DNA of 40,882 nucleotides. It comes from Phycisphaerae bacterium (GTDB lineage: Bacteria; Planctomycetota; Phycisphaerae; Sedimentisphaerales; Anaerohalosphaeraceae). Shown in pieces: positions 1-40,882 of this stretch. A program made the translations under genes and the position numbers. Location: contig JAOUFG010000012.1 of the NCBI GenBank assembly GCA_029858345.1, positions 1 through 40,882 of the forward strand, read 5' to 3'. The notes under the pieces were generated by a model. It had not been told where the DNA came from. It saw nothing but the letters and a program-made list of their open reading frames with translations, and did not search any database. Position 1 is the first letter of the stretch. Every line of letters starts with the position of its first letter.

Positions 1-90
1 GTCTGGGAGGATCTGACTGAACATTTAAAGACGTTGTCCAGTGGAACGCAAATTGTCAAAGAGCTGGGGCGGCTGCTTATCGCCGCATAA
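1..90 (+). CDS. C-terminal end of an unidentified protein (partial)
   Basis: Reading frame 1 is open from the first base and stops at TAA (88-90), giving 29 residues that look like an amphipathic helix ending in a small hydrophobic tail (ELGRLLIAA). It lies on the same strand as the next two genes but is separated from them by 277 bases containing a repeat and a promoter, so it is probably a different transcription unit. Nothing in these residues identifies a family, and the start lies outside the window. A chance open frame cannot be excluded at this length. Confidence 0.45.
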   Translation, partial: VWEDLTEHLKTLSSGTQIVKELGRLLIAA

Positions 91-140
91 AAACTATGAA
101 AAAAAGTCAGTCAAGTTGAGTAAAATAAGTATTTTCATTG

Positions 141-240
141 TTAAGGGATGAAGGCCCGGTAGGTTGAGAGCCGGGGTGTGTGAACCCCCGGAAAGAGATT
201 GCTCCCCCATGTTTGAAAAGCCCCGGAGGGGCGGCAGATT
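141..240. repeat. Dispersed GC-rich hairpin repeat (probable)
   Basis: This stretch contains two compact inverted repeats: CCGGGG (171-176) pairing with CCCCGG (186-191), and GCCCC-GGA-GGGGC (220-232). The bottom strand reads as a block of Pro/Gly-rich CCGCCCCTCCGGGGC type. That look is familiar from interspersed extragenic repeats of Planctomycetota and related phyla (knowledge of type only; not checked against a genome). No SD-preceded reading frame fits here. It separates the partial gene at 1-90 from the promoter at 266-293. Confidence 0.45.
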
Positions 241-261
241 TTGATTGGATTTTGTAAATTG

Positions 262-293
262 TCGATTGGAAATCGAGGGAATCCAAGTATAAT
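262..293 (+). promoter_or_regulatory. Sigma70-type promoter with palindrome over the -35 box
   Basis: TTGGAA (266-271), a 16-base spacer and a perfect TATAAT (288-293) form a good housekeeping promoter, with a start point expected near 300 and a leader of about 70 bases before the gene at 368. A perfect inverted repeat, TCGATT-GGA-AATCGA (262-276), covers the -35 element and could be an operator. No regulator gene is visible nearby, so regulation is inference. Confidence 0.55.
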
Positions 294-367
294 AATAACA
301 AGGTTTATAGAATACAGGAATATGTGGGCTTATAAAAAAAGGAAATCAGAAGACAGGAAAACGTAAA

Positions 368-694
368 ATGGACCTAAAGGAATTTGTTTCTGAAACATTG
401 CGGGAGATTGTTGAAGGCGTCAAAGATGCACAAGGATTTGCCTCGCAAAATGGAGCTGTTGTCGCACCCTATAATGATTATCAAAAAACTGTTGAATATG
501 ACGTTGCTGTTACTGTGGTTGAGGGTACGGAGGCCGGAGCCAAGGCAGGGATTTCAGTGTGGTCAATCGGGGCAGGCGGAAATGTAAAAACGGAAAGCAC
601 CAATACAACGGTAAGCAGGATAAGATTCTCTGTGGCCATCGAATTACCACAAGGTAGTGAAGACCCTGGTTTTGATCAAGATTATACCACTTAA
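368..694 (+). CDS. Small trypsin-co-occurring-type (Trypco2-like) domain protein
   Basis: This 108-residue protein has an N-terminal helix (MDLKEFVSETLREIVEGVKD) followed by a beta-rich part with alternating hydrophobic residues (VEYDVAVTVVEG) and a C-terminal strand, VSRIRFSVAIELP. It has no signal peptide or membrane segment, so it is probably cytoplasmic. The helix-plus-strands layout and the final strand resemble the small Trypco2 domain family, named for co-occurrence with trypsin-like proteases; this is a pattern judgement. The next gene encodes a trypsin-like protease, which supports the idea. AGGAAAA (354-360) sits 7 bases before the ATG. The two genes probably form an operon from the promoter at 266-293. 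Molecular function is unknown. Confidence 0.75.
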   Translation: MDLKEFVSETLREIVEGVKDAQGFASQNGAVVAPYNDYQKTVEYDVAVTVVEGTEAGAKAGISVWSIGAGGNVKTESTNTTVSRIRFSVAIELPQGSEDPGFDQDYTT

Positions 695-764
695 ATGCTT
701 TGCAGTTATATGTGATACGAAAGCTTATACTTACCTTGATATGAGACAGGAAAGCAGTAATTCT

Positions 765-2564
765 ATGAGACGAACACTTATCAGGTTGTCAATCATGTTG
801 CTTCTAATAGCCAATACAATTGCATTTCCTCTGGCCAGTTCTCCGCACGTTCACGATGCGAACAATGTTTCAAAAGAGTCGCTTTCTATAGATCAAGTGC
901 GTATAAAAGCAGAGCAAGGCAATGCGCAAGCCCAATTTAGTTTAGGCGTAATGTATACCGAGGGTGAGGGTGTGGTTCAGGATGATAAAGAGGCGGTCGC
1001 GTGGTATCGTAAGGCCGCTGAGCAAGGTTATACTATGGCTCAAATCACTCTGGGCCTGATGTACTTCATCGGCGATGGAGTGGCCGAAAATCACAAGGAA
1101 GCGGTCAAATGGTTTAGCAAGAGTGCTGAACAAGGGGAAGAAACGGCCCAGTACTATCTGGGCGTAATGTATGACAATGGCTACGGAGTTATCGAGGATA
1201 ACAAAGAGGCCGTCAAATGGTATCGTAAGGCCGCTGAACAGGGACATGCCAAGGCCCAGTATTTACTGGGTACAATGTATGCCTTCGGTCGAGGTGTACC
1301 GCAGAATGATAAAGAGGCCGTTAAGTGGTGGACTAAGTCTGCGGAGCAGGGAGATACAGTGGCCCAACGCAGTCTCGGCGTAATGTATGCCGATGGCAAA
1401 GGCGTATCGCAGGACTATAAGGAAGCAATCAAATGGACGATCAAGTCTGCCAGACAGGGGGACGCAACTGCCCAGTCTAATCTAGGTTTTGCATATGCCA
1501 ATGGTCAAGGGGTGCCGCAGGATTATAAGGAAGCAGGTAGGTGGTACACCAAGGCCGCCGAGCAGGGAGATGCCAAGGCACAGTACAGCTTAGGTCTAAT
1601 GTATGTGACAGGTCAAGGTGTTTCGCAGGATATCAAGGAAGCAGTCAAATGGTTAACTAAAGCCGCTGAACAGGGGCTTGCAGAAGCTCAGCTCGAACTG
1701 GGCGGGGCATACGCGAGTGGCCAAGGTGTGATTGAGGATTATGTCGAGGCCTATAAATGGGTTTTGCTTGCAGGGATGAATGGCATGGATGTTACTCAAA
1801 ACAAGAACTGGCTCAGAGATCATATGACGGCAGAGCAAATTGCTGAAGGCCAGCGCTTAGCAAAAGAGTTTGTTGATTGCAAGGAACAAGAACAAACGAA
1901 TGGTTCTGCTTCTGCAAATGATGAGGGAGGTTCAATTGAAGGATTTGGCACTGGCTTTTTCATTTCCAAAGATGGTCTTTTTCTTACGGCAGCGCATGTG
2001 GTCAGTGATGCTAAAACAGTACGGATTTATTGGAAGTCGACTGATTATTCAGCGGAAAAGGTATTTATTGATGAATCGTTGGATGTCGCTGTTTTAAAGG
2101 TGGCAGGGATAGAATCGCCGCAACCACTGGCTTTGTCCAGCAGTTCGGAGGTAAAGACAGGTGATTCTGTCTTTACGCTTGGTTTTCCGCAGGTGCAGTT
2201 ACAAGGCATTGAACCAAAGTATACAGACGGTTCTATTAGTTCATTAAGCGGCATGGGAAACGATCCTAAGTACTTTCAAATTTCTGTGCCGGTTCAACCG
2301 GGCAATTCCGGCGGGCCTTTGCTTAACAATGAGGGTCAAGTTGTCGGTTTGATTAACAGCCGGCTTGATGATATAGAAACGCTGTGTCTAACCGGTTCTA
2401 TTCCTCAAAATGTTAACTATGCCCTGAAGAGTTCGTTTATCCTGCCGCTTTTGGAATCTCTGCGGGGGGTGACGGACCAGTTGGAAAAATCTTCAAAATT
2501 GGACAAAGCCGCGGCCATTGAAAAAACCAAAAACGCTGTTGGCTTAGTTGTCTGTTATGAATAG
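765..2564 (+). CDS. Secreted Sel1-repeat / trypsin-like serine protease
   Basis: The predicted protein has 599 residues from ATG 765. Residues 1-24 form a signal peptide (MRRTLIRLSIMLLLIANTIA). Residues about 49-336 hold eight 36-residue Sel1-like repeats of the type AEQGxxxAQxxLGxMYxxGxGV, a helical protein-interaction solenoid. A short linker leads to a trypsin-like (S1C/HtrA-type) domain at about 388-570 with an intact triad: His411 (TAAHVV), Asp440 (SLDVAVLKV) and Ser515 (PGNSGGPL). No PDZ domain follows. Upstream in-frame starts exist (GTG 657, ATG 741), but only 765 combines an SD (AGGAAAG, 748-754) with the signal peptide at the N-terminus; starting at 657 would overlap the previous gene. 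It probably cleaves envelope or periplasmic proteins selected by the repeats; the substrate is unknown. Confidence 0.9.
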   Translation: MRRTLIRLSIMLLLIANTIAFPLASSPHVHDANNVSKESLSIDQVRIKAEQGNAQAQFSLGVMYTEGEGVVQDDKEAVAWYRKAAEQGYTMAQITLGLMYFIGDGVAENHKEAVKWFSKSAEQGEETAQYYLGVMYDNGYGVIEDNKEAVKWYRKAAEQGHAKAQYLLGTMYAFGRGVPQNDKEAVKWWTKSAEQGDTVAQRSLGVMYADGKGVSQDYKEAIKWTIKSARQGDATAQSNLGFAYANGQGVPQDYKEAGRWYTKAAEQGDAKAQYSLGLMYVTGQGVSQDIKEAVKWLTKAAEQGLAEAQLELGGAYASGQGVIEDYVEAYKWVLLAGMNGMDVTQNKNWLRDHMTAEQIAEGQRLAKEFVDCKEQEQTNGSASANDEGGSIEGFGTGFFISKDGLFLTAAHVVSDAKTVRIYWKSTDYSAEKVFIDESLDVAVLKVAGIESPQPLALSSSSEVKTGDSVFTLGFPQVQLQGIEPKYTDGSISSLSGMGNDPKYFQISVPVQPGNSGGPLLNNEGQVVGLINSRLDDIETLCLTGSIPQNVNYALKSSFILPLLESLRGVTDQLEKSSKLDKAAAIEKTKNAVGLVVCYE

Positions 2565-2843
2565 CAACACAGGATCGCTGAATTGTTCGACCCTGTTCCG
2601 TCTTTGCTTAACTACGACGTGACAAGCGGGGTCGATTGATTAATGGTTATTGAATATTGATTAATACACCCACAAGCTGTGCCTGAAGGTGCCACCCGTT
2701 GCCCGCTCCATTACTGTCGCGGCTCTGAGCCAGTTAGGGTCGAATAAAAGGTGTAACGTGTCTGTCGAACGAAGCTGTAGAGCGGATACGAAAAAACAGC
2801 ATAAAGAATGTAACGCCGGAGATTACCGTGTTCCCCAAAAGTA

Positions 2844-2888
2844 GCCGCCAAGATGGCGGCACTACCGTAACGCCGGCATCCTGCCGGC
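2844..2888. repeat. Two tandem 7-bp-stem hairpins (REP-like)
   Basis: GCCGCCA-AGA-TGGCGGC (2844-2860) and GCCGGCA-TCC-TGCCGGC (2872-2888) are two perfect 7-bp stems with 3-base loops, 11 bases apart. Outside the first stem, GTAG and CTAC extend the symmetry. This is the architecture of paired REP/BIME-like extragenic repeats. No U-tract follows, so they are not simple intrinsic terminators. No associated transposase (RAYT type) is in the window. Confidence 0.6.
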
Positions 2889-3112
2889 AGTTTTTGATTT
2901 ACAAATCTTCGGTGTCCTCGGCGTTCTCGGTGGTTCATCATGTCGCTCGCGCTCCATGCTGTTGTTCCGAAGCTGGAAGCTTCGCCCACATTGCCGGCGG
3001 TGGGTAAATTGTCATGAAATCATGCAAAAACGTCGAAAATACCCTTTAGGGTAATAATATTCCGCGAGGAAAAGTCTAACGTTCTTCGCTGGATGACATA
3101 GCCGCGCAGCGA

Positions 3113-3141
3113 TTGCAAATTTTTAGGGACGTCGGTGTAAA
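3113..3141 (+). promoter_or_regulatory. Possible promoter of the EEP-family gene
   Basis: TTGCAA (3113-3118), a 17-base spacer and TGTAAA (3136-3141) match sigma70 boxes at 5/6 and 4/6 positions, about 40 bases before the start codon. It is supported only by sequence similarity and position. Confidence 0.3.
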
Positions 3142-3180
3142 GTGCTTTTGTTTTTGAGATCTGACAGGTTTTAGGAGATT

Positions 3181-4107
3181 GTGTTGAATTACGGCAGGGT
3201 CATTATTGCGTGTTTGTTGGGTTTATTGGGGTTGGCCTCTTGTTCGAATCCGGACAAGATCGTCCGGCGTGAGGTTGCGTTCGATCAGGCCGAGCCGGGG
3301 GTGGTTCGGGTGATGACATTCAATATCCGTTATGGTACCGCCGACGACGGCGACAATAGCTGGCCCCGCCGGAAGGGGCTGGTGTTCGATGTGCTGGCGT
3401 ATCATGGGCCGGATGTGATTGGCCTGCAGGAGCCATTGGAGTTTCAGATACAGGATATCAGACGCGCCCTGCCGCAGTACGCGATTGTCCGGGCGGGCCG
3501 GGACGACGGCCGCAGAGCCGGCGAGGCGTGTCCGGTGTTGTACCGCCGGGACCGTTTTACGCTGGCCGATTCCGGCACGTTCTGGTTCTCCAATATGCCG
3601 TGGCGGCCGGGGTCAAAACACTGGGGCAACCAACAGCCGCGGATCTGCACCTGGGTCCGGCTGACCGAAACGGCCGCCGGAAAGAGTTTCTATGTGTATA
3701 ATCTGCATCTGGATCACGCGTCGCAATCCTCCCGCCAATACAGTGTGCATTTATTGCTGAAGGAGATGGCCGCTCGAAAACCCGCCGCTCCGGCTGTTGT
3801 CATGGGGGATTTTAATATGGATATCGATAATCCCGCCATGACGCCGCTGCGGCAGATCGGCGCGGACCTGCTCAACGATCCGATGGTCGATGTCTGGAGC
3901 TATCTGCATCCGGACCAGCCCTCGGTGACGACCTTTCAGGCGTTCGGGGCCGAACCGCAGGGGCCGTGCCTGGACCATATCCTTATCAGTGAATCGGTGG
4001 AGATCATCGAAGCGGCAGTCGATGCCCGATCCTTTGGCGGACGCTATCCCTCCGACCATTTTCCGGTGATCGCGACGGTGAAAATTAAAGCGGGAGGTAA
4101 CATGTAG
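3181..4107 (+). CDS. EEP-family (endonuclease/exonuclease/phosphatase) lipoprotein
   Basis: This 308-residue protein begins with a lipoprotein signal ending in LASC (Cys21), so it is probably membrane-anchored outside the cytoplasm. The rest is one EEP (DNase I-like) metal-dependent phosphoesterase domain. The family motifs are in order: Asn48 (MTFNIRYG), Glu84 (GLQEP), His176 (YNLHLDH), Asp210 and Asn212 (MGDFNMD), and Asp292-His293 (SDHFPV). All key residues are present, so it should be active. Substrates in this family range from nucleic acids to phospholipids and sugar phosphates, and none can be chosen here. The start is GTG 3181 or TTG 3184; AGGAG (3173-3177) is better spaced for the latter. 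Confidence 0.88.
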   Translation: MLNYGRVIIACLLGLLGLASCSNPDKIVRREVAFDQAEPGVVRVMTFNIRYGTADDGDNSWPRRKGLVFDVLAYHGPDVIGLQEPLEFQIQDIRRALPQYAIVRAGRDDGRRAGEACPVLYRRDRFTLADSGTFWFSNMPWRPGSKHWGNQQPRICTWVRLTETAAGKSFYVYNLHLDHASQSSRQYSVHLLLKEMAARKPAAPAVVMGDFNMDIDNPAMTPLRQIGADLLNDPMVDVWSYLHPDQPSVTTFQAFGAEPQGPCLDHILISESVEIIEAAVDARSFGGRYPSDHFPVIATVKIKAGGNM

Positions 4108-4122
4108 GGGCGCAAAAAAAGT

Positions 4123-4186
4123 CCGCCTGTGGCCAGAAGGAGGAATAGAAGTTGGTGAACTTCTAAAGGGCTAAAACCACAGGCGG
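4123..4186 (+). ncRNA. Nested stem-loop, candidate structured RNA element
   Basis: CCGCCTGTGG (4123-4132) pairs perfectly with CCACAGGCGG (4177-4186). Inside lies a second perfect stem, GAAGTT (4148-4153) with AACTTC (4158-4163), closed by a GGTG loop. The 9-mer CAGAAGGAG occurs just inside the outer stem's 5' arm (4134-4142) and again just after the 3' arm (4187-4195). It begins 16 bases after the EEP gene stop. There is no U-tract, so a simple terminator is unlikely; it may be a 3' mRNA-stabilising structure, a processed RNA or a dispersed repeat. Confidence 0.4.
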
Positions 4187-4571
4187 CAGAAGGAGCTTAT
4201 CGTTAATTTTACGGTTTTCCGGGCGGGAAGTCAATAAAAAAACGGGAAAATTACGGAGAAAATTTTCCCCCCCGAAGAAGAGATAGTTATTTATCCGGAT
4301 CGTATTGCCGGGCTTTGTTAAGGGACGGCTCTACAGGCGTTTGAAATAGAGACATCGCCGCGCAGGGAGTGCCGTTTTTTAGTAGAACCGGCATGAGACG
4401 AGAACTTTTACAAAAAATCGCAGTATTTTATAGTATCTATGATATTGCAGGTTTTAAGAAATTGCCCTATTAATATATTCAGGTGATATTTTTTGATACA
4501 ATATGCCCGATTATGACGAAATAAAAGAAGTTCTGTCTTAATTAATGTTAGCAATCTATTGTGGAGCGGCC
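4187..4571. other. AT-rich spacer with hairpin and possible promoter
   Basis: No gene is visible here. GGGAAAATT (4244-4252) and AATTTTCCC (4261-4269) form a 9-bp stem with an 8-base loop. Further right, TGATACAAT (4494-4502) is an extended -10 element (TGn-TACAAT) that could start transcription near 4509 for the following gene, although no clear -35 box accompanies it. An upstream ATG at 4545, in frame with the next gene, lacks an SD. Confidence 0.35.
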
Positions 4572-6848
4572 GTGAAATCGAGGTTCCGAAGCGTTTTTTT
4601 ACTTTTTTTCTATGTCCTTGTTCTATCTCATGTTGCGTGCAGCCAGCAGAGCGCCGGTTCAGGTGTTGTTGTGGGGGATGCGGCGGAAACGGAAGCAGCT
4701 GGGCGCCAACTGCGTATCTACCGCGAAACTCTCCAGCAGGGCAGCAGCGAGGATATCCGGGTTGATGCCGCGGTGGGTTTATTGTTGCAAAATACGGTCC
4801 AGAGCCGGGATGTCCTGATTACGGCACTGAAATCGAGCGAAAATCCTCAGTCCCGGCGGGCGGTTTGTAAGGCGCTGGTCAAGAGCCGCGGCCTGAGCCA
4901 AACCATCGACTCTCTGGATTCTTTTCGGGAGCCCCTGCTGCAAATGCTCCGAAACCAATCCCGGGAAGACGCCGAACTGGTGTCTGAGGCGCTGCTGCTG
5001 TTCAACTATTCTGAAATTGCGGATTCCCTGATACAGCTCATAAAAAACCAAGAGCTTGCGTCGGAAGCGCGCATCAACGGGGTCTCTGCGCTGCAATTAC
5101 GTCCGGAGCCGCTGGCGTTGCAGGCGCTTATCGGGCTACTGGATGATCCGGATGCCGAGGTTGCCAGAGCGGCTGAAACGGCCCTGCAGGAATCCTTTGG
5201 AATCCCCGTGGGAACGAGCCGGGCGGTGTGGGCGGATATTTTAGTTGAGCTTCAAGGGAAAAGCCCGGAGGCCATTCGAAGGGATCGGCTGCTCCGCCAG
5301 GCGATCACATTACGGCAGGTGCAGGCCGAGCGGGACCGGTGGCAAAAATTGTACATGGCATCGCTGGACAGGTATTTTGAGACGCTGGACGAAATGAACC
5401 AAAGCAAGATGATACTGGAGATGATGGCTTCTGACTTGCCGCCGGTTCGTCTTTGGTCGCTGGACAAGGCCGCAAAGCATCCTTTAATCGGAGAAGAATT
5501 TCGAACGAAACTGTTTTCAATGCTTTCGGACAGTTCACGGGATGTTCGTCTGCGAGCCGCCAATGTCTTACGGACGAAAAGCGATCTGAACCCCGCGGCA
5601 GTTTTGCTGGCCCGTTTTCAGGCGGAAAGTGACCCTGAAGTGGCATTGGCGATGTTCGAGGCCTTGGGTGAGGCCTACTATTATGCTTTTTCGCCGGGAA
5701 CGCTTGTTGAATTGTCTCCGGAGATAAAAAACCAGACGCTTGAAATTGCTGCGCAATATCTCGAATCAAGCTCGGCGGAGCCGACCATCAAGGGGGCGGA
5801 AGTACTTCGTAAGATTCTTGAATTAAACAACTTAAGCAAAGATTCGATGAATTCGTGTCTGAAGATTCTCAGCAGGCGTTATGAAAGGTCGATATCCGAA
5901 AACGGCGCCCTTCGTGCGGGTTTGCTGTCGATCCTGGCTCATCTTTGCGGTCAGGGCGGAGCGAAGGCCCAGGCGTGCGTTTTATATGAATCCGATTTTA
6001 TCGAGGCATTAACGGTTCCGGATAATCCGCCGTTGCGACTGGCCGCGGCACAGGGCCTTTCATATGTGGATAAGGTCAAAGCCCTTGAACTGTTCAAAAA
6101 AAAGGGCCTTATGAATGATGAAAATTTGGCGGTTCAGCAGGTTGTGATCGACCTGGCGGGTCAAACCGGCGATGCCTCCGATTTCGAGTGGCTTCTTGTT
6201 TTACTGAAAGCCAATGGGAGCAGCGATCGTGTTTGGTTGTCGGTGAAAAGCATTTGCCAGCGTCAAAAAGCGGGATTTCTGATGGAGTGGCTGCCGAACC
6301 TGGAAACCGCTAATGGCGTTACGGCTGAGAATATTCGCGAAATTCTTGAGATTGCTGAGCAAAAAGCTGCCGGCGAAAAAGATGAGACCCTGCAAACGCA
6401 AATCCAGCAAAAAACCCTGTCCAGACTGGTTGATCAACAAGTCTGGGATTCGGCTCTAACCTATTTGGATAAAATCGGTTACGATCCCTCTGGCAGCCGC
6501 TTTTCTGCCGCGACGAATGCGGCTGTCTTGAAAATCTTCCTTTATACTAATAGTGCTGACCGAGTTGTTTTGATGCTTCGGACAGAACTGGAGGAAGGGG
6601 ATCTGTCCGAGACGAACCCGTTGAATTCCATCTTGAAAGACTACTTCTCGTCCGAAACGATCAGTATTGAATCTAAGTCTAATTTATTAAATAATTTAAA
6701 ATCGATTTCTTTCGTTGATCGCCCCGGTTGGTCCGCCCTGATTGACGATTGCAGCGGGCAATTAAAGGGTCCGGTATTGAATGAATCGCCCGTGGAAAAA
6801 GACAAATCAGGGCCAGAAACACAGGGTTTTGGGGGTGCCGCGGCGTAA
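4572..6848 (+). CDS. Exported HEAT-repeat protein, probable lipoprotein
   Basis: From GTG 4572, preceded by GGAG (4563-4566), the protein has 758 residues. The N-terminus is basic, then hydrophobic, ending SHVAC (Cys23): a signal peptide with an imperfect lipobox. The remainder is all-helical and contains HEAT/PBS-lyase-like repeats, for example ALIGLLDDPDAEVARAAETAL, SMLSDSSRDVRLRAANVL and LARFQAESDPEVALAMFEAL. A likely coiled coil lies around residues 230-280 (RQAITLRQVQAERDRWQKL). No catalytic motif is visible. HEAT solenoids bind other proteins; the partner is unknown. The last 25 residues are low-complexity and end in GGAAA. It lies just before the tuf promoter and has no clear terminator. 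Confidence 0.8.
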   Translation: MKSRFRSVFLLFFYVLVLSHVACSQQSAGSGVVVGDAAETEAAGRQLRIYRETLQQGSSEDIRVDAAVGLLLQNTVQSRDVLITALKSSENPQSRRAVCKALVKSRGLSQTIDSLDSFREPLLQMLRNQSREDAELVSEALLLFNYSEIADSLIQLIKNQELASEARINGVSALQLRPEPLALQALIGLLDDPDAEVARAAETALQESFGIPVGTSRAVWADILVELQGKSPEAIRRDRLLRQAITLRQVQAERDRWQKLYMASLDRYFETLDEMNQSKMILEMMASDLPPVRLWSLDKAAKHPLIGEEFRTKLFSMLSDSSRDVRLRAANVLRTKSDLNPAAVLLARFQAESDPEVALAMFEALGEAYYYAFSPGTLVELSPEIKNQTLEIAAQYLESSSAEPTIKGAEVLRKILELNNLSKDSMNSCLKILSRRYERSISENGALRAGLLSILAHLCGQGGAKAQACVLYESDFIEALTVPDNPPLRLAAAQGLSYVDKVKALELFKKKGLMNDENLAVQQVVIDLAGQTGDASDFEWLLVLLKANGSSDRVWLSVKSICQRQKAGFLMEWLPNLETANGVTAENIREILEIAEQKAAGEKDETLQTQIQQKTLSRLVDQQVWDSALTYLDKIGYDPSGSRFSAATNAAVLKIFLYTNSADRVVLMLRTELEEGDLSETNPLNSILKDYFSSETISIESKSNLLNNLKSISFVDRPGWSALIDDCSGQLKGPVLNESPVEKDKSGPETQGFGGAAA

Positions 6849-6885
6849 TTTTTTAATTTTTTCTGAAAAATCATCTTTTTTCTCT

Positions 6886-6914
6886 TTGCACTTCTGCTTT
6901 CAGGTCTATATACT
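6886..6914 (+). promoter_or_regulatory. Promoter of the tRNA-Thr/tuf unit
   Basis: TTGCAC (6886-6891), a 17-base spacer and TATACT (6909-6914) match sigma70 boxes at 5/6 positions each. Transcription would begin near 6921, about 110 bases before tRNA-Thr. A T-rich tract lies just upstream. It is the best promoter match between the HEAT protein gene and tuf. Confidence 0.6.
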
Positions 6915-7033
6915 CTTCTCTTTGCTCTTGCGGCAAGACAGGGAATCTCTACCTTCTAAGCATGCTGATGGGCGTGTTTTAGAGAGGCGGCGATTTGATT
7001 CTCGATGCTGATACCGCGATTTTGAGCAACCCT

Positions 7034-7106
<73 letters not shown>

Positions 7107-7120
7107 AAAATGTATAACAG

Positions 7121-7191
7121 GGCCGACAACTATAACCGGCAAGCGGCAATGAGATGTATTTGGCGATTTTAGGGCGCTGCAACTGTTGGCC
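7121..7191 (+). promoter_or_regulatory. Long-range stem in the tuf leader
   Basis: GGCCGACA (7121-7128) can pair with TGTTGGCC (7184-7191) over 8 bp with one G-U pair, enclosing 55 bases. It starts 15 bases after tRNA-Thr and ends 92 bases before tuf, so it could guide tRNA processing or control tuf. There is no known match, and the interior is only weakly structured. Confidence 0.35.
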
Positions 7192-7283
7192 GGATATTTA
7201 TAAAACGGACAATATCAAAATCAACGTAAACGAAAAAGTTAACCTGGCAAACTAAACCAAGAATATCAGGAGGTTATTGACAA

Positions 7284-8501
<1,218 letters not shown>

Positions 8502-8520
8502 CCCTGTTAAACTGAGCCAC

Positions 8521-8553
8521 AAGGCGCCGCGTCTTTGACGCGGCGCCTTTTTG
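8521..8553 (+). terminator. Intrinsic terminator after tuf
   Basis: AAGGCGCCGCGTC (8521-8533) and GACGCGGCGCCTT (8537-8549) form a perfect 13-bp GC-rich stem closed by TTT, followed by a short T-tract. It lies 20 bases after the tuf stop. Confidence 0.93.
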
Positions 8554-8556
8554 AGT

Positions 8557-8586
8557 CCTTTCTGTGTTGATTTATTTGCAGAAAGG
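8557..8586 (+). promoter_or_regulatory. Second hairpin between the tuf terminator and rpmG
   Basis: CCTTTCTG (8557-8564) and CAGAAAGG (8579-8586) are a perfect 8-bp inverted repeat around 14 AT-rich bases, immediately after the terminator and 33 bases before rpmG. It could be an operator or a leader hairpin of the rpmG-secE-nusG unit. I found no well-spaced promoter in this short gap, so the source of transcription for the unit is not settled. Confidence 0.35.
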
Positions 8587-8619
8587 TCGCTGTGTTTTAT
8601 CAGAGAGGTCCTAACTGTC

Positions 8620-8787
8620 ATGGCAAAGGCACAAAAAAGAGAATATATCTGGCTGGAATGCAAAGAGTGCGGCGAACGAAATTACCGTACGGAAGTGAAT
8701 GTCCAGGGCGGAACACCGAAATTTGAATTAAAAAAATACTGCAAACGGGAGCGAAAGCATACGGCGCATAAGATCCGCCGTAAATAA
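8620..8787 (+). CDS. rpmG: 50S ribosomal protein L33
   Basis: L33 has 55 residues from ATG 8620 (MAKAQKREYIWLEC), preceded by AGAGGT (8604-8609). L33 is a small protein near the E-site face of the 50S subunit. The zinc-type form normally has two CxxC pairs. Here the first is present (Cys14, Cys17), but the second is reduced to Cys41 with Glu at position 44 (YCKRERKH), so zinc binding is doubtful unless His47 or His50 substitutes. The position before tRNA-Trp and secE is common in bacteria. Confidence 0.96.
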   Translation: MAKAQKREYIWLECKECGERNYRTEVNVQGGTPKFELKKYCKRERKHTAHKIRRK

Positions 8788-8794
8788 CCGTCAC

Positions 8795-8867
8795 AGGTCA
8801 GTAGCTCAATTGGCAGAGCGTCGGTCTCCAAAACCGAAGGTTGCGGGTTCGATTCCCTCCTGACCTG
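8795..8867 (+). tRNA. tRNA-Trp(CCA)
   Basis: A 73-base cloverleaf with acceptor AGGTCAG (8795-8801) pairing with CTGACCT (8860-8866), anticodon stem TCGGT/ACCGA around CTCCAAA (anticodon CCA), and discriminator G (8867) as expected for tryptophan. The T stem GCGGG/CCCTC has one C-U mismatch. CCA is not encoded. It lies 7 bases after rpmG and is probably processed from the rpmG-secE transcript, a widespread arrangement. Confidence 0.96.
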
Positions 8868-8931
8868 TTTACGTTGGAGGCCTTCGGAGTCGTTTAACAA
8901 AACAACCAATCGAAGTGAAAGCAGCAACACT

Positions 8932-9318
8932 ATGAACTTGAAAATTTATAAACAGGGACAGGGAAAGAATTCGCGGCTGTGGACGGCGATGGTCCTGCTG
9001 GTGATCGTTGCCGCCGGCTGCTGGAGATTGCATTTGAAGCTTCAGGCGCAGGATAATGTGTGGCTGGAGACATTGGTGCCGGCGCTGATTTGCGCTGTTT
9101 TTGCGGCGGTTATTTACTGGGTGAGCAACCTTCCGCCGGTTGCGGATTTTCTGATTGCCGCCGAGGGCGAGATCAAGAAAGTCAGTTGGTCCAGCCGGAA
9201 AGAGATCGCCAACTCGACGATGATTGTTATTACCGTGGTGGCAATTTTGGCTACAGGGATTGGTCTGGTGGATCTGGGATTCCAGATTTTCTTCCGTCAA
9301 GTTGTAAATCTATACTAA
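8932..9318 (+). CDS. secE: Preprotein translocase subunit SecE
   Basis: SecE (128 residues) is the small clamp subunit of the SecYEG protein-export channel. Three hydrophobic segments are visible (about residues 17-33, 47-64 and 97-118), a long form like that of E. coli. The conserved amphipathic helix EIKKVSWSSRKEI precedes the last segment. There is no strong SD before the ATG. It sits in the usual secE-nusG pair after tRNA-Trp. Confidence 0.95.
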   Translation: MNLKIYKQGQGKNSRLWTAMVLLVIVAAGCWRLHLKLQAQDNVWLETLVPALICAVFAAVIYWVSNLPPVADFLIAAEGEIKKVSWSSRKEIANSTMIVITVVAILATGIGLVDLGFQIFFRQVVNLY

Positions 9319-9356
9319 ACTTTGATTCCCCAAACCCTTGGGAGGAATAAGTATTT

Positions 9357-9896
9357 ATGCAATGGTTCGTATTACGAGTTGCCTCGAATAAAGAAGAACA
9401 GGTCAGAGAGACACTGGCCCGTAAGATGCAGGTTGAAGCCGTGCAGGGTGTCGGCCGCATTGTTGTTCCCACGGAGCAGCTCAAACGGATTCGTGCCGGC
9501 AAACAGCGTGTCTTCAAACGTAAACTGTATCCGGGGTATGTCTTTATGGAGGTTGAGCCGAAAGAGGACGGCCGGGTTCCTGATGATCTCTGGTATATCA
9601 TCAAGGAAACGATGGGTGTGGGCGACTTTATCGGTACCGAAGGTGTTCCGACTCCGATGCGGGATACGGATGTTGCAAAAATGATGAAGGAAATCGAAAA
9701 ACCCGAAGAGACCCCGAATATTAAAATGGAGTTCGAGAAGGGCGATGTGGTCAAGATTCGCGAGGGCGCCTTTGAGAATTTTGAGGGTGTTGTGGACGCG
9801 ATTGACGGCGAGCGCGGTATGGTCCGCGTGATCGTGACGATTTTCGGCCGCAGCACCCCGCTTGATATTGAATACTGGCAGATTGAAAAAGTTTAA
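9357..9896 (+). CDS. nusG: Transcription termination/antitermination factor NusG
   Basis: NusG (179 residues) binds the RNA polymerase clamp, suppresses pausing, and links transcription to Rho or the ribosome. The N-terminal NGN domain begins MQWFVLRVASNKEEQVRETL and includes the typical KLYPGYVFMEVE. The C-terminal KOW domain contains KGDVVKIREGAFENFEGVV. GGGAGGA lies about 8 bases upstream of the ATG. It is the gene after secE, as in most bacteria. Confidence 0.98.
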   Translation: MQWFVLRVASNKEEQVRETLARKMQVEAVQGVGRIVVPTEQLKRIRAGKQRVFKRKLYPGYVFMEVEPKEDGRVPDDLWYIIKETMGVGDFIGTEGVPTPMRDTDVAKMMKEIEKPEETPNIKMEFEKGDVVKIREGAFENFEGVVDAIDGERGMVRVIVTIFGRSTPLDIEYWQIEKV

Positions 9897-9927
9897 AAGT
9901 TAAAAACTAAAATGTAAAATTAAGGAT

Positions 9928-9942
9928 TCGGCCTTTGGCCGA
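9928..9942 (+). repeat. Short hairpin before rplK
   Basis: TCGGCC-TTT-GGCCGA is a perfect 6-bp stem in the nusG-rplK spacer, 14 bases before the rplK start. No U-tract follows. It could be one of the dispersed hairpins seen in this genome or part of the rplK leader. Confidence 0.35.
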
Positions 9943-9956
9943 GGCGGGTTTAAAGA

Positions 9957-10382
9957 ATGGCAAAAGAAGTTACAGGGAAAATTAAATTACAGGCCCCGGG
10001 CGGACAGGCAACGCCGGCCCCGCCGATTGGTCCGGCGTTGGGCCAGCACGGCGTGAATATCGGTCAGTTCGTTCAGCAATTCAACGAGCGTACCAAAGAG
10101 CTGAACGGCATGACGGTTCCGGTCGAGATAACGGTCTATGGAGATCGGTCCTTTGAGTTCATTGTCAAAAGCCCGCCGGCGGCCGTACTGCTGAAGAAAG
10201 AGGCCGGTCTGGCCAAGGGCAGCGGTGTACCGAACAAGGAGAAAGTCGGCACCGTGACCAAGGCCCAGATCCGCAAGATATCCGAAACGAAGTTCAATGA
10301 CTTAAATGCATTCGATCTCGATCAGGCGGACCGCATCATCGAGGGGACCGCCCGCAGTATGGGGATCGAAGTCGAGGGATAG
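9957..10382 (+). CDS. rplK: 50S ribosomal protein L11
   Basis: L11 (141 residues) binds the GTPase-associated region of 23S rRNA and forms the stalk base with L10. The N-terminal proline-rich part ([20 protein letters not shown]) is where thiostrepton-type drugs bind, and the conserved prolines are present. The C-terminal rRNA-binding domain ends with [17 protein letters not shown]. It is followed by rplA, the usual L11-L1 pair, though the spacer here is 82 bases and contains a repeat. Confidence 0.98.
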
Positions 10383-10420
10383 TTTTTAGTTCGTAGTTTT
10401 TAATGCTGACCACGGCGTAG
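10381..10420 (+). repeat. Spacer repeat, copy 1 (rplK-rplA)
   Basis: The 18-mer AGTTTTTAGTTCGTAGTT (10381-10398, starting inside the rplK stop codon) and the 9-mer ACGGCGTAG (10412-10420) both recur in the same order in the rplJ-rplL spacer. The shared order suggests copies of one small extragenic element. No coding potential is seen. Confidence 0.55.
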
Positions 10421-10464
10421 CAGTGGGAGCGAAAATGTATAGATTTTATTTCGCGAGGTAAATT

Positions 10465-11154
10465 ATGAAAAAAAGAAGCAAGCGTTACAGTGCGGATGCC
10501 CAAAAGGCCGGCGATGAATTGCTGCCGTTGGCGGATGCCGTGAAAAAGGTCAAGACATTCGGCTCGACCAAGTTTGACCAGACCGTTGAGTGCGTGATGC
10601 ATTTGGGAATCGATGCCAAGCAGGCCGACCAAATGATCCGCGGAGCGATTTCACTTCCCAACGGCATCGGAAAGGCCCGCAAGGTCATTGCATTCTGTGA
10701 GGATTCTGATGCAGACGCGGCCAAGGCCGCCGGGGCGATTGAGGCCGGTTGCGACGACCTGATCAAGAAGGTTTCAGACGGCTGGATGGATTTTGATGTG
10801 GCGATCGCATCCCCCAAGGTGATGGGCAAAGCCGGAAAATTGGGTCGTGTTTTGGGGCCGCAGGGTAAAATGCCTTCGCCGAAAAACGGTACGGTGACGC
10901 CGGATGTGGTGACAGCCGTTAAAGAGTTTGCCGCCGGCAAGGTCGAATTCCGTAACGATTCCGGAGGCAATATTCATGCGGTGGTCGGCAAACTCAGTTT
11001 TGATGAAGGTAAGCTTCAGGAGAATGCACAGGCGTTTATCGATCATATCAAACGATTGAAACCGCAGTCGTTGAAGGGAACCTATATCAAAAAGATCTGC
11101 CTGACAGCGACCATGAGTCCGAGCGTTCTCGTTGATCTGTCTGTTGCATTGTAG
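10465..11154 (+). CDS. rplA: 50S ribosomal protein L1
   Basis: L1 (229 residues) forms the mobile stalk by the E site and in many bacteria represses its own operon by binding the leader mRNA. Conserved segments include GKLGRVLGPQGKMPSPKNGTV and KVEFRNDSGGNIHAVVGKLSF. The start MKKRSKRY follows a CGAGGTAA SD. It is of usual length. No obvious copy of the L1 rRNA site was recognised in the rplK leader. Confidence 0.98.
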   Translation: MKKRSKRYSADAQKAGDELLPLADAVKKVKTFGSTKFDQTVECVMHLGIDAKQADQMIRGAISLPNGIGKARKVIAFCEDSDADAAKAAGAIEAGCDDLIKKVSDGWMDFDVAIASPKVMGKAGKLGRVLGPQGKMPSPKNGTVTPDVVTAVKEFAAGKVEFRNDSGGNIHAVVGKLSFDEGKLQENAQAFIDHIKRLKPQSLKGTYIKKICLTATMSPSVLVDLSVAL

Positions 11155-11198
11155 AAGAAACCCAAGCCGACACGGCTTTCAGATAAAAAGGTGGGATT

Positions 11199-11729
11199 AT
11201 GAGTTATTTTGTAAAAAATTTAGTTCGGGACGAATACGAAAAGAAATTTGACGGCGTCAAAGAGTTTGTCGTGGTTAATATGACAGGGATCAGCGGTGTT
11301 GACAACAACATCCTGCGCGGTGAACTGAAGAAAAAGGGAATTCGCATGACGGTTGTCAAAAATTCCCTGATGCGTCTGGCCCTGCAGAAGATGGAGATGG
11401 ATGGGGCCTGCTCTATTTTTGAGTCGGGCCCGTGCACGATTGCCTACGGCGGCGACAGCGTTGTTGATGTTGCCAAAGAACTTGTCGGCTGGGCCAAGAA
11501 GATCAAAGCGATGGAGTTCCGGGGTGCTTTTGTTGACGGTGTTGCGATGGACAGCGAAGGCGCCAAGGCCCTTTCGAAGATGCCTACCCGGGCAGAACTG
11601 CAGGGGCAGGTTGCGCAGCTTGTTCTTAGCCCCGGTTCCAATCTGGCCGGCGCCCTGCTTGGACCGGGCGGCGTGATCGCCGGATGTGTCAAGAGTTTGA
11701 TCGAAAATCTCGAAAAAGACGCAGCGTAA
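11199..11729 (+). CDS. rplJ: 50S ribosomal protein L10
   Basis: L10 (176 residues) anchors L7/L12 dimers to the stalk base. The N-terminal RNA-binding part contains VVVNMTGISGVDNNILRGEL and IRMTVVKNSLMRLAL; the C-terminal helix that binds L7/L12 ends SLIENLEKDAA. An SD, AAAGGTGGG, lies just before the ATG. The 123-base spacer to rplL is longer than usual and carries a repeat and two small hairpins. Confidence 0.97.
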   Translation: MSYFVKNLVRDEYEKKFDGVKEFVVVNMTGISGVDNNILRGELKKKGIRMTVVKNSLMRLALQKMEMDGACSIFESGPCTIAYGGDSVVDVAKELVGWAKKIKAMEFRGAFVDGVAMDSEGAKALSKMPTRAELQGQVAQLVLSPGSNLAGALLGPGGVIAGCVKSLIENLEKDAA

Positions 11730-11738
11730 TTAGTTTTA

Positions 11739-11816
11739 AGTTTTTAGTTCGTAGTTAATGAGAGAATGTAGTTGTTTCGGGGTTGCCCCGGCGGGTTAAA
11801 CGGACGGCGTAGTCCG
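11739..11816 (+). repeat. Spacer repeat, copy 2 (rplJ-rplL), with two hairpins
   Basis: It repeats the 18-mer AGTTTTTAGTTCGTAGTT (11739-11756) and the 9-mer ACGGCGTAG (11804-11812) found after rplK. Two hairpins are added: CGGGG-TTG-CCCCG (11778-11790) and CGGAC-GGCGTA-GTCCG (11801-11816). No U-tract follows either, so full termination is unlikely. They might tune the L10:L7/L12 ratio, but a passive repeat is equally possible. Confidence 0.5.
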
Positions 11817-11852
11817 GCTACCGCGAAACACAAAGAGTTATAGGAGTTCATA

Positions 11853-12254
11853 ATGTCGGAAGAAAAAACATTTAGCGAAGTAACCAAGGAACTGGGCGAT
11901 AAGATCGTTGCCCTGACACTGATGCAGGCCAAGGAATTGGCGGATTATCTCAAAGATGTACACGGTATCGAGCCGGCTGCCGGTGGCGCCGTAATGGTTG
12001 CAGGTCCTGCGGCCGGCGGCGGCGAAGCGGTTGCTGAAGAGAAAACCAGCTTCAACGTGATTCTCAAAGAAATCGGCGACAAGAAGATCCAGGTGATCAA
12101 AGAAGTCCGCGCCCTGACCGGTTTGGGCCTCAAGGAAGCCAAGGACGTTGTCGACGGCGCTCCGAAGGCTGTCAAGGAAAACGTCAGCAAGGAAGAAGCC
12201 GAAGAAGCCAGAGCGGCACTTGAAGCGGCCGGTGCGGTTGTTGCCGTTGAGTAA
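11853..12254 (+). CDS. rplL: 50S ribosomal protein L7/L12
   Basis: L7/L12 (133 residues) is the multi-copy flexible stalk protein that recruits and stimulates translational GTPases. The N-terminal dimerisation domain (about 1-40) is followed by an Ala/Gly-rich hinge ([19 protein letters not shown]) and the C-terminal factor-binding domain with [19 protein letters not shown]-type sequence. TAGGAG lies upstream of the ATG. The hinge makes it slightly longer than the usual 120-130 residues. Confidence 0.98.
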
Positions 12255-12285
12255 TTTGGGTGCGATGTCCATAACCCGATTGACG

Positions 12286-12363
12286 ACTCTGTTTGACGTC
12301 AGGCGATAGAGAAGGCGAAGGGACATTCTTGTCCGTTGGCCTTTTGAAAGCGTCAAACAGGGT
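12286..12363 (+). promoter_or_regulatory. Large stem-loop between rplL and rpoB
   Basis: ACTCTGTTTGACG (12286-12298) pairs with CGTCAAACAGGGT (12351-12363) over 13 bp with a single G-U pair. Inside are a second stem AAGGC/GCCTT (12312-12316 with 12339-12343) and a terminal hairpin GGACA-TTCT-TGTCC (12321-12334). A run of A, not T, follows, so it is not a standard terminator. In E. coli the same spacer holds an attenuator and an RNase III site; a similar role here is inference from position and stem length. Confidence 0.6.
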
Positions 12364-12398
12364 AAAAAAAGAAACATGTCTTAATGGAGACAGGCCGA

Positions 12399-15300
12399 AT
12401 GAAATCACGTACCATCCGGAATTTCGGTAAGATCGATGATGCGATAGAAGTGCCGGACCTGATCGAGGTGCAGCTTGCAAGCTACAGCCGGTTTCTCCAG
12501 GCCGATGCGCCTTTTACTAAACGTAAAGACGCCGGGCTGGAAGCGCTGTTCCGGGAGATATTTCCCATTGTCAGTTATGACAAGACGATGGAGCTGGAGT
12601 ATATCGGGTATGAACTGGAGAACCCCCGCTATACGCTTGAGCAGTGCCGCGAACTTCGTCTGACCTACGGCTATCCGTTAAAAGTGCATTGCCGTCTGAA
12701 ACGGCAGGATGCCGATGATATCGCCGAACAGGCAATCTATCTGGGTGAAATTCCCATCATGATCGGCGGCGGCGAATTTATCATTAACGGTGCTGAACGT
12801 GTGATCGTCAATCAGCTTCATCGCAGTCCGGGTGTGGACTTTGTGATTGACAGTAAAGACGGGGACCGCGTCCTTCACGGCGCCCGGATTATTCCGGAAC
12901 GCGGTAGTTGGATCGAGATGACCGTAACCAAGAAAGACGTTCTGGTCATTCGGATCGATCAGTCGAGCAAGATTCCGGCGACCACTTTTTTGCGGGCAAT
13001 GGATGAAAAGTACGGCAAGACCGAAGACTTGATCCGGCGTTTTTACGAAACCAAATCCGTCAAGGTCAAGAAACTGGAGCCGACGATGTGGTCGGTGGGT
13101 CCGGTTGTCGATACCGAAACCGGTGAGATTCTGGTCGAGGCCGGCGGTCAGATCGGCGATGCGGTGGCTTCGATCCAGGCCAGTAAGCTGGATGCAGTGG
13201 AAGTTGTCGCCAATGTTACCGACGTGTTGGTGCTGAACACGCTGGCTGAGGATAAAACCGACAGTCACGAAGAGGCCCTGATGAAGATCTACTCGCGGCT
13301 GCGTCCGGGCAACCCGGCTCAGGCGGAAAAGGCGAAAGTTCTCTTTGAAGAAAAGTTTTATGACACCAATCGGTACCGTTTGGGCGGTGTCGGGCGTTTT
13401 CGTCTGAACCGGAAGTTCGGAACCGATGTGGATCTGGGCGAGATGGCGCTGCGTTCGGAAGACTTCATGCATACGATGAAGTATATCCTGATGCTTCGGA
13501 ATAATCAGGGCGAAATCGATGATATTGACCATTTGGGCAACCGCCGCCTGCGGACGATTGATGAACTGGCGGCCGGCGAGATTCGCAAGGGCCTGCTGAA
13601 CCCCCGCCCCACCGTACAGGAGCGGATGAGTATGAAAGCTCCTGAGGATATTGCCCGTGTGGCCGACCTGGTCAACAGCAAGAGCGTTTCCTCCAGCATC
13701 GACTTTTTCTTCGGCCGCGGCGAGTTGAGCCAGGTGGTGGACCAGACCAATGCCCTGAGCCAGTTGACGCATGAGCGTCGATTGAGCGCATTGGGGCCGG
13801 GCGGTCTGAACCGTAAACGTGCCGGGTTTGAAGTGCGTGACGTGCATATCAGCCACTACGGCCGTGTGTGTCCGATTGAGACACCGGAAGGCACGAACAT
13901 CGGGCTGATTGTTTCATTGGGTATTTTCTCCAAAGTCGATGAGTACGGCTTCCTGATTACACCGTATCGGAAGGTAAAAAACAAAAAGCTGGTCGATGAA
14001 ATCGTGTATCTGCGTGCTGATGAAGAAATGAAGGCCATCTTTGCTCCGCCGAGCATGGTGGATACCGAAAAAAACGAGCTCCGCAAGGGTTTGATATTGG
14101 CACGCAAGGAAGGCGACCTGACCCAATGTGACAGCAGCGAGGTCAGCTATGTGGACGTTTCTCCGCGGCAGACCGTGGGTGTTTCGGCGGCGTTGATTCC
14201 GTTCCTGGAGCATGACGATGCCAACCGTGCCTTGATGGGCTCCAACATGCAGCGTCAGGCGGTGCCTCTGCTGAATACCGAGGTTCCGCTGGTGGGAACG
14301 GGCATGGAAGAGGAAGTGGCCAAGAACTCCAGTATGGTTGTCAAGGCCCACAGCTCGGGCATCGTGACCGCTGCGGATGCGAAACACATTGTGATTGACA
14401 AAACGGATGTGTATCCGCTGGAGAAGTTTATCGGGCTGAACGAACGGACCTGTCTGAATCAAAAACCGATTGTTGAATTGGGACAGAAGGTCAAGAAAGG
14501 CCAAATCATCGCCGATGGCGGCGGCACCAGGCAGGGTTGTTTGGCCTTGGGCCGGAATGTGCTGGTGGCATTTGTTCCGTTTGACGGCTATAATTTTGAG
14601 GATGCGATTTTGATCAGCGAGAAACTGGTGAAAGAAGATGCGTTCACCAGCATCCATATTGATGAATTCAGCGTTGAAGTTCGTGAAACAAAGCTCGGAC
14701 GCGAGGAATTCACCCGCGATATCCCGAATGTCAGCGAAAAGGCCCTGCGGAACCTTGATGAGTACGGCATTGTCCGTGAGGGAACGCGAGTCGGCCCGGA
14801 TGATATTCTCGTGGGCAAGGTTTCTCCCAAGAGCAAGACCGAACTGACGCCGGAAGAAAAACTCCTTCATGCGATTTTTGGACGAGCCGGCGAGGATGTC
14901 AAAAATGATTCGCTGGAAGTGCCCAGCGGTTATGAGGGCGTAGTCATTAAGACCCGTCACTTCAAACGCCGTGCGGCGGAAACAGATGAGCAGCGAAAGG
15001 CGCTGAAAGAGAAGATGCGCAAAGTCGATGCGGAGATGGTCGCCAAGGAATGCGATGTGTTCCGGCAGATGATGGACGCGATTCACAGCCGCCTTGGAAT
15101 CGAGGTGGTGGACCCGAATACGCGACAGAAAGTCGGCGCCAGCGACGACAATGACGTTCTCTACGAACAGATCGAAGCGTTCGATATTAACTGGGTCAAG
15201 CCGGCCAAGGTTCGCCCCGATGCTCAACTGATTGTCGATGCGTACTGGCCCAAGATCGAAGCCCTGCAGGAAGAGAAAAAACAGCAATTGGATTCCATGA

Positions 15301-16154
15301 AGCATGGTGACGAACTGCCCAGCGGTGTTCTTGAGATGGTCAAGATCTATGTCGCAACCAAACGCACCCTGTCGATCGGCGACAAGATGGCCGGTCGTCA
15401 CGGAAACAAGGGCGTGATTGCCAAAATCATGCCGGTCGAAGACATGCCGTTCCTTGAAGACGGCACCCCGGTTGATATTTGTCTGAATCCGCTGGGTGTT
15501 CCGTCCCGTATGAACGTCGGTCAAATTCTTGAAACGCATCTCGGCTGGGCGGCCAAAGTACTCGGCTTTGACGCAGTAACGCCGGTCTTTGCCGGAGCGA
15601 CCGAAGAGGATATCTTCAATGTGACCGAAGAGGCGAACGCGTTTGTCCGTAACCGGATTCAGGACATTGAGAGCAAAAAGGAAGTGCCGCCGGCCCATGA
15701 GATTTATGCGGAGGTTCCGCCGAGTCTGAAGACCCGTATCTTTGACGGTCGCACGGGCGAGCCCTTCGACCAAACGGTAACCATTGGTTACATCTATATG
15801 ATGAAGCTGCATCACTTAGTGGATGATAAGATTCATGCCCGTTCGACCGGCCCATACAGTCTGATTACACAGCAGCCGCTGGGCGGAAAGGCCCGTACGG
15901 GCGGTCAGCGATTCGGTGAGATGGAAGTCTGGGCGCTGGAGGCATATGGCGCGGCCTATACCCTGCAGGAACTGCTGACGGTCAAGAGCGACGATGTTGA
16001 GGGCCGTACAAAAATCTATGAATCGATGGTGAAAGGCACCAATACACTGGAGGCCGGAACACCGATCTCCTTTGACGTGCTTTGCAACGAAATCCGCGGT
16101 TTGGGACTGAATATTCAGCTCGAAAAGAAGCGGATCGGTACGGCACCGATATAG
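12399..16154 (+). CDS. rpoB: RNA polymerase subunit beta
   Basis: RpoB (1251 residues from ATG 12399, which has GGAG at 12386-12389; an in-frame ATG at 12384 lacks a clear SD) forms one pincer of RNA polymerase and half of the active site. Conserved blocks are in order: [16 protein letters not shown]; the rifampicin region (about 440-465); [43 protein letters not shown] near the active centre; and the C-terminal clamp ending [11 protein letters not shown]. In the rifampicin region several usual residues differ (see findings). It is not fused to rpoC; 76 bases separate them. Confidence 0.99.
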
Positions 16155-16236
16155 TGGTTAATTGGATTACAGGAGCGTTATAAACGCCCGCGATTGACGG
16201 GAAAAAGAGAGACGTTAAGTCGGAGTTGGTTTGAAC

Positions 16237-19200
16237 ATGGTAGAATCAATTTACGATCGCATAAATGATTACGGTTCGGTGAAGATTACGTTGGCAAGTC
16301 CGAATGACATTCGGAGCTGGTCGTTTGGCGAAGTGCGCAAACCCGAAACGATCAATTATCGAACCTATCGACCGGAAAAAGACGGCTTGTTTTGTGAGCG
16401 TATCTTTGGGCCGGAACGCGACTGGGAATGTTCCTGCGGCAAGTACAAAGGGACCAAATTCAAAGGGATTATTTGCGACCGCTGCGGCGTTAAGGTGACA
16501 CACAGCCGTGTTCGGCGCAAGCGCATGGGGCACATTAACCTGGCTGCGCCTGTCGTGCATATCTGGTTTTTCAAGTCCCTGCCGAGCCGTCTCAGTACGC
16601 TGCTGGGAATGAAAACCTCGGATATTGAAAAGATTGTCTATTTTCAGGATTATGTGGTGACGGATCCCGGTCAGAGTCCGCTGAAGCTCAAGCAGCTTTT
16701 GACGGAAGATGAATACCGGGATGCTCAAAATAAATACGGCAACTGCTTCAAGGCCTCCATGGGCGCCGAAGCGGCGAAGGAATTACTGCAGCGACTGGAT
16801 CTGGAAGAACTTAGCGCTGAACTTCGGCTGGCGATCAATGAAACCAACAGCAAACAGAAGATCAAAGACCTGACCAAGCGGCTGAAGATCGTGAATGCGA
16901 TCAAGTCCAGTGACAACAGCGCGGATTGGATGGTTTTGGACGTGTGCCCGATTATTCCGCCGGATTTGCGTCCGCTGGTGATGCTGGAAAGCGGCAACTT
17001 CGCGACCAGCGACCTGAATGACTTGTATCGCAGGATCATCAACCGGAACAACCGTCTGAAGAAGCTGATCGATCTGAATGCCCCGGAAGTGATCATTCGA
17101 AACGAAAAGCGCATGCTGCAGCAGGCGGTGGATTCCCTGCTGGACAACAGCCGGTGCCGTCGTCCTGTTCTGGGCAGCAACAATCGCCCGCTCAAGTCGC
17201 TGACGGATATGATTAAGGGCAAACAGGGCCGCTTCCGTGAGAACCTGCTGGGTAAACGTGTGGACTATTCGGCCCGTTCGGTGATTGTTGTCGGCCCGAG
17301 TCTGAAACTGAATCAGTGCGGTCTGCCGAAAAAAATCGCTCTGGAGCTGTTCCAGCCGTTTATCATTCGCAAACTCAAAGACCGCGGCCTGGCCGACACG
17401 ATCAAGAGCGCCAAGCGGATGCTCGAACGGCGTGAAGATTACGTCTGGGATATTCTGGAAGAGGTGATTCATCAGCATCCTGTGATGTTGAACCGTGCCC
17501 CGACACTTCACCGTATGGGTATTCAGGCGTTCGAACCGGTATTGGTCGAAGGTAACGCGATCATGCTGCATCCGCTTGTATGCGGCGGTTTTAATGCTGA
17601 CTTTGACGGTGACCAGATGGCTGTCCATCTGCCGTTGAGTATCGAAGCTCAGGTTGAGGCCCATACCCTGGTGATGGCGACGAATAATATTTTCTCACCG
17701 GCCAGCGGGTCTCCAATGCTTGGTCCGTCGCAGGATATCGTTCTGGGCAACTTTTACATTACCTATATGGCCAAGGGCATGCAGGGCGAAGGGATGCTTT
17801 TCCGGGACCCCGCCGAGGCGATCACCGCCATGGATATGGGCAAAGTCAACATTCATGCGAGTGTTAAAGTGCGTCTGCCCGAGGGCAAAAAAGTACGCGG
17901 TCCCAACGGCATCGAAAAAGGGTTCTTGATAGAAACAACGCCGGGCCGCTGTCTGTTTAATGATATCTTACCGGAGAAGATGCCGTTCTATAATATTGTG
18001 ATGGACAAGAAGCAGCTCGGGGCCGTGATCCACGATTGTTTTGAAATATGCGGCAGCGGCGAAACGATTAATCTGCTGGACAATATCAAAGAGATTGGGT
18101 TTAAGCGGGCGGCGCTGGCCGGTATCAGTTTTGGCTTGACGGACCTGCGGATTCCGGATGAGAAGGTCGGGATCATTGACGCGACTCAAAAACGTGTCGA
18201 TCGGGTCATGAAAAATTATCAAAACGGCATTCTGACCGAGGGCGAACGCTACAACCAGATTATTGACGCATGGACCCATGCCCGTGTGGCGGTGACCAAT
18301 GCCATGATGGAAGCGATGAAAAATGACACCCGTGACGGCAAGCCCTATCTGAATCCGATCTGGGTGATGCGTCATTCGGGCGCTCGCGGCAGCATCGACC
18401 AGATTCAGCAGCTCGCCGGTATGCGTGCGTTGATGGCCAAACCGAGCGGCGAAATTATGGAAACACCGATTAAATCGAACTTCCGTGAAGGGTTGAACGT
18501 TTTGGAGTATTTCACCTCAACGCACGGGGCGCGTAAGGGTTTGGCCGATACCGCGTTGAAAACTGCAGATTCGGGATACCTGACACGTAAACTGGCGGAT
18601 GTGGCCCAGAATATGATGATCAGCCGGATTGATTGCGGGACATTGCAGGGGATTACCAAGAGCACTGTTTATAAGGGTGAGACGATTGATATCCCGCTGA
18701 AGCAATTGATCATCGGGCGTACCGCTCGTGATAATATCCGCAATCCGATTACGGATGAAATGATTGTACGGGAAAATGAGGTGATTACCCCCGAAGCCGC
18801 TGAAAAGGTTGAGCAGATGGGGTTGGATGCGATTCGTGTTCGCAGCCCGCTGACCTGTGAAAGCGATGTCGGGGTTTGCGGCAAGTGCTATGGCTGGGAT
18901 TTGAGTACCAGCCGCCTGGTCGAAGAAGGGATGGCCGTCGGAATCATCGGCGCTCAGTCCATCGGTGAACCGGGTACGCAGTTGACAATGAGAACGTTCC
19001 ACACGGGTGGTATTGCATCGGTTACGCTGATCGAAAACGATCAGAAGGCGCCCCGTGACGGTATCGTTAAATACGTTGACCTGAATGTCGTGGAAGCTGA
19101 ATACGACGGCAAGATTCAACAGATTTCTCTGCGGCGCAACGGTGAAATGTCGCTGGTGGATGAAAAAGACCGTGAACTGGAGCGTTTCAAAGTGCCTTAT

Positions 19201-20505
19201 GGCGGCCTGATTCAGGTCAAAGAAGGCGACAGCGTTAAGCGGGGCCAGACGTTATATACCTGGGATCCGCACCGTGTTCCGATCCTGGCGGAAGTTTCCG
19301 GCTTTGTACGTTTGGTGGATGTCGTTGAAGGCGAAACCATGCGTGTCGAAGAAGAACGCAAAGGGCAAAAGGGCCACCCTATGGTCATTGAGCATAAAGG
19401 CGACAAGCATCCTCAGGTTATGATCGAAGATGCAGAAGGAAAGATTCTGGACGTTCACTACTTGCCGGCCAAGGCCCGTATTGAGGTTGAGGAAGGTCAG
19501 GAAGTCAGTGCCGGTATGCTGCTGGCCCGGTTACCTCGCGGTTCCGGCGGAACCCAGGATATTACCGGGGGTCTGCCGCGTGTCACGGAAATTTTTGAGG
19601 CCCGCAAGCCAAAGGACCCAGCGGCGATGGCGGAAATATCGGGTACTGTGGAACTGAAAAGTGATAAACGTCGGGGTAAAATGACGATTATTGTCCGCAA
19701 TGAATCCGGGATGGAAAAAGAACACCATGTTCCGCGTGACCGTCACTTGAACTATCATACCGGCGACCATGTCGAAGCCGGAGACGCCTTGACGGATGGC
19801 CCGCTGGTGCCGCACGATATTCTCCGAATCAAGGGTGAAGAGGCCTTGCAGCGATACCTGCTTCGTGAGGTCCAGAATGTGTACCGTGCCCAGAGCGTTA
19901 ATATCAACGATAAGCACATCGAGATCATCATTTCGCAGATGATGAATAAGGTTGAGATCGAAAATGTCGGCGACAGCGCTCTCCTGCCGGGCGAAGTTGT
20001 GGATAAGTTTGAGTTCCGGCGTGCCAATATGGAACTGTCCAGAAGCTTAAAAATCAGCGATAAGGGCGATACAGACCTGGTCGTAGGTCAATTGGCAACG
20101 AAAGAAGAGATCGAAGCGGCCAATGAAAAGGCGGAAATGTTAGGTGGAGAGCCGGCAAAAGGCAAAAAACCGCGTCCGGCGACGGCGAATACCCTGCTTT
20201 TGGGTATTACCAAGGCCTCTTTGCAGTCTGACAGCTTCCTGTCGGCGGCCAGTTTCCAGGAAACAACAAAAGTCTTGACAGAGGCGGCCCTGTCTGGTAC
20301 AAAAGACGACTTGCATGGTCTCAAGGAGAATATTATCCTTGGGCACTTGATTCCGGCGGGCACGGCGTTTAAGCCGTATCTGGACATGAAAGTCAAGCAT
20401 TTGGCGGAACCGCCGGTTCCCAAGCAGCTTGAAGAACTGCGGGAAGTTAAGGAAGCCGAAGCGGCTGCGGATAAGGCAGTAAAAGCGGCGCTGGGTCTTG
20501 AATAA
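16237..20505 (+). CDS. rpoC: RNA polymerase subunit beta'
   Basis: RpoC (about 1422 residues) carries the catalytic magnesium site. Zinc site 1 is the N-terminal CSC...CDRC cluster from residue 65; the active site [12 protein letters not shown] is intact near 17590-17625; zinc site 2 is [11 protein letters not shown] near 18860. The trigger-loop region contains [16 protein letters not shown]. The length is close to that of E. coli and the gene is undivided. ATG 16237 or TTG 16231 could be the start; GGAG (16222-16225) is 11 or 5 bases away respectively, so the TTG is possible. It is followed closely by rpsL. Confidence 0.99.
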
Positions 20506-20544
20506 AAGAATAGTATTTAGAAATAGAAGTTGTTTGGAGACGTT

Positions 20545-20910
20545 ATGCCAACCATTAATCAGTTAGTGCGACGAGGTCGAAGTAGAAAAGGGAAAAAGCG
20601 CGTATCGGATATCACCGGTTGCCCGCAGAAGCGGGGGGTGTGCCTGATCGTTCGAACGCAGACGCCGAAGAAACCCAACTCTGCGCTGCGTAAGATTGCC
20701 CGTGTCCGCTTGACCAACGGCAAGGAAGTGACCGCTTATATTCCCGGCATTGATCATAACCTTCAGGAACACAGCACGGTTATGGTTCGCGGCGGACGTG
20801 TTCGCGACCTTCCCGGTGTCCGTTATCATGTTGTCCGCGGGACACTTGATACAGCCGGTACGGCCAATCGTAAGCAGGGCCGCAGTAAATACGGTGCAAA
20901 GAAATCGTAA
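20545..20910 (+). CDS. rpsL: 30S ribosomal protein S12
   Basis: S12 (121 residues from ATG 20545, with GGAG at 20536-20539) lies at the decoding centre and controls accuracy. [20 protein letters not shown] and [11 protein letters not shown] are all typical; Lys42 here matches E. coli K43 (counting Met). The second streptomycin position, K88 in E. coli and M. tuberculosis, is Arg87 here ([10 protein letters not shown]; codon CGC at 20803-20805). An upstream in-frame start at 20530 would add residues foreign to the family. It is paired with rpsG as in the str operon. Confidence 0.98.
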
Positions 20911-20941
20911 CGAGAGAGCAAAAGTCCTTTAGGATACACAA

Positions 20942-21415
20942 ATGGCAAAGAAATTCACGGCGTCAAGTCAGCAGTTAAAACCCGATGCAAAGTATAACAG
21001 CAAACTGGTTGCTAAGTTTGTTAATTGTCTGATGCTGAACGGGAAAAAGAGCATTGCCTATAAAACTTTCTATGATGCGATGGACCAGATTTCCAAAAAA
21101 ATCAATGATGTTCCGCCTCTGGAAGTTTTTGAAACGGCGATCGGCAATGTTAAACCGCTTCTTGAGGTTCGCAGCAAGCGTGTCGGTGGTGCCAGCTATC
21201 AGGTTCCGATGCAGGTCAACGCGAAGCGTCAGCAATCCCTGGCATTTCGTTGGATTCTTGCGGCGGCTCGCGGCAAGAAGGGTAAGCCGATAGCGTTTCG
21301 ATTAGCATCTGAGCTGCTGGATGCATACAAAAAAGAAGGCACGGCCATGACGACACGTGAGAATGTTCATCGTATGGCCGAAGCCAATAAGGCATTTGCC
21401 CACTTTGCCTGGTAA
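20942..21415 (+). CDS. rpsG: 30S ribosomal protein S7
   Basis: S7 (157 residues) organises the 3' major domain of 16S rRNA and lines the E site. Typical segments include [32 protein letters not shown]-like sequence, and the end [19 protein letters not shown]. It is of usual length and 31 bases after rpsL. A strong terminator follows, so fusA is not part of this unit, unlike in the enterobacterial str operon. Confidence 0.98.
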
Positions 21416-21430
21416 TTGGATCGTTTTCTA

Positions 21431-21471
21431 CTGCCACGGGTTTGTTTTGTCAAAACCGTGGCAGTTTTTTT
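21431..21471 (+). terminator. Intrinsic terminator after rpsG
   Basis: CTGCCACGG (21431-21439) pairs with CCGTGGCAG (21456-21464), and the stem can extend with TTT/AAA around a bulge; seven T residues follow (21465-21471). It closes the rpmG-to-rpsG unit 15 bases after the rpsG stop. Confidence 0.93.
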
Positions 21472-21521
21472 ATGCCCTTTAAATAAGTATAGTGGATTCT
21501 TGCAGGGTAATCTGTAACTTA

Positions 21522-21537
21522 TCCCGATGTATCGGGA
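21522..21537. repeat. Small palindrome in the fusA leader
   Basis: TCCCGAT-GT-ATCGGGA is a perfect 7-bp inverted repeat in the 130-base gap between the rpsG terminator and fusA. It may be an operator or part of a leader RNA. No confident -35/-10 pair was found in this gap, though fusA must have a promoter here if the terminator is effective. Confidence 0.35.
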
Positions 21538-21602
21538 CAACCCTATACCGCCATGCAGCAACGGGAATTTTCAGTCGTGTTCAGTAGGTAAGCTCGAAAA
21601 AC

Positions 21603-23684
21603 ATGGAAACGGATCTGACACAAGTCCGAAATATCGGTATCATGGCCCACATCGATGCGGGCAAAACCACAGTGACCGAGCGTATCCTGTATTTCAGCGG
21701 AAAGACCCATAAAATCGGCGAAGTTCATGATGGAACAGCGGTTATGGACTTTATGCAGGAAGAACAGGAACGGGGGATTACGATCACGTCTGCCGCGACG
21801 AAATGTCCGTGGAAGGGGTATGATATCAATCTCATCGACACCCCGGGACATGTCGATTTTACGGCTGAAGTGGAGCGTTCGTTACGGGTACTTGACGGGG
21901 CGGTGGCCGTTTTTGACGCATCCGAAGGGGTTCAGGCGCAGAGCGAAACAGTCTGGCGGCAGGGTCAGAAATACCATCTTCCATGCCTTTGCTTTATCAA
22001 TAAAATGGACAAAATCGGTGCTGACTTTGCGATGTCGGTGCAGAGCATTCGTGATAAACTTCTGGCCCATCCGGTGCCGGTGCAGATCCCAATTGGTGCG
22101 GAGTCCGATTTCAGTGGATTTGTGGACTTGCTGACCATGAAAGCGGTCTTTTTTAAGCAGGAGGAAACGGCTGCGAGTTTTTGGGAAGAAGAAATTCCTG
22201 CGAATCTTTGTGATGAGGCCGAGCAATATCGCCATGCCATGATTGAAGCGGCTGCGGACTACGATGAAAAACTGATGGCGGCCTATCTCAACGATGAGCC
22301 GTTAACCCCGGAACAAATTGTCAGCGGCCTTCGTAAAGGCACTTTAGAGGGGAAATTGCAGCCGGTACTGGTCGGGTCGGCTCTTCGGAATATGGGGGTT
22401 CGTCGATTATTGGATGCGGTAACTCTCTATTTGCCTTCTCCGCTTGAACGCCCCGCGGCGGTCGGCTTTGAAAAAGGCGATGAAACAAAGCCGATCCAGA
22501 TTGTTTGTGATTCTGAGGAACCCTTCGTCGGACTGGCGTTTAAGATCACGGCCGACAAGCATGGCGACCTGTATTTTGTCAGGATCTACAGGGGGGCATT
22601 GAAAACCGGGAGCCGGGTTCTGAATGTCAACCGCGATCGGAAGGAAAATATTACGCGTATTTTCCAGATGCATGCCAACAGCCGGAACATTCTTGACGTT
22701 GCCCATGCGGGGGACATTGTCTCTGTTGTCGGTCTGAAAGAGACACTTACCGGCGACACGCTTTGCGACACTCGCCACCGCGTGATGCTTGAAAGCATCT
22801 CTTTCCCGGAAACGGTTATCAGTATGTCGATTGAGCCGCGTTCTGCGGCGGATCGGATGAAACTGTCCGAGGCCCTATTGATGCTTCGAAAAGAAGACCC
22901 CACGTTTGTGTTTAAGTTTGACGATGAAACGGGCCAGACCATCATCAGCGGGATGGGCGAACTGCACCTGGAAGTATTGGAACATAAACTGGTGCGTGAT
23001 CTTGGGGTTAATGTGCGGGTCGGCAAGCCCCGTGTGGCATACAAGGAAGCCATCAGCAAGATGGCCAAAGCGGAAGGTAAGTTTGTGCGCCAAACAGGGG
23101 GGCGTGGTCAGTACGGCCAGGTTGCCATCTCCATCGAACCCTTACTTGAAGAGGATGGCCACTATTCCCGCAAAAATGAGTTTGAGAATGCGACTGTCGG
23201 GGGCGTGATCCCCAAGGAATATATTGGGTCTGTGAAAAATGGTGTTTTTGAGGGGTTGTCAAGTGGATCGCTTTCCGGCTATCCTGTTGTTGGAGCTAAG
23301 GTTACGTTAATTGACGGGTCCTTTCATGCGGTCGATTCGTCTGAAATCGCGTTTGAGCAGGCTGGTGTTTTAGCGGTCCGGGAGGCGATGCAAAACGCAG
23401 GCCCTATCCTGCTTGAGCCGGTCATGCGTGTTCAGGCGGTTGTTCCGGAGGCCAATTACGGAACTGTTCAGGGCGGTCTTATCGCCAAGCGAGGTGAAAT
23501 TACGGATACGCATCTCCATGGGAATATGCGTGTCATTGACGCCAAAGTTCCCTTGGCGGAAATGTTTGGGTATTCCGGGCAAATCCGCAGTGCAACGGGC
23601 GGCAGGGGCAGTTTTTCGATGGAGCCCTTAAGTTATGAAAAAGTTCCGGAACAAATTTCAGAAAAAATCTTAATGGGCTATTGA
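21603..23684 (+). CDS. fusA: Elongation factor G
   Basis: EF-G (693 residues) is the GTPase that moves tRNAs and mRNA after peptide transfer. G motifs are intact: [23 protein letters not shown] (switch I), DTPGHVDF and NKMD. Domain II follows, then domain III with [10 protein letters not shown], domain IV with [10 protein letters not shown] and domain V with [14 protein letters not shown]. Switch I is of canonical EF-G type rather than the spirochaete/planctomycete spdEFG type I remember, but some genomes carry several EF-G paralogues, so whether this is the main translocase or a second form is unproven. It lies between two gaps as a one-gene unit, with no tuf after it. The SD is weak. Confidence 0.94.
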
Positions 23685-23720
23685 CAAGATCGAGTTCATT
23701 TGATAAATAGGAATGTTTTC

Positions 23721-23769
23721 CAGCCGAAGCGAGCGGCAAAAGGAATTTGCCGCGTATCGAGTTGGGCTG
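23721..23769 (+). promoter_or_regulatory. Two-level stem-loop after fusA
   Basis: GCGGCAAA-AGGAA-TTTGCCGC (23733-23753) is a perfect 8-bp hairpin. Flanking CAGCC (23721-23725) and GGCTG (23765-23769) can close an outer stem, with CGA/TCG partly pairing between. There is no U-tract. It begins 36 bases after the fusA stop and could protect the fusA mRNA 3' end or act as a terminator of another type. Confidence 0.4.
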
Positions 23770-23926
23770 TGCATTTCGAAAAATAGAGATGATACAGGGA
23801 TGGCAATGAGGGCCGATCCGGCTGTTTTGACGGGTTTGACCTGTTAAAATGGGCCGAAAATGGCTCCAAACGCCCGATTGTAGTTGGGCCTCAAATTAAG
23901 GAAGACGAATAGATGTCTTTCCTGCC

Positions 23927-23956
23927 TTGAACAAAACGCCGTTTTTTTGATAAAAT
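23927..23956 (+). promoter_or_regulatory. Probable promoter of the S10-spc-alpha unit
   Basis: TTGAAC (23927-23932), an 18-base spacer and TAAAAT (23951-23956) with an upstream TG (TGATAAAAT, extended -10) form the best sigma70 match before rpsJ. The start point would be near 23963, giving a leader of about 100 bases. Confidence 0.5.
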
Positions 23957-24062
23957 GACGGTATTTTCGGATTTTTTCTTGTAAAGAAGAAGAAATGTGT
24001 GTATTTTTACCGGCTTTCAATAGTTTGATAGCGATACTGTAGGTAGAAAATAAGGGTAAGCC

Positions 24063-24374
24063 ATGGCAGATACCGAACGAATTAGAATCAGGATGGAAGC
24101 GTATGACCATCGGGCTTTGGACAGCTCGGCGAAAGAAATCGTCGAACAGGCCCGCCGGACCAATGCACGGGTGAGCGGCCCGGTCCCGTTGCCGACACGG
24201 ATCGAACGCTATACTGTGCTGCGAAGCCCTCATGTGGACAAAAAGTCCCGTGAGCAGTTTGAAATGCGCACCCACAAGCGTGTGATTGATATTTTTGATG
24301 CCAACTCCCGTACGGTTGAAGCCCTGAACAGGCTGGTTGTTCCAACGGGAGTTTTTGTTAAGATCAAGGCCTGA
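24063..24374 (+). CDS. rpsJ: 30S ribosomal protein S10
   Basis: S10 (103 residues) is part of the 30S head and, in E. coli, also pairs with NusB in antitermination. Typical sequence: [40 protein letters not shown] and the end [19 protein letters not shown]. It opens the large ribosomal protein array, as in most bacteria, with AAGGGTAA as a modest SD. Confidence 0.98.
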
Positions 24375-24468
24375 TCTTAAATTAAGGGTTCCGTTAAGCA
24401 GTCTATGTAAACGCGGAATGAATTGGAATTAACAGTTATTCGCAACACGCACGAAGGAAGTAAAAACG

Positions 24469-25125
24469 ATGGCAATGTTGCTCGGAAAAAAAATTGGAAT
24501 GACCCAGATTTACGATGAATCCGGGAAAATGGTGACGGTCACAGTGATTCAGGCCGGCCCCTGTAAAGTGATGCAGATTAAAACGCCTGAAACGGACGGC
24601 TACAGCGCTCTTCAGCTTGGGTTCGATGATGTCAAAGCAAGCCGCATTAAAAAGCCGGCTGAAGGTCATGCGAAAAAAGCTCAGGCGTCTGCCAAGAAAT
24701 TTATTCGTGAATGGCGGCTGGGTGCCAAAGATGAGCCGCAATATGCATTGGGCGATGAGGTTAATGTTGAGGCGTTTTCAGAGATCAAGTTTGTTGATGT
24801 TTCCGGAATCAGCAAGGGTAAAGGATATGCCGGCGTGATGAAGCGTCATGGCTTCGGCGGTTTTCCGGGATCTCATGGTACGGAACGTAAGCACCGTGCC
24901 GGCGGTTCTATCGGATCCCATGCCAGCGACCGCGGTCATGGCGGAAATTTGAAAAAAGGCAAACGCATGGGCGGCCGCATGGGGGGTACCCGTGTTACCA
25001 CGAAACACCATCGGTTGGTTTCTATTGACGCAGAACAGAATTTACTGGTGATCAAAGGCGCTATTCCGGGACCGTCGGGCAGTTATGTGGAAATTTTCAG
25101 CTCGCGAACACGGCCCCAGAGCTAA
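24469..25125 (+). CDS. rplC: 50S ribosomal protein L3
   Basis: L3 (218 residues) starts 50S assembly and sends a loop toward the peptidyl transferase centre. MAMLLGKKIGMTQIYDESGK and GKGYAGVMKRHGFGG are typical. The loop from residue 146 reads GSIGSHASDRGHGGNLKKGK, about four residues longer between GSIG and KGK than E. coli L3. Such loops touch the sites of pleuromutilin and oxazolidinone drugs. The end carries the conserved LLVIKGAIPGPSGSYVEI-type strand. Confidence 0.97.
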   Translation: MAMLLGKKIGMTQIYDESGKMVTVTVIQAGPCKVMQIKTPETDGYSALQLGFDDVKASRIKKPAEGHAKKAQASAKKFIREWRLGAKDEPQYALGDEVNVEAFSEIKFVDVSGISKGKGYAGVMKRHGFGGFPGSHGTERKHRAGGSIGSHASDRGHGGNLKKGKRMGGRMGGTRVTTKHHRLVSIDAEQNLLVIKGAIPGPSGSYVEIFSSRTRPQS

Positions 25126-25154
25126 AGAAATTGAATTGATATTGGATAACTAAG

Positions 25155-25784
25155 ATGATTGACGTAAAAGTCTATAATCGAGAAGGCAAAGAACTGGAAA
25201 ACGTGCGGGTGGATGAAGCGCTGTTTGGCGGCACTGTAAGGGCAGCACTGCTGAAGCAGGCGATTGTGATGTATCATTCCAATAAGCGTGTCGGTACGGC
25301 CGCGACCAAGAGTCGTGGAATGGTCGACGGTTCGACGCGCAAGATTTATCGCCAAAAGGGAACGGGTAACGCCCGTGCCGGTTCGATTCGCACACCTGTT
25401 CGTGTGGGCGGCGGTGTTACCTTTGCCAAGGCGGCTCGTGACTTCAGTAAGGGTATGCCAAAGAAGCAGCGTCGTGTTGCCTGCGATTCCGCCTTGCTGG
25501 CCAAGATGCAAAGCGGCAGTGTGGTGGTGGTTGATGAATTGAGTTTTGATGCCCCCAAAACCAAGGAATTTGCACGGGTTTTAGGAAATCTGAACATTGA
25601 TCGCAGTTGCCTGGTCGCGCTTTCTGAGCCGGATGTTAATGTTTACAAGTCTGCCAGAAACATTGAGAAAGTCGATGTTCTAAAGATCGATGAGCTGAAT
25701 GCCGGGGACATTTGTACGAAGCAGAAGGTGCTTTTTACAAAAGCGGCGTTCATGGCGTTGCTGGATAAGAAGAAAATCAATTAG
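25155..25784 (+). CDS. rplD: 50S ribosomal protein L4
   Basis: L4 (209 residues) lines the exit tunnel with L22 and in E. coli also represses the S10 operon. The tunnel loop is present and close to canonical: RQKGTGNARAGSIRTPVRVG, followed by GGVTFAKAARDF. It starts 29 bases after rplC. Whether it represses this operon cannot be told, since the leader lacks a recognisable E. coli-type hairpin. Confidence 0.97.
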   Translation: MIDVKVYNREGKELENVRVDEALFGGTVRAALLKQAIVMYHSNKRVGTAATKSRGMVDGSTRKIYRQKGTGNARAGSIRTPVRVGGGVTFAKAARDFSKGMPKKQRRVACDSALLAKMQSGSVVVVDELSFDAPKTKEFARVLGNLNIDRSCLVALSEPDVNVYKSARNIEKVDVLKIDELNAGDICTKQKVLFTKAAFMALLDKKKIN

Positions 25785-25801
25785 TTAAACGGGATATTAT
25801 C

Positions 25802-26080
25802 GTGGACGATTACAGCATTATTATCAGGCCGTTGGTGACAGAGCAGGGGATGCATTTTGCCAATACCAAAAATGCATACAGCTTTGAAGTGAATAAAAAG
25901 GCCAACAAGGTTCAGATTCGCGGTGCGATTGAAAAATTGTACAACGTTAAGGTGACGGATGTCCGTACCGCCAATGTCAAGGGCAAGCCCCGCCGCCGGG
26001 GTCGTAATATCGGCGTAACCAAGAGCTGGAAAAAGGCGGTTGTGGTGCTTGGCGAAGATTATCATATTGACCTGTTTTAA
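25802..26080 (+). CDS. rplW: 50S ribosomal protein L23
   Basis: L23 (92 residues) sits at the tunnel exit and is a docking site for trigger factor and SRP. DYSIIIRPLVTEQGM and the conserved KANKVQIRGAIEKLYNVKV-type helix are present, with the extended loop KGKPRRRGRNIG. The start is GTG 25802, 17 bases after the rplD stop; no ATG lies nearby at the expected N-terminus. Confidence 0.96.
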   Translation: MDDYSIIIRPLVTEQGMHFANTKNAYSFEVNKKANKVQIRGAIEKLYNVKVTDVRTANVKGKPRRRGRNIGVTKSWKKAVVVLGEDYHIDLF

Positions 26081-26119
26081 GCGAAACGATCAAGAACACA
26101 AATATAAGGTTCTACTATT

Positions 26120-26974
26120 ATGGCAATACGAATTTACAAACCGACATCGAATGGACGCCGAAATGGTTCGGTGATCGATTACAAAGCCGTTTTGACGACG
26201 GACAAGCCGGAAAAGACACTGTGCAAACGGATTAAGAAAAACGGCGGCCGCAATAATCATGGCAAGGTGACCGTGCGTTTTCGCGGCGGCGGAGCCCGTC
26301 GAATTTACCGTACGATTGATTTTAAGCGGACTAAAGATGATATGGTCGCAACGGTCAAGACCATTGAATATGATCCGAATCGTAATTGTTTTATCTCGTT
26401 GGTAGAGTATGCCGATGGCGAGAAGCGCTACATCCTGTCTCCGGCTGGTATTAGAGTCGGTACGCAGGTCGAAAGCGGACAAAGCGTAGAACCCAAGCCG
26501 GGTAATTCAATGCCTCTGTCGGGCATTCCGGTAGGTGTTGAAATTCACAATATCGAGATGAACGCCGGACAGGGCGGCAAACTTGTTCGCAGTGCCGGCG
26601 GCGTGGCCCGTCTGATGGCCAAAGAAGGTGATTGGGCGACGATTATCCTGCCGAGCGGTGAAATGCGAATGATTCGCAAGGAATGCCGGGCGACGATTGG
26701 TCAGCTCAGCAATGGCGACTATCAGAACGTGAAGATCGGCAAGGCGGGACGTAAACGCCACATGGGCCGAAAGCCCCATGTTCGCGGCAAAGCGATGAAC
26801 CCGGTGGCTCACCCGATGGGCGGTGGTGAAGGCCGTGCTAACGGTGGCCGTCATCCCTGTTCGCCGACCGGTGTTCTGGCCAAAGGCGGCAAGACGCGCA
26901 ACCCGAGAAAAACAACGGGCAAACGCATTATTCGCCGGCGAAAGAACAACCGGGGTCTTCAGTTGGTTCTCTAA
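26120..26974 (+). CDS. rplB: 50S ribosomal protein L2
   Basis: L2 (284 residues) is a primary 23S rRNA-binding protein needed for subunit joining and peptidyl transfer. N-terminal YKPTSNGRRNGSV, central GVEIHNIEMNAGQGGKLVRS and C-terminal GKTRNPRKTTGKRIIRRRK are typical. The near-invariant NPVDHPHGGGEG motif is changed to NPVAHPMGGGEG here (Ala230, His231, Met233; codons at 26807-26818). His231, equivalent to E. coli His229, is kept. The length and the rest of the domain look functional. Confidence 0.98.
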   Translation: MAIRIYKPTSNGRRNGSVIDYKAVLTTDKPEKTLCKRIKKNGGRNNHGKVTVRFRGGGARRIYRTIDFKRTKDDMVATVKTIEYDPNRNCFISLVEYADGEKRYILSPAGIRVGTQVESGQSVEPKPGNSMPLSGIPVGVEIHNIEMNAGQGGKLVRSAGGVARLMAKEGDWATIILPSGEMRMIRKECRATIGQLSNGDYQNVKIGKAGRKRHMGRKPHVRGKAMNPVAHPMGGGEGRANGGRHPCSPTGVLAKGGKTRNPRKTTGKRIIRRRKNNRGLQLVL

Positions 26975-27027
26975 CAAAAACATTAGAAAACAGGAAATAA
27001 GCTCAGATTATCAGTAGAGGAATTTGA

Positions 27028-27291
27028 ATGGGACGTTCGACAAAAAAAGGCCCGTATGTGGACGAGAAATTGTACTTGAAAGTGCAAAAGCAAATTGATG
27101 CAGGGACCAAGGATCCGATGAAGACCTGGGCACGCGCTTGCACGATCATCCCCGAATTTGTCGGCTATACTTTTATGGTTCACAATGGCAAGATGTTCCA
27201 CCGGGTGTTCATTACCGAGGACATGGTCGGCCATAAATTAGGTGAGTTTTCGCTGACACGTACCTTCAAAGGACATTCCGGCGGGAAATAG
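27028..27291 (+). CDS. rpsS: 30S ribosomal protein S19
   Basis: S19 (87 residues) binds the 30S head and contacts S13 and the A-site finger. [37 protein letters not shown] and [13 protein letters not shown] are conserved. Some residues in the middle ([13 protein letters not shown]) match the usual RS-R-STI-P segment loosely. AGAGGAATTTGA lies upstream of the ATG. Confidence 0.97.
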
Positions 27292-27335
27292 ACGCCCACA
27301 TGATTGATGAATCGCCAGAGAGCAAAGGTTAAAAA

Positions 27336-27884
27336 ATGCTGAGTGGAAAAAAATTAACAAATCTATGTAAAAAGCAGGGTGTCAGTGACAGTCAGTTGGC
27401 TGAATATCTGGCACGCGGCGGCATGAGCCAGGACGATGCGATCAGCGCTGTTGGTAACTGGAAAAAATGCCTGTATTCGCCGACCCCCGGCAAAGAGGAT
27501 GTTGAACGCCTTGCCGCTGCACTGGGCGTCGAAGTTGGCGCTATTTCAGAATGGCGCGTCAGTTACCGGTATGCACCGATGTCCGCCCGAAAAGCACGGT
27601 TAGTGTCGCAGTTGATTGCGGGCCGGGAAGTTCAGGATGCACTGGACCTGCTGACGTTTACGCATAAACGTGCGGCACCGGCCATCAAAAAACTGCTTCA
27701 AAGCGCGATTGCAAATGCGGATGAACAGGAAGCGGATGTTGATAATCTATTCGTTTCTGAGGCCCGCGTTGATCAGGCGGGCCGCCGGATCGGAACCAAG
27801 GCATGGCACCCCAAAGATCGCGGACGAGCTCATCCGATTCGCAAAGAAGCCAGCCATATTCATATAACGGTATCGGAAGGTTAA
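27336..27884 (+). CDS. rplV: 50S ribosomal protein L22 with N-terminal HTH-like domain
   Basis: The protein has 182 residues; bacterial L22 normally has about 110. Residues 74-182 are a complete L22 (RVSYRYAPMSARKARLVSQL through RRIGTKAWHPKDRGRAHPIRK), with the tunnel-loop region intact. Residues 1-73 are extra and look like a Cro/XRE-type helix-turn-helix: KKLTNLCKKQGVSDSQLAEY, then NWKKCLYSPTPGKEDVERLA and LGVEVGAIS. AAAGG (27324-27328) is 7 bases before ATG 27336, and no start with a good SD lies at the L22 core, so the extension is probably translated. Its role is unknown; it could bind rRNA or its own mRNA. Confidence 0.95.
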   Translation: MLSGKKLTNLCKKQGVSDSQLAEYLARGGMSQDDAISAVGNWKKCLYSPTPGKEDVERLAAALGVEVGAISEWRVSYRYAPMSARKARLVSQLIAGREVQDALDLLTFTHKRAAPAIKKLLQSAIANADEQEADVDNLFVSEARVDQAGRRIGTKAWHPKDRGRAHPIRKEASHIHITVSEG

Positions 27885-27903
27885 TCGAAAGACAGGATTT
27901 TTT

Positions 27904-28761
27904 ATGGGTCAAAAGACATCTCCAATTGGTTTCAGGACAGGAATAACGCTTGGATGGCAGAGCAGCTGGTTTGCTCCGAAGGCCAACTATGGCGATTTTC
28001 TGATCGAAGATTATAAGGTTCGTGAGTTCATCGATAAAATGTTCAATCGCCAGCCGCCTTATGCCGCGGTGGCCAAGGTTGAGATTGCCCGCACACGCAA
28101 TGAAGTTAAGGTGACATTGCACACGGCCAGACCGGGTATGGTGATCGGCCCGCGGGGAGCGGAAGTCGATAAGCTTCGTGAACAACTCGAAGCGCTGATT
28201 GACCGCAAGATCAGCGTCAATGTGATTGAGATTAAAGAACCGGCGCTGGATGCCAAACTGGTGGGCGAAAGTATTGCTGAGCAGTTGAAAAAACGTGCCG
28301 CCCATCGGCGTATCATGAAGATGGCGTGTGAAAACGCAATGAACGCCGGAGCGTTGGGCGTGAAGGTGATTTGCGGCGGCCGCTTGTCCGGCGCCGAAAT
28401 CGCTCGCAGCGAAGTGCAGAAACTGGGCAGTATCCCCTTGCAGACGCTGGATGCGAATGTAGATTACGCAACGTCAACCGCACGAACGACCTATGGGGCC
28501 ATCGGGATTAAGGTGTGGATCTATAAAGGCAAGTTTGGCCAAGAGATCACTCCGATCATTCAGAGCAAACCACGACGCGGCGGCAAAGGCGGGCGTGGCG
28601 CCAGCGGACGCGCCGGCGGCGGACGTCCCAGTGGCGGACGCAGCCGTTCACCACGAAAGGAACGGGGAGCAGCACCAGCAGCAACTCCTCCTGCTGAGGC
28701 GCCTTCAGTGCCGGAAAATACTCCGGAGAAAACGACCGAGAAGACAGAAACAAACGAATAA
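27904..28761 (+). CDS. rpsC: 30S ribosomal protein S3
   Basis: S3 (285 residues against the usual 210-235) lines the mRNA entry channel and contributes to mRNA unwinding. MGQKTSPIGFRTGI, the KH domain with GMVIGPRGAEVDKLREQL, and LDANVDYATSTARTTYGAIG are typical. Residues from about 220 form a low-complexity tail, first Gly/Arg-rich (GGKGGRGASGRAGGGRPSGG), then Pro/Ala/Glu/Thr-rich, probably disordered and RNA-binding. The gene follows rplV by 19 bases. Confidence 0.97.
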   Translation: MGQKTSPIGFRTGITLGWQSSWFAPKANYGDFLIEDYKVREFIDKMFNRQPPYAAVAKVEIARTRNEVKVTLHTARPGMVIGPRGAEVDKLREQLEALIDRKISVNVIEIKEPALDAKLVGESIAEQLKKRAAHRRIMKMACENAMNAGALGVKVICGGRLSGAEIARSEVQKLGSIPLQTLDANVDYATSTARTTYGAIGIKVWIYKGKFGQEITPIIQSKPRRGGKGGRGASGRAGGGRPSGGRSRSPRKERGAAPAATPPAEAPSVPENTPEKTTEKTETNE

Positions 28762-28782
28762 TCGAGATAAGGATTTGAAGCT

Positions 28783-29205
28783 ATGGCATTAATGCCAAAA
28801 AGAGTGAAATATCGTAAGCACATGCGAGGCAAAAACAAAGGGACTGCTTCGCAAAGGAATTATGTTGCTTTTGGCGAATTTGGTCTGCAGGCCCTGGAGC
28901 CGCATTGGATCACCGGTCGACAGATCGAAGCCGGCCGTGTGGCAGCGACTCACTTTTTGAAACGTGAAGGCAAGGTGTATATTCGTGTCTTTCCGGATCA
29001 CTCTTATACCTCCAAGCCCCTTGAAGTGCGTATGGGCAAAGGTAAAGCTGAAGTTGAGGGATGGGTTGCGGTTGTGAAACCCGGTTCCATGCTTTTCGAA
29101 ATCGGCGGTGTTGAGGAAGAAGTGGCCAAAGAGGCGCTGCTGCGAGTGGCTCATAAAATGCCTGTGAAATGCAGATTCGTAACCCGAAGACATACTCTTG
29201 GATAA
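28783..29205 (+). CDS. rplP: 50S ribosomal protein L16
   Basis: L16 (140 residues) sits near the A-site tRNA elbow and completes 50S assembly. [36 protein letters not shown] and [20 protein letters not shown] are conserved. Length is normal. It follows rpsC by 21 bases. Confidence 0.98.
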
Positions 29206-29221
29206 GGAATAAGAGAACGCA

Positions 29222-29419
29222 ATGAAACCTTCTGAAATCAGAGATTTGAGACCGGATGAACGGGCCGAAAAGCTCGGAGACCTGCAGAAGCAGTTGTTTA
29301 GTCTTCGCAGTCAGGCCGTCACAGAGAATCTGGAAAACCGGCATGCGATCCATAATGTTCGTCGCGATATCGCGCGGATCAAAACCATTATCAGACAAGA
29401 TCAGGTAAAGGGCCAGTAA
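29222..29419 (+). CDS. rpmC: 50S ribosomal protein L29
   Basis: L29 (65 residues) is a two-helix protein near the tunnel exit next to L23. [40 protein letters not shown] and the end [12 protein letters not shown] fit the family. It lies 16 bases after rplP and 4 bases before rpsQ. Confidence 0.96.
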
Positions 29420-29423
29420 GGGC

Positions 29424-29687
29424 ATGGAAACACAAGACGTCAAAAAAAACAAAAATGCAGTCGTAGTCAGCAAAAGCGGCGACAAGAGTGTTGTTTGCCA
29501 GGTTGACTATAAAGTAAAACATCCGCGTTATGGAAAGTATATTCGCCGCCGCACCAAGCTGGGCGTTCATGACCCGAGTAATCTGGCCGGCGTTGGCGAT
29601 AAAGTGGAGATATCTGAATGCAGACCGATCAGCAAGACGAAAAGCTGGCGGCTGGTAAAAATATTGGAAAAGGCAGTCATTGAATAA
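29424..29687 (+). CDS. rpsQ: 30S ribosomal protein S17
   Basis: S17 (87 residues) is an early-assembly OB-fold protein binding the 5' domain of 16S rRNA. Recognisable segments are [33 protein letters not shown] and [20 protein letters not shown]. The start follows the rpmC stop by four bases, with its SD (AAGGG) overlapping the end of rpmC, suggesting translational coupling. Confidence 0.97.
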
Positions 29688-29698
29688 AGGGCGGACCA

Positions 29699-30088
29699 TT
29701 GATTCAGCAGGAAACCATGTTGGAAATTGCCGATAACAGCGGCGTAAAATCGGCACAGTGTATCAAAGTGCTGGGCAAGTGCGCATCCAGTAGAGGTAAA
29801 TATACCCGTCCGACCGCCAGTGTCGGTGATATTATCAGTGTTGCAATCAAGAAGCATCTTCCGAACTGTCAGTTGGACAAGAAAAAAGTTCATCGCTGTG
29901 TGATTGTGCGGACGAAGTATCCGATTCGCCGGCCCGACGGCAGCTACGTTCGGTTCGACAGTAACGCGGCGGTGATGATCGATGCGGACAAAAATCCGGT
30001 CGGGACCCGTATCTTCGGCGCCGTGGCGCGTGAACTGCGTGAAAAGAATTTTATGAAAATTGTCTCTTTGGCCAGTGAAGTGGTATAG
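29699..30088 (+). CDS. rplN: 50S ribosomal protein L14
   Basis: L14 (129 residues, slightly longer than the usual 122) lies at the subunit interface. The family start [20 protein letters not shown] is reproduced exactly when TTG 29699 is used, with GGGCGG a few bases upstream; the ATG at residue 7 would remove conserved residues. The extra length is in the central loop ([14 protein letters not shown]). It ends with the usual [19 protein letters not shown]. Confidence 0.97.
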
Positions 30089-30116
30089 AGTCCAAGTCAG
30101 CGTAAAGAGGAACGAA

Positions 30117-30455
30117 ATGGCAAGACATATTAAGAAAGGCGATACGGTAGAAATTAAGGCCGGCGTGAATAAAGGCGCCACCGGCAAGGTCATGCGGGTG
30201 TTCCCGGACAAGGACCGCGTATTGGTGGAAGGGGTCAACCTGGCCTACAAGCATGTGCGTCCTTCGCAGAAAAACCCGCAGGGCGGGCGTATCCGGATTG
30301 AACGGTCGATTCACATCAGTAATGTTCAGCCGGTCAATCCCAAGAGTTCGTCCGGCAGCCGGGTTCGCTTTCAGGCGGACGCAAAAGGGAATAAGAAACG
30401 CGTTGCTGTTGACGGTACCGAGATCGGTGTTGTTACAAAAGCAGCGAAGAAATAG
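30117..30455 (+). CDS. rplX: 50S ribosomal protein L24
   Basis: L24 (112 residues from ATG 30117, with AGAGGAA upstream) starts 50S assembly and sits at the tunnel exit. The KOW motif is clear: HIKKGDTVEIKAGVNKGATG, then VLVEGVNLAYKHVRPSQKNP and a basic tail. An upstream in-frame TTG at 30060 would overlap the end of rplN and is not needed. A 129-base spacer with an inverted repeat follows before rplE. Confidence 0.97.
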   Translation: MARHIKKGDTVEIKAGVNKGATGKVMRVFPDKDRVLVEGVNLAYKHVRPSQKNPQGGRIRIERSIHISNVQPVNPKSSSGSRVRFQADAKGNKKRVAVDGTEIGVVTKAAKK

Positions 30456-30584
30456 AAATTTGAGTCAAAGGACATGCCCTTAAGGGTGGCAGGTTCTCAC
30501 GCGTAGGATGAACTGAAGAACGCGATCCTACTTAACTGCGTAGGAAAGAGAATTAAAAATGTATTTACAAGTTAAAGGTTGAAT
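30456..30584 (+). promoter_or_regulatory. rplX-rplE spacer with inverted and direct repeats
   Basis: This is an unusually long spacer for this tight array. GTAGGAT (30503-30509) pairs with ATCCTAC (30525-30531) around 15 bases, and GCGTAGGA occurs twice (30501-30508 and 30538-30545). No U-tract follows and no good promoter was found. It may be an internal regulatory or processing site between the early and late parts of the array. Confidence 0.4.
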
Positions 30585-31136
30585 ATGACTCGCTTAAAAG
30601 ATTTATATAAAAGAACGGTTGCTTCGGGGCTTCAGGAAAAATTTTCCTACAGCAGTCCGATGGCGATACCGAAACTGCAAAAAATCGTTGTTTCCATGGG
30701 TGTCGGAAAGGCGGTTCAGGATAAGAAATTCCTGGACAATGCGCTGAAAGACATGACCGTGGTCACCGGGCAAAAACCGCTGATCTGCAAGGCGAAGAAA
30801 AGTGTATCCAACTTTAAAGTTCGTGAAGGCGATAAGACCGGCTTGAAAGTGACGCTTCGCAAAGACCGGATGTTTGAGTTTATGGATCGTCTGATCAACC
30901 TGGCGATACCGCGTGTGAAGGACTTTCGCGGCTTGAACCCCAAGGGTTTTGACGGACACGGCAATTACTCCATGGGGATGGATGAACAAAGTGCGTTTCC
31001 GGAAATTGATCCGGCTCGCATCGAAACCCAGCAGGGGATGAATATCACGTTTGTAACAACGGCGAAAACCGACGATGAGGCCTACGAGATGCTCAGGTTG
31101 TTCGGAATGCCTTTTAAGTCGATGAAACAGGAATAG
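30585..31136 (+). CDS. rplE: 50S ribosomal protein L5
   Basis: L5 (183 residues from ATG 30585, with AAAGG at 30574-30578) carries 5S rRNA into the central protuberance. [56 protein letters not shown] and [19 protein letters not shown] are conserved. A TTG at 30579 is possible but overlaps the preferred SD spacing. Confidence 0.97.
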
Positions 31137-31152
31137 TTTTTGGAGTTATTTA

Positions 31153-31338
31153 ATGTCAACAACAGCACTTGAAAATAAAGCCAGGATGAAACCGAAATTC
31201 AGAAGCCGCGGGTATACACGTTGCCAGATTTGCGGCCGCGCCCGTGCGGTTTATCGAAAGTTCAAGGTTTGCCGGATTTGTTTTCGTACGATGGCCAACG
31301 AAGGTAAGATTCCCGGCGTTAAAAAAGCAAGCTGGTGA
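31153..31338 (+). CDS. rpsN: 30S ribosomal protein S14, zinc type
   Basis: S14 (61 residues) is the short zinc-binding form (type Z). CQIC (Cys24, Cys27) and CRIC (Cys40, Cys43) form the zinc ribbon, and the sequence ends with the typical [12 protein letters not shown]14 assembles late in the 30S head. The short form fits this position between rplE and rpsH. Confidence 0.98.
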
Positions 31339-31387
31339 AAAATAAAGTTCAATGTTTTGAAAGTGGATATAAAGCGGAGTCCGTTAG

Positions 31388-31786
31388 ATGAGTTTAAGTG
31401 ATCCCATTGCAGATATGCTGACACGGATACGAAATGCGTCCCGTGTTGGACGGCAGGAAGTGAGCATTAGAGCGAACAAGATTTGCCATGGTGTAGCCCA
31501 GGTCCTCAAAGAAGAGGGCTATATCGACGGCTATGACCGGATTGACGACGGCAAGCAGGGTCTGATTCGCATTGCCCTGAAGTACACCCCGGACGGGGAC
31601 CCAGTCATCAACACGATTCAGCGTGTCAGTAAGCCGGGATGTCGCATCTATAACGGCAGAGAGAATCTGCCTCGTGTGATGGGCGGACTGGGTGTTGCGA
31701 TTGTTTCAACGAATAAAGGCGTAATGAGTGATAGAAAATGCCGTCAGGAAAATGTCGGCGGGGAACTGATTTGTACGGTGAGCTAA
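31388..31786 (+). CDS. rpsH: 30S ribosomal protein S8
   Basis: S8 (132 residues) binds the central domain of 16S rRNA; in E. coli it represses the spc operon by binding the rplE leader. MSLSDPIADMLTRIRNASRV, KEEGYIDGY and VSKPGCRIYNGRENLPRVMG are typical, and the C-terminal GGLGVAIVSTNKGVM precedes a slightly altered end. Its stop codon directly abuts the rplF start. Confidence 0.97.
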   Translation: MSLSDPIADMLTRIRNASRVGRQEVSIRANKICHGVAQVLKEEGYIDGYDRIDDGKQGLIRIALKYTPDGDPVINTIQRVSKPGCRIYNGRENLPRVMGGLGVAIVSTNKGVMSDRKCRQENVGGELICTVS

Positions 31787-32353
31787 ATGAGTCGCATAGG
31801 AAAAAAATCAATACCAGTACCAAGCGGTGTCAAGGTCGAACAAAAAGGATGTCATTTTAAGATTACCGGTCCTAAGGGGACGCTTGAAATGGATGCCCAT
31901 CCCGACATTGACGTGACGGTCGAAAACGACGCTATTCTTGTGTCTAATCCGGACCAGGAAAGCCGCCAACGGAAGGCGTTGCACGGCACCGTAAGAGCCC
32001 TGTTAAACAACATGGTGGTCGGTGTCAGCAAGGGCTTTGAAAAACCGATGCAGATTTTTGGAACCGGCTACAATCTCAAAGAGCAGGGCGGCAAACTTGT
32101 ATTGAATGTGGGGTATTGCCACCCGGTTGAGTTGAAAGTGCCCAAGAGCGTTAAAGTGGAAATCAAGACGCCCGCCACCCGCGGCAATGATGTTCCGGCA
32201 CTGTTTACGCTGTCCGGCCCGGACAAGTACGAATTGGGGCAGTTTGCCGCAGAGGTTCGCAAGGTTCGTCCGCCGGAACCGTACCAAGGCAAGGGGATTC
32301 GCTATGCGGATGAGCATGTGGTTCGTAAGGTTGGTAAGGCCTTGGGCGCTTAA
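31787..32353 (+). CDS. rplF: 50S ribosomal protein L6
   Basis: L6 (188 residues) lies near the stalk base and sarcin-ricin loop. MSRIGKKSIPVPSGVKVEQK, HGTVRALLNNMVVGVSKGFE and the C-terminal PEPYQGKGIRYADEHVVRK are conserved. The ATG follows the rpsH TAA with no spacing, so translational coupling is likely. Confidence 0.98.
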   Translation: MSRIGKKSIPVPSGVKVEQKGCHFKITGPKGTLEMDAHPDIDVTVENDAILVSNPDQESRQRKALHGTVRALLNNMVVGVSKGFEKPMQIFGTGYNLKEQGGKLVLNVGYCHPVELKVPKSVKVEIKTPATRGNDVPALFTLSGPDKYELGQFAAEVRKVRPPEPYQGKGIRYADEHVVRKVGKALGA

Positions 32354-32425
32354 TCTGTAGAGTGTGATAGTTGGATTGCGGCCGTGATGCCGCAGGCCTA
32401 TGAACAAGATAAGGATTTTGTACTA

Positions 32426-32791
32426 ATGCAAAAAGAAAAAGTAAAAAAATCGCGTCAACGACGTAACTGGCGTTCCCGACGGAATGTGTTTGGGACCCCG
32501 GACCGCCCGCGGTTGGTCGTTTTTCGCTCCAGCCGCCATATTTACGTCCAGATTATTGACGATCTGGCGGGTGTGACACTGGCTTCTGCAAGCACATGTG
32601 CCAAGGCCGTACGAGAGGGGCTTTCTTATGGCGGAAATCAAAAAGCGGCTCAGAGTGTTGGAACTGCGATTGCCAAGCAGGCCGGCGATGTCGGGATCAA
32701 AGCGGTGTGCTTTGATCGCAATGGCTACAAGTATCATGGTCGGGTGAAAGCGTTGGCTGATGCGGCCCGCAAAGCCGGACTGGCGTTCTAA
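32426..32791 (+). CDS. rplR: 50S ribosomal protein L18
   Basis: L18 (121 residues from ATG 32426, with AAGGAT at 32411-32416) binds 5S rRNA. The basic N-terminus [33 protein letters not shown] and [20 protein letters not shown] are conserved. An in-frame ATG at 32384 would add 14 residues with no family support. Confidence 0.96.
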
Positions 32792-32829
32792 TCAAAACAA
32801 GTCAAAAATGATAGAATCGGAGATAGAAG

Positions 32830-33345
32830 TTGGCTGAAGAAATCAGAACAGACATTCAAACGGAACAACCGCTGGAAGATACGGTGGTTAAGGTTTTCCG
32901 TAACGCCAAGGTGGTCAAAGGCGGACGTCGTTTCAGCTTTTCCGCATTGGTGGTCGTTGGAGACCGCAATGGAACGGTCGGGTATGGTTATGCCAAGGCC
33001 AACGAGGTTCCCCCTGCGGTCGAAAAAGCGGTTAAGGACGCCAAGAAAAATCTGCACCATGTTTCGATTGTGGACGGCACGCTTCCGCATCCGATTATCG
33101 GCAAGTGCCGTGCGACAGAAGTGACATTGCTGCCGGCCAGCCCGGGAACGGGTGTTATTGCCGGTTCGACCGCCCGTTCGGTACTGGAATATGCCGGTGT
33201 TCGCAATGTTCTGACCAAGGTACACGGGAGCCGCGCCGCGAAGAATGTGGTTAAAGCGGTTATGGACGGCTTAATGAAGCTTCGTGAGAAAGAAACCGTC
33301 GAGTCTCTGCGTGGCGTAGAGATCGAAGTTGAAAAAAGGTGGTGA
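32830..33345 (+). CDS. rpsE: 30S ribosomal protein S5
   Basis: S5 (171 residues) acts at the mRNA entry and decoding region. VVKVFRNAKVVKGGRRFSFS, GDRNGTVGYGYAKANEVPPA and LPASPGTGVIAGSTARSVLE are typical. The start is TTG 32830 with GGAG at 32819-32822. Its end overlaps the SD of rplO (AGGTGGTGA), leaving no room for rpmD (L30), which usually comes next. Confidence 0.97.
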   Translation: MAEEIRTDIQTEQPLEDTVVKVFRNAKVVKGGRRFSFSALVVVGDRNGTVGYGYAKANEVPPAVEKAVKDAKKNLHHVSIVDGTLPHPIIGKCRATEVTLLPASPGTGVIAGSTARSVLEYAGVRNVLTKVHGSRAAKNVVKAVMDGLMKLREKETVESLRGVEIEVEKRW

Positions 33346-33352
33346 TAACGAC

Positions 33353-33802
33353 ATGTTAAGCAATGAAATCACAGCAATCGTCGGAGCTGATCCGAAACGA
33401 AATCGTGTCGGGCGAGGCAAAGGGTCCGGTAACGGAAAGACCTGTGGCCGTGGACATAAAGGATACGGCAGTCGTGCGGGCGCTTCTACTCCGCTGGCTT
33501 TTGAAGGCGGTCAGATGCCGCTGTTTCGAAGGTTGCCCAAGCGGGGTTTCAATAATGCTCAATTTGCGACCCGTTACGAAGTCGTCAATGTATCTCAATT
33601 GGACCGTCTTTTCAGTGACGGGACCGAAGTGGGCCTCAGTGAGCTCGTGGGCGCCGGCCTTATCGGTTCAAGCGGCAGCAAGGTCAAAATCCTCGGCGAC
33701 GGGGAATTGACAAAAAAATTAAATGTGACAGCTCATAAGTTCAGTAAAAGCGCTCAGGAAAAAATCTCCAGTTGCGGCGGTTCGGCCAAGGTGGTCGCCT
33801 AA
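33353..33802 (+). CDS. rplO: 50S ribosomal protein L15
   Basis: L15 (149 residues from ATG 33353) is a late-assembly protein with a long basic N-terminal extension. RNRVGRGKGSGNGKTCGRGH, ASTPLAFEGGQMPLFRRLPK and LNVTAHKFSKSAQEKI are recognisable. The SD AGGTGGTGA (33337-33345) lies inside the rpsE end, so the two are coupled. Confidence 0.97.
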   Translation: MLSNEITAIVGADPKRNRVGRGKGSGNGKTCGRGHKGYGSRAGASTPLAFEGGQMPLFRRLPKRGFNNAQFATRYEVVNVSQLDRLFSDGTEVGLSELVGAGLIGSSGSKVKILGDGELTKKLNVTAHKFSKSAQEKISSCGGSAKVVA

Positions 33803-33827
33803 GCCGTAAGCTAAGGAAGGGTTAAAC

Positions 33828-35180
33828 ATGCTTGGGACATTTGTTAACATATTTAAGGTGCCGGATCTTAGGAACAAGGTCCTGTTTACGCTTGCGCTGT
33901 TATGTATTTACAGGATCGGATTTCATATTTCGGTGCCGGGTTTTGATTCCGGAAAAATTGCGAACGCAGCGGAAAGCAGGGAGAGTAATGATCCGATCGG
34001 TCGTGCAGCTGATTATTTGCAGATGTTTACCGGCGGAACCCTGAGCCATTCGAGTTTGTTCGGTTTAGGTATCATGCCGTATATTTCGGCCTCCATTATT
34101 CTGATGCTGTTGGGGGAGGTGGTTCCTGCGTTGAAGAAACTTCGGCAGGAGGGCCAAACCGGCCACAAAAAAATTCAGGAGTATACGCGTTATCTGACCG
34201 TGCCGTTATGTTTGATTCAGTCATTGATGTATATGAAAATGTTTGCTGGTGGTGAGTATGTGTACCCGGGCATGAAAGTGCAGGCCATCGTGATGGGTAT
34301 TGTGGGGATGACCGCCGGAACGCTGTTTTTGATGTGGCTGGGTGAGCAGATCGATGAATATGGACTTGGCAATGGCATCAGCTTGATCATCATGGCGGGT
34401 ATTTTGTCCCGCATGCCATGGGCAATCATGCAGGTGACACAAAACACCACATTTAAGGTGGGTGTTGAACCGGGTCAATACGGCGTTGGAACGATTGCCT
34501 TCCTGGTTGCCGCGTTTGTCTTCGTGGTTGCCGGGGCGATTTTGATTACTCAGGGGCAGCGTCGAATCCCCATTCAGCAGGCCAAGCAGATGCGGGGCCA
34601 TCGTATGTATGGCGGCGCCCGTCACTATCTGCCGTTGCGTGTGAATCACGGCGGTGTGATGCCGATTATTTTCGCGTCCAGCTTGATGATGTTTCCGCAG
34701 ATTGTTTTGGGCCAGCTACAGAAGTTAATGCCCGAATCCAATGTGGTGGCGACGCTCTATGAGGCGTTTGGTCCGACAGCATTCACCTATAGCGTTGTTT
34801 TTGTTGTGATGATCTTTTTGTTTGCCTATTTCTGGACGACGGTTCAGTTTCAGCCGAAAGACATGGCCAAGAATCTTCGCGACCGAGGCAGTTTTATTCC
34901 CGGCCTTCGACCCGGCCATCGAACTGCTGAATACCTTGAAACGGTAATGATTCGCATCACGTTCTTCGGGGCGGCGTTTCTTTCGATTATTGCGGTTGTG
35001 CCGAGTTTGGTGACGCAGTTGCTGGGTGTTCCGTTTGCGGTTGCCTCCTTTCTCGGAGGGACGGGGCTATTGATTGTCGTCAGCGTTTCTCTCGATCTGG
35101 TCCAGCGTATCGAAGCCAACCTGATTATGCGTAACTATGAAGGATTCGGCGACTCAAAAGTAAAAGGGGCCTTTCGATGA
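33828..35180 (+). CDS. secY: Preprotein translocase subunit SecY
   Basis: SecY (450 residues) is the membrane channel of the general secretion pathway. The hydropathy pattern fits ten membrane segments. Conserved stretches include RIGFHISVPGFDSG, the GIMPYISASIILMLL plug/TM2 region, YGLGNGISLIIMAGI and the cytosolic loop GSFIPGLRPGHRTAEYL with the arginine needed for SecA or ribosome binding. Its stop overlaps the adk start by four bases (ATGA). Confidence 0.98.
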   Translation: MLGTFVNIFKVPDLRNKVLFTLALLCIYRIGFHISVPGFDSGKIANAAESRESNDPIGRAADYLQMFTGGTLSHSSLFGLGIMPYISASIILMLLGEVVPALKKLRQEGQTGHKKIQEYTRYLTVPLCLIQSLMYMKMFAGGEYVYPGMKVQAIVMGIVGMTAGTLFLMWLGEQIDEYGLGNGISLIIMAGILSRMPWAIMQVTQNTTFKVGVEPGQYGVGTIAFLVAAFVFVVAGAILITQGQRRIPIQQAKQMRGHRMYGGARHYLPLRVNHGGVMPIIFASSLMMFPQIVLGQLQKLMPESNVVATLYEAFGPTAFTYSVVFVVMIFLFAYFWTTVQFQPKDMAKNLRDRGSFIPGLRPGHRTAEYLETVMIRITFFGAAFLSIIAVVPSLVTQLLGVPFAVASFLGGTGLLIVVSVSLDLVQRIEANLIMRNYEGFGDSKVKGAFR

Positions 35181-35827
35181 AATTGATTTTATTAGGGCCC
35201 CCGGGCGCTGGGAAAGGAACCCAGTGCAAGCGGATTGTTGACAAGTACAGCATGGCTCACTTGTCCAGCGGGGACATCCTGCGGGCTGAACGAAAAGCCA
35301 ACAGTGAGCTTGGCCAAAAAGCGCAAAGCTATATGGACAGCGGGGCACTGGTGCCGGATGAACTGATTATTGACATGATGATCGGCGCGATTAAAAAGGC
35401 GCCCGCCGGGTATGTCCTGGATGGTTTTCCGCGTACCATTGCCCAAGGCGAAGGTCTTGACGCGGCCCTGGAAAAAGCGGGCGAGAAAATTGATGGAATT
35501 GTGAATCTTCAGGTTCCGGATGAGCCGATAATGGCTCGCATGACAGGTCGCCGCAGTTGCCCTGTTTGCGGTGCGGTTTATCATATTGAAAATTTGAAAC
35601 CGAAGGTCGACGGCCAGTGCGATAAGGGATGCGGCGAGTTGGTCCAGCGTAAGGATGATATGCCGGAAGTGGTTTCGTGCCGGCTCAAAACGTACCATGA
35701 ACAGACAGCGGCGGTCATTGGGTACTATCAGAGAAACGATAATAACATTATCGATATTGATGCTAATCAGGATATTGATCGAGTAACGGCTGATATCTTT
35801 TCAAAACTCGATGCCCTGAACGGATGA
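35177..35827 (+). CDS. adk: Adenylate kinase
   Basis: Adenylate kinase (216 residues) interconverts ATP+AMP and 2 ADP. The P-loop GPPGAGKGT (residues 7-15), the AMP-site LSSGDILRAE and GFPRTIAQ are intact. It is the long-LID form with a zinc-site-like cluster: Cys128-x2-Cys131 and Cys148, but the usual fourth ligand (C or D three residues after the third Cys) is Gly, and Cys152 is shifted by one (CDKGC). It sits between secY and map, a widespread order. Confidence 0.98.
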   Translation: MKLILLGPPGAGKGTQCKRIVDKYSMAHLSSGDILRAERKANSELGQKAQSYMDSGALVPDELIIDMMIGAIKKAPAGYVLDGFPRTIAQGEGLDAALEKAGEKIDGIVNLQVPDEPIMARMTGRRSCPVCGAVYHIENLKPKVDGQCDKGCGELVQRKDDMPEVVSCRLKTYHEQTAAVIGYYQRNDNNIIDIDANQDIDRVTADIFSKLDALNG

Positions 35828-35839
35828 GTCTGAGGGACA

Positions 35840-36622
35840 ATGCCCATAACGCTTCGCAGCAGACGAGAAATTGAAATGCTCCGCAACGCCGGATTGGTGG
35901 TTGCGAGCGTTCTTTCAAAATTAAAGAAACATGCAAAACCGGGTGTCAGTACCGCCGAGCTGGATGAGATCGCGATGGAGATGACTCGTCAGGCCGGAGC
36001 GGTGGCTTTATTCAAAGGAGTACCGTGTCCCTATATGAATAAGCCCTTCCCGGGCGGTATCTGTGCCTCCATCAATGAACAGCTTGTGCATGGAATTCCT
36101 TCCAGGGCGGTTGTTCTTAAAGACGGCGATATTCTGACGGTTGACTATGGTGCGAAGCTCAATGGCTATTGCGGTGACGCGGCATTTACGGTCGGAATCG
36201 GGGAAATCTCGAATGACCGACAGAAGCTGCTGGAGGTTACCCAGCGATTATTGGATATCGCCATTGAACACATGGCCCCGGGAATCAAATGGAGTGCCAT
36301 TGCCGCAATGATGGAGAAAACGGCAACGCAGGCGGGTTTTTCGATTGTGAAAGACTACGTCGGCCACGGCATTGGCACCGAAATGCATGAGGACCCCAAG
36401 GTCCCCAATTTCGTCAGCAGGGAACTGCTCAGGGATGATATCGTGTTGAAAAAAGGCATGATTTTGGCGGTTGAGCCGATGGTGAACATGGGGAAAGCGG
36501 GTGTTCGAACGCTGTCCGATGGATGGACCGTGGTGACGAAAGATAAGAAATGTTCAGCTCATGTTGAGCATACGATTGCGGTCGTTGAAAATGGCTGTGA
36601 AGTCTTGACGGCGTTATCGTGA
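35840..36622 (+). CDS. map: Type I methionine aminopeptidase
   Basis: MetAP (260 residues) removes the initiator methionine from nascent proteins. The five metal ligands are present: Asp102, Asp113, His176, Glu212 and Glu243, in the motifs LTVDYGAKLNGYCGD, GHGIGTEMHE, AVEPMV and VEHTIAV. The start is ATG 35840, preceded by GAGGGA. There is no N-terminal zinc-finger or linker extension. It lies 12 bases after adk. Confidence 0.98.
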   Translation: MPITLRSRREIEMLRNAGLVVASVLSKLKKHAKPGVSTAELDEIAMEMTRQAGAVALFKGVPCPYMNKPFPGGICASINEQLVHGIPSRAVVLKDGDILTVDYGAKLNGYCGDAAFTVGIGEISNDRQKLLEVTQRLLDIAIEHMAPGIKWSAIAAMMEKTATQAGFSIVKDYVGHGIGTEMHEDPKVPNFVSRELLRDDIVLKKGMILAVEPMVNMGKAGVRTLSDGWTVVTKDKKCSAHVEHTIAVVENGCEVLTALS

Positions 36623-36646
36623 AGAAAGACAAACGATAGAAAACAT

Positions 36647-36862
36647 ATGGCGGATAAAGACGCAATTAAATTTGAAGCGAAAGTCGTTGAGGCCCTGCCG
36701 AACGCGATGTTCCGGGTGGAACTGGAAAACGGGCATCAGATACTGGCCCATGTTTCGGGGAAAATGAGGATGCATTTTATTCGCATCCTGCCGGGCGATA
36801 CGGTCATGGTGGAAATGAGTCCGTATGACCTGACCCGCGGCCGGATCGTATTGAGAAATTAG
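36647..36862 (+). CDS. infA: Translation initiation factor IF-1
   Basis: IF-1 (71 residues) is an OB-fold protein that blocks the A site during initiation. Typical segments are [37 protein letters not shown] and [11 protein letters not shown]. It lies between map and rpmJ, the usual place in many bacteria. Confidence 0.98.
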
Positions 36863-36889
36863 AAAACCTTGAATTTCGAAGGTGTTATT

Positions 36890-37006
36890 ATGAAAGTTAG
36901 AAGTTCAGTCAAACGAATTTGTGAAAAATGCAAAGTTATCCGACGCAAGGGCGTTCTGCGTGTGATCTGTGCTGCGAATCCGCGTCATAAACAGCGTCAG
37001 GGCTAA
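36890..37006 (+). CDS. rpmJ: 50S ribosomal protein L36
   Basis: This 38-residue L36 begins [20 protein letters not shown]. The zinc ligands Cys11, Cys14, Cys27 and His33 are all present, so it is the zinc-binding form. GAAGGTG lies just before ATG 36890. L36 is the smallest 50S protein and binds helices 89 and 91 of 23S rRNA. Its place between infA and rpsM is canonical. It is short enough to be missed by length-filtered gene finding. Confidence 0.97.
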
Positions 37007-37047
37007 CGATGAAAATGAATCCTATTTAACAAGATACAGGAGTTGTT

Positions 37048-37431
37048 ATGCCGCGTATAGTGGGTGTCGATGTTCCAAACAATAAGCCGTCATGGATTGC
37101 CTTGACCTATATCCATGGTGTCGGCGTCTATCGGTCGAAAAAAATCCTTGCCGAGGCAGGGATCGACGGTGCCCTTCGAGCAGGAAAACTGTCTGAAGAC
37201 GAGGTGAGCCGGATCAGTCAGATCATCGATCGTGACTACGAGGTTGAGGGCCCGCTGCGTCGGCGTGTTTCGCAGAATATTGTCCGCTTAAAAGATATTG
37301 CCTGCTATCGAGGCGTGCGGCATCGGCGCGGATTGCCCGTTCGCGGCCAACAGACCCAGAGCAATGCTCGTACCCGTAAGGGCAAGAAAAAGACCGTTGC
37401 AGGGAAGAAAGGCGTAAAAGAACTGCGTTAA
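37048..37431 (+). CDS. rpsM: 30S ribosomal protein S13
   Basis: S13 (127 residues) is at the top of the 30S head and bridges to the 50[57 protein letters not shown] and the basic end are typical. ACAGGAG lies before the ATG. It begins the alpha-operon part of the array. Confidence 0.98.
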
Positions 37432-37486
37432 TCCCTTTTTACGGCCGTATCGTATACAGACTGAAATTCTTGGGAACGAATAGAAA

Positions 37487-37867
37487 ATGGCAAAAAATAT
37501 TAGACGAAAAGTTAGAAAAAACGTTGTTCGCGGGGTTGTTCATATTAAGGCGACCTTCAACAATACTCTGGTAACCATTTCGGATGCTGATGGTGATGTT
37601 GTCTGCCAGGATTCCGGCGGCTCTGTTGGCTTTAAGGGGTCGCGTAAAAGCACCCCATTCGCCGCACAGAGAGCAGCGGAAAAATGTGCCCATACTGCGA
37701 TGCGAGTGGGGCTTCGTGAAGTTGAGATTCGCGTCAAGGGACCGGGATCCGGACGTGAATCCGCGATTTCTGCGATTCAGCAGGCGGGTTTGCGAATTTC
37801 CTCCATTGAAGATGTCACCCCGATTCCGCATAATGGTTGTCGTCCCCGCAAACGCAGAAGAGTCTAA
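37487..37867 (+). CDS. rpsK: 30S ribosomal protein S11
   Basis: S11 (126 residues) lies on the 30S platform by the E site. [54 protein letters not shown]-like sequence and the end [15 protein letters not shown] are conserved. The length is normal, and it is 55 bases after rpsM. Confidence 0.98.
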
Positions 37868-37917
37868 TTGGGAATACAATAGGTCGATTAGGTTTTAGAA
37901 TAAGGAACTGATAAACG

Positions 37918-38550
37918 ATGTCACGATATCTTGGTCCATCATGCAGACTTTGCCGCCGAGAGGGCATGAAACTGATGCTCAAGGGTTCTCGGTGCGAAAC
38001 TGCCAAATGTGCAATTGAAAAACGAGAACGCAGTATGGCACCCGGGATGCACGGCTGGCGCCGCGGCCGTCGAAGTGATTACGGGGTCCGTTTGCGTGAA
38101 AAGCAGAAAGTCAAGCGGTATTACGGGTTGATGGAAAAACAGTTTATGTCCTATTACCGTAAGGCCGCACGGGGTACGGGCAACACCGGCGAAATATTGC
38201 TTCAATTGCTGGAATGCCGCCTGGACAATGTGGTCTATAAACTGAACTTTGCATCGTCACGGAAAGAAGCCAGGCAGTTGATTACGCATGGTCATATTTA
38301 TTTGAACGGCCGCCGTGTTGATGTTCCCGATATAACGGTTCGCATTGGCGACAAAATCACGTTGAAAAATTCAGATAAAAGCCGCAGGATCGTCAAGCAG
38401 CAACTGGAAAGCAACCCGAACTTTACGGTTCAGGGATGGCTCCAGTTGGATGCGGCCAAACCGGCGGCAACGATTGTTTCATTGCCGACACGGGATGATG
38501 TGCAGTTGGCGGTTGAAGAGCAGTTGGTTGTGGAGTTCTGTTCAAGATAA
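37918..38550 (+). CDS. rpsD: 30S ribosomal protein S4, zinc type
   Basis: S4 (210 residues) nucleates 30S assembly. It is the zinc-containing form: Cys9, Cys12, Cys26 and Cys31 near the N-terminus. The S4 RNA-binding domain is present (RLDNVVYKLNFASSRKEARQ, ITHGHIYLNGRRV), and the end matches the family. A 100-base spacer separates it from rpoA. In several bacteria S4 represses its own operon, but no matching site is recognised here. Confidence 0.98.
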   Translation: MSRYLGPSCRLCRREGMKLMLKGSRCETAKCAIEKRERSMAPGMHGWRRGRRSDYGVRLREKQKVKRYYGLMEKQFMSYYRKAARGTGNTGEILLQLLECRLDNVVYKLNFASSRKEARQLITHGHIYLNGRRVDVPDITVRIGDKITLKNSDKSRRIVKQQLESNPNFTVQGWLQLDAAKPAATIVSLPTRDDVQLAVEEQLVVEFCSR

Positions 38551-38650
38551 TAATATTAATGTTGGTGGATACCAGAGAGCAGCTCGAACCGATCAGGGCC
38601 TGATAACGGAGTTGCTGAGAACATTCACCTGATGCCCGGAGGCCAAAAAT

Positions 38651-39652
38651 ATGAGAATTACCTGGAGAGGTTTGGAGTTACCCACGCGGGTCGAAAAGGA
38701 CGACAGTGTTTCGACCGGATATTATGGACGATTCTATATCGAACCGTTTGAGCGTGGTTTTGGTACGACGATTGGAAATAGTCTGCGGCGTGTTTTACTG
38801 TCTTCGCTGGAAGGCAGCGCGGTTGAATCCGTTAAGATTTCCGGTGTCGACCATGAATTTACATCGATTCAGGGCGTTATGGAAGACGTGACGGATATTA
38901 TTCTGAATATTAAAAAATTGGTCGTTCGTTTGCAGGGTGATGAGTCAAAGACGATCGCCGTCGAGGTGAAAAAAGCCGGTCCGGTCACGGCGGGAATGAT
39001 CGAATGTGACGCTTCGGTCCAGATTGTCAATAAAGATCTTGTTTTAGCGACATTGACTGAAGATGTTCAATTTAAGATTGAAATGACCGTTGGTAACGGA
39101 CGGGGTTATTCACCGGCCTCTGAGCGGATTGCCGAAGCCGACCGTTTTGACCAGGAACTCGGATGTATTGATATTGATGCGATTTACTCTCCGGTTGTCC
39201 GTGTTCGGTATAAGACAGAGGATACGCGTGTTGGCCAGCGTACCAACTATGACAAACTGGTCCTTGAAATTTGGACCGATGGAACCGTAATGCCGGAAAT
39301 GGCTCTGGTCGAAGCGGCCAAAATTCTTCGCAAGTACATCAACCCATTTGTGCAGTATTCGCAACTGGGCGAGGATACGGTCGAGGAAGAAGTCTGGACC
39401 GAAAAAACCGATGAGGAAGGCGTAGATGAGGAACTGGTTTCCAAGCTTGAGATGTCGATTGAATCACTGGACCTGACAGTACGGTCATATAACTGTCTTG
39501 AGTCCAATCGTATTCTGACGGTTGGGCAGTTGGTTAAGATGACAGAGGCGGATTTATTGAAGATCCGCAGCTTCGGAAAAACCAGCCTTCGGGAAATCCT
39601 CAGGAAACTGTCCGATCTGGGTTTAAAGCTGGGAATGAGCGAAATTGATTAA
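38651..39652 (+). CDS. rpoA: RNA polymerase subunit alpha
   Basis: RpoA (333 residues) dimerises to start RNA polymerase assembly. The N-terminal domain has GRFYIEPFERGFGTTIGNSL and RRVLLSSLEGSAVESVKI. After a linker (about 235-265) comes the C-terminal domain SLDLTVRSYNCLESNRILTV, with the arginine equivalent to E. coli R265 that binds UP elements and activators, and the helix-hairpin-helix IRSFGKTSLREIL. GGAGG lies 8 bases before the ATG. Confidence 0.98.
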   Translation: MRITWRGLELPTRVEKDDSVSTGYYGRFYIEPFERGFGTTIGNSLRRVLLSSLEGSAVESVKISGVDHEFTSIQGVMEDVTDIILNIKKLVVRLQGDESKTIAVEVKKAGPVTAGMIECDASVQIVNKDLVLATLTEDVQFKIEMTVGNGRGYSPASERIAEADRFDQELGCIDIDAIYSPVVRVRYKTEDTRVGQRTNYDKLVLEIWTDGTVMPEMALVEAAKILRKYINPFVQYSQLGEDTVEEEVWTEKTDEEGVDEELVSKLEMSIESLDLTVRSYNCLESNRILTVGQLVKMTEADLLKIRSFGKTSLREILRKLSDLGLKLGMSEID

Positions 39653-39702
39653 AACCGTTTAAATAAATAGAAATTCCAAAGCAGTAAAAAGGATAGTGTG
39701 AT

Positions 39703-40113
39703 ATGCGTCATCGAGTTGCCGGACGACAATTAAGTAGAACAAGTGAGCATCGCCTTGCGATGCGTCGGAATCTTGTCGCTTCACTATTTGAGCACGAGAC
39801 CGTTTCGACGACACTGGAAAAGGCCAAAGAAGTACGCGGATTTGCCGAAAAGCTCATCACGCTTTCCAAGAAAGGTACCTTGCCGGCCCGTCGCCGGGCA
39901 ATCGCCATGCTCAACAATCGTGCGATCTATGCTGAAGAAGATGGCAAGATGGTTAAAAAAGGTACTGTTGTCGGAAAGCTTTTCAGTGAGATAGGTCCGC
40001 GTTATCTGGATCGGGCGGGCGGGTATACCCGCATCATCAAGCTGCCAAAGTGTCGGCTTGGAGACGGCGGTCAGTTGGTTCTGCTGCAGTTGGTCGAACA
40101 GGCCAAAGAGTAA
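39703..40113 (+). CDS. rplQ: 50S ribosomal protein L17
   Basis: L17 (136 residues) sits at the tunnel exit region. MRHRVAGRQLSRTSEHRLAM, LFEHETVSTTLEKAKEVRGF and the C-terminal GGYTRIIKLPKCRLGDGGQL match the family. It lies directly after rpoA, the usual end of the alpha operon. Confidence 0.98.
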   Translation: MRHRVAGRQLSRTSEHRLAMRRNLVASLFEHETVSTTLEKAKEVRGFAEKLITLSKKGTLPARRRAIAMLNNRAIYAEEDGKMVKKGTVVGKLFSEIGPRYLDRAGGYTRIIKLPKCRLGDGGQLVLLQLVEQAKE

Positions 40114-40166
40114 GATCCGTTCAAATCAACCCGTTTGTTTTTTATGCGTAAGGGAGTTGTTGTCGG

Positions 40167-40589
40167 ATGAGCGATCACAATTGCATCTTCTGTAAGATCA
40201 TCGCCGGACAGATACCGTGTACAAAAATTTACGAAGATGATCAGGTTCTTGCGTTTTTAGATGTTCATCCGGTCAGTGAGGGGCATACGTTAGTTGTTCA
40301 CAAAGAACATACCTGCCGGGTGGATTCAACCGAACCTCTGGCAATGGCTCGAATTGGCGAAGTGTTGCCAAAGTTGACGGCCTCGATTCAAGATGCAATG
40401 GAAGCGGATGGTTATAATGTGCTTTGCAATAACGGGTTTTCTGCCGGACAGGTGGTAGAGCATATGCACCTCCACATTATTCCACGGAAAACGAATGATG
40501 GCGTATTTAAACAATGGCCTTCATTCCAATATCCGGATGGAAGAGCGGCGGTGATCGCTGAAAAGATTCGGAAAAATCTGGCTCTCTGA
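40167..40589 (+). CDS. HIT-family (HINT-like) nucleotide-binding hydrolase
   Basis: This 140-residue HIT protein has the catalytic triad HMHLH (His99, His101, His103) and the N-terminal CIFCKIIAGQIP with the Cys6/Cys9 pair typical of HINT/HIT proteins. The VLCNNGFSAGQVVEHMHLHI arrangement suggests the HINT branch, whose members hydrolyse adenosine phosphoramidates or dinucleotides; the true substrate is unknown. GGGAG lies 9 bases before the ATG. Its place after rplQ may be read-through from the array. Confidence 0.93.
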   Translation: MSDHNCIFCKIIAGQIPCTKIYEDDQVLAFLDVHPVSEGHTLVVHKEHTCRVDSTEPLAMARIGEVLPKLTASIQDAMEADGYNVLCNNGFSAGQVVEHMHLHIIPRKTNDGVFKQWPSFQYPDGRAAVIAEKIRKNLAL

Positions 40590-40599
40590 AGACAGAGAC

Positions 40600-40628
40600 T
40601 TGATAGTCTGTTCCATGTGTGCTATAAG
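40600..40628 (+). promoter_or_regulatory. Promoter of the initiator tRNA
   Basis: TTGATA (40600-40605), a 17-base spacer and TATAAG (40623-40628) each match 5 of 6 consensus bases, 12 bases before the mature tRNA 5' end. The expected start point is around 40635, so the leader would be only a few bases. Confidence 0.65.
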
Positions 40629-40640
40629 AATATAACTAAT

Positions 40641-40714
<74 letters not shown>

Positions 40715-40732
40715 TTGATGTAAGTCGAGTAT

Positions 40733-40800
40733 AGACAGTCGGTTATGGCTGTCTCTTTGGGTGTTCGCTTGAAATAGTGTTATATTTCAAGGAACTTTTT
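40733..40800 (+). terminator. Possible terminators after tRNA-fMet
   Basis: Two hairpins follow: AGACAG (40733-40738) with CTGTCT (40749-40754), and the AT-rich CTTGAAATA (40768-40776) with TATTTCAAG (40783-40791), the latter followed by GAACTTTTT. The second is the better candidate but its stem is AT-rich, so only partial termination may result. Confidence 0.4.
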
Positions 40801-40854
40801 GGATTTGTCCGATAACAGTGGCATGGTTTAACTGTTTTTTTAGGAGTACTTACC

Positions 40855-40882
40855 ATGCCAGCAAAACTGATTGACCAAACGG
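40855..40882 (+). CDS. Start of a further gene (truncated by the window edge)
   Basis: ATG 40855 is preceded by AGGAG (40842-40846) at 8 bases and stays open for nine codons (MPAKLIDQT) to the end of the window. The SD and spacing make a real start likely, but nine residues cannot identify the protein. Confidence 0.55.

Follow-up and report, generated by a model that had tools for sequence, protein, structure and literature searches.

A predicted Cro/C1-type helix-turn-helix domain fused to the N terminus of ribosomal protein uL22 in Sedimentisphaerales

Does the uL22 gene of a Phycisphaerae bacterium encode a genuine additional domain ahead of a complete ribosomal protein, and what could a DNA-binding fold be doing there? 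The gene lies in the window, a contig stretch of 40,882 nucleotides. An earlier note had read an unbroken frame from the ATG at 27336, with AAAGG 7 bases upstream, into a complete L22, and this reading was borne out. One open frame of 182 residues extends from that ATG to 27884 on the forward strand, and its product scores 104.6 bits against Pfam PF00237 (cut-off 28), with the match starting at residue 77, and 92.9 bits against NCBIfam TIGR01044 (cut-off 73.65). The extra domain that the note saw on L22 is likewise real, although it takes in residues 1-75 rather than 73 residues. The gene sits between rpsS and rpsC, the usual S10-operon order as read from the neighboring open reading frames, and is single copy, with one match in the 99% complete source genome. 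Translation from a downstream start was rejected: M82, the sole internal methionine near the core, would cut off the conserved uL22 start, and its absence from relatives argues further against initiation there.

Chance is ruled out as the source of the extension because 53 of 59 relatives (including G042, a weak match) have it fused to L22 and beginning with ML, or in a few cases MI, at the same place. The extension is thus a genuine protein segment fused to uL22. L22 was not found at all in the assemblies G001, G002, G006, and G013. In G006 the S10 leader described below lies at a contig end, and the operon was therefore probably cut there. G043 and G046 have a diverged or inserted form of the extension, and so does G042. 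The G043 protein (L085, family f5) carries insertions behind the NW pair and in the stretch separating helix 2 from helix 3, and it is the most divergent form seen in the order. All Sedimentisphaerales genomes that yielded an L22 carry the extension, always fused to it. In a scan of public genomes, the best 80 of 495 relatives all aligned from residue 1 or 2 of the window protein to residues 179-182, and many of these 80 loci are labeled Sedimentisphaerales.

The earlier note had suggested looking for the same extension in L22 throughout Phycisphaerae, and such a survey found it order-wide and in two further families. A profile of the extension, run on 298 genomes from this class, matched the order (families f1-f7), f8, and f110, with the other families matching weakly. 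The f8 and f110 extensions are likewise fused to L22; the proteins of f9, f10, and f11 begin as ordinary L22. Beyond the matching groups, 392 Planctomycetota genomes gave one weak match only, in an unrelated frame of 912 residues. In the other Phycisphaerae operons examined, about 60-140 nt separate the rpsS stop from the conserved L22 start (counted only where an L22 anchor was found), which is too small for such a domain. A search for a stand-alone extension gene in the extension-bearing genomes gave nothing close to the fused domain, the best non-L22 match being partial, with an E-value of 3.5e-4.

The earlier note had described the extra segment as Cro/XRE-like and had named a structure prediction lacking a helix-turn-helix (HTH) fold as the outcome that would speak against it. 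That outcome did not arise. AlphaFold2 modeled the extension alone with a mean pLDDT of 92.7 and five helices by DSSP (Table 1), and the pLDDT of the full-length AlphaFold model was 89. The top Foldseek matches shown from the PDB were Cro/C1-type domains with probability 1.00 and E-values of at least 0.05, such weak values being common for so small a domain. Structural re-alignment (VIA) gave Z scores of 9-10 over 62-68 residues for C.Csp231I, P22 c2, SinR, and others, the best being 10.0 over 68 residues. The window protein alone falls below every Pfam HTH cut-off. Among 44 orthologues, matches at E-values of 0.1 or lower were found to HTH_31 (23), HTH_19 (20), and HTH_3 (20), the best in this set being 8.7e-8. 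A weak TniQ sequence match overlaps the same part of the extension. The model, the fold comparison, the orthologue matches, and the conservation described below support the prediction of a compact, five-helix, lambda-repressor-like Cro/C1 (XRE) fold on a complete L22. In the full-length model helix 5 passes almost without linker into the first uL22 strand (residues 72-80) and therefore the domain should stay close to the subunit. The five-helix fold is shared with Cro/C1 domains such as C.Csp231I, P22 c2, and SinR. Unlike typical XRE domains, it is fused to a ribosomal protein, its stretch between helices 2 and 3 (ARGGxS) looks longer, and it shows no conservation at the presumed base-reading positions.

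Table 1 Features of the uL22 gene and of the head of the S10 operon, in window coordinates
Feature	Coordinates	Strand	Basis
Structured leader RNA at the S10-operon head, between fusA and rpsJ	leader 23685-24062, element 23721-23779	+	covariation
Shine-Dalgarno-like AAAGG, 7 nt 5' of ATG 27336	27324..27328	+	sequence
N-terminal extension of uL22, residues 1-75, predicted Cro/C1 (XRE) HTH fold	27336..27560	+	sequence, profiles, AlphaFold, conservation
Predicted helix 1, residues 4-14	27345..27377	+	AlphaFold2 and DSSP
Predicted helix 2, residues 18-26	27387..27413	+	AlphaFold2 and DSSP
Predicted helix 3, recognition-helix position, residues 32-43, closing with invariant N41-W42	27429..27464	+	AlphaFold2, conservation
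Predicted helix 4, residues 53-63, holding invariant D55	27492..27524	+	AlphaFold2, conservation
Predicted helix 5, residues 67-70	27534..27545	+	AlphaFold2
Complete uL22 core, residues 77-179	27564..27872	+	PF00237, TIGR01044
Tunnel-hairpin loop of uL22, DQAGRRIGTKAWHP; the loop of other Phycisphaerae (DEGPTIKRFQP) is shorter by 3 residues	27771..27812	+	alignment

A profile built from the Sedimentisphaerales extensions scored 37-63 bits against those of f8 and f110 and at most 8.7 bits against ordinary XRE domains of five genomes, indicating that the order and f8/f110 share one fused domain. On these profile scores all fused copies are a single family, and separate acquisitions of unrelated XRE domains by f8 and f110 are disfavored. 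A separate XRE gene or a recent paralogue as the source was also rejected, since in every genome the profile gives only weak matches beyond L22 and the XRE domains of the five genomes do not exceed that same score. In a tree built from 12 further proteins of the operon, the order stands apart from an (f8,(f110,f11)) clade. The tree of L22 cores gives the same separation, and an AU test mildly rejects grouping all extended cores as one clade (p 0.02). Since L22 cores and operon proteins give concordant trees, a transfer of the entire L22 gene from one clade to the other was rejected. The patchy distribution points to old losses or transfer: either a common ancestor had the extension and repeated losses followed, or the 5' portion of the gene passed from one lineage to another. 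Note that f11, the sister of f110, has no extension, which indicates that the domain is dispensable, at least in evolution.

The residues kept within the extension bear on its function. Across 46 proteins M1, N41, W42, and W73 never vary, and N41, W42, P51, D55, and W73 are invariant in 80 members of the order. In these 80 proteins lysine or arginine occupies position 6 in all 80, position 44 in 76, position 40 in 70, position 27 in 67 (the remainder mostly histidine), position 48 in 62, and position 58 in 60. Among the conserved basic positions and the N41-W42 pair are residues that close the recognition helix or lie in the loop behind it. The window protein itself has glycine at position 40 and serine at position 48. 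The net charge of the extension averages +3 and is +1 in the window protein, so the domain is only mildly basic. Positions 36 and 37, which by manual alignment would correspond to the base-reading glutamines of 434 repressor, are variable (mostly V/A/I/L and A/S/T, respectively), which argues against a kept operator and speaks against the sequence-specific binding of DNA by dimers that marks XRE transcription regulators. This pattern appears to suit contact with an RNA backbone better than the reading of a fixed operator.

Comparison of relatives gave dN/dS values of 0.08-0.28 for the extension and 0.02-0.10 for the L22 core, with dS near saturation in several pairs. Judged by these substitution rates the extension is under purifying selection, and its fold has been preserved intact over a very long time. 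The same data bear on a near-neutral passenger, that is, an old fusion lacking a specific function, tolerated outside the ribosome and perhaps trimmed. Non-synonymous change in the extension runs at about two to six times the core rate and many sister lineages lost the extension or never gained it, as would be expected of a passenger, but the low dN/dS ratios, the five residues invariant across the order, and retention of the whole fold throughout so diverse an order leave this explanation with very little credence.

The earlier note had named rRNA binding, recruitment of a factor, and regulation as possible functions, with no preference among them. The reading that we rank first, and consider moderately probable, is that of a constitutive domain of the 50S subunit near the tunnel exit that contacts rRNA or a neighboring ribosomal protein. 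The HTH domain would be made along with every uL22 and be carried on the outer, tunnel-exit side of the subunit, where the uL22 N terminus lies. Its old DNA-binding surface (basic residues in the last part of helix 3 and in the next loop, with K6, R27, and R58) would now bind rRNA or a neighboring ribosomal protein, and its role may be that of a constitutive structural or assembly element akin to the Cro/C1 HTH of MBF1/EDF1. The HTH of EDF1/Mbf1 is sandwiched between helices h16 and h33 of 18S rRNA on the small subunit (PMC7486125), and uL22 lies at the rim of the tunnel exit (PMC5071890). The rRNA-contact reading is favored because the basic flanks of helix 3 are conserved whereas the base-reading positions vary, and because of the EDF1/Mbf1 precedent and the place of uL22 on the exit rim.

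The mild basicity of the extension and its absence from f11 speak against this reading, as does the lack of a matching gap in 23S rRNA that the domain could fill: among 11 genomes (three of the order, three of f8, and five lacking the extension) no deletion or other change of 23S length tracks the extension, the comparison being made without the source genome, where the search found no 23S. Large insertions, which may be intervening sequences or introns, occur in two 23S genes: L246 (G401, family f109) has about 450 nt extra around E. coli position 1151-1175, and L239 (G037, family f4) about 290 nt around 1851-1875.

An HTH at the exit could instead be a docking platform that recruits a nascent-chain or quality-control factor, such as deformylase, trigger factor, SRP, or a lineage-specific protein, in which case its conservation would be due to protein contacts rather than to rRNA. 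The exit rim on which uL22 sits is the docking place of such factors (PMC5071890), and the domain has few fixed surface positions and many that vary. However, trigger factor is found alike in genomes with and without the extension, with no link between the presence or absence of the two, and we consider a docking role unlikely. Replacement of trigger factor by the extension was rejected on the same grounds, trigger factor being present throughout.

The operon upstream of uL22 holds a second element (Table 1). The leader RNA comprises two helices in which seven pairs show changes in both partners, and 87.7% of its cells are paired, versus 34-52% for slid versions. It occurs once in each matching genome, namely in 17 Sedimentisphaerales genomes, with one weak match elsewhere, and it was not detected in f5, f8, or f110. 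It is present in f4 even where fusA was not found beside rpsJ, indicating that it belongs to the S10 operon. The leader had no match in Rfam and a search for mimicry of 23S rRNA found none; it is a candidate new ribosomal-protein leader. Just 5' of the leader, within 23681-23708, a TTGACA box overlapping the fusA stop and followed by an AT-rich stretch was seen by eye and is a possible S10-operon promoter.

Autoregulation through leader RNAs is common among ribosomal proteins, L4 of E. coli being an example. Given a repressor fold, that general commonness, and the covarying structured leader with which this operon begins in Sedimentisphaerales, free uL22 might bind S10-operon leader RNA, or promoter DNA, through its HTH and thereby repress its own operon whenever there is an excess of ribosomal proteins. 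The distributions do not agree with this, as f5, f8, and f110 have the extension and no detectable leader. Moreover, the residues presumed to read bases vary and are hydrophobic, and short inverted repeats upstream of rpsJ, compared by eye, gave no shared operator apart from the leader hairpin. We regard autoregulation as distinctly unlikely. A two-function uL22-HTH, which would be both a ribosomal part and a dedicated sensor of free uL22 that binds leader or promoter and closes a feedback loop, is very doubtful.

We compared the protein with known systems. A complete core above both cut-offs and the place between rpsS and rpsC are common to this protein and bacterial uL22 in general, to which the window protein adds its 75-residue HTH and the Sedimentisphaerales three tunnel-loop residues. 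Between the conserved D and KDRG the loop has 14 residues across the order and 11 in f8, f110, and the others sampled (some longer stretches were reported automatically, and the printed examples showed the same loop pattern). The added length falls where the tunnel constriction is formed. EDF1/MBF1 and archaeal MBF1 likewise have a Cro/C1-type HTH, one that binds the ribosome via rRNA; they are, however, free small-subunit factors rather than parts of a ribosomal protein and have an N-terminal region of their own. MBF1/EDF1 is a separate protein that combines an MBF1 region with an HTH at its C terminus (PMC7486125), whereas here the HTH is N-terminal and is followed by uL22. The Mycoplasma pneumoniae L22 has a lineage-specific extension that is partly ordered on the ribosome, and the excerpted text of that report mentions no HTH fold (PMC9534751). 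In the L22 fusion PRK12279 the extra part is C-terminal to the core, unlike in the window protein, which scored 54.6 bits against the PRK12279 equivalog (cut-off 526) with the L22 part alone aligned. Chloroplast uL22c, from an unrelated lineage, has terminal extensions that nearly double its size, and the excerpt of PMC5071890 names no HTH domain in them.

Ribosomal proteins have often gained extensions. No HTH on L22 was reported in the open-licence papers searched, nor did they describe a universal ribosomal protein into which an intact repressor-type HTH had been incorporated. A domain sitting on rRNA would be a clear example of a DNA-binding fold re-used as a ribosomal part, at the very site from which nascent chains leave the ribosome; a regulatory domain would represent a new kind of feedback by ribosomal proteins. 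Both readings predict visible extra density on the 50S subunit throughout a whole bacterial order.
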